From: Yinghuangia soli | GTDB taxonomy: Bacteria > Actinomycetota > Actinomycetes > Streptomycetales > Streptomycetaceae | Assembly: GCF_021502675.1 (NCBI RefSeq) | Contig: NZ_JAKFHA010000002.1 | Location: forward strand, 235,670 to 299,669 | Reading direction: 5' to 3' | DNA length: 64,000 bases | Shown here: piece after piece, positions 1-64,000 of the stretch | Numbering within the stretch: position 1 is the first letter of the stretch | Layout: the number at the start of each line of letters is the position of its first letter | Position numbers and translations under genes: made by a program | The notes under the pieces: model-generated | The model's input: the letters and a program-made list of their open reading frames with translations, nothing else | What the model was told of the DNA's origin: nothing | The model's database searches: none

Positions 1-1
1 G

Positions 2-1630
2 AGTCAGTACCAGGTCGAGAACGCGTCGGTGCGTGAACTGCTGATCGCCTACCTCCAACGCCGCTCTGCGGACGCCGACTACTCCACGCTGTCGGGGTTG
101 GCAGTGACCCTGGTCAAGAACTTCTGGCTCCAGATCGAGGAGCTCAGCCCCGGACACCCCGACCTGAAGATCAGCCCCGAGCTCTACGACGCCTGGCGCG
201 AGCGGATCAGCGTCCGCGCCGACGGCAAGCCCCGCAAGGGCCTGGTCACCGAGCTGATCTCGGTCCGCAGCTTCTACTACGACCTGCACACCTGGGCCGT
301 CGACGAGCCAGAGCTCTGGGGGCCGTGGGTCGCGCCGAATCCCATCCCGCCTCGCGAGCTGCGCGGCATGGGCAAGCTCCGGCGCCGCAGCGACGAACGC
401 ACCGCCGACCGCATCCGCGAGCGCCAGCCGCTGCTGCCGATCCTCATGCAGCACGTCACCGAACGCTACGAGCACTACCGGGACCTGCGCGAGCTGACCG
501 CGCACGCGGCTGTCGATGAGGAGTTCACCCACCGCGGCCGCACCTTTCGCCGCGAGGTCACCGCTCCCGACCGGCACCGTGGCATTCGGAACGCGCCCAG
601 TCTCCGCGTCCGCGACCTGGAGACCGGCGAGCTGATCGCGATCTCGTTCGAGGAGGACAGCGCATTCTGGGACTGGGCCGTCACCGAGACCCTGCGCCAT
701 TCGGGCCTACGCGTGGAAGAACTCGGCGAGCTGAGCCACCTGAGCATCCGTCGCTACCAGCGAGCCAACGGCGAGGTCATCGGCCTGCTGGTCGTCGCCC
801 CCTCCAAGACCGACCGCGAGCGGGTCATCCCGATGTCGCCCGACCTGTTCCACATCATCGCCTGCATCGTCCGTCGGCACACCGCCGACGGAAAGACCAT
901 TCCGCTGCTGGCCAAGTTCGACCCGCACGACAAGGTCTGGAGCGCGGATCTGCCCTATCTGTTCCAACGCCTCAACGGCGGCACCCGGTCGGTGATCAGC
1001 TCCGGGACCATCCTCAACATGCTCAAACGGCGCTGCGAAGCGCTCGCCACCGAGCACCCCGCCTTCCGGACGATCCGGTTCACCCCGCACGACTTCCGGC
1101 GGCTGTTCGCCACCGAGCTGGTCAACAGCGGCCTGCCGATCCACATCGGCGCGGCCTTGCTCGGTCACTTGAACATCCAGACCACCCGCGGCTACGTCGC
1201 AGTCTTCGACGAGGACGTCGTCCGCCACTACACCGCCTACCTCTCCGACCGCCGACAGGTCCGCCCGAGCGAGGAATACCGGCCCGTCACTGACGACGAG
1301 TGGACCGAGTTCGAGGAGCACTTCGACAAGCGCAAGGTCGAACTCGGGGCCTGCGCACGCCCATACGGGACGCCGTGCATTCACGAACACGCCTGCGTCC
1401 GCTGCCCGATGCTCCACGTCAGCACCAAGATGCTGGCTCGCCTCGACGACCTCGAAGTCGATCTCCTCGCTCGTCGGCAGCGCGCGGAGTCCGAGGGGTG
1501 GCTCGGAGAGATCGAAGGTGTCGAGCTCACGCTCTCCCACTTGCGAACCAAACAGGAAGAGACCCGTCGCCGCGCTCAGCGACCGCTTGTCGACCTGGGC
1601 ATTCCGATACTGCGCACGCCCGGGGAATGA
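2..1630 (+). CDS. Large tyrosine site-specific recombinase (5' end outside window)
   Basis: DNA breaking and rejoining enzyme of the tyrosine recombinase family. Counting from the GTG at 29, the catalytic set is visible: Arg228 in SGLR, His354-x-x-Arg357 in HDFR, His380 in LLGH and nucleophile Tyr389 in RGYV. After the catalytic domain is a Cys/His-rich stretch (C442, C450, H454, C456, C459) and a charged helical tail. This resembles the large Tn554-TnpB or recombinase-in-trio enzymes more than phage integrases. The frame stays open upstream of the GTG to base 2, so the true start is probably outside the window. It is unlikely to be the integrase of the AICE, which carries its own int next to the tRNA. 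Family call is firm; subtype is inference. Confidence 0.85.
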   Translation, partial: SQYQVENASVRELLIAYLQRRSADADYSTLSGLAVTLVKNFWLQIEELSPGHPDLKISPELYDAWRERISVRADGKPRKGLVTELISVRSFYYDLHTWAVDEPELWGPWVAPNPIPPRELRGMGKLRRRSDERTADRIRERQPLLPILMQHVTERYEHYRDLRELTAHAAVDEEFTHRGRTFRREVTAPDRHRGIRNAPSLRVRDLETGELIAISFEEDSAFWDWAVTETLRHSGLRVEELGELSHLSIRRYQRANGEVIGLLVVAPSKTDRERVIPMSPDLFHIIACIVRRHTADGKTIPLLAKFDPHDKVWSADLPYLFQRLNGGTRSVISSGTILNMLKRRCEALATEHPAFRTIRFTPHDFRRLFATELVNSGLPIHIGAALLGHLNIQTTRGYVAVFDEDVVRHYTAYLSDRRQVRPSEEYRPVTDDEWTEFEEHFDKRKVELGACARPYGTPCIHEHACVRCPMLHVSTKMLARLDDLEVDLLARRQRAESEGWLGEIEGVELTLSHLRTKQEETRRRAQRPLVDLGIPILRTPGE

Positions 1631-1640
1631 CACGAACCAG

Positions 1641-1943
1641 TCAGTACCGAAAGCTTGCTCGCCCCTCGGTGAGATAGATCATCCAGGGGCGAATGGAGTC
1701 GCCGCCGGCGACAGGTCGCAGTTCGACACCGAGGTCTCGCACCGCGGCAAGGGCTCCGCTCAGATGCTCCGGGAACTGCTCGCGGCGGGCCTCCTCCTGC
1801 GCGGCAAAGAGCGGGCTCAGCTCGGCCCAGCCTGCTCCCGGCACGAACCGACCGAGGAACCAGGGTTGATCAACGCTCACGTCGCAGAGCGAACCGACCA
1901 ACGAATCGCCGTGCCAGACCTCATAAGCCGCAGTCTCCCCCAT
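1641..1943 (-). CDS. Small conserved-looking hypothetical protein
   Basis: Not recognised. It encodes about 100 residues, acidic and rich in Trp/Phe, starting MGETAAYEVW. The ATG at 1943 is preceded on the minus strand by a GGGGAGGG ribosome binding site; an upstream ATG at 1964 in the same frame is possible but lacks one. No membrane segment, signal peptide or metal motif is visible. It is convergent with the recombinase at 2-1630, whose stop lies 10 bases away, and divergent from the PAPS-reductase-like fragment. It may be accessory cargo of the element or a relic. Confidence 0.5.
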   Translation of the reverse strand: MGETAAYEVWHGDSLVGSLCDVSVDQPWFLGRFVPGAGWAELSPLFAAQEEARREQFPEHLSGALAAVRDLGVELRPVAGGDSIRPWMIYLTEGRASFRY

Positions 1944-2000
1944 GCACCCTCCCCATCCCCGCACCCACCATCAACGACCACCTATCTAACCGGAGGGTCC

Positions 2001-2663
2001 ATGCACAGCCGACTGCCCCTGGTCACCCGTTCCAGTGAAGTGCAGAGAAGCACCAACGAGTACAAGCTCAAGCCCATCAAGGCCGCAGTGCGGAGCATGC
2101 TCGGCGCGCCTGTCTCGACCGACACCGGACGGGTGGGCCGGGTCCGTGCTGGCCGCTCGGTGGAGCAAGCCATCGGGATCAGCACGGACGAGTTCGAGCG
2201 CGCGAAGGACTCGAACGTCACCTACGCCCGCAACGTCTTCCCCCTGCTCGACCTGGGCCTGACCCGGAACGACTGCACCCGCTACCTGACCGCCCATGGG
2301 TTCGGGGACACCCCCAAGAGCGCCTGTGTGGGCTGCCCGTTCAGCGGAAACAGCCGCTGGCGGCGCATGCGCGACGAGCAGCCCGAAGAGTTCGCCGACG
2401 CCGTTGCGTTCGACCACGCCCTACGCAACGGCAACGCGAGTGCGAACGCCAAGGGCAAGCGACTGCGCGGCAAGGCATACCTGCACCGCTCCATGGTGCC
2501 GCTCGACCAAGCCCCGATCGACCGCGTCACCCGCGGCGAGTGGAAGACCCGACAGGTCGACATCTTCGACGCCGTCGCCGACCAGCTCGCCGAAGACGGA
2601 GACCCCGACGGATGCTCCCCGTGGGCCTGCCGCTCCGGGGCCCCCGTCGCCGACGTCGCCTGA
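2001..2663 (+). pseudogene. C-terminal half of a phage/ICE-type PAPS-reductase-like (adenine nucleotide alpha hydrolase family) protein
   Basis: About 220 residues that look like the C-terminal part of proteins annotated as phosphoadenosine phosphosulfate reductase-like in actinobacterial phages and AICEs. Typical pieces are a YLTAHGF helix followed by the CVGCPF cysteine pair and a conserved RRMRDEQPEEF helix. The N-terminal PP-loop (SGGxDS) that binds ATP/PAPS in the full family is absent, and no in-frame upstream sequence supplies it. The ATG at 2001 does follow GGAGGG, but the spacing is only three bases. I infer a truncated gene, perhaps cut by arrival of the neighbouring recombinase element. 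A functional short protein cannot be excluded. Confidence 0.55.
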
Positions 2664-2767
2664 ACAGCAACCAGTACAGCGCCGCCTGATGTGCAACGCG
2701 GCCCCGGCTCTCGCCTGGCAGCTACCGCCGGGGCCGCTCCCCAACACTGCGATTGGAGAGCACCAGC

Positions 2768-4951
2768 ATGACGCACGTCGAACCGTTCAACCCCGACGGC
2801 GACCCGGAACACGGGGCCGACGTCATCCCCTTGCACAAGCTCAAGCCGCCGGTCTCGGACGTTGACCCGATGCCCGACATGGCGCCGACGGAGGACGCGT
2901 ACGAGGTCCCCGTACCGGTCGACGCGCCGGCCCCCGCGCGGCTGTCGTGGCGGGAGTCGGTACGCGGCGAGAAGCGACAGCCGATCCTTCCCGCGTGGCT
3001 GCTCTCCCGCGACGCGCTCAAGGAACAGGTCCGATGGGTCTGGGACCACTACACGCACGTGTTCGCGTTCCACGCGGTGCGTGTGCCCGTCTACGCCGGG
3101 ACCCTCGCGCTCCGTTCGCCGCAGGGCGCGGGACGGCTCATCGGGGGCGCGTTCCGATGGGTGACCGACGCCGACGGACGGCCCGTCCGCGCGAACGCCA
3201 TTCAGCGCGCCGACGCCGCCGAGTACCTGAAGCTCGCCAAGCACCGCGACGGCCGCATCCGGCTCCGGGCCACGATCCTCATCGCGGCCACGCTCGCCGT
3301 CAGCATCCTGATGACCGCGCTGATCCTCGCGGGCCCGACCTGGGGCGCGGTGCTCGCGTTCGCTGGCATCATCGGCGGGCTCGGGTTCCTCGGAGCGCCG
3401 AATGACCGGCCTGTGGTCGGTCCGGCAGTGGTCAAGCCGCAGGTCCAGAAGCTCAGTTCGCACATCGTGCTGCGTGCGCTCGGCGCGCTCGGCATCGCGG
3501 GGATCAACCAGGCGATGACGAAAGGGTGGGGGCCGCGGGCGTTCGTCGCCCCGATCACCCGAGACGGCCCCGGGTGGCGCGCGGACGTCGATCTCCCGTA
3601 CGGCGTGACGGCGGTCGACATCATGGAGCGACGGGACCGGCTCGCGTCGGGCCTGCGCCGGCCGATGGGGTGCGTGTGGCCCGAGCCGGTCCACGACGAG
3701 CACACGGGGCGACTCGTGTTGTGGGTCGGCGACCAGGACATGAACCAGGTCACCCCGCCCGCATGGCCGCTCGCACGGTCCGGTGCAGCGTCGCTGTTCA
3801 AGCCGTTGCCGTACGGCACTGACCAGCGCGGACGTCAGATCTTGGTCAACCTGATGTACGCGAACATGCTGATCGGCGCCATGCCCGGCATGGGCAAGAC
3901 GTTCGCGCTCCGCATCCTGCTGCTCGCCGCCGCGCTCGACGTGACGGCCGAGTTGCTGGTGTGGGAGCTGAAGGGCACCGGCGACCTGTCGCCGTTTGAG
4001 AAGGTCGCCGCGGACTACGGGTCCGGCCCCGATGACGAGACGTGCGAAGCGGCGTTGCGTTCGCTGCGGTACGTCTACAAGGATCTGGAGCGCCGCGCGA
4101 AGGTCATCGCCGGTCTGCCCAAGAACGTGTGTCCGGAGAACAAGGTCACGCCGGAACTCGCCGCGAAGAAGTCCCTGCGGCTGCACCCGCTCGTGCTGGC
4201 GATCGACGAGTGCCAAGAGCTTTTCGCACACGAGAAGTTCGGCAAGGAAGCCGAAAGCCTCGCGGTCGCCGTCATCAAGCGGGGTCGTGCGCTCGGCGTC
4301 ATCCTCGTGCTCGCCACGCAGCGTCCCGACAAGGAGTCGCTGCCCACGGGCGTCTCGGCGAACGTCGGCATCCGGTTCTGCCTGAAGGTCATGGGGCAGT
4401 TGGAGAACGACATGATCCTGGGGACGTCGTCGTACAAGAACGGCTTGCGGGCAACGACGTTCACGCTCAAGGACAAGGGCATCGGCTACCTCGTCGGTGC
4501 CGCGCCGGATGCGCAGATCACCCGCACGTACGCGGTCGACAACGACGCGGCGGACAAGATTTGCGACCGCGCCCGAGCCGCCCGGGAAGCCGCCGGCACC
4601 CTGACCGGCTACGCCGCAGGGCAGACCACCGACACCGACCGCGGCCTGTCGTACGACCTGCTCGCCGATGTCCTCGCCGTGATCCCGCCGTCCGAGCCGA
4701 AGGTGTGGAACGAGGTTGTCGTTGACCGGCTCGCCGAGCTGCGGCCGGACGGCTACGGCACTTGGGCCGCCCTCGACGTCAAGGCGAAGTCCGCGCAACT
4801 GACCACCGCGCTCAAGCCGTACGGCGTGCCGGTCGGTCAGGTCTGGGGCACCGACGACGCGACTGGCAAGGGTGCGAACCGGCGCGGCATCACCCGCGAC
4901 GACGTGACCGCTTCCATCACCAAGCGTGAAGGTTCCCGCGGCTCGGACTGA
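2768..4951 (+). CDS. FtsK/SpoIIIE-type conjugal DNA translocase (TraB/TraSA-like)
   Basis: Hexameric motor expected to move double-stranded DNA between hyphae during Streptomyces-type conjugation, which needs no relaxase. The 727-residue protein has a basic, proline-rich N-terminus, two hydrophobic segments near residues 169-209, a Walker A GAMPGMGKT at 370-378, and a Walker B LVLAIDE at 475-481 followed by the FtsK-like ATQRP turn. The C-terminal 100 residues resemble a small DNA-binding domain. The ATG at 2768 is chosen over an in-frame TTG at 2753 because GGAGAG at 2755-2760 is correctly spaced for it. First gene of the AICE transfer module; an 18-bp inverted repeat follows 7 bases after the stop. 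Confidence 0.9.
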   Translation: MTHVEPFNPDGDPEHGADVIPLHKLKPPVSDVDPMPDMAPTEDAYEVPVPVDAPAPARLSWRESVRGEKRQPILPAWLLSRDALKEQVRWVWDHYTHVFAFHAVRVPVYAGTLALRSPQGAGRLIGGAFRWVTDADGRPVRANAIQRADAAEYLKLAKHRDGRIRLRATILIAATLAVSILMTALILAGPTWGAVLAFAGIIGGLGFLGAPNDRPVVGPAVVKPQVQKLSSHIVLRALGALGIAGINQAMTKGWGPRAFVAPITRDGPGWRADVDLPYGVTAVDIMERRDRLASGLRRPMGCVWPEPVHDEHTGRLVLWVGDQDMNQVTPPAWPLARSGAASLFKPLPYGTDQRGRQILVNLMYANMLIGAMPGMGKTFALRILLLAAALDVTAELLVWELKGTGDLSPFEKVAADYGSGPDDETCEAALRSLRYVYKDLERRAKVIAGLPKNVCPENKVTPELAAKKSLRLHPLVLAIDECQELFAHEKFGKEAESLAVAVIKRGRALGVILVLATQRPDKESLPTGVSANVGIRFCLKVMGQLENDMILGTSSYKNGLRATTFTLKDKGIGYLVGAAPDAQITRTYAVDNDAADKICDRARAAREAAGTLTGYAAGQTTDTDRGLSYDLLADVLAVIPPSEPKVWNEVVVDRLAELRPDGYGTWAALDVKAKSAQLTTALKPYGVPVGQVWGTDDATGKGANRRGITRDDVTASITKREGSRGSD

Positions 4952-4958
4952 GCATCAC

Positions 4959-5002
4959 GGGCTGCTAGGTCTAGCACGCCCGCTTGCTAGACCTAGCAGC
5001 CC
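4959..5002. repeat. Perfect 18-bp inverted repeat after the translocase gene (terminator or clt candidate)
   Basis: Left arm 4959-4976 and right arm 4985-5002 are exactly complementary around an 8-base spacer. The arms contain GCTAGGTCTAGC. More TAGC-type elements follow: the palindrome TGCTAGCA at 5003-5010, GCTGATCAGC at 5023-5032 and ACTAGT at 5035-5040. There is no T-tract. It could end transcription of the translocase gene or act as the cis-acting transfer locus, which in related Streptomyces plasmids lies near traB and is bound by TraB. The role is inference. Confidence 0.6.
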
Positions 5003-5092
5003 TGCTAGCAACCCATTCCCGTGCTGATCAGCGCACTAGTCCCTAGCACCGCCATGCCCGAAACCAGCGAAAACGCCTACTGGGAGGCCCTG

Positions 5093-5374
5093 ATGACCCC
5101 CAACACGCTCGCGTTGCTGCTCATCCTCGGTGCCATCGGTGGTTACGCACTGTTGTGCTGGATCTCGCCGTTCGGCCCCTGCCGCGCCTGCGACGGCACC
5201 GGCAACCACACCCCCTGGGCCGAGCGCCGCGCGCTGCGCAACGGCACCCCGATCAAGCGTCGCCCGCGCATACGCAAGCCCTGCCGCCGCTGCAAGGGCA
5301 CCGGCGCCCGGCTCCGCATAGGTCGCCGCATCCACAACGCCGGACGCCGTCTGCACCACGACGGCACCCGCTGA
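5093..5374 (+). CDS. Small membrane protein with two CxxCxGxG zinc motifs
   Basis: A 93-residue protein with one N-terminal membrane helix (LALLLILGAIGGYALLCW) followed by a basic tail. The tail carries two DnaJ-type zinc-ribbon knuckles, CRACDGTG and CRRCKGTG. The ATG at 5093 has GGGAGG at 5082-5087; an in-frame GTG at 5021 would put the start inside the inverted-repeat cluster. Similar small proteins accompany tra genes in AICEs, sometimes as spread (Spd) functions, but I cannot assign one. Function unknown. Confidence 0.7.
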   Translation: MTPNTLALLLILGAIGGYALLCWISPFGPCRACDGTGNHTPWAERRALRNGTPIKRRPRIRKPCRRCKGTGARLRIGRRIHNAGRRLHHDGTR

Positions 5375-5419
5375 CCACCCACCCGCGCACCATCCCTGAC
5401 GCAACCTCAGGAGGCTGCC

Positions 5420-5689
5420 ATGGGAACCGACTTCCTCACCCTCACCGCCAGCGAGCCGCCGCCCGCCGGAACCCCCGGCGGAGGCACGGTCACCCTCGCC
5501 ATGCCGGTCATCTGCATCGTCCTCGCGACACTGCTGCTCGCGAACGGCAAGGCCCCGAAGCTCGCCGGGTTCTTCCTGTTCCTCGCGGGCGTCGGACTGT
5601 CCGGCACCGCCATCGCCGGATCGCTGTCGACATCCACGCACACGCTGTTCACCAGCGTGGTGGACGGCCTGACCGACGCCATCGCCTGA
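5420..5689 (+). CDS. Small two-helix membrane protein, possible Spd-type spread protein
   Basis: An 89-residue hydrophobic protein with membrane segments near residues 25-41 and 47-66. It starts at ATG 5420, preceded by AGGAGG. Its position between the DNA translocase and the single-strand binding protein, on the same strand, places it in the transfer module. In pSAM2-like elements small membrane proteins here help spread the element along mycelium. The assignment rests on context and topology only. Confidence 0.65.
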   Translation: MGTDFLTLTASEPPPAGTPGGGTVTLAMPVICIVLATLLLANGKAPKLAGFFLFLAGVGLSGTAIAGSLSTSTHTLFTSVVDGLTDAIA

Positions 5690-5786
5690 CATGCCGGACG
5701 CCCGCCGTGGCACCGGACACGGGGACGTGTCCGGGGTCGCGGGGGACGGCCGGACGGTCCGGTCTCCCGCTCGGGAGGCACAGCAC

Positions 5787-6038
5787 ATGCGCATCCGACG
5801 CTGGTTCATCTACCGCGACGCCGGCGCGCTGCACATCGAACGCGGCGCCGACCCGAACTGCCCCGACTGCGACGGCCGGGGCATGTGGTGGACGAACGGC
5901 GCCACCGAACACGACGACCCCGACGACGTCCTGTGCGCCTGCGTGTTCGGCCCGCACGTCCGTGTCCGCTACCGCCCGCGGGCGTGGGCCAAGCAGGCCC
6001 CGACCAACGACCCGTGGTCCAACGAACCGCCGTTCTAA
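5787..6038 (+). CDS. Small Cys-rich protein with an SSB-like C-terminal tail
   Basis: An 83-residue protein starting at ATG 5787 after GGGAGG; an in-frame ATG at 5691 overlapping the previous stop lacks a good ribosome site. A CPDCDGRG knuckle and a later CAC cysteine pair suggest metal binding. The last residues read DPWSNEPPF. Bacterial single-strand binding proteins end in an acidic peptide finishing in PF, which docks replication and repair proteins. The SSB encoded immediately downstream ends NNEVPF and shares the DPW spacing. I infer that the small protein may mimic or compete with the SSB tail. Function untested. Confidence 0.65.
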   Translation: MRIRRWFIYRDAGALHIERGADPNCPDCDGRGMWWTNGATEHDDPDDVLCACVFGPHVRVRYRPRAWAKQAPTNDPWSNEPPF

Positions 6039-6072
6039 CCCCCTGCACTTCCCTTGTGAGAGGAGCACGGCC

Positions 6073-6537
6073 GTGGCCAACAACGCCACCCACATCACCG
6101 TCATCGGGAACCTGACGCGCGACCCGGAGGGCCGCGTCACCGCATCCGGTGTGTTCGTCACCCGCGTCTCGATCGCGGTCACCCCGCGCCGCTTCGACAA
6201 GCAGTCGGGCCAGTGGGTCGACGGCGAGACGACGTTCTGGGACGCCACCGCGTGGCGCTCGCTCGGCGAGCACGTCGTGGAATCCCTGTTCAAGGGCGAC
6301 CGCGTCATTGCGACCGGCACCGTCACCACGCACCGATGGCAGGACGCCGAGACCAACGAGCCGCGCTCGCGCGTCGTGCTCGACCTGGACGACATCGGCC
6401 CGTCCCTGACCTGGGCCACCGCGAAGCTCGACAAGGCCAACCGCTCCCGCGGCAACGCGTCCACCAACGGCGCGACCGCCCCCGGCGACCCGTGGGCCAC
6501 CAATGGTCCGACCGCGAACAACGAAGTCCCGTTCTAG
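6073..6537 (+). CDS. ssb: Single-stranded DNA-binding protein of the AICE
   Basis: Coats single-stranded DNA during replication or transfer of the element. The 154-residue protein has the OB-fold SSB pattern: ITVIGNLTRDPE at the start, the VSIAVTPRR strand, TFWDATAWRSLGEHV, and GDRVIATGTV. A Ser/Asn/Thr-rich linker leads to the C-terminal tip NNEVPF. The GTG start at 6073 is preceded by GAGAGGAG. It is distinct from the chromosomal ssb expected beside rpsF. A GC-rich dyad 8 bases after the stop probably terminates the transcript. Confidence 0.9.
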   Translation: MANNATHITVIGNLTRDPEGRVTASGVFVTRVSIAVTPRRFDKQSGQWVDGETTFWDATAWRSLGEHVVESLFKGDRVIATGTVTTHRWQDAETNEPRSRVVLDLDDIGPSLTWATAKLDKANRSRGNASTNGATAPGDPWATNGPTANNEVPF

Positions 6538-6544
6538 ACGCGCC

Positions 6545-6587
6545 CCGGGGCGCCCGCCTGTCTTGGCGGACTCATCGGGCGCCCCGG
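6545..6587 (+). terminator. GC-rich dyad after ssb
   Basis: Arms of about 12 bp (CCGGGGCGCCCG and its complement) separated by roughly 19 bases, just downstream of the ssb stop. There is no T-run, as is common for actinomycete terminators. Confidence 0.5.
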
Positions 6588-6629
6588 GTCTCTACCCGCC
6601 CCGCAAGGGGCAGATCGGAGACCTTCAGC

Positions 6630-7313
6630 ATGCACCGACCCATCAACCGACCGCGAGTGCTGGACCTGTTCTGCTGCGCCGGCGGCGCGACCCGGGGCTA
6701 CCAGCTCGCCGGGTTCCACGTCACCGGTGTCGACGTCGCGCCGCAACCGAACTACATCGGGGACGCGTTCGTGCAGGCCGATGCAATCGAGTACGCCGCC
6801 GCGCACGCGCACCTCTTCGACTTCGTCCACGCGTCCCCGCCGTGTCAGGACGCCTGCACCTTGACGAAAGGCACGAACAAGGGCCGCGTCTACCCGCGCC
6901 TGATCGCCCCGACCCGCGACGTGCTCACCGCGTCCGGTGTGCCGTTCGTGATCGAGAACGTCGCCGGCGCCGAGCTGCGGCGTGACCTGCGTCTGTGCGG
7001 CGAGATGTTCGGACTCGCCGTCATCCGGCACCGGTTCTTCGAGGTCCACGGGTTCCCCGTCCCGCAACCGGCGCACCGTCCGCACCGCGGACGCGTCGCG
7101 GGGATGCGGCACGGCGAATGGTTCGAGGGCCCGTACTTCGCCGTCTACGGCGACGGCGGCGGCAAAGGCACCGTCCGGCAGTGGCAGACCGCCATGGGCA
7201 TCGGGTGGACCGACGTGCGCCGCGAACTCGCCGAGGCCATCCCGCCCGCGTACACGCACCACATCGGCCGGGCCGTCGCCACGCACTTCGCCGCGCGCAC
7301 CCTGGCCGCGTGA
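6630..7313 (+). CDS. Short C5-type DNA cytosine methyltransferase-like protein
   Basis: Predicted to transfer a methyl group from S-adenosylmethionine to cytosine in DNA. The 227-residue protein has motif I DLFCCAGG at 12-19, catalytic motif IV SPPCQ with Cys72, motif VI ENV at 109-111, an RHRFF motif resembling VIII at 133-137, and a C-terminal IPPAYTHHIG segment resembling motif X. At 227 residues it is much shorter than typical C5 methyltransferases, so the target-recognition region is minimal. No restriction endonuclease gene is adjacent, so it is probably an orphan that protects the element. The ATG at 6630 follows GGAG at 6617. Confidence 0.8.
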   Translation: MHRPINRPRVLDLFCCAGGATRGYQLAGFHVTGVDVAPQPNYIGDAFVQADAIEYAAAHAHLFDFVHASPPCQDACTLTKGTNKGRVYPRLIAPTRDVLTASGVPFVIENVAGAELRRDLRLCGEMFGLAVIRHRFFEVHGFPVPQPAHRPHRGRVAGMRHGEWFEGPYFAVYGDGGGKGTVRQWQTAMGIGWTDVRRELAEAIPPAYTHHIGRAVATHFAARTLAA

Positions 7314-7326
7314 AGGGGGTTAGGAC

Positions 7327-8343
7327 ATGACTCCCGCACCGAATACCCGCGTCTGTTCGCGTTGGTCAGCCACTCCGTGCCCGGAGACGGAGGGCCTGCG
7401 CCGGTACACCAACGGCTACTTCTGCCCCGCACACGCCCCCGGCACCGTCGCGCCGCCGCTCCCGGTGCCGGACGCGAATCGGCTCAAGGCCGCCGCTCTC
7501 GCATACGCGGCGCGCGGGTGGCACGTCTTCCCGATCACGCCGGGAGGCCGGGTGTCCGCGGTCACGGACTGGCCGAACCGGGCCACCGCGACGGACACCG
7601 CGCGTATCGCGCGTTGTTGGGAGCACCGCCCGTACAACATCGGTATCGCGTGCGGGCCGTCCGGTCTGGTCGTGGTGGACCTGGACATGCCCAAGAGCGA
7701 GGACGACAAGCCGAAGGATGAGTGGGCGGGCGAGCAGGTGAGCTGCGGCGCGGATGTGCTCGCGGTCCTCGCCCAACGCGCCGGCGAGCCGTACCCGGAC
7801 CACACATTCACCGTCACCACGCAAGCAGGCGGGACGCACCTGTACTTCGCCGCTCCGGATGGCGTGGCGTTGCCGAGCACGTCGGGCAAGCACGGGTGGA
7901 AGCTCGACACCCGCGCCAACGGCGGGTACGTCATTGCAGCGGGAAGCGTCCGCAACAACCGCCCCTACACCGTCACTCGGGATGTGCCTGTGGCGCCGTT
8001 GCCGGACTGGCTGCTCGCCGCCCTGCGGCCCGCCACGGTGGCACGGCGACGGGTGCCGACACCGGTTCTGCGGGACACGAGTAGGTACGCCACCGTCGCA
8101 TTCGAGAACGAGTGCGCCAACGTCGAGAACGCCCCCGACGGGACACGCGGTGTCACGCTGCTGCGGGCCGCGCGGGCGCTCGGCCGGTTCGTCGCGTCCG
8201 GCGACCTGCCGCGCGCGATGGTGGAGGACGCTCTTAGGGAAAAAGGGGCCGCGGCCGGAATGGAGGATGCCCGCAGCGTCCCCATCATCCGGAGCGCACT
8301 GAACTGGTCCATCGCCAACAACCAGCGTCGGGGGGCGGCATGA
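7327..8343 (+). CDS. Bifunctional DNA primase/polymerase (RepPP-type AICE replication protein)
   Basis: Makes primers, and possibly extends DNA, for replication of the excised element. The 338-residue protein has an N-terminal Cys/His cluster (C10, C18, C33, H36) that may bind zinc. The prim-pol domain follows: WHVFPITPGG at 65-74, the catalytic acidic pair in VVVDLD (D118, D120) and GGTHLYF with His171. The C-terminal helical segment resembles primase C-terminal modules. Its stop overlaps the start of the DUF3987 gene by four bases (ATGA), so the two are translationally coupled. It corresponds to the RepPP class of AICE replication initiators rather than RepSA or RepAM. Confidence 0.88.
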   Translation: MTPAPNTRVCSRWSATPCPETEGLRRYTNGYFCPAHAPGTVAPPLPVPDANRLKAAALAYAARGWHVFPITPGGRVSAVTDWPNRATATDTARIARCWEHRPYNIGIACGPSGLVVVDLDMPKSEDDKPKDEWAGEQVSCGADVLAVLAQRAGEPYPDHTFTVTTQAGGTHLYFAAPDGVALPSTSGKHGWKLDTRANGGYVIAAGSVRNNRPYTVTRDVPVAPLPDWLLAALRPATVARRRVPTPVLRDTSRYATVAFENECANVENAPDGTRGVTLLRAARALGRFVASGDLPRAMVEDALREKGAAAGMEDARSVPIIRSALNWSIANNQRRGAA

Positions 8344-9968
8344 CCAGCCCCACGCCCTTTTTCCCTAACAGCAGCCCTTCCCCCGACCACCGCGCACCGA
8401 CCGGTGCCGACGCCCCGATGCCGCACGATGGCGCGGTGTTCGACCGTGCCTTTGACGGGTTCCCCCCGGACGACCTGCTCGCCGCGTTCGACCCGCCCCC
8501 GGTATGGGACGAGCCGGTACCGCTCGGCGCGGTCCGGATGCTGCCCGAGTTCCCGGTGGACGCGCTGCCCGGATGGGTCGCGGACATGGTCGCCGCGGTC
8601 GCCGAGGAAACCCAGACGCCCGCGGACCTTGCCGGGTGCACCGCGCTCGCCGCGTTGTCGACGGCGGCCGGGGGCCGTGCGGTGGTCGACGTGCGCGGTG
8701 GGTGGCGGGAGCCGGTCAACCTGTATGTCGCGGTGGCGTTGCCGCCGGCGAACCGCAAGTCTGCGGTGTTCGCCCGCATGACCGGGCCGCTCCTCAAGGC
8801 CGAGCAAGTCATGGACGAGAACGCCATCGGCGCCATCGTGGAAGCCGAGACCACCGCAAGGCTCGCCAAAGCCGCCGCAGAACGCGCCGCACAGAAAGCG
8901 GCCGGCGCCGACGGCGGCAAGCGCGACGAACTCACCGCGGAAGCAGTCGCGTTGGCGCAGGCCGCCGAGAGCATCGCGGTTCCGGCGCGTCCACAACTGG
9001 TGGCCGACGACGCCACACCGGAGGCGGTCACCTCGCTGCTCGCCGAGCAACGCGGGCGCCTGGCGGTGCTGTCCGCGGAAGGCGGCATCTTCGACATCAT
9101 CGCCGGCCGCTACTCCGGAACACCGAACATGGAAGTGTTCCTGAAAGGCCACGCGGGCGACCTGTTGAAAGTCAACCGTCAGGGCCGACGCGAGTACATC
9201 GAACACCCCGCGCTCACCATGGGACTCGCGGTGCAGCCCGCGGTGCTCGAAGACATCGCGAGGGTCAAGGGATTCGAGGGACGGGGCCTGCTCGCCCGGT
9301 TCCTGTACTCGCTCCCGGTGTCCCTGGTCGGGCGACGGAAGATCCTGACAGACCCAGTACCCGAGCAGGTCGCCGACACCTACGCCCAACGTCTGGGGGC
9401 ACTGGTGTTGGCGCTCGCCGACTGGACCGACCCCGCCGTGCTGCCGCTCACACCGGACGCCAATGCGGCTCTTGTGGAGCGGCAGGAACACACCGAACGG
9501 CGGCTCGCCGACGGCGGTCTGCTCGCGCACGTGCGCAACTGGGGCGGCAAGGTCGACGGCGCATCGGTCCGGATCGCCGGACTGCTGCACCTTGCCGCGC
9601 ACGAGCAGGCGTGGACGCGGCCGATCGACGCGGACACCGTCCGCGCGGCCGGACGCATCGGGGACTACTTCACCCACCACGCACTCGCCGTGTTCGACCT
9701 GATGGGCGCCGACCCCGCACGCGACCGCGCCCGTTCGGTCCTGGACCACCTGCGACACCGCAAAGCCACGGTGGTCAGCAAGCGGGACCTGTTCACCGGA
9801 CTGTCCCGCGCCGAGTTCCCCACTACGGCGGATCTCGATCCGGCGCTTGCCCTGCTCGAAGACCACGGATGGATCCGCGCCGAACCGGGCCCCGAACGCC
9901 GGGGCCGCGGACGGCCGCCGTCGCCGCGATACGAGACGCACCCCTCCCTGCACACGCCCGGGGCCTGA
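8340..9968 (+). CDS. DUF3987/YfjI-family replication helicase-like protein
   Basis: A 542-residue protein of the DUF3987 type that often follows or is fused to prim-pol domains in mobile elements; probably a P-loop ATPase helping to open DNA. A degenerate Walker A is visible as LPPANRKS at 134-141. The domain then shows a long charged helix, a SAEGGIFDIIAGRYSG segment and a GKVDGASVRIAGLLHLAA helix, both typical of the family. The C-terminal 80 residues look like a winged helix ending in a basic tail. Start codon overlaps the prim-pol stop. The repeat array at 9978-10232 begins 10 bases after the stop. Confidence 0.8.
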   Translation: MTSPTPFFPNSSPSPDHRAPTGADAPMPHDGAVFDRAFDGFPPDDLLAAFDPPPVWDEPVPLGAVRMLPEFPVDALPGWVADMVAAVAEETQTPADLAGCTALAALSTAAGGRAVVDVRGGWREPVNLYVAVALPPANRKSAVFARMTGPLLKAEQVMDENAIGAIVEAETTARLAKAAAERAAQKAAGADGGKRDELTAEAVALAQAAESIAVPARPQLVADDATPEAVTSLLAEQRGRLAVLSAEGGIFDIIAGRYSGTPNMEVFLKGHAGDLLKVNRQGRREYIEHPALTMGLAVQPAVLEDIARVKGFEGRGLLARFLYSLPVSLVGRRKILTDPVPEQVADTYAQRLGALVLALADWTDPAVLPLTPDANAALVERQEHTERRLADGGLLAHVRNWGGKVDGASVRIAGLLHLAAHEQAWTRPIDADTVRAAGRIGDYFTHHALAVFDLMGADPARDRARSVLDHLRHRKATVVSKRDLFTGLSRAEFPTTADLDPALALLEDHGWIRAEPGPERRGRGRPPSPRYETHPSLHTPGA

Positions 9969-9977
9969 CGACCCCTG

Positions 9978-10232
9978 CCGCAGAAACCGCACAATCCGCA
10001 GAACTGCCTGCGTACGCGGTCTGACCTGCGGCGATACCCGACCGGCCGCCGTTCCGCAGAACTCCCCCTTATTCCGCAGAAATACGCGAGAGCGGCACGG
10101 CGGCCGGTCGGCACCACACGCGCAGCTATTTCTGCGGAATAAGGCCCTGTTTCTGCGGAAGCCACCGCCCACCGCATCACCGCAGGTCACAGCCCTGATC
10201 CCGGGTTTCTGCGGATTCTGCGGTTTCTGCGG
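9978..10232. repeat. Nine-copy TTCTGCGG repeat array with interleaved inverted repeats (candidate AICE replication origin)
   Basis: The octamer occurs as CCGCAGAA at 9978, 9996, 10054 and 10074, and as TTCTGCGG at 10130, 10151, 10207, 10216 and 10225. The last three form a tandem with exact 9-bp period. Two long perfect inverted repeats are interleaved: 10038-10051 with 10098-10111 (14 bp) and 10067-10084 with 10127-10144 (18 bp), each pair offset by 60 bp. The interval 9969-10284 has no convincing gene. Iteron-like arrays next to replication genes usually mark origins, so this is the best candidate origin. It could also regulate xis-int. Confidence 0.75.
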
Positions 10233-10284
10233 CGCCCCGAGCCGCCATCACTCACGCCAGCTTGCCTCAGGAAGGAGCGGGACC

Positions 10285-10497
10285 GTGCCCGACCGGTTCC
10301 TGTCGGTTCCCGAAGTTGCCGAGCGCATGGGGTTCGACAACGAGCGCTTCGTCCGGCGCCTCGTGGCCGAACGCCGCATCCAGTACGTCAAGTTCGGATC
10401 CCATGTCCGCATCAAGGAGAGCGTGGTCATCGCCTACATCGACGCGAACACAGTGCAGCCGCTCCGTCCGCGCCGCCGTACCTGGAGGGCTGCATAG
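10285..10497 (+). CDS. xis: Excisionase / MerR-like helix-turn-helix DNA-binding protein
   Basis: Small DNA-binding protein expected to direct the integrase towards excision. The 70 residues carry the classic excisionase winged helix: FLSVPEVAERMG, then a second helix RFVRRLVAERRI and the wing YVKFGSHVRIKES. GTG at 10285 is preceded by GGAAGGAG. Its TAG stop shares one base with the GTG of the integrase gene, the tight xis-int coupling typical of AICEs and phages. Confidence 0.85.
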   Translation: MPDRFLSVPEVAERMGFDNERFVRRLVAERRIQYVKFGSHVRIKESVVIAYIDANTVQPLRPRRRTWRAA

Positions 10498-11696
10498 TGG
10501 CAAAGAAGCGTGGCCCCAAGAAGGGCAAGCCCATGCGCCGGTTCGGCGCCGTGCGGCAGTACCGGTCCGGTCGTTGGACCGCGTCCTACCTCGACCCGAC
10601 CGGCGCGCGCCAACGGTCACCCGAGACGTTCGCGACCCGAGAGGATGCCGAGGTCTGGCTGTCCCAGGTCGAAGCGGACATCACGCGCAAGGACTGGCGC
10701 GACCCGGACGCCGGCGCCGTCAACTTCGAGGAGTACGCGCGCAAGTGGGTTGCCGAGCGTGGCGTGGCTCCCACCACAGAAGAGCTGTACGAGCGCCTGC
10801 TTCGCCTGCACATCCTGCCCACGTTCGGCGAGTCGGACGTGGACGAGATCACCCCGCCCAAGGTCCGCGCGTGGCGAGCCGAACGCCTCAAGACGACGGG
10901 GGCCGGCAGCACCGTCGCGAAGTCGTACCGGCTCCTCAAAGCGATTCTGGAGACGGCGACGGACGACGAGTTGATTCGCCGGAATCCCTGCCGCATCCGG
11001 GGAGCAGGCAAGGAGACCGCCCGCGAACGCGAAATCGCGAGCGTCGCCGAAGTCGACGCCCTCGCCGACGCCGTGGGCCCGCGTTGGCGGCTCATGGTGT
11101 ACCTGGGCGCCTACGGCCCGATGCGCCCGGAGGAGCAGGCCGAACTCCGGCGCAAGGACGTGCGGCTGGAGACCATGACGATCCGGGTCCGGCAGGCGGC
11201 CCCGGAACTGAGCACCGGACGCCGAGTGGTCGGCGAGACGAAGTCCGAAGCAGGCATGCGCACCATCGTGCTTCCCGCATTCCTCCGCGATGAATTGCGC
11301 AACCATCTCGACTGGTACGCCGAGCAGGGGCGGGACGGTCTGCTGTTCGTGGGGGAGAAGGGCGCCCCGTTCCGCCGATCCTCGTTCGGTAGGAAATGGC
11401 GGAAGGCTCGCGAGAAGGTCGGGCTGCCCGAAGGGTTCGTCTTCTACGACCTGCGCCACACCGGGCACACGCTCTCGACTCGATCCGGCGCCACGCTCAA
11501 GGACACGATGGTGCGCGCCGGACAGTCCTCCGAGAAGGCCGCACTGATCTACCAGCACTCCGACCACACGCGCCAACAAGAGGTGGCGGACGGTCTCGAC
11601 AAGATGGTGCGCAAGCAGCGCAAGAAGGCCGCCAAGCAGGCCCGTAAGGAGCGCAAGAAGGGCACAGGTGGTGCGGACGTGGTGCGCGGCGCCTGA
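10497..11696 (+). CDS. int: Tyrosine integrase of the AICE
   Basis: Integrates and excises the element at the adjacent tRNA-Gly gene. The 399-residue protein has a basic AP2-like N-terminal DNA-binding part, a SAM-like core-binding domain at about 75-160 and a catalytic domain with Arg210 (GPMR), Arg320 in YDLRHT, and nucleophile Tyr352 in IYQH. The first histidine of the HxLRH box is Tyr317, and the usual GHSS histidine is a glutamine (AGQSS, 341-345). Several actinobacterial integrases show such changes. The C-terminus is Lys/Arg-rich. Its stop is 51 bases from the tRNA CCA end, separated by a strong hairpin. Confidence 0.92.
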   Translation: MAKKRGPKKGKPMRRFGAVRQYRSGRWTASYLDPTGARQRSPETFATREDAEVWLSQVEADITRKDWRDPDAGAVNFEEYARKWVAERGVAPTTEELYERLLRLHILPTFGESDVDEITPPKVRAWRAERLKTTGAGSTVAKSYRLLKAILETATDDELIRRNPCRIRGAGKETAREREIASVAEVDALADAVGPRWRLMVYLGAYGPMRPEEQAELRRKDVRLETMTIRVRQAAPELSTGRRVVGETKSEAGMRTIVLPAFLRDELRNHLDWYAEQGRDGLLFVGEKGAPFRRSSFGRKWRKAREKVGLPEGFVFYDLRHTGHTLSTRSGATLKDTMVRAGQSSEKAALIYQHSDHTRQQEVADGLDKMVRKQRKKAAKQARKERKKGTGGADVVRGA

Positions 11697-11715
11697 ATAG
11701 GTCTAGACAACGAAC

Positions 11716-11742
11716 AAGGCCCAGGTCTCTGACCTGGGCCTT
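11716..11742. terminator. Perfect bidirectional hairpin between int and tRNA-Gly
   Basis: A 12-bp perfect stem (AAGGCCCAGGTC and complement) with a three-base TCT loop. The A/T ends give short T-runs on both strands. It can end int transcription on the plus strand and the tRNA transcript on the minus strand. Confidence 0.85.
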
Positions 11743-11747
11743 AAGTC

Positions 11748-11821
11748 TGGAGCGGGCGACGAGAATCGAACTCGCGCTCTGAGCTTGGGAAGCTCATGTT
11801 CTACCATTAAACTACGCCCGC
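11748..11821 (-). tRNA. tRNA-Gly (anticodon CCC), likely AICE attachment site
   Basis: The minus strand folds as a complete cloverleaf. It has a 7-bp acceptor stem (GCGGGCG with CGCCCGC), a D-arm, an anticodon stem TGAGC/GCTCA around loop TTCCCAA giving anticodon CCC, and a T-arm with loop TTCGATT. The genome also encodes CCA at 11748-11750. It reads GGG codons. The adjoining integrase indicates that the 3' half of this gene is the integration target; the matching copy at the far end of the element was not seen in this window. Confidence 0.93.
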
Positions 11822-11947
11822 GCTGGTGGGCCCCTAGGGGTCCGCGCGTCACACTGTACCCGATCTGCCGGAGGGGATGCAGAGGGTTTCCTGGTGGGGC
11901 AGGCGTGTCGGGGTGGTGCCGTTTGGGTGTATCGCGTGGGCAGCGAC

Positions 11948-11953
11948 TACCCT
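11948..11953 (+). promoter_or_regulatory. Putative -10 box for leaderless dcd transcript
   Basis: TACCCT lies six bases before the GTG start, and no ribosome binding site is present. This is the usual arrangement for leaderless actinomycete transcripts. Confidence 0.45.
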
Positions 11954-11959
11954 CGGCGT

Positions 11960-12535
11960 GTGCTTCTTTCGGACAAGGACATTCGCGCGGAGATCGACGC
12001 CGGTCGGGTCGGGATCGACCCCTTTGAGGCGGACATGGTCCAGCCGTCCAGTGTCGATGTCCGACTTGACCGCTTTTTTCGGGTGTTCGAGAACCATCGG
12101 TACCCGCACATCGACCCCGCGATCGAACAGCCGGATCTGACCCGGCTCATCGAGCCGGAGGGGGACGAGCCGTTCATCCTGCACCCGGGCGAGTTCGTGC
12201 TGGCGTCGACGTACGAGGTCATCACGCTGCCGGACGATGTGGCGAGCCGGCTCGAGGGGAAGAGTTCGCTCGGGCGGCTGGGGCTGCTGACGCATTCGAC
12301 GGCCGGGTTCATCGACCCGGGGTTCTCGGGGCACGTGACCCTGGAGCTGTCGAATGTGGCCACCCTGCCGATCAAGTTGTGGCCGGGGATGAAGATCGGG
12401 CAGCTGTGCCTGTTCCGGTTGTCGTCGCCTTCGGAGTTCCCGTACGGGTCGTCCGTGTACGGGTCGCGCTACCAGGGCCAGCGCGGGCCCACGGCTTCGC
12501 GGTCGTTCCAGAACTTCCACCGGACGAAGATCTGA
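11960..12535 (+). CDS. dcd: dCTP deaminase
   Basis: Deaminates dCTP to dUTP, feeding dTMP synthesis. The 191-residue protein begins VLLSDKDI and contains the family signatures QPSSVDVRL, the substrate-binding [11 protein letters not shown] segment, the catalytic-region [16 protein letters not shown] and C-terminal [14 protein letters not shown]. The length fits the family. GTG 11960 is chosen because it starts exactly at the conserved N-terminus; a longer reading from 11894 adds residues unlike the family. The start appears leaderless. A phosphoribosyltransferase gene follows 48 bases downstream, also nucleotide-related. Confidence 0.95.
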
Positions 12536-12583
12536 TCCGGTTCCGCTGTCCGCTCCCGAATACGTAGTTAGGCCTATCCCGAC

Positions 12584-13081
12584 ATGACCGATGTGCGCGA
12601 GAACCTCACCTGGGAACTTCTCGGGGACGCAACCCGCGAGCTTGCCGAGCGGGTCGCCGAGGACGGGTACGAGCCCGACATCATCCTGTCGATCGCGCGC
12701 GGTGGCGTGTTCGCGGCGGGGGCGTTGGCGTACGCGTTGGACGTCAAGAACCTGCACCTGGTGAACGTGGAGTTCTACACCGGGGTCGGCACCACGCTCG
12801 AGATGCCGATCATGCTGGCGCCGGTGCCGAACATCATCGACTTCACGGACAAGAAGGTGCTGGTTGCGGACGACGTCGCCGACACCGGCAAGACGCTCAA
12901 GCTGGTCCGCGACTTCTGCGAGGGCGCGGTGGCCGACGTGCGCTGCGCGGTCATCTACGAGAAGCCGCAGTCGTCGGTGAAGTGCGAGTACGTCTGGAAG
13001 TACACCGAGGACTGGATCAACTTCCCCTGGTCGGTGCTGCCGCCGGTGGTGCAGCGCGAGGGCCAGATCCTCGACGCGTAG
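12584..13081 (+). CDS. Phosphoribosyltransferase family protein
   Basis: A 165-residue type I phosphoribosyltransferase-fold protein. The PRPP-binding loop is VLVADDVADTGKTL, with an upstream IILSIARGGVFAAGALA segment for pyrophosphate and ribose contacts. The substrate is not evident; relatives are annotated as hypoxanthine/xanthine- or uracil-type enzymes. The C-terminal EDWINFPWSVLP occurs in xanthine-guanine type enzymes, so a purine base is plausible. No Shine-Dalgarno sequence precedes ATG 12584. Its neighbour dcd suggests nucleotide salvage. Confidence 0.85.
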   Translation: MTDVRENLTWELLGDATRELAERVAEDGYEPDIILSIARGGVFAAGALAYALDVKNLHLVNVEFYTGVGTTLEMPIMLAPVPNIIDFTDKKVLVADDVADTGKTLKLVRDFCEGAVADVRCAVIYEKPQSSVKCEYVWKYTEDWINFPWSVLPPVVQREGQILDA

Positions 13082-13106
13082 GGGATCCAGGACGAAGGAT
13101 TGCGGT

Positions 13107-13140
13107 GAGAGGGGCGCGCCTTAACGGGTGCGCTCCTCTC
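13107..13140 (+). terminator. Terminator after the phosphoribosyltransferase gene
   Basis: A 14-bp stem with two G-T pairs and a six-base loop, followed by GGCTTTT. It lies 25 bases after the gene. The rest of the interval 13141-13402 shows no gene or clear regulatory element; it is GC-rich and downstream of the convergent prim-pol-domain gene. Confidence 0.7.
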
Positions 13141-13402
13141 GGCTTTTGTGTGCGTGTGTGAACGACGGGGCGCTTCCCGGGATGTGCGCCTTGGTGTGGT
13201 CGGGGGAGCGCCCCCTTTCGGCGTGCCGCCGCGGTGTTCGGTGCGGGACGTGCGGCGGCCCCGTCGCCGGCCTTGGGGATGGAGTCGGGGCGACGGGGCC
13301 GTGGTGCGGCACTGTGCGTCTCAGTCCGGTGCGCTGCTCCGGGCGGTACGGCCGGGCAGGCTGCCGCCGTGCGGAGGAGCGGGCCGGACGAGAGGGAAGC
13401 GC

Positions 13403-14044
13403 TCAACCACTCACCTCCTCGCGCATGTGCGGGGGCCGGGCCGGGTCCTGCAGGGAGGCGCGGACCAGTGCCCCCAGGAGTTCGACCGCCTCGGGCAGCC
13501 GGCGGTCGGCGGGGTCCGGGCATACGGCCCAGCGCGGCTCGGGGCCGCCCGGTCCGCTCGGGCCCGCCGGGGCCGGGACGACGTGGCCGAGGCCGTGGTG
13601 GCGCACGTCCAGGTGGGCGGCGTCGTTGTGGTCGACCGTGTACCAGTAGACGTCGCGGGCGCCGGGACGGACCAGGAACAGCAGCCGGTCGGACGGCAGA
13701 TGCACCACGGGTCCGGCGGTGAACCCGAGGTGCCCCAGCTCGTGCAGCGCGGCGTAGCCGACGTGCGCGGGGGCGTCGAGGACGTCGAATTCGAGGCCGG
13801 TGGCCAGCAGGACGGTGTAGGGCCGACGGCTCCACCAGGTCCTGATCACTTCTGCCGACCGGCTGGCCGCACTGCGGCCCGCCTCGTCGCCCGGGTGTGC
13901 GCCGGGCTCCGGACAGAACGGCGACCGGCATGAGCAGCGGCCCTGCTCGACGTACGCGCCGGGCAGCACGGGCCAGCCGCGGTCCGTCGCGTAGAAGAGG
14001 GCGGCGGCCTGCAGTGCCGCCCTGGTACGTCTCCGCACGAGCAT
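13403..14044 (-). CDS. Chromosomal prim-pol-domain-like protein
   Basis: A 213-residue protein whose N-terminus (ALFYATDRGWPVLPGAY, a CSCRSPFC cysteine cluster and GAHPG) matches the N-terminal part of bifunctional primase/polymerase domain proteins that are common as single copies in Streptomyces chromosomes. The paired catalytic aspartates seen in the AICE primase (DLD) are replaced by FDVLDAP here, so polymerase activity is doubtful. The GTG/ATG start at 14044 begins MLVRRRTRAAL. It points away from the Yip1-family gene to its right, on the same strand. Role unknown. Confidence 0.65.
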   Translation of the reverse strand: MLVRRRTRAALQAAALFYATDRGWPVLPGAYVEQGRCSCRSPFCPEPGAHPGDEAGRSAASRSAEVIRTWWSRRPYTVLLATGLEFDVLDAPAHVGYAALHELGHLGFTAGPVVHLPSDRLLFLVRPGARDVYWYTVDHNDAAHLDVRHHGLGHVVPAPAGPSGPGGPEPRWAVCPDPADRRLPEAVELLGALVRASLQDPARPPHMREEVSG

Positions 14045-14315
14045 GTCCGGTCCTTACCGCGGCGGCCGCCGGCGGGCCTTCGGCCGGGGCCGGACCGCCG
14101 CGTGGTCGCGTGCGCTGGGTTGCGCAGTATCTGACTCGCCTGTTGTTCCGGTGAGTCGAGGAAACCGCGTCGCGCGCGCGCCGGGAAGATCCATCCGAGG
14201 GCTATGTCGAGCCGCTTGTGGTCCGGGTGGTCCGCTTGTGGTCCGCTTTGCTCGTTCCGGCCGTTTCGGGGCCTTCCGGGCGCTTCCGGCAAGGCCCCGG
14301 GCGGCCCCGAAGGGG

Positions 14316-15260
14316 TCAGCCCATCGGCAGTTTCAGCACCAGCAGCAGGGCGATCAGCTGCACCGAGACGCTGCCGAGCGCCTTGGGCCACGGGAGTTCG
14401 TGCACGCACTGCGCGGCCACGGTCAGCAGGAAGCCGCTGAGCGCGAAGGAGGCCAGGCCGACGCCGAGGGCGACGCCGCTGCCGTCGGAGGCGAAGAGCG
14501 AGACCACCAGGCGCGGTGCGTCGGCCAGCCAGGCGGCCAGCACGGTCAGCGTGATCATCGGCCCGGTCTGGCCGTTGCCGCCGAAGGTCCGGGCCAGCAT
14601 GTCGGACACCCAGCCCAGCACCACCATGAACGCCGGGACGAGGAGTGCGGTGATGAGCATCGCGGGAAAGCTGGTGCTCAGCGTGGTGGTGACCAGCTCC
14701 TTGCGGGCCTGGTCGTTGGCGACCATCGCGAGCACGCCGCAGACCGCCGAGATGATCAGCGCGGGCCACCAGAACGCCTGGTCGCGGGCCCGGTCCAGGG
14801 TGGCCAGCGGGTGCGTGACCAGGCCGCGCAGCAGCTCCTGCCAGGTCAGCGGGCGGGCCGGGACGGCGTACGCGGCGGCGTGCGGGTCCGCGTCGACCGG
14901 CTGGCCGGCCCGGTACACCGTGCCGCGCGGTGCAGCGGCGGGGCCGGGCACCGCGGGGGCGATCTGCGTGTATCCCTCGGGGGTCTCGCCGTAGACGTAG
15001 ATGCTCGTCTCGTCCGGCAGCGACAGCGGGCCGCCCGGGTACGCGCCACCGGGCGCCTGCCCGGGGGCAGGCGGCATCGGCGCACTCTGCGGGGCCTGGC
15101 CGTACGCCGGTGCGGCGTCGGGGCGGTGCTGCGCGTACGGGTCGGTGTTCCGGGGCAGCGGGCGGCCGTACTGGTCGTACTGCTGCGGTCCGGAAGGGAC
15201 GCTCTGCCCGTGCTGCGGCCCGTACTGCGGTCCGGGGGAGTAGGGATCGTTGCCGGTCAC
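14316..15260 (-). CDS. Yip1-family multi-pass membrane protein
   Basis: A 314-residue protein with a low-complexity Pro/Gln/Tyr/Gly-rich cytoplasmic N-terminus of about 140 residues. A Yip1-like domain follows: LLRGLVTHPLATLDRARDQAFWWPALIIS, then about five membrane helices. The family is of unknown function in bacteria. The start is GTG 15260 (VTGNDPYSPG); the longer reading from 15398 passes through the hairpin that ends the upstream gene. A weak CAGGG lies directly before the start. Confidence 0.8.
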   Translation of the reverse strand: MTGNDPYSPGPQYGPQHGQSVPSGPQQYDQYGRPLPRNTDPYAQHRPDAAPAYGQAPQSAPMPPAPGQAPGGAYPGGPLSLPDETSIYVYGETPEGYTQIAPAVPGPAAAPRGTVYRAGQPVDADPHAAAYAVPARPLTWQELLRGLVTHPLATLDRARDQAFWWPALIISAVCGVLAMVANDQARKELVTTTLSTSFPAMLITALLVPAFMVVLGWVSDMLARTFGGNGQTGPMITLTVLAAWLADAPRLVVSLFASDGSGVALGVGLASFALSGFLLTVAAQCVHELPWPKALGSVSVQLIALLLVLKLPMG

Positions 15261-15347
15261 ACCCTGACGGTACCGGGTGCGCGGCGGGTGGTGTTGTCGT
15301 AGGACTGCCGTAATTTCGCCGAATGGATTGGTAGATCTGCAGATATG

Positions 15348-15381
15348 CAGAGTCGGCGGCCCCGGAGGACCGCCGACTCTG
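15348..15381 (-). terminator. Terminator after the EtfD-like gene
   Basis: A perfect 12-bp stem (CAGAGTCGGCGG and complement) with a 10-base loop, located about 54 bases past the stop of the Fe-S oxidoreductase on the minus strand. Confidence 0.75.
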
Positions 15382-15434
15382 TTTCCGAACTGGTGCACAC
15401 CGGCCGCCGCTTGGCGGCCGCTACGCCTTGCGTG

Positions 15435-17750
15435 CTACTCCGCAGCCGCCTCTTCCGAAGCCGAGGCCGAAGCCGAACCCGAGGCCGAACCCGAGGCCGA
15501 CCCGTCCGAGGCGGCTGGCGCACCCGCGCCCACCGGCTCGGGCACCTTCACCGACTGCAGCAGCAGCTGGGCGACGTCGACGACCTGCGTCTCCTCCTTC
15601 GCCTGCCCGGTCTGCTTCTTGCCGGTGACCGAGTCGGACAGCATGACCAGGCAGAACGGGCACGCCGTCGAGACGATGTCCGGGTTCAGCGCGAGCGCCT
15701 CGTCGACGCGCTCGTTGTTGATGCGCTTGCCGATCCGCTCTTCCATCCACATGCGCGCACCGCCGGCGCCGCAGCAGAAGCCGCGCTCCTTGTGCCGGTG
15801 CATCTCCTCGTTCCGCAGCCCGGGGACCTTCGCGATGATCTCGCGGGGCGGCGAGTAGATCTTGTTGTGCCGGCCCAGGTAGCACGGGTCGTGGTAGGTG
15901 ATGAGGCCCTCGACGGGGCCGACCGGCACCAGCCGGCCTTCGTCCACGAGGTGCTGCAGCAGCTGCGTGTGGTGGATGACCTCGTACGTGCCGCCCAGCT
16001 GCGGGTACTCGTTCGCGATCGTGTTGAAGCAGTGCGGGCAGGTCGTGACGATCTTCTTCTTGGACGCCGGCAGCTTGGTCGACTCGTCCTCGTCGTCCTC
16101 GCCGAACGCCATGTTGAGGGTCGCGACGTTCTGCGCGCCGAGCATCTGGAAGATCGGCTCGTTGCCCAGGCGGCGGGCGGAGTCGCCGGTGCACGACTCC
16201 TCCTTGCCGAGGATCGCGAACTTCACGCCCGCGATGTGCAGCAGCTCCGCGAAGGCCTTGGTGGTCTTCTTGGCGCGGTCCTCGAGGCCGCCCGCGCAGC
16301 CGACCCAGTAGAGGTACTCGACCTCGGCCGGGTCGATGTCCTCGCCGATGACGGGGACGTCGATGCCGGTGGCCTTCTTGAGCTCCTTGGTCCAGTCCAG
16401 GCGCGCCTTGGGGGCCAGGCCCCACGGGTTGCCCTTGCGCTCCAGGCCCTTGAGCATCGTGGCGGCTTCGGACGGGAACGCCGACTCGATCAGGACCTGG
16501 TAGCGGCGCATGTCGACGATGTGGTCGATGTGCTCGATGTCGACCGGGCACTGCTCGACGCAGGCACCGCACGTGGTGCAGGACCACAGCACGTCCGGGT
16601 CGATGATGCCGCCGTCCTCGGCGGTGCCGATCAGCGGGCGCTCGGCCTCGGCCAGGGCTGCCGCGGAGACCTTGGCGAGCTGCTCGGCGCTGCCCTTCTC
16701 GTCGCCCTCGGCGTTCTTGCCGCCGCCGGCCAGCAGGTACGGCGCCTTCGCGAACGCGTGCTCGCGCAGCGACATGATGAGCAGCTTGGGGGACAGCGGC
16801 TTGCCGGTGTTCCAGGCCGGGCACTGCGACTGGCAGCGGCCGCACTCGGTGCAGGTCGCGAAGTCCAGCAGGCCCTTCCAGGAGAAGTGCTCCACCTGGC
16901 CGACGCCGAAGACGTCGTCGTCCTTGGGGTCCTCGAAGTCGATGACCTGGCCGCCCGAGGTCATCGGCTGGAGCGCGCCGAGCGCTACCCCGCCGTCCGC
17001 CTCGCGCTTGAAGTAGATGTTGAAGAACGCGGTGAAGCGGTGCCACGCGACGCCCATCGAGGGGTTGAGGCCGATGGTCGTGGCCCAGCCCATCGAGATC
17101 ACGATCTTGAGCATCGCGACCAGGTAGATCGACGTCTCGAGGCTGTCCACCGACATGCCCTCGAACGCCTTCACCAGCGGATACGAGAACGGGTAGTGCC
17201 AGCTCCACTCGGTCTCGCCGTTGAGCGCGCCCTCCAGGCCGCGGAGCGTCATGATGCACAGGCCGACGCCGAGGACCACGCCCTCGACGAAGTACGCCTG
17301 CCAGAAGGTCGAGCCGGCGAAGCGGGACTTGCGGCCCGCCAGGCGCGGGTGGTTGAGCTGGCGGATGACGATCAGCGCCACGATGGCGAGGACCGTCATG
17401 ACGCCCATGAACTCCTCGAAGGTGTTCCACACTGCCCAGTGGCCGATGACCGGCAGGGCGAATTCCGCGTCGAAGAGCTGGCCGTACGCGTTGACGAGGG
17501 TCAGGAAGAGGGCCCCGAAGCCGACCATGACGAACCAGTGGGCGGCGCCGACGATGCCCCACTTGAGCATCCGGGTGTGACCCAGGATCTCGGTGAGCAT
17601 GTTGGCGAGGCGCTTGCCGACCGGGCCGGTGCGCCCGAGAACCGGTTGGCCGAGCTTGACGTACTGATAGATGTACGCGGCGGCTCGCCCGAGCAGGGCG
17701 AAGCCGACAACGCTGATGACCAGCGCTATGACGATGGCGGCGAGCTGCAT
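15435..17750 (-). CDS. EtfD-like membrane (Fe-S) oxidoreductase with CCG domains
   Basis: Membrane oxidoreductase of the heterodisulfide-reductase-related class. The 771-residue protein has an N-terminal NarI-like module of about five membrane helices (residues 1-230). Two 4Fe-4S sites follow (CTECGRCQSQCP and CTTCGACVEQCP), then two CCG domains seen in VGCAGG with CTGDSARR, and CPHC, DPCYLGRHN and FCCGAGGARMW. This matches mycobacterial EtfD (Rv0338c), which passes electrons from ETF and acyl-CoA dehydrogenases to the membrane. The C-terminal tail is an unusual run of Ser-Gly-Ala repeats. The upstream dyad TTACC-N4-GGTAA suggests control by a TetR-type fatty-acid regulator. Confidence 0.88.
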   Translation of the reverse strand: MQLAAIVIALVISVVGFALLGRAAAYIYQYVKLGQPVLGRTGPVGKRLANMLTEILGHTRMLKWGIVGAAHWFVMVGFGALFLTLVNAYGQLFDAEFALPVIGHWAVWNTFEEFMGVMTVLAIVALIVIRQLNHPRLAGRKSRFAGSTFWQAYFVEGVVLGVGLCIMTLRGLEGALNGETEWSWHYPFSYPLVKAFEGMSVDSLETSIYLVAMLKIVISMGWATTIGLNPSMGVAWHRFTAFFNIYFKREADGGVALGALQPMTSGGQVIDFEDPKDDDVFGVGQVEHFSWKGLLDFATCTECGRCQSQCPAWNTGKPLSPKLLIMSLREHAFAKAPYLLAGGGKNAEGDEKGSAEQLAKVSAAALAEAERPLIGTAEDGGIIDPDVLWSCTTCGACVEQCPVDIEHIDHIVDMRRYQVLIESAFPSEAATMLKGLERKGNPWGLAPKARLDWTKELKKATGIDVPVIGEDIDPAEVEYLYWVGCAGGLEDRAKKTTKAFAELLHIAGVKFAILGKEESCTGDSARRLGNEPIFQMLGAQNVATLNMAFGEDDEDESTKLPASKKKIVTTCPHCFNTIANEYPQLGGTYEVIHHTQLLQHLVDEGRLVPVGPVEGLITYHDPCYLGRHNKIYSPPREIIAKVPGLRNEEMHRHKERGFCCGAGGARMWMEERIGKRINNERVDEALALNPDIVSTACPFCLVMLSDSVTGKKQTGQAKEETQVVDVAQLLLQSVKVPEPVGAGAPAASDGSASGSASGSASASASEEAAAE

Positions 17751-17825
17751 CGCGGTTCTGCTCCTCCGGTGGGACGTCCCTTCCGGGGCGTGTTTCGGCC
17801 GTCAGCGTACGGCCGTGCGGGCATC

Positions 17826-17839
17826 TTACCGACTGGTAA
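17826..17839. promoter_or_regulatory. TTACC-N4-GGTAA dyad upstream of the EtfD-like gene
   Basis: An inverted repeat 76 bases upstream of the minus-strand start at 17750, with a further GTTACCAG half-site near 17895. The nearby TGACGGTCCGTCA at 17882-17894 is a second perfect dyad. Palindromes of the TTACY...RGTAA form are typical TetR-family operators for fatty-acid genes in actinobacteria. The binding protein is unknown. Confidence 0.5.
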
Positions 17840-18023
17840 CTTATCCGCTGAACGGATGATCTCCATCACGGCCTCCTGATGTGACGGTCCGTCAGTTACC
17901 AGCCTGCCCATGCTGCCATGGGGCCCTGGGGCGGCTTTCGGCAGGTCCCCTTACTTCCTTCTTCCGACGGTGCTTCTGCCCGCCCTGCGCCCGGGTCTGC
18001 ACGTGCCTGCGCCGACGTCCCCC

Positions 18024-18059
18024 GATCGGACGAATGATCGGACGAACGATCGGGTGGGT
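18024..18059. repeat. 12-bp tandem direct repeat upstream of dnaK
   Basis: Two near-identical units GATCGGACGAAT and GATCGGACGAAC, followed by a partial third GATCGGGTGGGT. They lie in the 468-bp interval 17751-18218, which otherwise holds the TTACC and TGACGG dyads on the left and the dnaK promoter and HspR sites on the right. Confidence 0.6.
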
Positions 18060-18125
18060 GCCGGGTGGGCGGTCGGTGGGCGGAAGGTCGGCTCAGTCGT
18101 CATGCAGCCACTACAGGCAGTAAAG

Positions 18126-18196
18126 TTGAGCCGGGAATACTCAAGCGGTTTGACGCCGTTGAACACGTCGTTCATCCTTGAGCGCGTATCGCTCAA
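18126..18196 (+). promoter_or_regulatory. dnaK promoter with two HAIR operators for HspR
   Basis: Two HspR-associated inverted repeats with the core TTGAG-N9-CTCAA are present at 18126-18144 and 18178-18196. Between them lies a plausible promoter, TTGACG at 18150-18155 and CATCCT at 18173-18178, spaced 17 bases. HspR bound to the second repeat would cover the -10 box and transcription start. DnaK acts as HspR co-repressor in Streptomyces, so the operon is expected to autoregulate. Confidence 0.88.
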
Positions 18197-18218
18197 CCCT
18201 TCCCCTGGAGGCCCCAAC

Positions 18219-20071
<1,853 letters not shown>

Positions 20072-20075
<4 letters not shown>

Positions 20076-20698
20076 CAGAGGGGACGCACGGCTTCCCCGA
20101 GGAGCCGGTGATCCGCGACAAGCGCCGGATCGATCCCCAGACCGGTGAGGTCCGATCCACCGCAGCGCAGGAAGGGGCCGCCCGCGAGGGCGGTCCCGCC
20201 CCCGCGGCCGAATCGGGCGCTTCGGCGGCCGAGTTGGACGAGGCGCGCACCGCGCTGGCCGAGCGTACGCTCGACCTGCAGCGGCTGCAGGCGGAGTACG
20301 CGAACTACCGCAAGCGGGTCGACCGCGACCGCCAGGCGGTCGGCGAAGTGGCCCTGGTCAAGGTACTGACCGAGCTCCTCCCGGTGCTCGACGACATCGG
20401 CCGGGCCCGCGACCACGGCGAGCTGTCCGGCGGCTTCAAGTCGGTCTCCGAGTCCCTCGAGTCGATCGTGGCGAAGATGGGGCTGCAGAGCTTCGGCAAG
20501 AAGGGCGAGCCCTTCGACCCGGTGGTGCACGAGGCGCTGCTGCACAGCTACGCCCCGGACGTCACCGAGCCGACCTGCGTGGAGATCCTGCAGCCCGGCT
20601 ACCAGTTCCGCGAGCGGGTCATCCGGCCCGCGCGCGTCGCGGTGGCCGAGCCGGCCGAGTCCACGGACGCGCCGGCGGCCGACGCGGACAACGGCTGA
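20072..20698 (+). CDS. grpE: Nucleotide exchange factor GrpE
   Basis: Releases ADP from DnaK. The 208-residue protein has a long N-terminal extension and coiled coil ([21 protein letters not shown]), then the beta domain with [13 protein letters not shown] and the C-terminal [20 protein letters not shown] signature. GTG 20072 overlaps the dnaK stop by four bases. A 55-bp gap with an AAGGGAGG site precedes dnaJ. Confidence 0.97.
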
Positions 20699-20753
20699 CC
20701 ACACTGAACACTCTGAACAGCACACAGGCCCAGGCGAAGGGAGGCGGGACGCC

Positions 20754-21923
20754 GTGAGCACCAAGGACTACCTCGAGAAGGACTTCTACAAGGTTCTCGG
20801 CGTCCCCAAGGACGCCGGCGCCGCGGAGATCAAGAAGGCGTACCGCAAGCTCGCCCGCGAGTTCCACCCCGATGCGAACAAGGGTGACGCCAAGGCGGAG
20901 GAGCGGTTCAAGGAGATCTCCGAGGCCTACGACGTACTCGCCGACGAAAAGCGGCGCAAGGAGTACGACGACGCCCGGGCCCTGTTCGGCAACGGCGGAT
21001 ACCGTCCGCCGGGGCCGGGCGGCGCCGGCGGCTTCCCGTTCGACCTCAACGACCTCTTCGGCCAGGCCGGCGGCCCCGGGCAGCAGCCCGGCGGGGCAGG
21101 CGGCATCGGCGACTTGTTCGGCGGCCTGTTCGGCCGGACCGGGGCCCGCCAGGCCCAGGCCCGCCGCGGGCAGGACGTCGAGTCCGAGGTCACCCTCAAC
21201 TTCACCGACGCGGTGGACGGCGCCACGGTGCCGATCCGGCTGACCAGTTCGGAGCCGTGCCACCACTGCAACGGCACCGGCGCGGCCGCGGGCACCATGC
21301 CGCGGACGTGTTCGACCTGCAGCGGGACCGGCCAGACCAGCCGGAACCAGGGCGGGTTCGCGTTCTCCGAGCCGTGCCGCGACTGCAAGGGCCGCGGTCT
21401 GATCGTGGACGACCCGTGCATCGTGTGCCACGGCAGCGGCCGCGCCAAGAGCGCGCGCACCATGCAGGTGCGGGTGCCCGCGGGCGTGGGCGACGGCCAG
21501 CGCATCCGGCTCAAGGGCAAGGGCGCACCCGGCGAGCGCGGCGGCCCGGCCGGCGACCTGTACGTCGTCGTGCACGTGCGTCCGCACTCGGTGTTCGGCC
21601 GCAAGGCCGACAACCTGACCGTCACCGTGCCGGTCACGTTCCCGGAGGCGGTGCTCGGCGCCGAGGTCACCGTGCCGACGCTCGGCGGCGCCCCGGTGAC
21701 CCTCAAGCTGCCCGCCGGCACGAAGAACGGCGCGACCCTGCGCGTGCGGGGCCGCGGCGCGGCCCGCAAGGACGGCAGCCGCGGCGACCTGCTGGTCACC
21801 ATCGAGGTGACGGTGCCCAAGGACCTCGACCCGCAGGCCCTGGAAGCCCTGGAGGCCTACCGGGCCGCGACCGCGTCCGACGACCCGCGCGCCACGTTGA
21901 TGGAAGCGGCGAAGGGAGCGTGA
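20754..21923 (+). CDS. dnaJ: Co-chaperone DnaJ (Hsp40, type I)
   Basis: Delivers substrates to DnaK and stimulates its ATPase. The 389-residue protein has an N-terminal J domain with the HPD motif in REFHPDANKGD, a Gly/Phe-rich linker and four zinc knuckles of the CxxCxGxG type (CHHCNGTG, CSTCSGTG, CRDCKGRG, CIVCHGSG). The C-terminal substrate-binding domains follow. GTG start at 20754 follows AAGGGAGG. It is directly followed by hspR with one base between stop and start. Confidence 0.97.
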   Translation: MSTKDYLEKDFYKVLGVPKDAGAAEIKKAYRKLAREFHPDANKGDAKAEERFKEISEAYDVLADEKRRKEYDDARALFGNGGYRPPGPGGAGGFPFDLNDLFGQAGGPGQQPGGAGGIGDLFGGLFGRTGARQAQARRGQDVESEVTLNFTDAVDGATVPIRLTSSEPCHHCNGTGAAAGTMPRTCSTCSGTGQTSRNQGGFAFSEPCRDCKGRGLIVDDPCIVCHGSGRAKSARTMQVRVPAGVGDGQRIRLKGKGAPGERGGPAGDLYVVVHVRPHSVFGRKADNLTVTVPVTFPEAVLGAEVTVPTLGGAPVTLKLPAGTKNGATLRVRGRGAARKDGSRGDLLVTIEVTVPKDLDPQALEALEAYRAATASDDPRATLMEAAKGA

Positions 21924-21924
21924 C

Positions 21925-22398
21925 ATGCGAGCCGACGGAGGGGTGCCCGGCAGCGGTCGGGGCCCCGGACCCTACGAGCTGAACGACCTCATGCCGGTGT
22001 ACGTCATCTCGGTGGCGGCCCAGCTGTCCGGCCTGCATCCGCAGACCCTGCGCCAGTACGACCGCCTCGGGCTCGTGTCCCCGGACCGCACCGCGGGCCG
22101 GGGACGCCGCTACTCGGCCCGCGACATCGTGCAGCTGCGCGAGGTGCAGCGGCTCTCCCAGGAGGAGGGCATCAACCTCGCGGGCATCAAGCGGATCCTC
22201 GAACTGGAGAACCACGTCGAGGCGTTGCGGCACCGCGTCGCGGAACTGGAGGCGGCCGCCGCGGAGGCGGGCGTGATGCAGGCGCAGCGCGAGGCCGCGG
22301 TCCACGCCTCGTACCGCCGCGACCTGGTCCGCGTACAGCCGCAGACCGGCACCGCACTCGTGGTGTGGCGCCCCAAGCGGGGCGGCCGCACCGAGTAG
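21925..22398 (+). CDS. hspR: Heat-shock repressor HspR (MerR family)
   Basis: Represses dnaK and clpB by binding HAIR sequences. The 157-residue protein has the MerR-type winged helix (YVISVAAQLSGLHPQTLRQYDRLGLVSP, then GRGRRYSARDI) and a following coiled coil (LELENHVEALRHRVAELEAA). It is the last gene of the cluster, so the repressor is autoregulated through the dnaK promoter. HAIR sites are present before dnaK and clpB in this window, which supports the assignment. Confidence 0.96.
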   Translation: MRADGGVPGSGRGPGPYELNDLMPVYVISVAAQLSGLHPQTLRQYDRLGLVSPDRTAGRGRRYSARDIVQLREVQRLSQEEGINLAGIKRILELENHVEALRHRVAELEAAAAEAGVMQAQREAAVHASYRRDLVRVQPQTGTALVVWRPKRGGRTE

Positions 22399-22420
22399 CC
22401 CCGAACGACGCATGCATGCC

Positions 22421-22456
22421 GCAGGCCGCGGACTCCCCGGGGAGCCCGCGGCCTGC
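22421..22456 (+). terminator. Terminator of the dnaK operon
   Basis: A perfect 11-bp stem GCAGGCCGCGG with its complement, and an inner CTCCCC/GGGGAG pairing that nearly closes the loop. It starts 23 bases after the hspR stop. Confidence 0.8.
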
Positions 22457-22492
22457 CGCATTCGGCTCTGCGCCGACCGGGCAACAAGCCTG

Positions 22493-22522
22493 TTGTGGCC
22501 GGATTCTGATGGGTCATAAGAT
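22493..22522 (+). promoter_or_regulatory. Promoter of the first tandem paralogue
   Basis: TTGTGG at 22493-22498 and TAAGAT at 22517-22522 are separated by 18 bases. The -10 box ends eight bases before the ATG at 22531, and no ribosome site is present, so the transcript is probably leaderless. Confidence 0.6.
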
Positions 22523-22530
22523 CTGCGGCC

Positions 22531-23529
22531 ATGTCGCTCTCGGAACGCTTCCGCCGCCCTGAACGCCACCCGTATCCGATGCCTGCCGTCGTCGATCTCG
22601 CGACGGCCGATGCCGACATCGCGGCGATGTGCGACCACGTGCGGACGACCGGGGACTGGCGGGCCGCGGCGGCCTTCCTGGAGTCGATGCCCCTCGGCCG
22701 ACCTGACCAGGTGGACCGGCGCGATCTCGCATCCACCGCGCTGAGTGCGCTGGCGCAGGCGTCCCCGGGCTGGTTCGCGGGCTGGGAGACCGCCGAGCCC
22801 CGCTCGGCATTCGTCCTTTCCATCCGCGCCGACCTGTGGGTGGCCAAGGCGTGGAAGGTACGCGGCAGCGGATACGCGAGCACGGTGTCGCCTGCTGCCT
22901 TCCGGGAGTTCAGCCGCATATTGGAGAGCGCCGACGCCGCCGCCCGGGCGGCCGTGGAGGCCGATCCGCAGTCGGGCGACGCCTGGATGACGTGGATGCA
23001 GGTCGGCATGGGCCAAGGCGTCGGCCGAGCCGAGTTCGACCGGCGCTGGCAGGGCCTCACCGCGGCCGCGCCGCACCACCGCTTCGGCCACAACGTCGCC
23101 CTGCAGATCAAGTGCGAGAAGTGGTACGGCTCGCACGACGAGATGTTCGCCTTCGCACGCACCGCAGCCGCGGCCGCGCCCGCCGGCTCGCCGCTCAAGC
23201 TGCTCCCCGTGCAGGCCCACGTCGAATACGTCCTGCGTGCGGCACGCGATGAGAGCTTCTCCCGCGGTACGTACTGGAACAGCGCCGAGGTCCGCCCCGA
23301 GGTACTGGCCGCGCAGGCCGCCTGGGAGGCACGCCCCGCGCCAGGCCCGACCGACCTGCACGAGTACAGCCTGCTGGCCTACGCCCAAGCGCAGTCCGGC
23401 CGCTGGCGCGAGACGGGCGCCCTGTTCACGGCGGCCGGACACCGGGTCGTCCGCTACCCCTGGTCCTACATGCCGTCGACCTACCTCGGCATCGTCCACG
23501 GCCTGGTCGAGCAGGACCGCAAGAGCTGA
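22531..23529 (+). CDS. Uncharacterised helical-repeat protein, paralogue A
   Basis: Not assigned to a function. The 332-residue soluble protein is mostly helical and rich in Ala/Trp, with repeating helix-turn-helix spacing suggestive of TPR-like repeats (DWRAAAAFLESMP, WVAKAWKVRGS, LLAYAQAQSGRWRETGALF). Its C-terminal half contains a SHDEMFAFART helix and a conserved SFSRGTYWNS segment. It is paralogous over the whole length to the next gene (about half the residues identical by eye). No signal peptide or membrane segment. Confidence 0.8.
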   Translation: MSLSERFRRPERHPYPMPAVVDLATADADIAAMCDHVRTTGDWRAAAAFLESMPLGRPDQVDRRDLASTALSALAQASPGWFAGWETAEPRSAFVLSIRADLWVAKAWKVRGSGYASTVSPAAFREFSRILESADAAARAAVEADPQSGDAWMTWMQVGMGQGVGRAEFDRRWQGLTAAAPHHRFGHNVALQIKCEKWYGSHDEMFAFARTAAAAAPAGSPLKLLPVQAHVEYVLRAARDESFSRGTYWNSAEVRPEVLAAQAAWEARPAPGPTDLHEYSLLAYAQAQSGRWRETGALFTAAGHRVVRYPWSYMPSTYLGIVHGLVEQDRKS

Positions 23530-23586
23530 ACCACAGGCAGGTCGGCCGCGTCGGCCGGCCCTGACAGAAGCCGAGGATCCCCGATC

Positions 23587-24573
23587 ATGGCGTTCATCGA
23601 CCGTTTCCGGCGCAGGCCGTCCATACCCATGCCCGTGCTGATCACCGATCCGGCCATGGGCGACGCCGACATTGCCGCGATGCGGGACCTGGCGGTGGCC
23701 TCGGGCGACTGGAAGCCGGCCGCGGCCTACCTCGAAGGGCTCGAGCCCGCCGCGCACGACCGCCGCCACATGGCCGTGGACGCACTGGCCGATGCCGCGC
23801 TCAGGTCGCCGGCCTGGTTCGAGGCGTGGCGCCGCGACCGGCCCGATGCGCCGGACATGCTGGCGGTGCGGGCCGAGATCCTGGTGAAGAAGGCCTGGGA
23901 GGCGCGGGGCGCCGGCCGGGCCGAGGACACCGGGCGCGATGCCTTCGCCGAGTTCTTCCGCATCCTCGAACAAGCCGACCGCGCCTGCCGGGCCGCGACC
24001 GATGCCGCCCCGGCGCACGACGCCGTCCCGTGGGTGACGTGGCTGAACGCCGCACGCGGGCAGCAACTGGAGCGCGCGGTGTTCGACCGGCGCTGGGCGG
24101 CCCTGAAGGAGCGCCAACCGCAGAGCCGGGCCGGGCACTATGCGGCGCTGCAGTTCCTGTGCGAGAAGTGGTTCGGTTCGCACGAGGAGATGTTCGCGTT
24201 CGCGCGTGCGGCCGCTGCGGAGGCGCCGGTTGGCGCGACGACCAAACTGCTGCCGGTGCAGGCGCACGTCGAGTATGTGCTGCAGGCGACCCACCGCGAC
24301 GAGAGCTTCTCGCGGGGCACGTACTGGAACAGCCCTGCGGTGCGGGAGGAGCTGCTGGCCGCGCAGGCTGCGTGGGAGGCGCGCAGCGAGCCCGGCCCGA
24401 CCGACCTGTACGAGTACAGCCTGCTGGCCTACGCCCAGGCGCAGTCCGGGCGTTGGCGCGAGACGGGTGCCCTCTTCGCGGCCGCCGGGCACCGGGTGTT
24501 CCACCGCCCCTGGTGGTACATGCCGGACGCGTATCTCGGCCTTGTGCACGAGCGGGTGGCGAAGGACCGCTAG
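23587..24573 (+). CDS. Uncharacterised helical-repeat protein, paralogue B
   Basis: A 328-residue tandem paralogue of the preceding gene. It shares DADIAAM near the N-terminus, the central CEKWFGSHEEMFAFAR helix, the DESFSRGTYWNS block and the LLAYAQAQSGRWRETGALF block. ATG 23587 is preceded by GAGG. The 57-bp gap suggests co-transcription with paralogue A. The most divergent part is residues 60-160, so the pair may have split partners or ligands. Function unknown. Confidence 0.8.
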   Translation: MAFIDRFRRRPSIPMPVLITDPAMGDADIAAMRDLAVASGDWKPAAAYLEGLEPAAHDRRHMAVDALADAALRSPAWFEAWRRDRPDAPDMLAVRAEILVKKAWEARGAGRAEDTGRDAFAEFFRILEQADRACRAATDAAPAHDAVPWVTWLNAARGQQLERAVFDRRWAALKERQPQSRAGHYAALQFLCEKWFGSHEEMFAFARAAAAEAPVGATTKLLPVQAHVEYVLQATHRDESFSRGTYWNSPAVREELLAAQAAWEARSEPGPTDLYEYSLLAYAQAQSGRWRETGALFAAAGHRVFHRPWWYMPDAYLGLVHERVAKDR

Positions 24574-24640
24574 GCCGCAGAAGGCCCGTCCGCCGGGCGG
24601 CCGCCGGCCGCGCAGGCGCTGCCGAGAGCCCTTCGGAGGG

Positions 24641-25081
24641 TCAGCCGCGGCCGAGCGTGCGGGTGACGCGGACCTCGATGACCACGCGGTCCGGGTTCGG
24701 GGTGGGGACGCGGTAGCGCTCCGCGTAGCGGCGTTCCGCGTCGGCGACGGAGGCGGGGTCGTCGCGCAGGACCGCGATGCCTTCGAGGGTGGCCCAGCGG
24801 CGGCCCTCCAGTTGGCAGATCGCGACCCGCGCGCCGGCCTCGCCGGCGGCCCGGACGTTGCGGGCCTTGCGGCTGTGCCGGTTGGTGATGACGCGCGCCA
24901 GGCCGGTCTCGGGGTCGAAGGTGGCGCCGACCGCGACGACGTGCGGGCTGCCGTCCGGGCGGAGTGTGGTCAGCGTGCACAGGTGGTACTCGCGCCAGAA
25001 GGCGAGGTACGCCTCGTCCAGGCCGGCGACGGGCGTGGCGGCGGCGGTGGCAGCGGTGGCCGCGGTGGTTCCGGTGGTCAT
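24641..25081 (-). CDS. Pyridoxamine-phosphate-oxidase-like, probable F420-dependent flavin-fold protein
   Basis: A 146-residue split-barrel protein. After an Ala/Thr-rich leader it reads FWREYHLCTLTTLRPDGSPHVVAVGATFDPETG and ARVITNRHSRKARNVRAAGEAGARVAICQLEGRRWATLEGIA, the typical pattern of PPOX-class F420-dependent enzymes. The specific reductase substrate cannot be told. ATG at 25081; divergent from clpB, with 216 bases between. Confidence 0.85.
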   Translation of the reverse strand: MTTGTTAATAATAAATPVAGLDEAYLAFWREYHLCTLTTLRPDGSPHVVAVGATFDPETGLARVITNRHSRKARNVRAAGEAGARVAICQLEGRRWATLEGIAVLRDDPASVADAERRYAERYRVPTPNPDRVVIEVRVTRTLGRG

Positions 25082-25136
25082 GCCTGCGACGGTAGTCGGC
25101 CGGGCCGGGAACGGATTCCGGGGCCGGTCGAGGAGC

Positions 25137-25167
25137 GGACCTGCGGGTCCGCGGGGCCCGCAGGTCC
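25137..25167. repeat. 11-bp inverted repeat between the PPOX-like gene and clpB
   Basis: GGACCTGCGGG at 25137-25147 pairs exactly with 25157-25167, and the half GCAGGTCC recurs at 25168-25175. It lies between divergent promoters; role unknown. Confidence 0.45.
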
Positions 25168-25192
25168 GCAGGTCCGGGACCCAGCCCGCCAG

Positions 25193-25219
25193 AAAGTTGA
25201 GTGGAATACACTCAACTTT
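25193..25219 (+). promoter_or_regulatory. HAIR operator of clpB
   Basis: A perfect 11-bp inverted repeat (AAAGTTGAGTG and complement, five-base spacer) containing the HspR core TTGAG-N9-CTCAA at 25197-25215. A further TTGAG half-site lies at about 25227. It is 79 bases before the clpB start and makes clpB part of the HspR regulon. Confidence 0.92.
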
Positions 25220-25297
25220 GCCGCGGTTGAGGACAGCAGGAGGGGAAACTGTCCCCGACCCGAATGTCCCCGCACGGATTGGAGCCCCAGCACGCAT

Positions 25298-27916
<2,619 letters not shown>

Positions 27917-27930
27917 CCGGAACGGCATCC

Positions 27931-27962
27931 GTGCCCGCACCCTCCCCGGAGGGTGCGGGCAC
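27931..27962. terminator. Terminator between clpB and the convergent citrate synthase gene
   Basis: A perfect 15-bp stem with a two-base loop; arms begin GTGCCCGCACCCTCC. Located 15 bases after clpB, it can serve both convergent genes. Confidence 0.8.
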
Positions 27963-27985
27963 GCGGCATTTCCGCAGGGCCGCGC

Positions 27986-29233
27986 TCAGTCCGGCTGCGG
28001 TCCGGTGTAGACCCCCGCGGGCCGGAACCGGTGCGGCTTGGCCTCGTACTCCTCCAGCGCGTGGGCGATCCACCCGGCGGTGCGGCCGATCGCGAAGATG
28101 CCCTCGCCCGCATCGGCCGGCATCGCGCAGACCAGCGCGAAGGCGGCCAGGGCGAGGTCGATGTTCGGTCCCAGCGCAGGCCGGCGGGCCATCACCGCGG
28201 TCAGCCGGTCCACGGTGTCCAGCACCGGTGCGGCCTCCGGGATCTCACCCAGGACCAGCAGCAACTCCCGTGCCCGCACATCGCCTTGCCGGTACATCCC
28301 GGCCTCGTGCCCGAAGCCCGGCACCGGGACGCGCGACCGCAGGCGCTCGGACAGCACCGCGGCCGGGTCGCCCGACGCATGCGCCTCGGCCAGCAGCCGG
28401 TACGCCAGTGCGCTGGCCAGCCCGTGGTGCGGGCCGTCGACCGCGCCCAGCCCGGCCTGCACGACCGCGTACGGGTCGGCACGGACCGACGCGGCAATCC
28501 GGGCCGCCGTGGTGGACGCGGCCAGCCCGTGGTCGGCGGTCAGCACGAGAGCAGCGTCCAGCGCGGCCAACGTGGCCGGGGACGACGGCCGCACGGTCAG
28601 CCGCGGCCACAGGCGCTCGGCGATGCCCGTCGCCGGGCCGCCCGGAGCGAGCGCCGGCTCGGTCCCGAGCAGCGGCAGCGCCTCGACCATGACCGCCACC
28701 ATGCTGCCCGCGGTCAGCGTCACCGCTTCGGGTTCGGTGCCGTACCGCAGCGGGTCGGCCGCCGCGGCCGCCGCGACGGCGACCCTCAGCCGGTCGATGG
28801 TGCGCGCCGCCGCGGGCAGCGCGCCGACCGCGGCCCCGGCCACCGCCAGCGCGGCCGGATCGGCGGCGAACTCCTGCTCCGCGTCCAGGCTTCCGGTCCA
28901 CAGCCAGGCCGCCACCGGTTCGAAGCCGTACTCGCGCACCAGCCGGGTCACCGGCACGCCCCGGTAGTAGAGGCCGTCGTCGCGGATCAGCGAGATCCCG
29001 GTCCGCACCTCTTCGAGTGCGGGCGACGCACCCCGGCCGCGGCCCGCACGGCGGGCCACCGCGTCCACCTCGTCGGGGGCGAACAGGCTGGTCCGGCCGT
29101 CCGGGGCGCGCACGCTGACCAGCAGCCCGCGGCTGACGTACGCGTAGACCGTCTCGACCTTCACGCCCAGCCGCCGCGCGGCCTCCTCGGCGGTCAGCCG
29201 GTGCCGGGGATGCTGCTCGTCCGGATGCCCCAT
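27986..29233 (-). CDS. Citrate synthase-like protein with N-terminal helix-turn-helix
   Basis: A 415-residue protein joining a MerR/excisionase-type helix-turn-helix (HRLTAEEAARRLGVKVETVYAYVSRG, residues about 9-40) to a citrate synthase fold. In the catalytic part the family's active-site motifs are partly kept: GPHHGLASALAYRL and VPVPGFGHEAGMY carry histidines matching those that bind oxaloacetate and act as base. Start ATG 29233 gives MGHPDEQHP; a longer reading would cross the operator region. It is divergent from a second citrate synthase gene across 100 bp. It may be an enzyme-repressor sensing citrate or acyl-CoA. Confidence 0.85.
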   Translation of the reverse strand: MGHPDEQHPRHRLTAEEAARRLGVKVETVYAYVSRGLLVSVRAPDGRTSLFAPDEVDAVARRAGRGRGASPALEEVRTGISLIRDDGLYYRGVPVTRLVREYGFEPVAAWLWTGSLDAEQEFAADPAALAVAGAAVGALPAAARTIDRLRVAVAAAAAADPLRYGTEPEAVTLTAGSMVAVMVEALPLLGTEPALAPGGPATGIAERLWPRLTVRPSSPATLAALDAALVLTADHGLAASTTAARIAASVRADPYAVVQAGLGAVDGPHHGLASALAYRLLAEAHASGDPAAVLSERLRSRVPVPGFGHEAGMYRQGDVRARELLLVLGEIPEAAPVLDTVDRLTAVMARRPALGPNIDLALAAFALVCAMPADAGEGIFAIGRTAGWIAHALEEYEAKPHRFRPAGVYTGPQPD

Positions 29234-29251
29234 CGCGCCTCGGATCCTCAC

Positions 29252-29271
29252 ATTGACTCGATCAATATTGA
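29252..29271. promoter_or_regulatory. Overlapping palindromes between the divergent citrate synthase genes
   Basis: ATTGA-N5-TCAAT at 29252-29266 overlaps TCAATATTGA at 29262-29271. The sequence is AT-rich against its surroundings and lies between the two starts, where the helix-turn-helix citrate synthase could bind. Binding is inference. Confidence 0.55.
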
Positions 29272-29333
29272 CCTGTTCAAGATTACGGCGGACAGTCGCT
29301 ATACGGGAAGCACCGACCGACCAGGAGGCCGCC

Positions 29334-30536
29334 ATGTCCGCCACCGCAGGACCGGCACACCTGCCGCACCCGCCCGCCGGACCGCGCCGCGACCGGATCG
29401 TCGAAGTGCCGCGCGGGCTGGCCGGAGTCATCGTCACCGACACCGAGATCGGCGACGTCCGAGGCCGCGAGGGCTTCTACCACTACCGCCAGTACTCGGC
29501 CGTCGAACTGGCCGGGCAGCGCACTTTCGAGGACGTCTGGCACCTGATGCTGCACGGCGTGCTCCCCGATGCCGCTGGGCGGGCCCGCTTCGTCCGCGAG
29601 ACCGCACCGCGCCGCCGGGTGCCCGACGCCGTGCGCCCGCTGCTCGCCCCGGTCGCCGCCGCCACCCGCGCGGACGGCCCGCTGGCCGGCGTGAAGGCGC
29701 TGCTCCCGCTGGTCGGCAGCGCGCTCGGCATGCGCCCGCTGTACGACTCGACCGCGCACCGCCGCCAGGACGACGCGCTGGCCCTGGCCGCCGTCGTGCC
29801 CACCCTGATCACCGCCCTGCACCGGCTGCAGCAGGGCCAGGAGCCCGTCGAGCCGCGCGACGACCTCGCGTACGCCGCCAACTACCTGCACATGGCCACC
29901 GGCAGCGAGCCCGACCCGGTGCGGGCCCGCGCGGTCGAGGCCTACCTGGTCTCGACCGTCGACCACGGCTTCAACGCCTCGACGTTCACCGGCCGGGTGA
30001 TCGCCTCCACCGGCGCCGACCTGGCGTCGTGCGTCGCGGGCGCGCTCGGCGCGCTGACCGGGCCGCTGCACGGCGGTGCGCCCAGCCGGGCCCTGGACAC
30101 CCTCGATGCCATCGGCACCCCGGACCGGGCCCGCGCGTGGATCACCGACCGGGTCCTGGCCGGCGAGCGCATCATGGGCTTCGGCCATCCCGTCTACCGG
30201 ACCGAGGACCCGCGGGCCCGCATGCTGCGCGAGATCGCGTACGGACTCGGCGGCGACCTGGTCGCGTTCGCCGCGGAGGTGGAGCGGGAGGTGGTGCGGG
30301 TGCTCGCCGACCTCAAGCCGGGTCGCGAACTGCACACCAATGTGGAGTTCTGGGCGGGCGTGGTGATGGAGCTGTGCGGGCTGCCGCGGTCGATGTTCAC
30401 GCCGACCTTCGCGGCGAGCCGGGTGGTCGGCTGGACCGCCCATGCGCTGGAGCAGGCCGCCGACTCGAAGATCATCCGCCCGGCGGCCCGGTACGCCGGG
30501 ACCCCGGCCCCGCAGCCCGTGCCGGTGCTCTGTTAG
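29334..30536 (+). CDS. Citrate synthase / 2-methylcitrate synthase family enzyme
   Basis: Condenses oxaloacetate with acetyl-CoA or propionyl-CoA. The 400-residue protein shows the family motifs HGFNASTFTGRVIASTGADL, GPLHGGAPSRALD (first catalytic His), MGFGHPVYRTEDPRARML (second His) and a late catalytic Asp region in ELHTNVEFWAGVV. The ATG at 29334 follows CAGGAGG. Citrate and methylcitrate synthases cannot be separated by eye. It pairs with the divergent helix-turn-helix version, which may regulate it. Confidence 0.88.
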   Translation: MSATAGPAHLPHPPAGPRRDRIVEVPRGLAGVIVTDTEIGDVRGREGFYHYRQYSAVELAGQRTFEDVWHLMLHGVLPDAAGRARFVRETAPRRRVPDAVRPLLAPVAAATRADGPLAGVKALLPLVGSALGMRPLYDSTAHRRQDDALALAAVVPTLITALHRLQQGQEPVEPRDDLAYAANYLHMATGSEPDPVRARAVEAYLVSTVDHGFNASTFTGRVIASTGADLASCVAGALGALTGPLHGGAPSRALDTLDAIGTPDRARAWITDRVLAGERIMGFGHPVYRTEDPRARMLREIAYGLGGDLVAFAAEVEREVVRVLADLKPGRELHTNVEFWAGVVMELCGLPRSMFTPTFAASRVVGWTAHALEQAADSKIIRPAARYAGTPAPQPVPVLC

Positions 30537-30661
30537 ACATGCGGTCCCGATCGGCCGGCGGCCGGTCGGAAAAGTGATCATCGGAGAAATATCCGAGGGT
30601 CCGGTGTAACGCGACCGGGCGGCCGGCACCTCCCCCATATGTGAATCGAACGGGGAGACCT

Positions 30662-31180
30662 GTGGCCGGCAGAGCGGACTCGGCGGGTGCGACCGCGGAC
30701 TATCTCGAGTTCGCGGCCGCCCGCACCGGCGCGATGTTCCGGTTGGCCTGCCTGCTGACCGGCGACTGGCACCTGGCCGAGGACCTGGTGCAGGAGACCC
30801 TGGGCAAGGTCTTCGTCTCGTGGCGCAAGGTCGCCGCGGCCGACTCGCCGAACGCCTACGCGGACGCGATCCTCGTCCGCACCTTCCTGTCGCACCGCCG
30901 CAAGCGCAGCTCCGGCGAACTGCCCACCGGGAGCTTCCCGGACCGCGCGGGCGAGGCGTACGACCCGGCGCTGCGCGTGACGCTGCTCGCCGGGCTCGCG
31001 GAACTGCCCGAGCGGGACAGGGTGGTCCTGGTGCTGCGCTACTGGGAGGACCGCTCGGTCGACGAGGTCGCCACCGTGCTGCGGTTGAGCCCGGGCGCGG
31101 TCCGGATCCGCGCGCTGCGGGCGCTGCGCCGCCTGCGCGCCCTGCTCGGCGACGAGCTCCCCGCGGCGGCCTGGCAATGA
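30662..31180 (+). CDS. SigE-family ECF RNA polymerase sigma factor
   Basis: A 172-residue sigma factor of the actinobacterial SigE type. Region 2 reads MFRLACLLTGDWHLAEDLVQETLGKVFVSWRKV; region 4 reads LPERDRVVLVLRYWEDRSVDEVATVLRLSPGAVRIRALRALRRLR. GTG 30662 is chosen because GGGGAG at 30652-30657 is well placed; an in-frame GTG at 30641 is possible. The next gene, 54 bases on, encodes a single-pass membrane protein that may act as its regulator. Confidence 0.9.
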   Translation: MAGRADSAGATADYLEFAAARTGAMFRLACLLTGDWHLAEDLVQETLGKVFVSWRKVAAADSPNAYADAILVRTFLSHRRKRSSGELPTGSFPDRAGEAYDPALRVTLLAGLAELPERDRVVLVLRYWEDRSVDEVATVLRLSPGAVRIRALRALRRLRALLGDELPAAAWQ

Positions 31181-31234
31181 GCGCCCGGTTCCCCGCGACG
31201 TCCTTCGAGCTTCCCCCGGGATCGGTGACCGAGC

Positions 31235-32530
31235 ATGGCTGACGACCTCAGGCACGACGACCCCGCGGACGCCGGCTTCGCGGCAAGCCTCCCGGGCGAA
31301 CTGCGCGCCGCGTCCGCGGCGTTCCCCGGCCCGAGCGCGGACCTCGCGGCCCGCGGCCACGCCCGCGGCCTGCAGATGCGCCGTACCCGCCGGATCCGCA
31401 TGGGGGTGTCGGCCGCGGCGCTGGCCTGCGTGGCAGGGCTCGGGTTCACGTATGCGACGGGCGCCTTCGAGCGGGGCGCGTCCGAACTCCCGGCCGGGCC
31501 GGCGACGCCCACCCCGACCCTGGACGGGGCAGCTCCGGCGGCCCGGGTCACCGCGGCCGAAGTGCTGGCCGTCCTCAAGTCCCTGCTGCCGTCCGGCGGG
31601 AGCTTCACCGAGGAGCACAGCGCCGGAACCGGGGAATGGGTCGACATCGGCCCGCAGGTGCTCCCCGGGCCGTTCGCGTCGGTGATGTACAACGACGGCA
31701 TGGGCCGGCGCAGCGAGGTCAGGCTCGCCGTCACGGCAGGGGGCAAGGTGTCGGGGGAGTGCCCGTCGGCCGCCCTGGCACCGGACAGCAGGTGCACGCC
31801 GACCCTGCTGGAGAACGGCGACAAGCTGGTCGGCATCAGCGGGCACACGCACCCGGACCGCCCGGACGGGCAGAAGCAGTGGACCGCGCGGCTGGTCCGC
31901 CCCGACGGTGTGGCGGTCAGCGTCGACGCCTTCGGGGGCGGTGCCGCCGACAAGACTGCGTCGGCCGCGGACCCGGTGGTCTCGGTCGCCGAGCTGACCG
32001 CACTGGTCCGGAGCCCCCGGTGGGCGCCGGCGGCGGCCGCGGCGAAGGCGTATCCGCAGACGCGCGAAGGCGAACCCTCCCGCGACGTGTCCGCAGACGC
32101 GATCATCCGCCAGTTCAAGTCGATCATCCCGGGCGGGGTCACCGTCACCGAGGAATCAGGCCAGGGCGGATACGCCACACTGATCGCCGACGACGGCAAG
32201 GGCAGGTCGCTGGTCACCATCACGGTGCAGCGCGACATGGCCGAGGCACTCGACGGCTACATGAACTGCGGGCGGCCGGACCTGGCCATGGCCTCATGCA
32301 CCGCCGCCACCCTGCCGGACCGCAGCCGGCTGCTGCTCGTCCGGCGGCCGTCGGACGACGGCCAGGCGACCGTCTGGCAGGCCGAGTTGCTGACCGCGGA
32401 CGGGCTCCGGGTCATCGTCTCGACCGACAACGCGGGCAGGATGCCCAGCCCGATCCGGCGGAACGGGCCGATCTACACGCTCGAGCAGTTGCAGGCGATC
32501 GTCACCGACACGCGGTGGACCAAGATCTGA
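31235..32530 (+). CDS. Single-pass membrane protein, probable partner of the SigE-type sigma factor
   Basis: A 431-residue protein with a cytoplasmic N-terminus of about 55 residues, one membrane helix (MGVSAAALACVAGLGFTY) and a large outer domain. The outer part seems to contain two related halves, each with an EVLAVLKSLLPSGGSFTEE- or DAIIRQFKSIIPGGVTVTEE-like start. No zinc-binding anti-sigma motif is visible in the cytoplasmic part. Co-orientation with the sigma gene suggests an anti-sigma or sensor role. Confidence 0.75.
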   Translation: MADDLRHDDPADAGFAASLPGELRAASAAFPGPSADLAARGHARGLQMRRTRRIRMGVSAAALACVAGLGFTYATGAFERGASELPAGPATPTPTLDGAAPAARVTAAEVLAVLKSLLPSGGSFTEEHSAGTGEWVDIGPQVLPGPFASVMYNDGMGRRSEVRLAVTAGGKVSGECPSAALAPDSRCTPTLLENGDKLVGISGHTHPDRPDGQKQWTARLVRPDGVAVSVDAFGGGAADKTASAADPVVSVAELTALVRSPRWAPAAAAAKAYPQTREGEPSRDVSADAIIRQFKSIIPGGVTVTEESGQGGYATLIADDGKGRSLVTITVQRDMAEALDGYMNCGRPDLAMASCTAATLPDRSRLLLVRRPSDDGQATVWQAELLTADGLRVIVSTDNAGRMPSPIRRNGPIYTLEQLQAIVTDTRWTKI

Positions 32531-32554
32531 CCTGCGACCACACCCGGACGCGTC

Positions 32555-32587
32555 GCGCGGCCGGCTCCGCGAGGAGACCGGCCGCGC
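32555..32587. terminator. Convergent terminator
   Basis: A perfect 10-bp stem GCGCGGCCGG with its complement and a 13-base loop, between the membrane protein gene and the convergent cupin gene. Confidence 0.6.
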
Positions 32588-32605
32588 CGCGGCGTACGCG
32601 ATCGC

Positions 32606-32971
32606 TCAGTCGGCGTCGCGGTGCACCGTCTCCGGGGCGAAGCCCGGCAGGCACACGGCGATGTAGTCCGCGCCGTCCGACCCGCGCGTGCTGTAGCGGA
32701 CCCACTCGCCCGCCTTGGTGTGGATGCCCTGGCCGGCCGCGACCTCCTGGACGCCGCCTTCGTATTCGACCGTGAGGACACCGCGCAGCACCACGGTGTA
32801 CTCGTCGAACTCGGGCGTCTGGCCGGGCTCCTCCCATCCCCCGGGGGAGCTCATGTGGGCCACGCTGAGTCCGGATTCGCCGGTGTTCACCCGGCCCACG
32901 TACTCGCGGATGATCTTGGGGATGTTGCCGGCCGCCTCGACGACGGTCGGCTTTTCGATGAAGTTGGGCAT
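32606..32971 (-). CDS. Small cupin-domain protein
   Basis: A 121-residue single-domain cupin. It shows GWEEPGQTPEFDEYTVVLRGVLTVEYEGG followed by QEVAAGQGIHTKAGEWVRYST. The usual His-rich metal motif 1 (HxH) is replaced by PEFDEY, with Glu and one His in the second strand, so metal binding is uncertain. The start MPNFIEKPTVVEAA at 32971 is preceded by AGATGATG on the minus strand. It is divergent from the RNA ligase gene with 69 bases between, and could be co-regulated with it. Confidence 0.82.
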   Translation of the reverse strand: MPNFIEKPTVVEAAGNIPKIIREYVGRVNTGESGLSVAHMSSPGGWEEPGQTPEFDEYTVVLRGVLTVEYEGGVQEVAAGQGIHTKAGEWVRYSTRGSDGADYIAVCLPGFAPETVHRDAD

Positions 32972-33040
32972 GTTTCATCATCTCTCGTACGGGTGGAAAA
33001 CCGCTGGCTGGGGCCTTCGCCCGAGTGTCACTCTGCGGGC

Positions 33041-34123
33041 ATGTCCACACTGAGGGTCACTGCCGAGAAGTTGACCGTCCACACCCACCCCAATGCGGAC
33101 GCCCTGGAGCTGGCGCAGGTGGGGCTGTACCGCGCCGTCGTCGCCAAGGGCCAGTACCAGGACGGCGATTGGGCCGTCTACATACCCGAGCAGTCCGTGC
33201 TGCCCGCGGCGCTGATCGACGAGCTGGGACTGACCGGCAAGCTGGCCGGATCCGGGCACGACCGGGTCAAGGCGATCCGGCTGCGCGGCGAACTGTCCCA
33301 GGGCATCGTCTGCCGCCCCGCGGCGCTGGCCGGCACCGACCTGGCCGCGGCGCACGCCGAGGGCCGGGACTTCGCCCCCGACCTGGGCATCGTCAAATGG
33401 GTCCCGCCGATCCCGGTGCACATGAGCGGCGACGTGGTCGCGGCCGCCGACCTCCTGCACTGGGTCGACATCGAGAACATCAAGCGCTACCCCGGCATCT
33501 TCGCGCCCGGCGAGCAGGTGGTGGCCACCGAGAAGATCCACGGCACCGCGTGCCTGTACACCCTCACCCCGGACGGCGAGTTCGTGTCCTCGAAGGGGTT
33601 CGGCGCCAAGGGCCTCGCGCTGGCCCGCTCCGACCGCAACCTCTACTGGCGCGCGGTGCTCGCGCACCGGGTGCCCGAGGCCGCCGCGAAGCTCGCCGCG
33701 ATCTTCGGGGCCGAGCGGGTCGGCATCTTCGGCGAGGTCTTCGGGCAGGGCGTGCAGGACCTGGCGTACGGCGCGAAGGCGGGCGCCGAGCTGCCCGGCT
33801 ACGCGGTCTTCGACGTGTCCTTCTCGGACGCGAGCGGAGCCGTGCGCTGGGTGGACGCCGAGGAGCTGCCCGGCGTGCTGGCCGGCCTGTCGGTCCGCCT
33901 GCCGGTGGTGCCGCAGCTCTACGCCGGCCCGTATGACGAGGCCGCGCTGGTGGCCCTCGCCGAGGGCCGCGAGACGGTCTCGGGCACCGCGGCCCACCTG
34001 CGCGAGGGCCTGGTCGTACGCCCGCGCCGGGAGCGCCGCAGCGACATCACCGGGTCGCGGGCGATCGGCAAGTTGGTGTCCGACGCATACCTGACCCGCA
34101 AGGGCGGTACCGAGTACGAGTGA
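33041..34123 (+). CDS. ATP-dependent RNA ligase, Deinococcus DraRnl (Rnl5) type
   Basis: Seals nicked RNA, typically 3'-OH RNA to 5'-phosphate in a bridged duplex. The 360-residue protein starts with an OB-like domain (MSTLRVTAEKLTVHTHPNADALELAQVGLYRAVV, residues 1-90). The nucleotidyltransferase domain follows: motif I EKIHGT with Lys165, GIFGEVFGQGVQDLAYG (motif IIIa/III region), EGLVVRP (motif IV) and AIGKLVSDAYL (motif V). The nucleophile lies at the same position as I recall for DraRnl. No ribosome site precedes ATG 33041, so it may be leaderless. No other RNA-repair gene is adjacent. Confidence 0.9.
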   Translation: MSTLRVTAEKLTVHTHPNADALELAQVGLYRAVVAKGQYQDGDWAVYIPEQSVLPAALIDELGLTGKLAGSGHDRVKAIRLRGELSQGIVCRPAALAGTDLAAAHAEGRDFAPDLGIVKWVPPIPVHMSGDVVAAADLLHWVDIENIKRYPGIFAPGEQVVATEKIHGTACLYTLTPDGEFVSSKGFGAKGLALARSDRNLYWRAVLAHRVPEAAAKLAAIFGAERVGIFGEVFGQGVQDLAYGAKAGAELPGYAVFDVSFSDASGAVRWVDAEELPGVLAGLSVRLPVVPQLYAGPYDEAALVALAEGRETVSGTAAHLREGLVVRPRRERRSDITGSRAIGKLVSDAYLTRKGGTEYE

Positions 34124-34224
34124 TCCGCACCGCCGCCCCGCACCGCTTCCCCGCACGGCTGTCCGTACGGCCGCCGGGAGCTTTTGACCCGGCCTGGGGG
34201 CATGCCCGGCTTACGTCCGGGAAA

Positions 34225-34260
34225 CGCCCGGTGACGTCCTGTGACAGGAGTCACCGGGCG
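34225..34260 (+). terminator. Nested hairpin after the RNA ligase gene
   Basis: Outer 11-bp stem CGCCCGGTGAC with its complement, inner 5-bp stem TCCTG/CAGGA around TGA. It lies about 100 bases past the ligase stop and 50 before the YbjN-type gene. Confidence 0.65.
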
Positions 34261-34310
34261 GTCCGGACATGGGGGAGGATGGCAGGCGGAGACATCAGGA
34301 GAGGAAATCC

Positions 34311-34805
34311 ATGAGCATCGACCCGTCCTCGATCCCGAGGCCGAACTTCGTACCCGCCTCGCCGGTGATCAAGCCGACGCAGGAGCTGATCAAGCAGGTT
34401 CTCACCGAGCTGCAGATCAACCACTTCGTCGACGAAGAGGGGGACATCGGCGCTCCGTGGGAGGGCTTCCGCGTCTACTTCATGCTCAAGGGCGAGCAGT
34501 CCGAGATCTACACGGTCCGGATGTTCCTCGACCGCGAGCTGGAGGTGACCGACAAGCCGCGCCTCCTGGAGCTGCTGGACGACTGGCACCGCCAGTACTT
34601 CTGGCCCAAGGCCTACACGCATGTCGACGACAACGGGCGGCTGCGCATCATCGCCGAGACCCAGCTCGACCTGGAGCCGGGGATCAACCGCGAGCTCTTC
34701 GTGTTCACCACGCGCGCGTGGATCAGCACCTGCATCACCTTCTCGAACTGGCTGAACGAGCAGCTTCCGCCGGCTCCGGAGACCGAGGCCCCGGCCGAGG
34801 ACTGA
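34311..34805 (+). CDS. YbjN-domain protein
   Basis: A 164-residue protein of the YbjN/type III secretion chaperone-like fold. Features include IKQVLTELQINHFVDEEGDIG at the start, EIYTVRMFLDRELEV in the middle and ETQLDLEPGINRELFVFTTRAWISTCITF near the end. The family is common in actinobacteria and its role is unclear. ATG 34311 has an ideal AGGAGAGGAAA upstream. The gene stands alone, bounded by hairpins on both sides. Confidence 0.88.
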   Translation: MSIDPSSIPRPNFVPASPVIKPTQELIKQVLTELQINHFVDEEGDIGAPWEGFRVYFMLKGEQSEIYTVRMFLDRELEVTDKPRLLELLDDWHRQYFWPKAYTHVDDNGRLRIIAETQLDLEPGINRELFVFTTRAWISTCITFSNWLNEQLPPAPETEAPAED

Positions 34806-34845
34806 GGTCCGGCCCCCGGGCGCCGCGAGGCACCGAGCCCGCGCA

Positions 34846-34879
34846 GAACGGCCCCGCGCACCGATGCGCGGGGCCGTTC
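34846..34879. terminator. Convergent terminator
   Basis: A perfect 14-bp stem GAACGGCCCCGCGC with its complement and a six-base loop, between the YbjN-type gene and the convergent aminotransferase gene. Confidence 0.8.
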
Positions 34880-34938
34880 GCTGTCCCGGGCCGCCGGCCG
34901 GGGCCGGGCCCGGGTCCGCGACCCGGGAGCGCGGCGCG

Positions 34939-36117
34939 TCAGCGCAGCGTGGCCAGGCGCGACGCGGCTTCCTCGAGCACCTCGACCTTCTTGCAGAAGG
35001 CGAACCGGACCAGCGGGCGGCCGATCGCCTGGGATTCGGGGGTGTCGTCGAAGAAGACCTTCTCCGGGACCGCGACGACGCCGCACAGTTCGGGCAGGCG
35101 GCGGCAGAAGTCCAGGCCGTCCGCGAAGCCGAGCGGGGTGATGTCGGTGGTGATGAAGTACGTGCCGCGCGGCCGGTACACGGTCAGCCCGGCCGCTTCC
35201 AGGCCGCCGACGAGGACGTCGCGCTTGGCGTGCATGTCGGCGCGGAACTCCGCGTAGTAGCTGTCCGGCAGCCGCAGCGCGTGCGCGACCGCGGGCTGGA
35301 ACGGGCCGCCGGAGACGTACGTGAGGAACTGCTTGGTGGTCCGCACCGCGGCGACGAGCTCGGGCGTCGCGCACACCCAGCCGATCTTCCAGCCGGTGAA
35401 CGAGAACGTCTTGCCCGCCGAGCTGATGGTGACGGTGCGCTCGCGCATGCCGGGCAGCGTGGCCAGCGGGATGTGCTCGCCGTCGAACACCAGGTGCTCG
35501 TAGACCTCGTCGGTGATGACCAGCAGGTCGTGTGCGACGGCCAGTTCGGCGATCGCGGCGAGCTCCTCGCGGGTGAGGACCGTGCCGGTGGGGTTGTGCG
35601 GCGAGTTCAGCATCAGGAGCCGGGTGCGCGGCGTGATGGCGGCCCGCAGCGCGTCGAGGTCCAGGCCGTCGAACGGCGGACGCAGCGGTACGCCGACCCG
35701 GACGCCGCCGGCCATCGCGATGCACGCGGCGTAGGAGTCGTAGAACGGCTCCAGGGCGACGACCTCGTCGCCGGGCTCGACGAGCGCCAGCACGGCGGCC
35801 GCGATGGCCTCGGTGGCGCCGGTGGTGATCAGGACCTCGGTGTCCGGGTCGAAGGTCTGGCCGTAGAAGCGCTGCCGGTGCTCGGCGACCGCCAGGCGCA
35901 GGTCGGGCAGGCCGGGGCCGGGCGGGTACTGGTTGTGCGCACCGTCGCGGAGCGCCGCGACGACCGCCTCGCGGACCTCGTCCGGTCCGTCGGTGTCCGG
36001 GAAGCCCTGGCCGAGGTTGATCGCCCCGGTGGCCGCCGCGAGGGCGGACATCTCGGCGAAGATCGTCGTGCCGAGGCCGTCCAGACGGCGGTTCAGCAGC
36101 GGTCGGCCCACGGTGAC
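34939..36117 (-). CDS. PLP-dependent class I/II aminotransferase (DapC-like)
   Basis: A 392-residue fold-type I aminotransferase. It shows GAINLGQGFPDTDGP, TTGATEAIAAA for the PLP phosphate, LNSPHNPTG, the Asp/Tyr pair in VITDEVYEH, and the Schiff-base lysine in SSAGKTFSFTGWKIGW. Actinobacterial relatives include the DapC-type N-succinyldiaminopimelate aminotransferase, but kynurenine and methionine aminotransferases share this pattern. GTG 36117 (VTVGRPLLNRRLDG) is chosen because homologues begin here. The 237-bp region to the divergent DUF2617 gene holds two tandem dyads. Confidence 0.88.
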   Translation of the reverse strand, partial: VTVGRPLLNRRLDGLGTTIFAEMSALAAATGAINLGQGFPDTDGPDEVREAVVAALRDGAHNQYPPGPGLPDLRLAVAEHRQRFYGQTFDPDTEVLITTGATEAIAAAVLALVEPGDEVVALEPFYDSYAACIAMAGGVRVGVPLRPPFDGLDLDALRAAITPRTRLLMLNSPHNPTGTVLTREELAAIAELAVAHDLLVITDEVYEHLVFDGEHIPLATLPGMRERTVTISSAGKTFSFTGWKIGWVCATPELVAAVRTTKQFLTYVSGGPFQPAVAHALRLPDSYYAEFRADMHAKRDVLVGGLEAAGLTVYRPRGTYFITTDITPLGFADGLDFCRRLPELCGVVAVPEKVFFDDTPESQAIGRPLVRFAFCKKVEVLEEAASRLATLR

Positions 36118-36222
36118 ACCACTTCCTGTTCTGATCGTCTCTGGTCGGCGTTGGCCGGTGCTGTCCGGGCCGTGCCGGGATCTCCGGCGATCCTCGACCA
36201 GCCTGCCGTACACATGCCGACT

Positions 36223-36263
36223 TTCACCTATACGAGTGAACATCTTTCACCGTCACGGGTGAC
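36223..36263. promoter_or_regulatory. Two tandem TTCAC-N8-GTGAA dyads (operator candidate)
   Basis: TTCAC-N8-GTGAA at 36223-36240 and TTCAC-N8-GTGAC at 36246-36263, with matching positions 23 bases apart. They lie between the divergent aminotransferase and DUF2617 genes. A regulator that binds as two dimers on nearly the same DNA face is plausible. No regulator gene is adjacent. Confidence 0.6.
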
Positions 36264-36354
36264 GACGGCCAAGCGCCCAGCCCCCTACCGTGAAAGCAAG
36301 CCCCTGACCTTCCCGGCGCTTCCCGAGCGTCCGCCCGCCCCTGTGCCTGAAGCG

Positions 36355-36852
36355 ATGCATGCCGAACTGAGGACCGCGTACTCCGACACCCGCGCCGACG
36401 CCCTGGGCTGGTACCTGGGCCTGCGCCCGCTGCACCCGCTCGCCCTGCGCACCCTCGACCTGGGCGGCATCCGCCTCGAACTCCGGCTGCTCGGCGCCTC
36501 ACACCAGGTGCTGGTCACCTCCCCGCACGGCGTGTGCTCCGAGACCGTCGCCTGCCTGGGCGGGCAGCGTACGCCGCTGCCGGCCCGCGCCGCGCAGCAC
36601 GTCGACGGCTGGGACTACGAGTTCACCTCGCTCGCCGAGCACCTCGCGGGCGACCGCTTCGAGGCCCGGGTGCGGTCGCTGCTCGCCGAGGTCGAGGCGC
36701 ATCCGGGCGGCATCATCGGCGCCTACCCCGGCGTGCCGTACGCGGTGACCGCCATAGTCGCCGAACGCCGCGACGGCATCCTCGGCTGGTCCACTTGGCA
36801 CACCTACCCGCAGGAGCGGCGCATCGTCAGCACCCGCAGCCGGGCAGCGTGA
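36355..36852 (+). CDS. DUF2617 family protein
   Basis: A 165-residue protein of unknown function that usually sits beside a spermidine-synthase-like gene in Streptomyces. It contains [39 protein letters not shown] and the C-terminal [21 protein letters not shown] 36355 is taken because the family starts here; in-frame ATG 36214 and GTG 36288 would add residues unlike the family, and the former lies within the dyad region. Its stop overlaps the next gene's GTG (GTGA). Confidence 0.82.
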
Positions 36853-37694
36853 GCGTCCCCGACCTGTCGCCGTTCCACACCGAGGGCCGCGGGACCTACC
36901 CGGTGGCCGGCCGCGGCCGGCACCGCAAGGGCACCGACGGCACCGACGGACCGGACGCGCTGCCGCTGCCCCCGGCCGCGGCCCGCTGGCTGGTGCTCGC
37001 CGCGGTGCTGGTCTGCTCGGCCTGCGGGCTGGTGTACGAGCTCGCCCTCGTCGCGCTGGGCGGCCAACTCGGCCCCGACCCGGTCACCGAGACCTCCGTC
37101 GTGCTGTCCGTCATGGTCTTCGCGATGGGTCTCGGGGCGCTGGCCGCCAAGCCGTTCGGGGACCGGCCCGCGGAGGCGTTCGCGGTGGTGGAGAGCGCGC
37201 TCGCGGTGGTCGGCGGCACTTCGGTGCCGGTCGTCTACGCGGGCGCGCACGTGTTCGACATGTACCGGCTGACCATGCTGACCGTGTGCGTGGCGACCGG
37301 GATCCTGGTGGGCGCCGAGATCCCGCTGCTGATGACCCTTGTCCAGCGCATCCGCCGCCAGGAGGCCGGGCACGCGGTCGCCGACCTGTTCGCCGCCGAC
37401 TACGTGGGCGCCCTGGCCGGCGGCCTGCTCTTCCCGTTCCTCCTGCTGCCCGCGCTCGGCCAAGTGGGCACCGTCGCGCTGGTCGGCGCGGTCAACGCCC
37501 TGGTCGGGACCTTCGTGGTGCTGTGGCTTTTCCGGGCCGACCTGGACCGGCGCGCCCGGACCCGCATGTGCCTGCTGGTCGCCTCCGCACTGCTCGTCAT
37601 CAGCTGCGCCGCGGCGTTCGCACCGGGTCCGCCGGACGCGACGCGCGAAGGCGAGGGACCAAAGTGCTCGTCTACCTGTCATACCGGTGCGTAG
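36849..37694 (+). pseudogene. Spermidine-synthase-like membrane protein lacking its catalytic domain
   Basis: A 281-residue protein with a short polar N-terminus and about seven membrane helices (residues about 40-265), the N-terminal module of actinobacterial membrane-bound SpeE-like aminopropyltransferases. After [14 protein letters not shown] the reading frame passes into [15 protein letters not shown] and stops. The roughly 250-residue spermidine synthase domain expected next is absent in all frames up to the following gene. It is translationally coupled to DUF2617 through GTGA. Either a deletion removed the domain or the membrane part works alone; I call it a truncated gene. Confidence 0.65.
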
Positions 37695-37771
37695 GCTTCC
37701 GGAGAAGGTGCCGCGGATCGCACAGATGTGCACCGCGGCTGGGCGCGCAGGCGGAGGAGGACGACGAACCC

Positions 37772-38470
37772 ATGGCGTACGAGGTCGTGGTGCCGATCCC
37801 GGTCCGGCTCGTGTGGGGCGTCTTCCACGATCCGGCCCGGCTTGCCGAGTGCGTGCCCGGACTCTCCTCCGACGAACCGCCCCGGCAGGGCACGGAAGGC
37901 CCGGTGCTGACCGGCCGCCTGCGGCTGCGCGCCGGGAACACCACCATTACCTACCGCGGCGTGGTCGCGGTCGCCGAGGCCGACGACCTGCCGCTGGCCC
38001 TGGTGGCCACCGCGGAAGGCGCCGAAGCGCGCGGCGACGCCCCGGTCAAGGCACTGCTGACCGTCCGGCTCGACGACGAAGGCACCTCGACCCGGCTGGT
38101 GTTCGACGGCTCGCTGACCGCCCAGGGCCGCACCGCCGACCTGCCCGCCGAGCAGCTGGCCGCCGCCTGGCACCGGCTCGCGGAGCGCTTCGCCGCGGCG
38201 CTCACCGAGGAACTCGCCCCGGTCCGCGACCAGGAAGTGCCGGACATCGTCCCGGTCCGCCCGGCCGCCCCGCAGCCCGCCCCGGCCGCTCCGGTGGTCG
38301 AACCGCGGCCGCGCACCGTGGTGGTCCCGGCCGCCGACCCCGAGCCGCCGCGCGGCACTCCGCTGCTGCGCCGCCTCGCCGCACCCGCGGCCGCGGTGGC
38401 CGGCGTGCTGCTCGCCGGCCGCGCACTGCGCCGGCGCCGCCGCAGGCGCGCCGACCGCGACGCGCGCTGA
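37772..38470 (+). CDS. SRPBCC/CoxG-like protein with C-terminal membrane anchor
   Basis: A 232-residue protein with an N-terminal SRPBCC lipid/ligand-binding fold. It begins MAYEVVVPIPVRLVWGVFHDPARLAECVPGL, with a later GRLRLRAGNTTITYRGVV and a C-terminal helix HRLAERFAAALTEEL. A Pro-rich linker, one membrane helix and an Arg-rich end (RRRRRRADRDAR) follow. CoxG-like proteins of this type are often linked with CO-dehydrogenase-family enzymes, but none is near. ATG 37772 follows GGAGGAGG. Confidence 0.82.
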   Translation: MAYEVVVPIPVRLVWGVFHDPARLAECVPGLSSDEPPRQGTEGPVLTGRLRLRAGNTTITYRGVVAVAEADDLPLALVATAEGAEARGDAPVKALLTVRLDDEGTSTRLVFDGSLTAQGRTADLPAEQLAAAWHRLAERFAAALTEELAPVRDQEVPDIVPVRPAAPQPAPAAPVVEPRPRTVVVPAADPEPPRGTPLLRRLAAPAAAVAGVLLAGRALRRRRRRRADRDAR

Positions 38471-38504
38471 CCGGGCCCGGACGGCCGCCCACTACGCTTC
38501 CGGC

Positions 38505-39044
38505 ATGAGCTCCGACCGCGATGCGCTTCTCGACCAGATCAAGGACAAGGCCGTGGTGCACGGCCGCGTCACGCTGTCCTCCGGCAAGGAGGCCGACTAC
38601 TACGTCGACCTGCGCCGCGTGACGCTGGACGCGGAGGCCGCCCCGCTGGTCGGCCGCGTCATGCTCGACGCCAGCGCGGACCTGGACTACGAAGCGGTCG
38701 GCGGCCTGACCCTGGGCGCCGACCCGGTGGCCGCGGCCATGCTGCACGCCGCCGCGGCGCGCGGCCGCAAGCTCGACGCCTTCGTGGTCCGCAAGACCGG
38801 CAAGGCGCACGGCCTGCAGCGCCGCATCGAGGGCCCGGACGTCGCGGGCCGCCGCGTGCTCGCGGTCGAGGACACCTCCACCACCGGCGGCTCGGTCCTG
38901 ACCGCGGTCGAGGCGCTGCGCGAGGCGGGCGCCGAGGTGGTCGGCGTCGCCGTGATCGTCGAACGCGGCGCCGCCCCGGCCATCGAGGCCGCCGGCCTGC
39001 CGTACGTGACCGCCTACACGCTGGCCGACCTGAACCTCGGCTAG
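38505..39044 (+). CDS. pyrE: Orotate phosphoribosyltransferase
   Basis: Joins orotate to PRPP to form OMP in pyrimidine synthesis. The 179-residue protein shows VHGRVTLSSGKEADYYVDLRRVTL at the orotate site, GGLTLGADPVAAAM, the flexible catalytic loop FVVRKTGKAHG and the PRPP loop VLAVEDTSTTGGSVLTAV. Length and spacing fit. It has no pyrimidine neighbours; a perfect 16-bp hairpin follows 16 bases after the stop. Confidence 0.96.
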   Translation: MSSDRDALLDQIKDKAVVHGRVTLSSGKEADYYVDLRRVTLDAEAAPLVGRVMLDASADLDYEAVGGLTLGADPVAAAMLHAAAARGRKLDAFVVRKTGKAHGLQRRIEGPDVAGRRVLAVEDTSTTGGSVLTAVEALREAGAEVVGVAVIVERGAAPAIEAAGLPYVTAYTLADLNLG

Positions 39045-39060
39045 CCGCCCCTGACAAGCC

Positions 39061-39095
39061 ACGAGCCCCCCGGCCGGATCGGCCGGGGGGCTCGT
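39061..39095. terminator. Strong hairpin between pyrE and the convergent DedA gene
   Basis: A perfect 16-bp stem (ACGAGCCCCCCGGCCG and complement) closed by a three-base loop. Confidence 0.88.
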
Positions 39096-39099
39096 CTGT

Positions 39100-39147
39100 G
39101 TCACTGCGTCACCGCGTCACTGCGTCACCGAGTCACCGAGTCACCGA
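39100..39147. repeat. Six tandem copies of an 8-bp repeat (GTCAC-type)
   Basis: Units GTCACTGC, GTCACCGC, GTCACTGC, GTCACCGA, GTCACCGA, GTCACCGA in exact 8-bp register, between the pyrE hairpin and the end of the DedA gene. Likely a slippage-prone microsatellite. Confidence 0.85.
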
Positions 39148-39160
39148 AAAATGCGGGAGA

Positions 39161-39859
39161 TCAGCTCCGCTGGCCGGCCGCCTGCTCGGCGGTCTCCGGG
39201 GCGCCGTGGCCTTCGCCGCGCTTCTTGGCGCGGCGCTCGCGGATGATCTCGATGAAGATCGGGAGCAGCGACACCAGCACGATGACCGCGATGCCGGGCA
39301 GCAGGTACTTGTCGATGCTCTCGCCGATCGCGTCGCCCAGCCAGTAGCCGGCCAGGATGATGCCGACCGTCCAGACGACGCCGCCGACCACGTTCCACAC
39401 GAAGAAGCGCCGCGCCGGCATCTCCAGGACGCCCGCGACCGGGTTCAGGAAGGTCCGCACGATCGGGATGAACCGGGCGAGCACCACGGCCTTCTCGGCG
39501 CCGAACTTGTCGAAGTAGTACTCCGCCTTCTCCACGTACTGCTTTTTGAACAGCTTGGAGTTCGGCTTGTTGAACATCTTCGGCCCGGCCTTGGCACCGA
39601 TGAAGTGCCCGAGCTGCGCACCGGCGATCGCGCACAGCGGTGCGCCGACCAGCAGCCACGGCAGCGACAGGCTGGTGCCGACGATCTTCTCGGCCGAGCT
39701 GGAGGCGGCGACCCCGGCCAGGAAGAGCAGCGAATCGCCGGGGAAGAAGAACCCGACCAGCAGCCCCGTCTCGGCGAAGATGATCGCCAGGATGCCGATG
39801 AGTCCGAACGTCGAGATGAGTGACGTGGCGTCGAGCACGTTCACAGCGAGGGAGTCCAC
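39161..39859 (-). CDS. DedA family membrane protein
   Basis: A 232-residue membrane protein of the DedA/VTT (undecaprenyl-phosphate or phospholipid flippase-like) family. It shows FAETGLLVGFFFPGDSLLFLAG with the conserved acidic residues, LGHFIGAKAG, and the signature FIPIVRTFLNPVAGVLEMPARRFFVWN. At least five membrane helices are visible, followed by a basic and acidic tail. GTG 39859 (VDSLAVNVLD) gives the family-sized protein. Confidence 0.9.
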   Translation of the reverse strand: MDSLAVNVLDATSLISTFGLIGILAIIFAETGLLVGFFFPGDSLLFLAGVAASSSAEKIVGTSLSLPWLLVGAPLCAIAGAQLGHFIGAKAGPKMFNKPNSKLFKKQYVEKAEYYFDKFGAEKAVVLARFIPIVRTFLNPVAGVLEMPARRFFVWNVVGGVVWTVGIILAGYWLGDAIGESIDKYLLPGIAVIVLVSLLPIFIEIIRERRAKKRGEGHGAPETAEQAAGQRS

Positions 39860-40018
39860 CTGGGCAGGGTAGCCGTGATCCGGCCCCAGGGGGGAAGCCG
39901 GTGGACCCGCCCGGCGTTCGCATGGTGGTCCCGAAGGCCAGGCCCGGCCGCCCGCACCCGGTGCGGCCTGCGGCCGGGCCGCGCGCGCAACCCGACAACC
40001 CGAGCGGAGCGAACGAGC

Positions 40019-41404
40019 ATGGAACGACTGGTGGTCATCGGCGGCGACGCGGCAGGCGCGAGCGCGGCCTCGCAGGCCCGGCTCCGGCGGCCGCCCGGCG
40101 AGCTGGAGGTCGTGGTCCTCGAACGCGGCACCTATACGTCGTACTCGGCATGCGGCATCCCGTACTGGGTCGGCGGCCTGGTCGACGGGCCGGACGCGCT
40201 GATCGCGCGCAGCCCCGAGGAGCACCGCAGGCGCGGCGTCGACGTGCGCACCGGCACCGAGGCCGAGGGCATCGACCTGGACCGCCGCGAGGTCGCGGTC
40301 CGCGACCGGGCGACCGGGGCGGCCTCCCGCCTCGGCTTCGACCAGCTGGTGATCGCCACCGGGGCGACCCCGGTCCGGCCGCCGCTGCCCGGCATCGACG
40401 CACCCGGGGTGCACGGCGTCCAGACGCTCGACGACGGCCGCGCGCTGATCGACGCCCTGGCCCCGGACCGCACCCGGGCCGTGGTGATCGGCGGCGGCTA
40501 CATCGGCATCGAGATGGCCGAGGCGATGAAGCTGCGCGGCCTCGACGTGACCGTGCTGGACCGCGGCGCCCAGCCGATGTCCACCCTCGACCCGGACATG
40601 GGCGTGCTGGTGCACGAGCAGATGGAGGCCATGGGCATCGACGTGGTGACGCATGCCGACGTCCAGGCCGTGGAGACCGGCCCGGACGGCCGGGTGCGCG
40701 CGGTCGTCACGGCGGACGGCACCTACCCGGCCGACCTCGTGGTGCTCGGCATGGGCGCGCGGCCCAATACCGGACTGGCGCGCGAGGCCGGACTGCCGCT
40801 CGGCGACAGCGGCGGCCTGCGCACCGACCTGCGGATGCGCGTCTGGGGCGGCGATCCGCGGCATGCGGGCATCTGGGCGGCGGGGGACTGCGTCGAGGTG
40901 CTCAACCTGGTGTCCGGCCGCTTCCAGCACATTGCGCTCGGCACCCACGCCAACAAGCAGGGCCGGGTGGCCGGGATGAACATCGGGGGCGGCTACGCGA
41001 CTTTCCCGGGTGTGGTCGGCACCGCCGTCAGCAAGGTGTGCGACCTGGAGATCGCCCGCACCGGCCTGCGCGAGAAGGACGCCGACGCCGCCGGGTTCGC
41101 GTACGAGACAGCCACCATCCAGTCCACCGGCCGGGCCGGCTACTACCCGGGTGCGGACAAGATGACCGTCAAGATGCTCGCCGAGCGCACCACCGGCCGC
41201 CTGCTCGGCGTGCAGATCGTGGGCCGGGACGGCGCGGCCAAGCGCATCGACGTCGCCGCGGTCGCCCTCACCGCGCGCATGACCGTCGAGGACCTCACCG
41301 CGCTGGACCTCGGGTACGCGCCGCCGTTCTCGCCGGTCTGGGATCCGATCCTGGTGGCGGCCCGCAAGGCCGCGCAGAAAGTCGGGGCGGCGGACCGGGT
41401 CTGA
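40019..41404 (+). CDS. FAD-dependent pyridine nucleotide-disulfide oxidoreductase (CoA-disulfide reductase-like)
   Basis: A 461-residue single-cysteine flavoprotein. It has an FAD dinucleotide fold LVVIGGDAAGASAASQAR, the active-site YSACGIPY with Cys45, a second NAD(P) fold AVVIGGGYIGIEMAE at about 155, the FAD-binding GIWAAGDCVEVLN and a C-terminal dimerisation domain with a Tyr pair (AGYYPGADKMTVK). This pattern fits CoA-disulfide reductases and related NADH oxidases or persulfide reductases. In actinomycetes lacking glutathione the physiological substrate is unclear. Preceded by its own start region, divergent from DedA. Confidence 0.88.
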   Translation: MERLVVIGGDAAGASAASQARLRRPPGELEVVVLERGTYTSYSACGIPYWVGGLVDGPDALIARSPEEHRRRGVDVRTGTEAEGIDLDRREVAVRDRATGAASRLGFDQLVIATGATPVRPPLPGIDAPGVHGVQTLDDGRALIDALAPDRTRAVVIGGGYIGIEMAEAMKLRGLDVTVLDRGAQPMSTLDPDMGVLVHEQMEAMGIDVVTHADVQAVETGPDGRVRAVVTADGTYPADLVVLGMGARPNTGLAREAGLPLGDSGGLRTDLRMRVWGGDPRHAGIWAAGDCVEVLNLVSGRFQHIALGTHANKQGRVAGMNIGGGYATFPGVVGTAVSKVCDLEIARTGLREKDADAAGFAYETATIQSTGRAGYYPGADKMTVKMLAERTTGRLLGVQIVGRDGAAKRIDVAAVALTARMTVEDLTALDLGYAPPFSPVWDPILVAARKAAQKVGAADRV

Positions 41405-41446
41405 CCCGCGGCAAAAGCTGACGATTCGTCACCGACAGTGGCGGAC

Positions 41447-41480
41447 GCATCCCCGGCAGCGGTCCCCGCTCCGGGGATGC
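41447..41480 (+). terminator. Hairpin between the flavoprotein and aldolase genes
   Basis: A perfect 10-bp stem GCATCCCCGG with its complement and a 14-base loop, 43 bases after the flavoprotein stop. Confidence 0.6.
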
Positions 41481-41586
41481 TGTGCTCCGGAATCGCGTCT
41501 GGAAGGATGGCGGGCAAGCGGGGATACGGCCGTGGAGCGCCGAACCCTCATATCGCCGCAGTCTCGTCTGACGAGGAGCAATACGC

Positions 41587-42609
41587 ATGCCCATCGCAAC
41601 TCCCGAGGTCTACGCCGAGATGCTCGACCGGGCGAAGGCCGGTCGTTTCGCCTACCCGGCGATCAACGTGACCTCGTCCCAGACCCTGAACGCCGCGCTG
41701 CGCGGCTTCGCCGAGGCGGAGAGCGACGGCATCATCCAGGTGTCCACCGGCGGCGCGGAGTTCCTCTCCGGCACCACCGTCAAGGACATGGTGGTCGGCT
41801 CGGTGGCGTTCGCCGAGTACGCGAAGGTCGTCGCCGAGAAGTACTCGGTGAACATCGCGCTGCACACCGACCACTGCCCGAAGGACAAGCTGGACGGCTT
41901 CATGCGTCCGCTGATCGACATCTCGCTCGAGCGGGTCAAGAAGGGCCTCGACCCGCTGTTCCAGTCGCACATGTGGGACGGCTCGGCCGTGCCGCTGGAC
42001 GAGAACCTCGCCATCGCGCAGGAGCTCATCGCGAAGTGCGCCGCGGCGCGCATCGTCATGGAGCTCGAGATCGGCGTGGTCGGCGGCGAGGAAGACGGCG
42101 TCGACAACGAGATCAACGACAAGCTGTACACCACGCCCGAGGACGCCCTGGCGACCGTCGAGGCGATCGGCCTGGGCGAGAAGGGCCGCTACATGCTCGC
42201 GGCGACCTTCGGCAACGTGCACGGCGTCTACAAGCCGGGCAACGTCCAGCTGCGCCCGTCGATCCTCAAGGACATCCAGGACGCGGTGGCCGCGAAGTAC
42301 GACCGCGAGCGCCCGTTCGACCTGGTCTTCCACGGCGGTTCGGGCTCGCTGCTCGAGGAGATCCGCGAGGCGGTCGACTACGGCGTCGTGAAGATGAACG
42401 TCGACACCGACACCCAGTACGCCTTCACCCGCCCGATCGCGGAGCACATGTTCCGCAACTACGACGGTGTGCTGAAGGTCGACGGCGAGGTCGGCAACAA
42501 GAAGCAGTACGACCCGCGTTCGTACGGCAAGTCGGCGGAGACCTCGATGGCCGACCGCGTCGTCGTGGCCTGCCAGGACCTGCGTTCCGCGGGCACCCGC
42601 CTGAAGTAG
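41587..42609 (+). CDS. fbaA: Class II fructose-bisphosphate aldolase
   Basis: Zinc-dependent aldolase cleaving fructose 1,6-bisphosphate to two triose phosphates in glycolysis. The 340-residue protein has the zinc-site histidines in LHTDHCPKD, the acidic LELEIGVVGGEEDGVDNE segment, TFGNVHGVYKPGNVQL, the GGSGS phosphate site in VFHGGSGSL and the NVDTDTQY motif. ATG 41587 follows GAGGAG. A strong hairpin follows. Confidence 0.96.
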   Translation: MPIATPEVYAEMLDRAKAGRFAYPAINVTSSQTLNAALRGFAEAESDGIIQVSTGGAEFLSGTTVKDMVVGSVAFAEYAKVVAEKYSVNIALHTDHCPKDKLDGFMRPLIDISLERVKKGLDPLFQSHMWDGSAVPLDENLAIAQELIAKCAAARIVMELEIGVVGGEEDGVDNEINDKLYTTPEDALATVEAIGLGEKGRYMLAATFGNVHGVYKPGNVQLRPSILKDIQDAVAAKYDRERPFDLVFHGGSGSLLEEIREAVDYGVVKMNVDTDTQYAFTRPIAEHMFRNYDGVLKVDGEVGNKKQYDPRSYGKSAETSMADRVVVACQDLRSAGTRLK

Positions 42610-42678
42610 CACCGCCCGCGCGCCCGCCCGGCCTCGCCGCGGCGGGCCCGCGCGCCGCGTTGCATGTTGTGCCACGAG

Positions 42679-42713
42679 TACGGCCCGGCGCCCTCGGGGG
42701 GTGCCGGGCCGTA
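42679..42713 (+). terminator. Terminator of fbaA
   Basis: A 14-bp stem TACGGCCCGGCGCC with one G-T pair and a seven-base loop, followed by TTT. About 70 bases after the aldolase stop. Confidence 0.8.
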
Positions 42714-42750
42714 TTTGCGTCCGTGCGGTGCTCCGCCGCGCCGAGGGTGG

Positions 42751-42999
42751 TCAGCGCGACCAGGGCAGCGGGACGTTCTGCGGCGCCCAGGGCAGCGTCT
42801 TGCGGCGCTGGTCCTTCTTGGCCGGCTTGACCGGCACGCTCTCCGCACCAGGCACGTCCGGCTGCGCCGCCCCGGTCCGGCCGTCCTTGCCGTCCCGGCC
42901 GTTTTTGCCGCCGCCGCCGTCGGAGCAGGCCGACAGCGCCAGGACCGCGGCCAGGCCTACGGCCGCCGCGGCAGATGTGCGGCGATGCCGCGTGTTCAT
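42751..42999 (-). CDS. Small predicted lipoprotein
   Basis: An 82-residue precursor with a signal peptide MNTRHRRTSAAAAVGLAAVL and a lipobox LSAC, lipidated on Cys25. The mature part is short, Gly/Lys/Asp-rich and ends with a Trp-Pro-Trp pattern; no enzymatic domain. ATG 42999 has a GGGGGG ribosome site. A perfect 22-bp palindrome lies about 32 bases upstream of the start and may control it. Function unknown. Confidence 0.75.
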   Translation of the reverse strand: MNTRHRRTSAAAAVGLAAVLALSACSDGGGGKNGRDGKDGRTGAAQPDVPGAESVPVKPAKKDQRRKTLPWAPQNVPLPWSR

Positions 43000-43030
43000 G
43001 AATCCCCCCGGCACGTGATGCCTTTCGGGT

Positions 43031-43052
43031 CGTCCGACCGGCCGGTCGGACG
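43031..43052. promoter_or_regulatory. Perfect 22-bp palindrome upstream of the lipoprotein gene
   Basis: Arms CGTCCGACCGG and CCGGTCGGACG with no spacer. The position relative to the minus-strand start fits a repressor operator, probably of TetR type. Otherwise the interval 43000-43297 shows no gene. Confidence 0.55.
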
Positions 43053-43297
43053 GTGGCTCCGCAGACCATATCGGTACATAAGACCTGTCGATCCCGCCGT
43101 CGCGGGGCCGCCGGGCCGCCGTCATAGCCGGGCCGGCCGTTCCGCCGCGGCGCCGCCGCGGCAAGGGCCCGCACAGGAGACGCACACCTGGCAGCACCGG
43201 TTGCATGCCGGCTGCCCGTCGGCTGCATGTCCGCCGCACGCGGGTTGCGCGCGGGTTCGGTGCAGGCCGCAGAGCGAGGCCGGTGCAGGATGGGGCC

Positions 43298-43714
43298 ATG
43301 ACCATCGACCAGAACCTCTTCGGCGGCCCCGAGCCGACCCTGCTGCCCGACGAGCCCGAGCCGCGCGCCCTGCTGGCGGCCGGCACCGACCCCGCCGACG
43401 TGGCCGCGAAGTTCCCGACCTCGTCCGCCGCATGGGCCGCGCTCGCGGACCGGGCGTTCGCGGCGGGCAACGCCGTGGAGTCGTACGCCTACGCCCGCAC
43501 CGGCTACCACCGCGGCCTGGACGCGCTGCGCAAGGCCGGCTGGCGCGGCCACGGCCCCGTGCCGTGGGAGCACGAGCCGAACCAGGGCTTCCTGCGTGCC
43601 CTGCACGCCCTGTCGCGCGCCGCCGGCGCGATCGGCGAGGACGAGGAGCAGGTGCGCTGCGCGCTGTTCCTGCGCCAGAGCAGCGCCACGGCCGAGGACG
43701 TCCTGGCCGGCTGA
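43298..43714 (+). CDS. DUF3151 family protein
   Basis: A 138-residue soluble actinobacterial protein of unknown function. It contains a LLAAGTDPADVAAKFPTSSAAWAALADRAF helical region, AYARTGYHRGLDALRKAGWRGHGPVPWEHEPN and FLRALHALSRAAGAIGEDEE. ATG 43298 is taken over an in-frame ATG at 43205 because the family starts with MTIDQNL. The gene lies near fba in other actinomycetes. It is convergent with the kinase-like gene. Confidence 0.85.
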   Translation: MTIDQNLFGGPEPTLLPDEPEPRALLAAGTDPADVAAKFPTSSAAWAALADRAFAAGNAVESYAYARTGYHRGLDALRKAGWRGHGPVPWEHEPNQGFLRALHALSRAAGAIGEDEEQVRCALFLRQSSATAEDVLAG

Positions 43715-43885
43715 CACGCCATCAGGGATGGCCGGCCCGGGCAGCGGCAAGCTACGACCTGGTCGGGCTTGCCGGCCCGGCCCGGTCCGGCCGTCCCGCC
43801 CGCCTTCCCGGTCCGCCCGGCGGGGCCTGCCGCGTCTCCCACGGCCCCCAGGCGGGCCTGACGCCCCGTCACCAGGGGTGCGGGG

Positions 43886-44923
43886 TCAGACGTGCGCCCG
43901 CGGGCCGTCCTCGGGCACGTACAGGCGCCACGCGCCCGGCCGGACAGTCCAGGTCCGCAGCCGTACCGGACCGGTCGTCATCGCATCGGCCTCGTAGGTG
44001 AACTCCGGTCCGCACACGGTGATCTCGCGGGCCCGGACCTCCAGCCGCGGGGTGCGTTCGGCGGGTTCGTCCTCGGGCGGCCGCGCGGTGCCGCGGGTCT
44101 GCGCGGGGAGGCCGAAGCGCCCGGCCGACGGGTACGCGGTGATCAGCACGTTGGCGGTGCCGGTCGCCGGCGCGGGCTCGGTGCGCGTGGTGCCCGCGGG
44201 CTCGTCGCCCGCGATATTGACGGACCGTTCCTGCACGGCTACCGAGGGGAGTTCCGGCCCCTTGCCGGCCGGCGTCCGGCCGTTGTCGCAATCGTCACAT
44301 CCGACGTGCACCGAGAACACCGGCCGGTCCACGTCCGCGATCACCCGGCCGTCCGCCTCGACGCGCAGCCGGTGCCCGGACGGACCGACCGCCGAGGTGA
44401 CCGTGTGCGCCGCGCGGTCCCAGATCGACCGCCACGATTTGCGGGCCGCCGGACCGGCCGACGGGGCGGGCCGCGGCGTGCGGACGCCGTTGCCGATCCG
44501 CACCGAGCGCAGCGCCACGCCGCCCAGGTCGTCGAGCAGCAGGTCGAGGGTGCGCTCGTGCTCACCGAGCGCCACCCGCGCGGCTTTTGCGGGTTCCGCG
44601 GGCAGTCCCAGGGCCCGGGCCAGACCGTGTCCGGAGCCCGGGTGGGTGTCCACCGGGACCACCCCGAGCGGGGTGCCGGCCAGCTCGCCGTGCCGGTCCA
44701 GCACACGGACCACGGAATGCATCCCGCCGTCCCCGGCGACCACCACGACACGCCGACGGCCGCGTCGCACGAGAGCACGTTCGAGCTCGGCCGCATCGGC
44801 CGGAACCACGATCTTGGCGGGCGCCGCGGCCCGCAAAACGTCCAGCGCGACCCGTACCGACTCGCCGTCCACCGAGCGTGCCGCAGGGTCCGTGATCACG
44901 AGCAGCGCGCGCTCGGCCGACAC
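43886..44923 (-). CDS. Diacylglycerol-kinase-fold protein
   Basis: A 345-residue protein with the DagK catalytic fold. It has [17 protein letters not shown] at about 60-76 (the GDGG nucleotide loop), [26 protein letters not shown] in place of the usual GTGNDFAR loop, and a C-terminal [22 protein letters not shown]. In lipid kinases the second motif is typically GTANDFAR, so the altered loop makes the substrate uncertain. The start is a GTG at 44923. It is divergent from purA with 122 bases between. Confidence 0.82.
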
Positions 44924-45045
44924 CGGTCGTCCTTCCTCAGGTAACCTCTCCCCGCAAGAGCCCCTTGCGCGCAGGCGTCAAGGGGCTTGGACTTTCCGGG
45001 GCTCCCGTGAACAAACATGCCCCGCCTGGAAGGGGTGTACGCCTC

Positions 45046-46332
45046 ATGCCCGCACTCGTGCTCGTCGGTGCCCAATGGGGAGACGAGGGCAAGGGGAAGG
45101 CCACCGACCTGCTCGGCGGTTCCGTCGACTACGTGGTCCGATACCAGGGCGGCAACAACGCCGGCCACACGGTTGTCATCGGGGACCAGAAGTACGCGCT
45201 GCACCTTCTGCCCTCCGGCATCCTCACGCCGGGGTGCACCCCGGTCATCGGCAACGGGGTCGTCGTCGACCCCGGTGTGCTGCTTCAGGAGATCCGCACG
45301 CTGCAGGAGCGGGACGTCGACACGTCCAAGCTGCTGATCTCCGGCAACGCGCATCTCATCACGCCGTACCACCGCACCCTCGACAAGGTGACGGAACGGT
45401 TCCTCGGCAAGCGGAAGATCGGTACTACCGGCCGCGGAATCGGTCCGGCGTACGCCGACAAGATCAACCGGGTCGGTATCCGGGTCCAGGACCTGTTCGA
45501 CCCCGGCATCCTCCAGCAGAAGGTCGAGTCCGCGCTGCGCGACAAGAACCAGATGCTGGTCAAGATGTTCAACCGGCGCGAGCTGTCGGTGCAGGCGATC
45601 GTCGAGGAGTACCTGGAGTACGCCGACGCCATCAAGGACTACGTCGCCGACACGACGTACATCTTGAACAAGGCGCTCGACGAGGACAAGGTCGTCCTCC
45701 TCGAAGGCGGCCAGGGCACGCTGCTCGACGTGGACCACGGCACCTATCCGTTCGTCACGTCGTCCAACCCGACCTCGGGCGGCGCGTGCGCCGGATCCGG
45801 CATCGGCCCGACCAAGATCACCCGGGTCATCGGCATCCTCAAGGCGTACACCACGCGCGTCGGTTCGGGCCCGTTCCCGACCGAGCTGCTCGACGAGGAC
45901 GGCGACAAGCTGCGCACCATCGGCCACGAGCGCGGTGTCACCACCGGGCGCGACCGGCGCTGCGGCTGGTTCGACGCGGTGATCGCGCGCTACGCCACCC
46001 GGGTGAACGGCCTCACCGACTTCTTCCTCACCAAGCTGGACGTGCTGACCGGCTGGGAGCAGATCCCGGTGTGCGTCGCGTACGAGATCGACGGCGTGCG
46101 GCACGACGAGATGCCGATGTCGCAGACCGACTTCCACCACGCGAAGCCGGTCTACGAGATGCTCCCGGGCTGGTCCGAGGACCTCACCGAGGCCAAGACG
46201 TTCGACGACCTGCCCAAGAACGCGCAGGCCTACGTCAAGGCGCTGGAGGACATGTCGGGTGCGCCGATCTCGGCGATCGGCGTCGGTCCGGGCCGCGACC
46301 AGACGATCGCGATGCGCTCGTTCCTGGACTGA
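45046..46332 (+). CDS. purA: Adenylosuccinate synthetase
   Basis: Joins IMP and aspartate using GTP, the first step to AMP. The 428-residue protein has the P-loop-like [18 protein letters not shown], the IMP-binding [33 protein letters not shown] (here LEGGQG), and the C-terminal [12 protein letters not shown] 46046-type alternatives are absent; ATG 45046 matches the family N-terminus and follows GGAAGGGG. The stop codon is also the first base triplet of an 11-bp tandem repeat. Confidence 0.97.
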
Positions 46333-46395
46333 TCCGGGCCTGATCCGGGCCTGATCCGGGCCTGATCCGGGCCTGATCCGGGCCTGAGCCCGACC
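46330..46395 (+). repeat. 11-bp tandem repeat starting at the purA stop codon
   Basis: Five perfect copies of TGATCCGGGCC (46330-46384), then a diverged sixth TGAGCCCGACC and a partial seventh. The first TGA is the purA stop. Because the unit is 11 bp, TGA appears in all three frames. Confidence 0.9.
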
Positions 46396-46418
46396 TGATC
46401 CGGAGACCTGACCGGAAC

Positions 46419-46459
46419 TCGCCCCCGGGTGCCTGACATCTTGTCGGCCCCGGGGGCGA
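46419..46459 (+). terminator. Terminator of purA
   Basis: A perfect 11-bp stem TCGCCCCCGGG with its complement; the 19-base loop holds a TGACA/TGTCG inner pairing. It follows the 11-bp repeat array. Confidence 0.7.
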
Positions 46460-46501
46460 ACGGCTGTCACTGTGCCGGTTTCCGGCGCCTTGTGTGCTCT
46501 T

Positions 46502-46507
46502 TAGGCT
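46502..46507 (+). promoter_or_regulatory. Putative -10 box of the class III aminotransferase gene
   Basis: TAGGCT ends seven bases before ATG 46515; no ribosome site is present, consistent with a leaderless transcript. No clear -35 box. Confidence 0.45.
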
Positions 46508-46514
46508 GTGCGCC

Positions 46515-47867
46515 ATGACCACTGTGGACCCGGCGGCCGGGAAGGCCGTGTACGAGGCAGACCGCGCGCACGTCTTTCACTCCTGGTCCGCGCAGGGGCT
46601 CATCGCGCCCCTGCCGGTCGCGGGTGCGGAAGGCTCCTACTTCTGGGATTACGAGGGCAACCGGTACCTCGACTTCGCGTCGCAGCTGGTCAACACGAAC
46701 ATCGGCCACCAGCACCCGAAGGTCGTCGCGGCGATCAAGGAGCAGGCCGACAAGCTCTGCATGATCCAGCCCGCATTCGCCAACGACGCGCGCAGCGAGG
46801 CGGCCCGCCTCATCGCCGAGATCGCCCCGGGCGACCTCAACCGGGTGTTCTTCACCAACGGCGGCGCCGAGGCGAACGAGAACGCCATCCGCATGGCGCG
46901 CCTGCACACCGGCCGCCAGAAGGTGCTCGCCACCTACCGCTCGTACCACGGCGCCACGGCCAACGCGATCGCGCTGACCGGCGACCCGCGCCGCTGGCCG
47001 AACGAGACCGGCGTCTCCGGCATCGTGCACTTCTGGGGCCCGTACGCCTACCGCTCGCCGTTCTACTCGGCCGACGAGGCGCAGGAGACCGAGCGCGCGC
47101 TCGCGCACCTGGAGAACACCATCGTGTTCGAGGGCGCCTCGACGGTCGCCGCGATCGTGCTGGAGACCGTGGTCGGCACGGCCGGCATCCTCGTGCCGCC
47201 GCCCGGCTACCTGGCCGGCGTCCGCGCGCTGTGCGACAAGTACGGCATCATCTTCATCGCCGACGAGGTCATGGCCGGCTTCGGCCGCACCGGCGCCTGG
47301 TTCGCGGTGGACAACTGGGGCGTCACCCCGGACCTCATCACCTTCGCCAAGGGCGTCAACTCCGGCTACGTCCCGCTCGGCGGCGTGGTCATCTCCGACC
47401 GCATCTACGAGACCTTCCGCGAGCGCCCCTTCCCGGGCGGCCTGACCTACTCGGGCCACCCGCTGGCGTGCGCCGCGGCGGTCGCGACCATCAACGCGAT
47501 GCGCGACGAGAAGATCGTCGAGAACGCCAAGTGGCTCGGCGAGTCGGTGATCGGCCCCGAGCTGCGCGCGCTGGCCGAGCGCCACCCGTCGGTCGGCGAG
47601 GTCCGCGGCCTGGGCGTGTTCTGGGCCGTCGAGCTGGTCAAGAACAAGGAGACCCGCGAGCCGCTGGTCGCCTACAACGCGGCCGGCGCGGACGCCAAGC
47701 CGATGAACGACTTCGCGGCGGCGTGCAAGGCGCGCGGCCTGTGGCCGTTCGTCAACATGAACCGCACGCACGTCGTCCCGCCGTGCACGAGCACCGAGGC
47801 CGAGGTCAAGGAAGGCCTCGCCATCCTCGACGAGGCGCTTACCGTCGCGGACGCCTTCACCGTCTGA
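46515..47867 (+). CDS. Class III PLP-dependent aminotransferase
   Basis: A 450-residue omega-type aminotransferase. It shows YFWDYEGNRYLDFASQL, FFTNGGAEANENAIRMAR for the cofactor phosphate, TYRSYHGATANAIALTGDPRRW, the catalytic Asp in IIFIADEVMAGFGRTG and the Schiff-base lysine in LITFAKGVNSGYVPLGGV. Relatives are annotated as aspartate aminotransferase family, beta-alanine:pyruvate or taurine-type transaminases; the amino donor cannot be told from sequence. It is followed by a strong terminator and then a GntR-type regulator. Confidence 0.9.
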   Translation: MTTVDPAAGKAVYEADRAHVFHSWSAQGLIAPLPVAGAEGSYFWDYEGNRYLDFASQLVNTNIGHQHPKVVAAIKEQADKLCMIQPAFANDARSEAARLIAEIAPGDLNRVFFTNGGAEANENAIRMARLHTGRQKVLATYRSYHGATANAIALTGDPRRWPNETGVSGIVHFWGPYAYRSPFYSADEAQETERALAHLENTIVFEGASTVAAIVLETVVGTAGILVPPPGYLAGVRALCDKYGIIFIADEVMAGFGRTGAWFAVDNWGVTPDLITFAKGVNSGYVPLGGVVISDRIYETFRERPFPGGLTYSGHPLACAAAVATINAMRDEKIVENAKWLGESVIGPELRALAERHPSVGEVRGLGVFWAVELVKNKETREPLVAYNAAGADAKPMNDFAAACKARGLWPFVNMNRTHVVPPCTSTEAEVKEGLAILDEALTVADAFTV

Positions 47868-48004
47868 CACCCGTCCGGCGCCTGTCCGACGCTGCGTCGG
47901 CCGGTGCGTCCGGTACACGTGCGGTCCGGCAGCGCGGGGGGAACCTCGGCGCCTTGAGTACCGGCATATTGGGGGCGCCGACGGCCCGCGTCCGGCCGAC
48001 ACAT

Positions 48005-48050
48005 ATGCGAGGACCGCAACTGCTCTGCCGAGCAGTTGCGGTCCTCGCAT
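48005..48050 (+). terminator. Rho-independent terminator with U-tract
   Basis: A perfect 21-bp stem (arms 48005-48025 and 48030-48050) with a four-base loop, followed by GTTTTTT. It is the clearest intrinsic terminator in the window and ends the aminotransferase transcript. The rest of 47868-48166 shows no gene. Confidence 0.93.
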
Positions 48051-48166
48051 GTTTTTTCGTCACCATTGCTACCCAAATCGGACATCCCTTCATATGATCG
48101 AGCGGATCGGATGGGGGATGCCCGTCGGTGCGGTGGCGCCGGCGGCCGGGGTGAGAAGAGACCGAC

Positions 48167-48877
48167 GTGCAGCCGGCCGAGACCAACGTGTTCACCGGCA
48201 TCTCGTTCGCCGGCGCGGTACGCCGCATCAGCCTGCGCGAGGAGATTGCCGAGGCGCTCAGCGACGACCTGGTGACCGGGCGCCTGCCGGCCGGCGCCTC
48301 GCTGACCGCCAACGACGCGGCCCGCCGCTTCGGGGTGTCCGCGACCCCGGTGCGCGAGGCGCTGATCCACCTGGCCGCGCACGGCCTGTTCACCGGCGGC
48401 CACCACCGCGGCTTCCAGGTCGCCCGGTACGGCTGGGCCGACTTCGCCGAGATCGTCGAGGCCCGCAAGCTGCTCAGCGTCCCGCTGGTCGGCCGCATCG
48501 CGCGCACGCTGCCCGACGAGGCCGGCCCCGGGCTGGCCCGGCTCGCGGACCGGCTGGACGCGGTGCGCTGGTACGGCGACACCACCGAAACCGCACTGAT
48601 CGACCGTCAGTTCTTCGGCGAACTCGGCAGGTTGTCCGGAAACGAGCGGCTCGCCGGTGTACTGCGGCTGCTGCGCGTCCAGACCTGGATGTTCCTCGGC
48701 CCGTACCTGCGCGCCGCGCAGGGCCCCACCGACGCGTGGCGGCGGCACCGGGAGCTCGTGGACCGCATGACCGCACACGACGCCGAAGGCGCGCAGGCCC
48801 TCATGCGCGACTGCATCGCGGCACAGCGGCCGTTCGCCCGGCGATTGGTCGGCGACGCAGGCGGTGACCTGGGCTAG
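48167..48877 (+). CDS. GntR-family transcriptional regulator (FCD type)
   Basis: A 236-residue repressor-type protein. The N-terminal winged helix reads SLREEIAEALSDDLVTGRLPAGASLTANDAARRFGVSATPVREALIHLAAHGLF. The C-terminal all-helical ligand domain has FAEIVEARKLL, an IDRQFFGELGRLSGNERL region and RRHRELVDRMTAHDAEGA, where an FCD metal-site histidine sits. The GTG start at 48167 follows GAGAAGAG. It may control the aminotransferase upstream; no operator was identified. Confidence 0.88.
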   Translation: MQPAETNVFTGISFAGAVRRISLREEIAEALSDDLVTGRLPAGASLTANDAARRFGVSATPVREALIHLAAHGLFTGGHHRGFQVARYGWADFAEIVEARKLLSVPLVGRIARTLPDEAGPGLARLADRLDAVRWYGDTTETALIDRQFFGELGRLSGNERLAGVLRLLRVQTWMFLGPYLRAAQGPTDAWRRHRELVDRMTAHDAEGAQALMRDCIAAQRPFARRLVGDAGGDLG

Positions 48878-48955
48878 CGTTGGCCCCAGCGCCGCCCGGC
48901 CCGTTCGCGTGCGCGTCCCCCGCCCGCGCACCTCGACGGTTTCTGGAGCTCCGCT

Positions 48956-49561
48956 GTGGACTGTGACGTCTGGCTCGTCCCGCTCGTGGACGCGCTGTGC
49001 CACAACCCGGAGAACCCCTTCAAGGACGAACTGGCCGCCTACGATGCGGTCCTGACGGCCAGTGGGCTGCCTACCGTGCCGGTGTACGCCTGGTCCGAGG
49101 GGCTGGAGAAGGGGGTCTGGACGGTCGGCGCGTTCGACCACGACTCCCTGCACTACCTGCGCCGCGCCTACCTGCTGCACCGCACCGGTTTCCCGGTCAC
49201 CCCGGTCGACTCGCTGGGCGACGACTACGACCAGCTCCTGGAGACCTTCGAGGCCGCTGCGCAGCACTCGCACCTGGTGTGGCATTACGACCACGCCGGG
49301 GCGTACCTGCCCGTGGACTTCCCGCGGCCGCTGATGGACGAGCCGCTCCCCGAGGACGGCGGGCCGCTCGGGTCGAGCCTGGGCATGCTGCGCGAGCTGG
49401 AGGACCTGGCCCCGTACATCGGGGTGGACCTGCTCGACCCGCCGCAGCCCGCGCCGACCTACGACGGGGGGCCGTACGCCCGCGAGCGGTTCGTGTGGGC
49501 GGTCCTGTACCGCGCCGCGCAGCTCAGCGTCGGCCAGGGCTCGATGATCGTGTTCGCCTGA
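48956..49561 (+). CDS. Uncharacterised acidic actinobacterial protein
   Basis: A 201-residue soluble protein, acidic and rich in aromatic residues. It begins VDCDVWLVPLVDALCHNPENPFKDELAAYDAVL and contains DHDSLHYLRRAYLLHRTGFPVTPVD and SHLVWHYDHAGAYLPVDFPRPLMDEPLPEDGGPLGSSLG. No known domain recognised. The GTG at 48956 starts the conserved-looking part. Function unknown. Confidence 0.75.
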   Translation: MDCDVWLVPLVDALCHNPENPFKDELAAYDAVLTASGLPTVPVYAWSEGLEKGVWTVGAFDHDSLHYLRRAYLLHRTGFPVTPVDSLGDDYDQLLETFEAAAQHSHLVWHYDHAGAYLPVDFPRPLMDEPLPEDGGPLGSSLGMLRELEDLAPYIGVDLLDPPQPAPTYDGGPYARERFVWAVLYRAAQLSVGQGSMIVFA

Positions 49562-49699
49562 CGGACCGTCCGGCGGCCCGCGCCGCCCGGCACTTCCGGT
49601 TTCTTCCCGCTGCTTCCCGCCCGGCACTTCCTGACCGCCCCGCGCTGACGTACCGTCAGGACGGTTGGCGGGCTTCTGTCCGCTTCGTCCCCGCGCCTC

Positions 49700-49724
49700 G
49701 CGGAACTTTCCAAAAAAGTTCCGC
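49700..49724. promoter_or_regulatory. 10-bp dyad with GGAACTT element before the ECF sigma gene
   Basis: GCGGAACTTT pairs perfectly with AAAGTTCCGC around five bases. The left arm contains a GGAAC-type -35 element like those read by ECF sigma factors, so it may be an autoregulated promoter or an operator. A second dyad CTGACG-N3-CGTCAG lies at 49645-49659. Confidence 0.5.
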
Positions 49725-49785
49725 CCGCCCTGCAAGGAACCGGGGGCATCCGGACATACACAGGCGTCGGCACGAGGGACGGGGG

Positions 49786-50349
49786 GTGCAGGTGGGGCGA
49801 GACGAGGCGTTCCGGGATCTTTACCGGGAGCATTACAACGCCGTTCTCCGCTACGCCTGGCGCCGCGTCGGCCCGGATGCCGCACACGACGTCGCGGCCG
49901 AGGTCTTCCTGATTGCGTGGCGGCGCTGGGAGACCGTGCCGCGGCTGGACCCTCTGCCGTGGCTCTACGGAGTCGGCCGCGGCGTCGTGCAGAACCACCA
50001 GCGTGCGGAGAACCGCGGGCAGATCCTCGAGGCCCGGCTCATGGTCGAGCCGAGTCTGCCCGGCCGCGACCTCGCGGACCGCGCCGCCGAGCGCGGCGCC
50101 GTGGTCCACGCGTGGCAGAGCCTGGCCGAGCAGGACCGCGAAGTCCTCGCGCTGGTCGGCTGGGAGGGCCTCGACATATCGTCGGCGGCCCGCGTCATGC
50201 AGTGCTCGGTACCGGCCTTCACGGCCCGGCTCTACCGCGCGAAACGCCGCCTCAGAACGGCTCTCGAACGCCAGGACAAGGCCGCCGAGGACACGCCGGA
50301 ACCGCCGGCTGCCCCGGCCCGAGCGGGTTTGGAGGAGCGATGCGTCTGA
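49786..50349 (+). CDS. ECF RNA polymerase sigma factor
   Basis: A 187-residue sigma-70 family protein. Region 2 is FRDLYREHYNAVLRYAWRRVGPDAAHDVAAEVFLIAWRRW; region 4 is LAEQDREVLALVGWEGLDISSAARVMQCSVPAFTARLYRAKRRLR. A Pro/Ala-rich tail follows. GTG 49786 is used, spaced from GAGGG; GTG 49792 is an alternative. Its 3' end overlaps the start of the next gene by 10 bases, typical for a sigma and its membrane-bound regulator. Confidence 0.9.
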   Translation: MQVGRDEAFRDLYREHYNAVLRYAWRRVGPDAAHDVAAEVFLIAWRRWETVPRLDPLPWLYGVGRGVVQNHQRAENRGQILEARLMVEPSLPGRDLADRAAERGAVVHAWQSLAEQDREVLALVGWEGLDISSAARVMQCSVPAFTARLYRAKRRLRTALERQDKAAEDTPEPPAAPARAGLEERCV

Positions 50350-51061
50350 CGGATGACGTCCGTGCGCTGATGCGACCGAACGACCCTGCGCCGCCGGCCA
50401 CCGACGAGCTCTCCGACCAGGCCCGCTACGCACTCGAGGACATCCTCGTCTCGCGCCCCGGGGCGGGGGGGGGGGGGGGGGCGGGGGGGGGGGGGGCCCC
50501 CCCCCCCCCCCCCGGCGGGGCGCCGACGAGCTCTCCGACCAGGCCCGCTACGCACTCGAGGACATCCTCGTCTCGCGCCCCGGCGCGGTGTCGACCCGTA
50601 CAGGGGTCGGGCCGACACCGCGCCGGACCCCACGGCGGGCCCGCCGTAGATGGATCATCCCGGTGACGGCGCTGCTCGCCGCGTCGACCGGGGTCGCCTT
50701 CGCCCTGGTGAGTCCGAAGGCGGAGAAACCCAAGGTCGTCGACGGGGTGCGCTGCTATGCGGACACGGATCTGCGTGCCGAGCCCTTTCACGGGATGACG
50801 TCGGACTTCGCCGGCCGGCCCGACTCGGAGATGGCGATCGAGTCGTGCCGGGTGATGTGGCAGATGGGGTTGCTCGGCCCGGGAGCGGGACACGAGGCGC
50901 TGCCGGATTCGGGGCCGGCCCCCATGGACCATCCGGTTCCGGCTCTGGTGGCCTGCGTGGTGGACGGGATGGCCGCGGTCTTCCCGGCCCAGCCGGAATT
51001 CTGCAAGGCCGCGAAAATCCCGTCGCTGCTCACGTCGGGCGGGCGCCCGGCGTCGCCATGA
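50340..51061 (+). pseudogene. Membrane partner of the ECF sigma factor, disrupted by a 122-bp repeat and poly-G/C insertion
   Basis: The gene starts at ATG 50340 inside the end of the sigma gene and encodes MRLTDDVRALMRPND followed by DELSDQARYALEDILVSRPGA. At about 50461 the sequence enters a poly-G then poly-C tract, and then repeats 50401-50461 as 50523-50582. Removing the 122 bases exactly restores one frame, giving a 199-residue protein with a basic stretch, one membrane helix (IIPVTALLAASTGVAFALV) and an outer domain with several cysteines. If the insertion is an assembly fault, the gene is intact. Probable anti-sigma or sensor partner. Confidence 0.75.
50401..50582. repeat. 60-bp direct duplication flanking a poly-G/poly-C tract
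   Basis: The segment starting CCGACGAGCTCTCC occurs at 50401 and again at 50523, with about 60 bases of almost pure G then C between. Such homopolymer blocks are not otherwise found in the window and look like a gap-filling or scaffold-joining artefact. Confidence 0.85.
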
Positions 51062-51097
51062 CACATTGCGGAACCGGGGCCGGGAGGGCGGAAACGC

Positions 51098-51131
51098 GGA
51101 CCGGCCCGCGGGGTGTTCCGCGGGCCGGTCC
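51098..51131. terminator. Convergent terminator
   Basis: A perfect 14-bp stem GGACCGGCCCGCGG with its complement and a six-base loop, between the sigma partner gene and the secreted crystallin-like gene. Confidence 0.8.
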
Positions 51132-51159
51132 CGATGCCGCCGCGGTGGCGGCCCCAGGG

Positions 51160-51645
51160 TCACGCGACGTCGTACGACGAGGCCTGGTCGTTGATCCAAC
51201 CGACGTCGGGGGTGTGGCTGGTGAAGGACACGCCCGTGCCGTTGCCTTGGCCGGTCCACAGCGTCAGCCTGCAACTGTTGTACACCTTGACCGAACTGAC
51301 CACGTTGTCCCAGCCGCCGGTCAGGTTGGCCCCGGCCCACGTCGGGCAGCCGCTGTAGTTCCAGATCACCCGCGATTCGCCGTAATAGTTGAAGTCCTTG
51401 AACAGGATGGCAAGGGTGTACGCGGTGGCGGCCGCCGCCGCCCGGGTATTCGACCTCTCGATGCCGCCGCCCGCGGCGGCGAGAGCCTTCTCGAGGCTCG
51501 AGTAGCAGACGACAGCGCCGGTGTCGGCGTTCTCGGTGCACGACCTGCCGCTCGGCTTCGGCTCGGCCGCGCCGGCCGTCCCCCCCAGGGCCGCGCTGCC
51601 CAGAATTAGGGCAGCCGTCACCGAAGCTATTCGCTTTGCAAACAT
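51160..51645 (-). CDS. Secreted beta/gamma-crystallin-like protein
   Basis: A 161-residue precursor with a Sec signal peptide (MFAKRIASVTAALILGSAALGG, cleavage near AGA-AEP). The mature part has a linker with a CTENADTGAVVCYSS disulfide-like pair. A crystallin-type double Greek key follows: LFKDFNYYGESRVIW, WDNVVSSVKVYNSCRLTLW and VGWINDQASSYDV. Streptomyces relatives include peptidase-inhibitor-like (I36/SMPI) and calcium-binding crystallins; which one applies is open. ATG 51645 follows GGAGATC. The flanking region 51646-52032 is AT-richer than average and holds no gene I can support. Confidence 0.8.
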   Translation of the reverse strand: MFAKRIASVTAALILGSAALGGTAGAAEPKPSGRSCTENADTGAVVCYSSLEKALAAAGGGIERSNTRAAAAATAYTLAILFKDFNYYGESRVIWNYSGCPTWAGANLTGGWDNVVSSVKVYNSCRLTLWTGQGNGTGVSFTSHTPDVGWINDQASSYDVA

Positions 51646-52019
51646 ACGATCTCCGATTTGAAGTATCCCACCCAGGAGCGTTCGGCTGTGTATCCGTCCG
51701 TGATTGCACTTACGGATCGAAGGCCCCAATACGGATGCGCATGTTAGCCCGGCCAACCGTTCGGAGGGAAGAGTTGAAGTGCGCTTCCGGACAGGTTCGG
51801 AAGGTGCATTCATGCCGGTTTCGCAATGAATTGATTCGTTGGTTGGCCGAAATTCAAATGGCTGCGTCCGGGAAATGCCGACGGCCGATCCGGAGAGCGG
51901 GAATCGCACACCAGTTCGCCCCGGTCTGAGGCGGATGTTCCCGGCTCGCCCCGAGTTCTTTCCGGCCAACCCCGCCCGCCGGCACCCGGGCTCGCGCCGG
52001 GGCCCGCCGGGCGGGAGGC

Positions 52020-52025
52020 TACGCT
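52020..52025 (+). promoter_or_regulatory. Putative -10 box for leaderless purD
   Basis: TACGCT lies seven bases before GTG 52033, with no ribosome site. Confidence 0.45.
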
Positions 52026-52032
52026 CGACCCC

Positions 52033-53292
52033 GTGAAGGTCCTCGTCATCGGCAGTGGTGCCCGCGAGCACGCGCTGTGCCGTTCGCTGTCCCTCGACCC
52101 TGCGGTCACCTCCCTCTACTGCGCGCCCGGCAACGCCGGCATCGCCGAGATCGCCGAACTCCGGCAGGTCGACGCGATGAACGCGGGCGCGGTGGCCGAC
52201 CTGGCCGCCGAGCTCGGTGCCGACCTCGTGGTCGTGGGCCCCGAAGGCCCGCTGGTGGCCGGCTGCGCCGACGCGGTCCGGGCCCGCGGCATCGCCTGCT
52301 TCGGCCCGTCCGGCACCGCCGCGCGCCTCGAAGGCTCCAAGGCCTTCGCCAAGGAGGTCATGGCCGCCGCGGGCGTGCCGACCGCGCGCTCGTACGTCTG
52401 CACCACGCCGGACGAGGTGGACGCCGCCCTCGACGCCTTCGGACCGCCCTACGTGGTCAAGGACGACGGCCTCGCGGCCGGCAAGGGCGTCGTGGTCACC
52501 GGCGACCTCGCCGAGGCCCGCGAGCACGCCGCGTCCTGCGAGCGCGTGGTCATCGAGGAGTTCCTCGACGGCCCCGAGGTCTCGCTGTTCGCGATCACCG
52601 ACGGCACCACGTCGGTCGCGCTGCAGCCCGCCCAGGACTTCAAGCGCGTCGGCGACGACGACGCCGGGCCCAACACCGGCGGCATGGGCGCCTACTCGCC
52701 GCTGACCTGGGCTCCGGACGGCCTGGTCGACGACCTGATGGCCACCGTGGTCAAGCCGACCGTGGACGAGATGCGCCGCCGCGGCACGCCGTTCTCCGGC
52801 GTCCTGTTCGTCGGCCTCGCGCTCACCTCGCGCGGTCCGCGCGTCATCGAGTTCAACTGCCGCTTCGGCGACCCGGAGACGCAGGTGGTGCTGGCCCGCC
52901 TGCAGACCCCGCTCGCCTCGGTGCTGAACGCCAGTGCCACCGGCCGGCTCGGCGACCTCGAACCGCTGCGCTGGCGCGACGGCGCCGCGGTCACCGTCGT
53001 GGTGGCGGCCGCCAACTACCCCGCGACGCCGCGGACCGGCGACCCCATCGGCGGACTCGCGGACGCCGCCTCGGTGCCCGACGCGTACGTCATGCACGCC
53101 GGCACGCGCCGCGCCGAGGACGGCGTGGTCCTGTCCTCCGGCGGCCGCGTGCTGTCGGTGACCGCCACCGGCGACACGCTCGCCGCCGCCCGGGACCGCG
53201 CGTACGAGGCGGTGTCGCGCATCCGGCTGGCCGGCTCGCACCACCGCACCGACATCGCGGCGCGCGCGGTGAAGGGCGAGATCTCGGTCTGA
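52033..53292 (+). CDS. purD: Phosphoribosylamine-glycine ligase (GAR synthetase)
   Basis: Step two of purine synthesis: ATP-dependent joining of glycine to phosphoribosylamine. The 419-residue protein has the N-terminal VKVLVIGSGAREHAL, the ATP-grasp elements VVKDDGLAAGKGVVV and CERVVIEEFLDGPEVSLFAITDG, NTGGMGAYSP, VLFVGLAL and the metal site IEFNCRFGDPETQ. GTG 52033 matches the family start. It stands apart from purC and purSQL, which lie 3.5 and 6 kb downstream on the same strand. Confidence 0.97.
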   Translation: MKVLVIGSGAREHALCRSLSLDPAVTSLYCAPGNAGIAEIAELRQVDAMNAGAVADLAAELGADLVVVGPEGPLVAGCADAVRARGIACFGPSGTAARLEGSKAFAKEVMAAAGVPTARSYVCTTPDEVDAALDAFGPPYVVKDDGLAAGKGVVVTGDLAEAREHAASCERVVIEEFLDGPEVSLFAITDGTTSVALQPAQDFKRVGDDDAGPNTGGMGAYSPLTWAPDGLVDDLMATVVKPTVDEMRRRGTPFSGVLFVGLALTSRGPRVIEFNCRFGDPETQVVLARLQTPLASVLNASATGRLGDLEPLRWRDGAAVTVVVAAANYPATPRTGDPIGGLADAASVPDAYVMHAGTRRAEDGVVLSSGGRVLSVTATGDTLAAARDRAYEAVSRIRLAGSHHRTDIAARAVKGEISV

Positions 53293-53562
53293 CGCCCGGG
53301 CCCGGCGCCGGTCCCCGCTGCGCAACCGCCCCGTACCGCACCGCGGTCCGGGGCGGAGCCGTTTCGGGTCCCGTACGCCTCCGGGTGGGCCGGTCGGCCC
53401 CCCGGACGGGGTTTCCGCTCACTCTCGCGGATGGAGTTCACCCCGAACAGGATGATCCCGGGAACTCGTCGCATTATCGTGCGAGCAACTGCGGTTCGTG
53501 ACCGAACGGGCCGCACCCAGTGATCCCGATGTGATCCCGATATCCCGGATGGGGGCGAACGG

Positions 53563-55014
53563 GTGACCGGTGCCGCCGAGGCCCGTGCGCGGGCCAAAAG
53601 TGTGCTGCGTCTGCGTACCGGCGCGATCCTGTGCGCCCTGGGCGCCGCCGTGCTGCTGCTGGCCGGTGCCTTCCGCAGCACCGACCGGGGGCTCGCCGGC
53701 GTGGTGCTCGCCGGGTTCGCGGTCGCGCTCACCGCGCTGCTCGGCTGGGCCGCGCTCGGTTTCCTGCTGGTCCGCCGGCCGGTCGCCGGCGCGGTGCCGC
53801 TGCCGGCCGAGGCGGCCCCCGAGTTCCACCGCATGATCGCCGACCTGGCCGCCGAACTCGACGTCCCGGCCCCGGACGAAGTCCGGGTGTGCCCCGAGTG
53901 CGACAGCTGGCTGGAGCAGGACAGCGGAGCCCCGTGGGCCCGCTCCCGTACCGTCCTGGTGGTCGGCGCGCCGTTCCTGTGGTGGCTGCGGGTCGGCGAA
54001 CTCCGGGCGCTGCTCGCCCCCGTCGTGGCCGGCACCGAGCCGGCCGCCGATCCCGCGGTGGCGGCCGCCCGGGCCTGGGTCCGGCGCCTGGACGCGCTGG
54101 CCCACCCGTATGCGGCCCGCACTCGCCCGGCCCGGGTGGCGCCGTGGACCGCACCGCTGCGCCGCGTGCCGCGGGCCTTCGCCCGCCAGCTCCTGGACCT
54201 GACCCGCGGGCAGGCCGAGACCATGGAACGCGACATCGCGGCCTGGGCGTCGGCCCGGGCCCAGGACGTCGACGCGCCGCTTCGGGCCACCGCGCACGAG
54301 CAGGTCGGGCTCGCGTACGCGGGCTGGGACCGGCTCCTGACCCGTCTTGCCGCCCCCGCGTGGAACCTCGGCAAGTACCCCGATGCGCTGATGGCCGGGG
54401 TCGTGGCGGCGCTGACCGAGCTGTCGCAGCGCGACCGGCTCGCGGACGCCTTCGGCGCCCGGCTCGCCGAACGCCCGGCCTGCGACCTGCTCGTCGCGCC
54501 CGAACAGGTCGACGCGCAGGTGTCCCGGCTGGCCGCGGACATCTTCGCGGACCGGGCGGACCGGCAGGCGGTCGGCTGGGCCGACTACCCGGCCCAGGTC
54601 ATCGAACCGATCTGGCGGGACCGGGCCGGCGTGCTGGTCGACGCGCTCGACGCGTCGGACGGCCGGCCGGGGCCGGCCTGCGTGGGGCGCGTGCTCGACC
54701 GGATCCGGGAGGGCGCCCGCGGCGCGGCGTACGACCCCGCCGACCCGGACCGCTCCGACCCGGACCGGTTCGACCCCGAGCGCATGACCGAGCACGTCAT
54801 CGCCCTGGTGGCCTGCGCGGCGGTGGACACCGGGCGCATGCACGCCGCGGTCGACTGGCTGGACGGCGCGGTGCTCGCGGACGGCCGCGGGGACACCGCC
54901 GACCTGCCCGGCCTGGTCGGCCAGGCCGTCGACGACGGCGACGACCGGCCGCTGCGCACCTGGCTGGACGGCATCGGGGTGCGCACCGCCGAGCCGATCC
55001 GACTCGGCGGCTGA
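53563..55014 (+). CDS. Degenerate M48-like membrane protein
   Basis: A 483-residue protein with two N-terminal membrane helices (residues about 18-36 and 45-68) and a large soluble part. The segment TVLVVGAPFLWWLRVGELRALLAPVVAGTEP resembles the M48 peptidase stretch leading into HExxH, but where the zinc motif should be it reads APVVAG, and no other HExxH is present. It is probably a catalytically dead relative. A CPECDSW pair precedes this segment. Such proteins are found near purD-purC in actinomycetes. GTG 53563 start. The 270-bp gap upstream holds a GATCCCGAT direct repeat and no gene. Confidence 0.65.
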   Translation: MTGAAEARARAKSVLRLRTGAILCALGAAVLLLAGAFRSTDRGLAGVVLAGFAVALTALLGWAALGFLLVRRPVAGAVPLPAEAAPEFHRMIADLAAELDVPAPDEVRVCPECDSWLEQDSGAPWARSRTVLVVGAPFLWWLRVGELRALLAPVVAGTEPAADPAVAAARAWVRRLDALAHPYAARTRPARVAPWTAPLRRVPRAFARQLLDLTRGQAETMERDIAAWASARAQDVDAPLRATAHEQVGLAYAGWDRLLTRLAAPAWNLGKYPDALMAGVVAALTELSQRDRLADAFGARLAERPACDLLVAPEQVDAQVSRLAADIFADRADRQAVGWADYPAQVIEPIWRDRAGVLVDALDASDGRPGPACVGRVLDRIREGARGAAYDPADPDRSDPDRFDPERMTEHVIALVACAAVDTGRMHAAVDWLDGAVLADGRGDTADLPGLVGQAVDDGDDRPLRTWLDGIGVRTAEPIRLGG

Positions 55015-55059
55015 GGCATGCCGTACCGCTTCTGCGACTTGTACGGGCTCTGCGACTCG

Positions 55060-55104
55060 TACCGCCCGTACCGCCCGTGCCGCCCGTGCCGTCCGTACCG
55101 CCGC
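55060..55104. repeat. 9-bp tandem repeat (TACCGCCCG-type), five units
   Basis: Units TACCGCCCG, TACCGCCCG, TGCCGCCCG, TGCCGTCCG, TACCGCCGC in exact 9-bp register, in the 199-bp gap before the exported protein gene. Confidence 0.75.
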
Positions 55105-55213
55105 GCCCGGATAGCCGGCCCGCGCGGGCCGCACCGCGCTGCCGCCATCACAGGGGAAGGCCGGTAGGGCCGCGCGGAGTTCCGTGCGGTGGTACGCAAG
55201 GAGCTGAGCACAC

Positions 55214-56788
55214 GTGCGGCACATGAGTCGGCGGGGCGCATTGGGCGCGGTGGGGGCGGCCGGTGCGGCCGCCGCCGGACTGGTGTGGTGGCGGACCTCG
55301 GCGGACGGCGGCAGCACGCCGGGTGCGAAGGCGGCCGCCTCGCCGTCCAGTGCCCCGTCGGCCCCGGGCGCATCCGCATCGCCGCCGGCGAAGCGGCCCG
55401 TGCCGCCTGCCGACCCGCGGCGCATCACCGCGGAGAATGCCAAGAACGGCTCGACCGCGTGGAAGCCGGGACGCGGCGGCGCGGTCCGGGTCGGCGACGA
55501 CGCCGCACACCAGATCAAGGGCTATGCCTCCGCGACGAGCGTCGGTGCGGGCGGGCGCATCGACTTCCATGTGGCCGTCGCCCCGGCCGCCGCGTACACC
55601 GTCACGGTCTACCGGCTCGGCGACTACGCGGGCGCGGGCGCGCGGCGCATCACCGCGAGCCCGCGACTGCAGGGCGCCCCCGGCGCTCCGCCCGCCCTCG
55701 ACGAGGCCACCGGCATGCTCAGCTGCGACTGGCCGGTCGGCTGGACGCTCGACGTACCCGCCGACTGGACCTCAGGGGCGTACCTCGCGGTCTTCGACGA
55801 CGAGAACGGCACCCGGAATTACACGGTGTTCGCGGTGCGCGACGACAACCGCTCGGCGGACTTCCTGGTGGTGCTCCCGTTCAGCACCTACCAGGCCTAC
55901 AACCAATATCCGTCGGACGGCCGGAGCGGTAAGAGCCTGTATTACGGCTTCGACGAGAACGGCAAGAATGCGTACCCGCGGCGGGCCCGCAAAGTCTCGT
56001 TCGACCGGCCGTACATGGGCGACGGGATGCCGACCCGCTTCGACCTCGACCAGAGTGCGATCGCGTGGATGGAGAAATCCGGTTACGACGTCACGTACGC
56101 GTCGAGCCTGGATCTCGAAGAAGGCCGCATCGATCCGTCCTGGTACCGCGCGTTGGTCTTCAGCGGGCACGACGAATATTGGTCGGACCGGATGCGCACG
56201 GCCGCGGAGGACGCGCTGCGCGCCGGTGTGGGACAGGCCTGGCTGACCGCGAACAACATGTACTGGCACGTGCGTTTCGAGGCGAACGCGCGCGGGGCGG
56301 CGGCCCGCACGATGAGCTGCTGGAAGGAGGACGCCGACCCGGGGGCGTCCGCGCAGTCGGCGCCGACCGATATGTGGCGCCGGATCCGGCGTCCCGAACA
56401 GGAGTTCCTGGGCGTGCAGTACAACGGCATCGTGGCCGCGCCCACACCGCTGGTGGTGGCGCAGTCCGGGCACTGGATGTGGGCCGGGACGGGGGTGCGC
56501 GACGGGGACACGATCCGCGCGGTGGTCGGCGGCGAGGCGGACGGCGTCGAATCCGGGGTGCCGACCCCGCAGGGGGTGAACCAGGTGCTGCTCTCCAGCA
56601 CGCCGTACACGCTGCGCAGCGGCGCCCGGCAGGTGCAGAGCACCTCGCTGTACGAACGCCCGGACGGCACCTTGATGTTCTGCGCGGCGACCTTCAACTG
56701 GGCGCTGGCCCTGCACCACCCCAAGTACAAGGACGAACGCGTGCAGCGGGCCACGAAGAACCTCTTCGACCGGATGCGCCGGGCCTGA
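55214..56788 (+). CDS. Tat-exported N,N-dimethylformamidase beta-subunit-like protein
   Basis: A 524-residue protein. The N-terminus MSRRGALGAVGAAGAAAAGLVWW is a twin-arginine signal; GTG 55214 is used for its AAGGAG site, with ATG 55223 a real alternative. A Ser/Ala/Pro linker leads to a domain like the large subunit of N,N-dimethylformamidase: YTVTVYRLGDYAGAGARR, AYLAVFDDENGTRNYTVFAVRDD, FDLDQSAIAWMEKSGYDVTYASSLDL, LVFSGHDEYWSDRMR and LTANNMYWHVRFE. The His/Asp/Glu in SGHDEYW could bind iron. Whether it hydrolyses formamides is unknown. Confidence 0.82.
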   Translation: MRHMSRRGALGAVGAAGAAAAGLVWWRTSADGGSTPGAKAAASPSSAPSAPGASASPPAKRPVPPADPRRITAENAKNGSTAWKPGRGGAVRVGDDAAHQIKGYASATSVGAGGRIDFHVAVAPAAAYTVTVYRLGDYAGAGARRITASPRLQGAPGAPPALDEATGMLSCDWPVGWTLDVPADWTSGAYLAVFDDENGTRNYTVFAVRDDNRSADFLVVLPFSTYQAYNQYPSDGRSGKSLYYGFDENGKNAYPRRARKVSFDRPYMGDGMPTRFDLDQSAIAWMEKSGYDVTYASSLDLEEGRIDPSWYRALVFSGHDEYWSDRMRTAAEDALRAGVGQAWLTANNMYWHVRFEANARGAAARTMSCWKEDADPGASAQSAPTDMWRRIRRPEQEFLGVQYNGIVAAPTPLVVAQSGHWMWAGTGVRDGDTIRAVVGGEADGVESGVPTPQGVNQVLLSSTPYTLRSGARQVQSTSLYERPDGTLMFCAATFNWALALHHPKYKDERVQRATKNLFDRMRRA

Positions 56789-56847
56789 CGCCCGCAGCCC
56801 CGTGAAAGACTCCCTTCGCCCCCCAGACACGACCTAGGGACTGTTCC

Positions 56848-57750
56848 GTGAGTGGTTTCGTCACCAAGCCCGAACCCGTCGAGGTGCCCGGCCTCGAGCA
56901 CATCCACACCGGGAAGGTCCGCGACCTGTACACGGACCGGGACGGCAACCTGGTGATGGTCGCGAGCAACCGGATGTCGGCATTCGACTGGGTGCTCGAC
57001 CCGGAGATCCCGGAGAAGGGGCGCATCCTCACCGCGATGTCGCTGTGGTGGTTCGACCTGCTGTCCGACCTGTACCCGAACCACGTGCTGTCCACCGACC
57101 TGCCGGCCGGCGCCCCGGCCGACTGGGCGGGCCGCACGCTGATCTGCCGGCGCCTGGACATGGTGCCGGTGGAGTGCGTGGCCCGCGGCTACCTGGCCGG
57201 GTCCGGCCTGGAGGAGTACCGCGAGAGCCGCACGGTGTGCGGCGTCACGCTGCCCGAGGGCCTGGAGGACGGCTCCGAGCTGCCCGCGCCGATCTTCACG
57301 CCGGCCACCAAGGCCGAGGTCGGCGAGCACGACATGAACGTCACCTACGAGCAGGTCGCGGCCCAGGTCGGCGCCGAACTCGCGGTGAACCTGCGGCAGG
57401 CCACCCTGGCGGTCTACTCGCGGGCCCGGGACGTCGCGCGCGAGCGCGGCATCATCCTGGCCGACACCAAGTTCGAGTTCGGCCTGGACGCGGACGGCCG
57501 CCTGGTGCTGGCCGACGAGGTGCTGACCCCGGACTCGTCGCGCTTCTGGCCCGCCGACCAGTGGCAGCCGGGCCGCGCGCAGCCGTCGTTCGACAAGCAG
57601 ATCGTGCGCGACTGGCTCGCCTCGCCGGCCTCGGGCTGGGACAAGAAGGCGGATGTGCCGCCGCCCCCGCTCGCCGCCGACGTGGTCGAGCTCACCCGCA
57701 CGAAGTACATCGAGGCGTACGAGCGGCTCACCGGCCGCCGCTGGGCCTGA
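56848..57750 (+). CDS. purC: SAICAR synthetase
   Basis: Joins CAIR with aspartate using ATP in purine synthesis. The 300-residue protein starts VSGFVTKPEPVEVPGLEHIHTGKVRDLYT and shows NRMSAFDWVLDPEIPEKGRILT, VECVARGYLAGSG, PIFTPATKAEVGEHD, LADTKFEFGLD and DEVLTPDSSRFWPAD. Length fits the ATP-grasp-like family. A 13-bp hairpin follows. It shares strand and pathway with purD and purSQL. Confidence 0.97.
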   Translation: MSGFVTKPEPVEVPGLEHIHTGKVRDLYTDRDGNLVMVASNRMSAFDWVLDPEIPEKGRILTAMSLWWFDLLSDLYPNHVLSTDLPAGAPADWAGRTLICRRLDMVPVECVARGYLAGSGLEEYRESRTVCGVTLPEGLEDGSELPAPIFTPATKAEVGEHDMNVTYEQVAAQVGAELAVNLRQATLAVYSRARDVARERGIILADTKFEFGLDADGRLVLADEVLTPDSSRFWPADQWQPGRAQPSFDKQIVRDWLASPASGWDKKADVPPPPLAADVVELTRTKYIEAYERLTGRRWA

Positions 57751-57766
57751 CGCTCCCTGCCGCTGC

Positions 57767-57797
57767 GGCGCCGGTCCCGACTCCCGGGACCGGCGCC
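57767..57797 (+). terminator. Terminator of purC
   Basis: A perfect 13-bp stem GGCGCCGGTCCCG with its complement and a five-base loop, 17 bases after the stop. Confidence 0.75.
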
Positions 57798-57891
57798 GTG
57801 GCCGTATCCGGGGCCGGTCGGCCGGCGGCAGGCCGGCAGGGGCAGTTCGGCAGCCTCTGGTGCCTGGTGCTTGGTGTCGAGGGCAAAACAA

Positions 57892-57924
57892 AAGGACCGG
57901 ATCATCAAGGATGATCCGGTCCTT
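57892..57924 (-). terminator. Intrinsic terminator of the tRNA-Gly(GCC) gene
   Basis: A perfect 15-bp stem with a three-base loop; on the minus strand it is followed by a T-rich stretch (TTGTTTTG). It lies just past the 3' end of the tRNA. Confidence 0.85.
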
Positions 57925-57930
57925 CATCTG

Positions 57931-58003
57931 AGCGGACGACGAGATTCGAACTCGCGACCCTCACCTTGGCAAGGTGATGCTCTACCAACTGAGCCACGTC
58001 CGC
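57931..58003 (-). tRNA. tRNA-Gly (anticodon GCC)
   Basis: A 73-base cloverleaf on the minus strand: acceptor GCGGACG with CGTCCGC, D-arm GCTC-AGTTGGTA-GAGC, anticodon loop TTGCCAA giving GCC, T-loop TTCGAAT. CCA is not encoded. It reads GGC and GGU, the main glycine codons here. Confidence 0.95.
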
Positions 58004-58094
58004 CTGACTCCGGCTTCCGCCGTCGTCGTTGCCCTAACTCTACCGCATGTCCGGAGTGGTGGTGACCACCCCTTCTGTGCAGCCCGTCGGACCG

Positions 58095-58166
58095 AGCAGG
58101 TGACAGGGATCGAACACTGCGTCTTCCCCTTGGAAAGGGGACGCTCTGCCATTGAGCTACACCTGC
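58095..58166 (-). tRNA. tRNA-Gly (anticodon UCC)
   Basis: A 72-base cloverleaf on the minus strand: acceptor GCAGGTG with CACCTGC, anticodon stem TCCCC/GGGGA around loop TTTCCAA giving UCC, T-loop TTCGATC. CCA is not encoded. It lies 91 bases upstream of tRNA-Gly(GCC) in the direction of transcription and is probably co-transcribed. Confidence 0.92.
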
Positions 58167-58368
58167 GCGCTCCGGGGAACTCCCCGGCGTGCGAGTAGAA
58201 CTCTAGCGGAGCGAGAGGGCCGCCGTGGACGCCGTCGCGGACATACGCCGGGGATGTCCGAATTTCCCGGGAAAGTCCGTCGAATCGCCGTCGGCCGATC
58301 GAGTGCCGGTGCCGGTACGGCCATCCGGGTGGTGGTCCGCGAATATCCGGCTATGCCGGCCGCCGAAC

Positions 58369-58686
58369 TCAGTTGGCCGCTTCGAATTCCTGGTAGATGC
58401 TCTTCGGAATACGCCCCCGGGTGGGCACGTCCATGCCCTGCGCCCGGGCCCAGGCGCGCACTGCGGCCGGGTCCGGGGCGACCGTGGTCTGCTTGTACGG
58501 CTTGCCGGTCCGGGCGGTGCGGCGGGCGGCGTCCACATAGCGGCCGAGCAGCGCGCGGATCTCCTCCGCGTGCCCTTCGGACAGGTCGATTTCATACGAC
58601 TTGCCGTCCAGGCCGAAGCGGATGGTCTCCGCCGCCGCGCTGCCGTCGATGTCGTCCTGCAGCGTCACGACTACGCGCTGGGCCAT
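58369..58686 (-). CDS. lsr2: Nucleoid-associated protein Lsr2
   Basis: H-NS-like protein that bridges AT-rich DNA and silences foreign genes. The 105-residue protein has an N-terminal dimerisation part (MAQRVVVTLQDDIDGSAAAETIRFGLDGKSYEIDLSEGHAEEI) and a C-terminal DNA-binding helix pair with the minor-groove hook in DVPTRGRIPKSIYQEF. ATG 58686 follows GGAGAGGAC. Its upstream DNA is unusually AT-rich (AAAAAGAGAAAGACTCAA), which would suit autorepression. It is divergent from the purSQL cluster across a 763-bp gap. Confidence 0.93.
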   Translation of the reverse strand: MAQRVVVTLQDDIDGSAAAETIRFGLDGKSYEIDLSEGHAEEIRALLGRYVDAARRTARTGKPYKQTTVAPDPAAVRAWARAQGMDVPTRGRIPKSIYQEFEAAN

Positions 58687-58920
58687 GGCGGTGTCCTCTC
58701 CGGCAGTGCCTGAGGAAAAAGAGAAAGACTCAATCTCGAGTATAGGCGCGCGACATGAAGCGACAAACGGTGAGCCGATGCGATCTTGACGCCGCTTCCG
58801 ATAATTTACTGCCCGGACATTCAATTCCCCGGGTTGCAGATATTCGCGGGCGTGGCGCGCCGACGTCAAGGGTCGGCGGCACGGTGCCGACCGGCAACTG
58901 CTCTTCCGGGCCGGTCCGCG

Positions 58921-58990
58921 CAGTGCTGTTCTGTGCTGTCGTGTGGTGTCGTGTGCTGTCCCGAGCCGTGCAGTGCTGCGCTGTGCCGCA
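58921..58990. repeat. Degenerate GTGCTGT-rich stretch
   Basis: GTGCTGT or close variants recur about six times in 70 bases (GTGCTGTTCTGTGCTGT..., GTGTGCTGT, GTGCTGCGCTGTG). No coding sense and no precise period; a low-complexity segment in the lsr2-purS gap. Confidence 0.55.
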
Positions 58991-59090
58991 GGATCGCTGC
59001 GGAGGCCGGGCGGCGGCCGCGCCGGCGGAGGCGCGGGGTGCCAGGGGTGCCGCATCGGCGTCCCCAGGCTGCGGCGCTGCATCAGGCCTC

Positions 59091-59294
59091 TTGTCCACAG
59101 CCTGTGGATAACTCTGCTTCCCTGTGGGTCACTGCGCTGATCGGATGGCGGGTCACCCGCGCCGAAACGGTAATTTGTTGACATTCATGCAGGTCGAGCC
59201 CGGTGATCCGATCATCTGGCCGGTTCACTCGTCCGGTTGACGTCCGCGTTGTCCACAACCCCCAGCCTGTGGACAACCGGTCCGCTGTGGATAA
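59091..59294. promoter_or_regulatory. Cluster of five DnaA boxes upstream of purS
   Basis: TTGTCCACA at 59091-59099 and 59249-59257 (plus strand), and their reverse forms TGTGGATAA at 59103-59111, TGTGGACAA at 59268-59276 and TGTGGATAA at 59286-59294. All match the bacterial DnaA-box consensus TTRTCCACA. They form two close inverted pairs plus a single box. The interval 58687-59449 has no gene. The cluster may titrate DnaA or link purine genes to replication. Confidence 0.85.
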
Positions 59295-59449
59295 CCCGAC
59301 CTCCGCGCGGTAGGCACCGGAGGCGCCCCGGTAGGCTGGGGGCGCCGAAGAGGGGGTCCGTACCGGCCCCGAGATCCAGCAGCAGGTCCTTACGCAGCTG
59401 CCGACCCGCGGCTGACCGACAGGTCCAGCACCAGCACATGGGAGTGCGC

Positions 59450-59698
59450 GTGGCACGCGTCGTCGTCGACGTCATGCTCAAGCCGGAAATTCTCGATCCC
59501 CAGGGCCAGGCGGTGCAGCGTGCGCTGCCGCGCCTCGGATTCACCGGGATCGCCGATGTCCGCCAGGGCAAGCGATTCGAACTCGAAGTCGAAGGTCCGG
59601 TCGACGATGCGGCACTTGCGCGCATTCGCGAAGCCGCCGAGACCTTCCTGGCCAACACCGTCATCGAGGACTTCACCGTAAGGGTCGAGGACAAGTGA
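59450..59698 (+). CDS. purS: FGAM synthase subunit PurS
   Basis: Small structural subunit that bridges PurQ and PurL in the three-part formylglycinamidine synthase. The 82 residues read [31 protein letters not shown], then [13 protein letters not shown] and a C-terminal [24 protein letters not shown] 59450 follows GGGAG; in-frame ATG 59438 lacks a site. A TAGGCT box at 59332-59337 could be the -10 element, giving a leader of about 105 bases. Its stop overlaps the purQ start (GTGA). Confidence 0.95.
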
Positions 59699-60372
59699 CC
59701 ACTCGGATCGGTGTCGTCACTTTCCCCGGTTCGCTCGACGACCGCGACGCGCAGCGCGCCGTCCGGCTCGCGGGCGCCGAACCTGTCGCGCTGTGGCACG
59801 GCGACAAGGACCTGCACGGCGTCGACGGTGTCGTCCTGCCCGGCGGGTTCAGCTACGGCGACTACCTGCGCTGCGGGGCGATCTCGCGGTTCTCGCCGGT
59901 CATGGAGACGATCATCGCGGGGGCCCGCGAGGGACTGCCGGTGCTGGGCATCTGCAACGGCTTCCAGATCCTCTGCGAGTCCCACCTGCTGCCCGGTGCG
60001 CTGACCCGCAACGACCACCTCCACTTCATCTGCCGCGACCAGCGCCTGCGCATCGAGAACGCGGACACCGCGTGGACCGGCTCGTACGAGGCCGGCCAGG
60101 AGATCGTCGTCCCGCTCAAGAACGGCGAGGGCGGCTTCGTCGCCGACGAGCGCACCCTCGACATGCTCGAGGCCGAGGGCCGCGTCGTGGCGCGCTACCT
60201 CGAGGTCAACCCGAACGGCTCGCGCCGCGACATCGCCGGCATCACCAACGAGGCGGGCAACGTCGTCGGCCTCATGCCGCACCCCGAGCACGCGGTCGAG
60301 CCGCTGACCGGACCGACCACGGACGGCCTCGGGTTCTTCACCTCGATCCTGAAGAAGCTGGTCAACGCATGA
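59695..60372 (+). CDS. purQ: FGAM synthase glutaminase subunit PurQ
   Basis: Supplies ammonia from glutamine to PurL. The 225-residue class I glutamine amidotransferase has the nucleophile Cys in [25 protein letters not shown], and the His-Glu of the triad in [13 protein letters not shown] 59695 overlaps purS by four bases; its stop overlaps purL (ATGA). The three genes form one translational unit. Confidence 0.97.
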
Positions 60373-62660
60373 CGCTGGACACGGTCGACAAGGCCAAGGA
60401 CGACTCCAAGGACCGCGGCTGGCTGCAGGACGGGCCGGTCGGGGCGCACACCTTCGGCCAGCCGTACGCCGAGCTGGGCCTGAAGACGGACGAGTACGAG
60501 CGCATCGTCACGATCCTCGACCGCCGTCCGACCAGCTCCGAGCTGGCCATGTACTCGGTCATGTGGTCCGAGCACTGCTCGTACAAGTCCAGCAAGGTGC
60601 ACCTGCGCCAGTTCGGCGAGAAGGCCCCGGCCTCCGACGCCATGCTGGTCGGCATCGGCGAGAACGCCGGCGTCGTCGACGTCGGCCAGGGCTACGCGGT
60701 CACCTTCAAGGTCGAGTCGCACAACCACCCGAGCTACGTCGAGCCCTACCAGGGCGCGGCCACCGGCATCGGCGGCATCGTGCGCGACATCCTGGCGATG
60801 GGCGCCCGCCCGGTCGCGGTCATGGACCCGCTGCGCTTCGGTGCCGCGGACCACCCGGACACCCGCCGCGTGCTGCCCGGCGTGGTCTCCGGCATCGGCG
60901 GCTACGGCAACTGCCTGGGCCTGCCCAACATCGGCGGCGAGGTCGTCTTCGACCCCTGCTACCAGGGCAACCCGCTGGTCAACGCGCTGTGCGTGGGCGT
61001 CATGAAGCACGAGGACATCCACCTCGCCAAGGCGTCCGGCACCGGCAACCTGGTCATCCTCTACGGCGCCCGCACCGGCGGCGACGGCATCGGCGGCGTC
61101 TCGGTCCTCGCGTCCGAGACCTTCGACGCCGACGGCCCGGCCAAGCGCCCCGCGGTGCAGGTCGGCGACCCGTTCCAGGAGAAGCTCCTCATCGAGTGCA
61201 CCCTGGAGGTCTTCGCCGAGGACCTGGTCACCGGCATCCAGGACCTCGGCGGCGCGGGCCTGTCCTGCGCCACCTCCGAGCTCGCCTCGGCCGGCTCCGG
61301 CGGCATGCGCGTCGAGCTCGACAAGGTGCCGCTGCGCGACGCCACGCTCGCTCCCGAGGAGATCCTCATGAGCGAGTCGCAGGAGCGCATGTGCGCGATC
61401 GTCGAGCCGGGCAAGGTCGACCGGTTCCTGGAGATCTGCGCCAAGTGGGACGTCATCGCCACGGTCATCGGCGAGGTCACCGACGGCGACCGCCTGGAGA
61501 TCTTCTGGCACGGCGAGAAGATCGTCGACGTGCCGCCGCGCACCGTGGCGCACGAAGGCCCGGTGTACGAGCGCCCGTTCGCCCGCCCCGAGTGGCAGGA
61601 CGCGCTGCAGGCCGACGGTGCCGAGCACCTGCCGCGGCCGCAGGGCGGCGACGAGCTGCGTGCCACGCTGCTCAAGCTGACCGGCTCGCCGAACCTCGCC
61701 GACAAGTCGTGGATCACCGACCAGTACGACCGCTACGTGCTGGGCAACACGGTGCTCGCGCAGCCCGAGGACGCGGGCATGATCCGCGTCGACGAGGAGA
61801 CGAACCTGGGCGTCGCGGTCTCCACCGACGGCAACGGCCGGTTCTGCAAGCTCGACCCGTACACGGGCGCGCAGCTGGCGCTGGCCGAGGCGTACCGCAA
61901 CGTCGCCACCACCGGCGCCCGCCCGCTGGCCGTCACCGACTGCCTCAACTTCGGCTCGCCCGAAGACCCGGGCGTCATGTGGCAGTTCGCCGAGGCCACC
62001 CGCGGCCTCGCGGACGCGTGCCAGATCCTGGGCACCCCGGTGACCGGCGGCAACGTGTCGTTCTACAATCAGACCGGCGAGACCGCCATCCACCCGACCC
62101 CGGTGGTCGGCGTGCTCGGCGTCATCGACGATGTCACCCGGCGCACCCCGATCGGGTTCCGCGAGGAGGGGCAGATCATCCTGCTCCTCGGCGACACCCG
62201 CGAGGAACTGTCCGGCTCGGTCTGGGCGGACGTCGCGCACGGCCACCTCGGCGGCCGTCCGCCGCAGGTCGACCTGGAGCGCGAGCGCGTGCTCGCCGAG
62301 GTCCTCATCGCGGGATCGCGCGACGGCATGGTGGACGCCGCGCACGACCTCGCGGACGGCGGCCTGGCCCAGGCCCTCGTCGAGGCCTGCCTGCGCGGCG
62401 GCAACGGCGCGCGGATCGTCCTCCCCGAGGAGTTGGACCCGTTCGTCGCGCTGTTCAGCGAGTCGGCGGGCCGCGCGATCGTCGCGGTGCCGCGCAGCGA
62501 GGAGCTCCGCTTCACCGACATGTGCAAGGTCCGGCACCTGCCGGTCGCGCGCATCGGCGTCGTGGACGGCGAAACCCTGGAGATCCAGGGCCAGTTCACC
62601 ATCGGCCTGGACGAGCTCAAGGCGGCCAACTCGGCCCCCCTGCGCGACTTCTTCGCCTGA
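60369..62660 (+). CDS. purL: FGAM synthase large subunit PurL (small, three-component type)
   Basis: ATP-dependent amidation of FGAR to FGAM. The 763-residue protein is the short type that needs PurS and PurQ. Signatures include [46 protein letters not shown], a first [30 protein letters not shown], a repeat-half [29 protein letters not shown] and [17 protein letters not shown] 60369 overlaps the purQ stop. An 18-bp hairpin follows. Confidence 0.97.
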
Positions 62661-62667
62661 CGCACCA

Positions 62668-62710
62668 CGGCAAGCCGCACCCGGACGTCTGCTCCGGGTG
62701 CGGCTTGCCG
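62668..62710 (+). terminator. Terminator of purSQL
   Basis: A perfect 18-bp stem starting CGGCAAGCCGCACCCGGA, seven-base loop, followed by CATTT. It lies 8 bases after the purL stop. Confidence 0.88.
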
Positions 62711-62735
62711 CATTTCCGGGCTGCTCTCGACGCCG

Positions 62736-63371
62736 TCAATCCATCCCATACGGCGGGCACGTGAAGCGAACCGGCCGGATCCCGCCCAGGTTCTTGTCGA
62801 ACGGCAGAACGACCCGCCCGCCCTCCTCCGTGGTGATCGCCACGGCACGATTCCCGACGAAGGCGAACTCCGCCTTGGTGAACCGGCCGCACCCGACGGC
62901 CACCAGCACCTCGCGGTCCAGCCCCGCAGTCGTCCGCAGGTACACCCGTTCCTTGGACTGCAGCTCGTAACTGCGGCTGCCCCCTTCGTCGACGCGCAGG
63001 GTGATCTTCCCGTCCGGCGACGTCGCGATGACCACCCCGCCGTGCCCACCCGGGAACAGCGGCGAGAGCACCAGCCCGCCGAGCAGCACGAACACCGCAC
63101 ACGCGGCGACCGTCCCCGCCGCCACGCGCACCACGAACGACCGGAACGAAATCCACAGTTCGGCCGTTGCGAACAGCGCCGAGGCCGCACCCAGCACGGC
63201 GACGTTGCCGAGCAGTCCCTGGAACACCACCAGGTTCCACGGATTCGCCCGCGACGCCACCCCCAGCCCGGCGAACACAAAGGCCACCCCGACCAGCACT
63301 CCTCGCCGCACCCAGGCATCCCCGTAGTCCGGCGGATCCACGACGAACGCCGCGGGCACCCCATAGCTCAT
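62736..63371 (-). CDS. Predicted membrane protein of unknown function
   Basis: A 211-residue protein with three to four membrane helices in the first 125 residues (VLVGVAFVFAGLGVAS, GLLGNVAVLGAASALF, TVAACAVFVLLGGLVL) and an outer or cytoplasmic C-terminal domain of beta-strand character (HGGVVIATSPDGKITLRVDEGGS, CGRFTKAEFAFVGNRAVAI). ATG 63371 follows GGGGGGAG. No family recognised. Convergent with purL across the strong hairpin. Confidence 0.72.
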   Translation of the reverse strand: MSYGVPAAFVVDPPDYGDAWVRRGVLVGVAFVFAGLGVASRANPWNLVVFQGLLGNVAVLGAASALFATAELWISFRSFVVRVAAGTVAACAVFVLLGGLVLSPLFPGGHGGVVIATSPDGKITLRVDEGGSRSYELQSKERVYLRTTAGLDREVLVAVGCGRFTKAEFAFVGNRAVAITTEEGGRVVLPFDKNLGGIRPVRFTCPPYGMD

Positions 63372-63500
63372 CGCCGCTCCCCCCAAGGCCGATCCGTACC
63401 GGCATCCAACGCCGTTCCGCACGCGCCCGCGTCAGCCCGCAGGCTGATCCCGGCCCCGCAGCCCGCACGGCAGCGCACACGACCGGGCAGGATGGCCTGC

Positions 63501-63796
63501 ATGGCGGATATCCACGTACGTGCATGCGGAGCCCGCGATGCGGCGGCTGTCGCCAGGGTGCACGCCCGAAGCGCCGGGAAGCCGGCCCCGGCCGCGGTGG
63601 CCGAACGCGAGCAGCACACCTGGGACCGCATGATGCGGTCCGGCGAACTCACCGTCTATCTCGCCCAGATCGACGGCCGGACCGTCGGCACCGCGCAACC
63701 CTCATGGTGATGCCCAACCTCACCTACGACTGTGCTCCGACGGCCTTCATCCCTGAACGGAACACGCACGGCGGGAGCCTCCCCTCAGTCGCCTAG
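63501..63796 (+). pseudogene. Frameshifted, truncated GNAT acetyltransferase remnant
   Basis: The first frame from ATG 63501 reads MADIHVRACGARDAAAVARVHARSA and LTVYLAQIDGRTVGTA, an N-terminal GNAT pattern, then stops at 63710. The continuation TLMVMPNLTYDCAPTAF, a common GNAT strand, lies in another frame from about 63701, and the acetyl-CoA-binding loop and the rest of the domain never follow. A small indel near 63700 plus loss of the 3' part explains this. Confidence 0.65.
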
Positions 63797-64000
63797 GGCG
63801 TCCAGGCGGTAGGGGTGGAATGTGCCGTGGCCGGGCCAGTAGGGATACGGCACGGTGCCGAAGTGGGCGCCCTTGCCGCCGCTTTCCTCGTAGGCGAAAT
63901 AGCGGGTGTGCGTGGCGTCCGTCCAGCCCGCGAAGATCAGGGTATGGCCCGCGGCCCCGGGAGCGGTGTTGACCAGGACGTCGCCGGGGAGCAAGTCCTC
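63785..64000 (-). CDS. C-terminal part of an unidentified protein (5' end outside window)
   Basis: About 72 residues up to the window edge, ending FHPYRLDALGD. It contains LLPGDVLVNTAPGAAGHTLIFAGWTD and RYFAYEESGGKGAHFGTVPYPYWPGHG. The LLPGDVL...GHTLIFAGW pattern recalls the catalytic His region of NlpC/P60 or CHAP-type peptidoglycan hydrolases, but the Cys part would lie outside the window. Treat the family as a suggestion only. Confidence 0.6.
   Translation of the reverse strand, partial: EDLLPGDVLVNTAPGAAGHTLIFAGWTDATHTRYFAYEESGGKGAHFGTVPYPYWPGHGTFHPYRLDALGD

Follow-up and report, generated by a model that had tools for sequence, protein, structure and literature searches.

Gene content of the locus

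The window (the whole 64-kb stretch of DNA analysed) contains a repeat array lying between the replication genes and the integration genes of a putative integrated element. Upstream of the array are an FtsK/TraB-type protein, a reading frame with an SSB domain, a prim-pol, and a DUF3987 protein, and downstream of it are xis, an integrase, and tRNA-Gly(ccc). The features of this part of the window are the following.

2753..4951, plus strand: FtsK/TraB-type transfer protein (PF01580, E 1.8e-06, 28 bits against a cut-off of 24)
7327..8343, plus strand: prim-pol gene (AEP primase-polymerase), overlapping the start of the DUF3987 gene (Pfam PF09250, E 2.6e-45)
8340..9968, plus strand: DUF3987 gene, RepPP-type putative initiator-helicase (Pfam PF13148, E 8.1e-105)
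9702..9959, plus strand: codons of the predicted C-terminal winged helix of DUF3987, residues 455-540
10285..10497, plus strand: xis, excisionase-type HTH (TIGR01764, PF12728)
10497..11696, plus strand: tyrosine integrase (PF00589)
11735..11791, no strand: att repeat covering the 3' part of tRNA-Gly(ccc) (57-bp repeats with 98% and 95% identity elsewhere on contig C12)
11748-11821, minus strand: tRNA-Gly(ccc) gene

The FtsK/TraB-type protein also matches NF041214 (E 8.6e-08), far under the curated cut-off of that profile. The family profile search gave no DUF3631 (RepAM) match for the replication gene that follows prim-pol. The locus has the features by which RepPP-type AICEs are recognised, namely an integrase and xis beside an att site in a tRNA gene, prim-pol followed by a rep gene that is not RepAM, and an FtsK/SpoIIIE-type protein. 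The reading frame at 5155-6537 (460 aa) has its SSB domain in residues 313-414 only, and the long N-terminal region matches no family at the threshold applied.

The 57-bp att piece of tRNA-Gly is found in three copies on contig C12, at 212512, 225287, and 247404, the last being the copy in the tRNA gene of the window (11735-11791). From these positions we infer that the element measures about 22 kb and extends beyond the left edge of the window. Two elements probably stand in tandem at this one tRNA gene. In the left one, the profile search matched tra, xis, and int and gave no DUF3987, RepAM, or prim-pol hit. Tyrosine-recombinase reading frames are also present inside the element, at 29-1630 of the window and just to its left (contig C12, 233222-234847), and these neighbouring frames are possibly an inserted recombinase cluster.

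The repeats form a divergent dyad

The interval 9969-10284 starts one base past the DUF3987 stop codon and ends ahead of the xis start; open frames cross it, with no support for any of them as a gene. The octamer TTCTGCGG occurs 13 times in the 64-kb window, against 2.17 copies expected, and this number was reached in none of 100 shuffles. Nine of the 13 copies fall inside 9978-10232 (255 bp), with the four minus-strand copies (9978, 9996, 10054, and 10074) to the left of the five plus-strand ones (10130, 10151, 10207, 10216, and 10225). An earlier note on this DNA had described nine octamers in 255 bp, three of them in exact 9-bp tandem, located between prim-pol/DUF3987 and xis-int; the count, the tandem at 10207, 10216, and 10225, and the location all agree with that description. 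A degenerate tenth octamer, CCGCACAA at 9987, gives a symmetrical layout of five sites on the minus strand and then five on the plus strand. The successive spacings are 9 and 9 (triplet), 58, 20 (pair), 56, 21 (pair), 56, and 9 and 9 (triplet). The parts of the array are listed below.

9977..10233, no strand: whole iteron dyad, candidate oriV, with its centre at about 10105.5 (self reverse-complement match, nested arms)
9978..10003, minus strand: left outer octamer triplet (9978, 9987 degenerate CCGCACAA, 9996), 9-bp spacing
10022..10035, plus strand: second conserved element TGACCTGCGGCGAT, left copy
10038..10111, no strand: 15-bp perfect inverted repeat, off the axis and interleaved with the 18-bp one (arms 10038-10052 and 10097-10111)
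10054..10081, minus strand: left inner octamer pair (10054, 10074), 20-bp spacing
10067..10144, no strand: 18-bp perfect inverted repeat, on the axis (arms 10067-10084 and 10127-10144)
10130..10158, plus strand: right inner octamer pair (10130, 10151), 21-bp spacing
10176..10189, minus strand: second conserved element TGACCTGCGGTGAT, right inverted copy
10207..10232, plus strand: right outer octamer triplet (10207, 10216, 10225), 9-bp spacing

Aligned with its own reverse complement, the segment shows 70% identity over 257 bp (E 7.5e-19) and is thus a single imperfect dyad, with nested arms of 27 nt (96%), 14 nt (93%), 10 nt (100%), and 18 nt (100%) around position ~10105.5. This dyad had been missed in the earlier reading of the sequence, and the array is larger than first described. 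That reading had instead stressed two perfect inverted repeats, of 14 and 18 bp, with arms alternating as A-B-A'-B' and offset by 60 bp in both pairs. The 18-bp repeat and the alternation are as described, while the shorter repeat is 15 bp long and the offsets are 60 and 59 bp. The 18-bp repeat sits on the dyad axis and the 15-bp one off it. The inner octamer pairs lie in and beside the 18-bp repeat near the centre, the half-arrays face apart, and the only A/T runs of at least 4 nt within 9961-10290 are in the arms of this repeat. Folding of the segment as single-stranded DNA is far above that of shuffled sequences (z -10.1, 0/200), which is no more than expected of any dyad. An RNA element was also considered and rejected: Rfam at gathering scores gives the tRNA alone in 9500-12000.

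The array is conserved behind DUF3987 genes

We found DUF3987 matches (E <= 1e-40) in 80 of 391 sampled genomes of the order. The best matches, together with the plasmid NZ_CP107792 and the window, made up a set of 111 loci with at least 59% identity (relatives at ~59-69%). NZ_CP107792 is a circular 18.4-kb Streptomyces plasmid with the same module, in the order prim-pol, a small gene, DUF3987 ('YfjI family'), array, HTH gene, and integrase. A clear octamer class is present directly 3' of DUF3987 in 108 of the 111 loci, the plasmid included; absence of the repeat from relatives with the same rep genes, which the earlier note had named as evidence against an origin, is therefore not what we observe. 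The three loci lacking a clear class are L004 and L037, which are two copies of one locus where a run of N blocks judgement by the scan, and L042, which has two recognisable CCGCANAA copies only (and residues F-T at the protein positions discussed below). Redundancy removal at 98.5% left 92 loci. Setting aside L042, L004, and L094 (of class CCGCANAA, with a broken C-terminal frame), we analysed 89 loci, window included.

These 89 non-redundant loci fall into three octamer classes: CCGCANAA (43), NGACANAA (28), and CCACAGAA (18). The expectation that the window's octamer would recur 3' of DUF3987 in related elements holds for the array and fails for the exact octamer, whose positions 2-3 vary by lineage. 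The order of the sites (left half on the minus strand, right half on the plus strand, <<<<<>>>>>) is strict in 87 of the 89 loci, and the remaining two have one stray site. Arrays have a median of 9 copies and a median span of 256 bp. Spacings are mostly fixed (9/9, 56-58 or 67-69, and 20-21) around a centre of variable length, and the alternative values are about 11 bp apart, i.e., one helical turn. Averaged over the 89 loci, A/T content peaks at the inner pairs and the triplets. Alternating pairs of inverted repeats are found in 28 of the 89 loci, against none after shuffling, and inverted repeats are on the axis in 72 and off the axis in 53. By this comparison of sequences, what is kept is the divergent octamer dyad and not the alternating layout with mutually exclusive hairpins that the earlier note had put forward.

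In a group at 46-50% identity (L215-L225), the octamer is different in seven of 11 loci, and two (L216 and L220) have no array. The seven (L217-L219 and L221-L224) carry a fourth octamer class 3' of DUF3987, CTGCTGAC/CGTCAGCA, together with Val at residue 485. None of seven DUF3987 relatives at ~30-36% identity has an array within 350 bp.

The octamer class follows the C-terminus of DUF3987

The predicted model of the window's DUF3987 protein (mean pLDDT 80) comprises an AAA+ core and a C-terminal winged helix, the latter with helices at residues 459-474, 481-487, and 496-508 and strands at 512-514 and 530-533. Structurally, the modelled core comes closest to MCM helicases (6mii_B, Z 18.1, rmsd 3.7 over 269 residues). 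The best Foldseek E-value is 1e-4, with low whole-model TM-scores (0.2-0.4), and a sequence search of solved structures gave a best E of 0.71, to ribosomal proteins. In the model, the AAA+ core resembles MCM helicases, making DUF3987 a putative helicase. A survey of 2018 gives DUF3987 domains as predicted helicases, and predicts a role in origin recognition for the winged-helix tails of such primase-helicases (PMC5862659).

We counted the changes of octamer class on trees of different parts of the locus. The tree of the DUF3987 C-terminus has 3 changes (the minimum is 2 for three states, and 35 was the lowest value in 50 shuffles), and still 5 when columns 478-491 are removed. The tree of the ATPase core has 9 (minimum of 50 shuffles, 33), and five windows of the core as short as the C-terminus have 9 to 13. 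For the neighbouring genes we used the 77 of the 89 loci that were long enough, with 30 shuffles for each tree. This gave 20 changes for prim-pol (shuffled minimum 23, mean 27.1; 62/77 loci), 13 for xis (11 and 15.9; 42/77), 27 for int (25 and 29.7; 76/77), and 23 for tra (23 and 26.4; 68/77). Among these four neighbours, prim-pol alone is below its shuffled minimum, and all four are below the shuffled means. The Xis and Int frames lie within 1 kb of the array and yet hardly follow the class, so that nearness alone does not explain the link with DUF3987. Covariation of octamer positions 2-3 with the C-terminus is stronger evidence for an iteron-initiator relation than plain conservation.

Column 486 is the most informative of the 481 protein columns, and residues 485-486 together distinguish the three classes without exception (89/89 loci). 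Phe followed by Thr, Ala, Ser, or Asn goes with CCGCANAA (43/43), Phe-Arg with NGACANAA (28/28), and Met followed by Val, Ser, or Thr with CCACAGAA (18/18). The window has Phe-Thr at these positions (codons 9792-9797). In the model, the two residues are at the end of helix 2, outside the canonical recognition helix 3. One genome, Streptacidiphilus sp. ASG 303, holds a natural minimal pair (L035 and L038): the C-termini are near-identical, with Arg (L035) or Asn (L038) at 486 and a small number of further differences, most of them in the wing, and the arrays have homologous spacers with octamers NGACANAA in L035 and CCGCANAA in L038. Three copies in L038 read CTGCANAA, beside its CCGCANAA copies.

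The rule was fixed on the 89 loci and then applied to 38 further ones, 20 close and 18 distant. All 20 close loci were predicted correctly; eight are new sequences, 11 repeat known sequences, and one (L243) is the presumed twin of the dropped L094. Both scorable distant loci (46-48% identity) were also predicted correctly, and the rest of the 18 comprise seven with CTGCTGAC/CGTCAGCA and Val485 and nine without an array. The C-terminal codons adjoin the array and one crossover moves both, so some of the co-segregation may be hitch-hiking. Independent pairs on supported branches (2 + 4) all agree with the rule, though they are too few for significance, and the changes on the core tree are few (9). 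These results suggest that the C-terminal winged helix of DUF3987 reads the octamers and that residues 485-486 tell which version is read.

Similarity to described replication systems

Our searches of the open-licence PMC literature found no described origin of a RepPP-type AICE. The RepPP module of SLP1 resembles that of the window by its description, with the prim-pol SCO4617 followed by SCO4618 in an AICE with int, xis, and tra; the available part of that report gives no origin or repeats (PMC3218068). A similar locus is that of the Streptomyces plasmid pWTY27 (repAB and an iteron). Judging from gene names and coordinates, it has a prim-pol, a second rep gene, and 300 bp of non-coding repeats 3' of it, with 5 + 5 short repeats on opposite strands and a RepA of similar size (522 aa) (PMC3583192). 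Its 300-bp repeat region is essential for replication, 149 bp being insufficient, RepA footprints over a long inverted repeat in this region, and the authors conclude that replication is bidirectional (PMC3583192). It differs from the window in its repeat, GTGGGAAC, and in that integration is not mentioned in the available text (PMC3583192); its RepA may be a counterpart of DUF3987, to judge by size and gene order. Two RepAM (DUF3631) plasmids, NZ_CP108973 and NZ_CP108827, resemble the window in having an 8-bp repeat array of their own between rep and an HTH gene plus integrase, and differ from it in helicase family and octamer. Their arrays have eight exact copies each of CCGCTACC (L115, complement 1593-1778; L116, complement 1832-2051).

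Staphylococcal elements offer a parallel in mechanism. The CCPol-MP of SCCmec is an A-family polymerase instead of a prim-pol. SCCmec pairs a separate primase-polymerase (CCPol-MP) with an initiator-helicase, Cch2, that has a C-terminal double-strand binding domain and direct repeats downstream of its gene, an arrangement that the window probably shares; its iteron is of 5 nt, unlike that of the window, and its inverted repeats are dispensable for binding (PMC7581432). In the SaPI Rep/ori system, as described, the C-terminal domain of the helicase reads iterons directly downstream of its own gene (PMC7581432). The candidate origin in the window very probably works like SaPI Rep/ori and pWTY27.

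A candidate origin of replication

The earlier note had proposed the array as a candidate AICE origin, a proposal that gains support from its presence 3' of DUF3987 across the loci and from the covariation of octamer class and C-terminus. We think it very likely, on these comparative grounds, that the array serves as the oriV of an AICE (an integrated conjugative element of actinomycetes) with a RepPP-type replication module, DUF3987 being initiator and helicase and its winged helix binding the iterons. The case for an origin is strongly supported by sequence comparison, and initiator-helicases with downstream iterons are already known in kind.

Three other roles of the octamers have to be weighed. 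They could be operator or excision sites for Xis, Int, or another regulator of xis-int, with replication starting elsewhere. The array is indeed directly upstream of xis-int in the window, and the integrase frame starts less than 840 bp from the DUF3987 stop in 76 of 77 loci; however, the octamer class is near random on the xis and int trees despite this nearness, and the profile used found a Xis relative in 42 of the 77 loci only, which makes this role highly improbable. Recognition sequences of TraB/FtsK (clt/TRS), which would mark the element for transfer as double-stranded DNA, would also take the form of short repeats beside element genes, as in known clt loci. The TraB sites of other plasmids are octamers. 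The clt of pWTY27 itself consists of four 7-bp repeats bound by TraA (PMC3583192). Yet the class is near random on the tra tree too, the sites form two opposed halves in 87 of 89 loci, unlike a one-way guide, and where a Tra match exists (68 loci), the end of the best one is 3-7 kb upstream, so that we find a transfer function barely credible.

In the remaining alternative, DUF3987 does bind the array, but the main purpose is autorepression of its operon or copy-number control (incompatibility, handcuffing), with initiation at another site. Iteron arrays commonly serve both in initiation and in copy control or repression. Here, an array located 3' of the rep genes would not be expected to repress their promoter, and the region of pWTY27 taken as equivalent is required for replication; we regard a mainly regulatory array as very unlikely.

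If the array is an origin, as we favour, initiation may proceed as follows. The C-terminal winged helix of DUF3987 would bind the octamers as iterons, and its MCM-like AAA+ core would form the unwinding ring. The opposed half-arrays would probably bring two initiator assemblies into a head-to-head position across the 18-bp inverted repeat at the centre. The centre, with its A/T patches, would then open and unwinding would proceed both ways, the adjacent prim-pol making primers in both directions. pWTY27 lends support to this scheme as a published precedent, and SaPI Rep and SCCmec Cch2 are further ones for a helicase that reads iterons located behind its own gene. We infer the origin function of the segment, octamer binding by DUF3987, the loading of two rings, bidirectional replication, and the role of prim-pol from the sequences and their relatives.

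A bolder reading, against which we lean somewhat, is that of a compact origin code. The identity of positions 2-3 in all iterons of a fixed, divergent 5+5 array would be set by residues 485-486, which lie where helix 2 ends in the winged helix of an MCM-like initiator, and exchange or mutation of this small module would move an element to another incompatibility group. On the symmetrical array, two MCM-like rings would be loaded in head-to-head orientation and work with a primase of archaeal/eukaryotic type, amounting to a bacterial MCM-prim-pol replisome with a sequence-defined double-ring origin, and the class-independent TGACCTGCG would bind a host factor.

Of particular note in these loci are the precise geometry of the array, the two-residue specificity rule, and a putative initiator resembling MCM helicases. 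The array would define a minimal candidate oriV for a widespread class of actinomycete elements and suggests an initiator role for the DUF3987 protein. The specificity rule could be of use for predicting which elements are compatible and for designing compatible Streptomyces vectors.

A second conserved element

Between the triplet and the pair on each side of the array lies a second element in inverted orientation, TGACCTGCG...CGCAGGTCA (also written TGACCTGCGG). Both copies are present with at most one mismatch in 73 of the 89 loci and exactly in 44. Among 445 length-matched control segments taken from these loci, the corresponding numbers are 13 and 0. This TGACCTGCG element is constant across the octamer classes, and our guess is that it is a site for a host factor.

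The element also occurs outside these arrays. Behind RepAM (DUF3631) genes (L118-L147), GCAGGTCA or its complement is found within 400 bp in 24 of 30 loci, against 0.067 expected, and the profile search found no prim-pol in the fetched upstream stretch of any of the 30. We had considered TGACCTGC as a prim-pol site; it is also present behind RepAM genes without a prim-pol match, so prim-pol is not its obvious reader. The literature gave no origin-related lead for TGACCTGC. It occurs in 21 of 37 chromosomal oriC regions (L178-L214), nine of which have an inverted pair 362-374 bp apart. The oriC is conserved as a whole: 200 octamers are found in a larger number of these regions than TGACCTGC, which is also equalled by 16 of its 1680 letter permutations. 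The 14-mer TGACCTGCGGYGAT was rejected as an origin-specific mark, since it is scattered in genomes (132 of 150, against 5 of 150 for a control read backward) and just one of the 30 places inspected (L153) is inside an octamer array of this kind. At four places in several genomes (L169, L171, L175, and L177), TGACCTGCGGTGAT is found in a conserved context, preceded by ggagaccgttgtcatgtgcg, that looks like a regulatory region.
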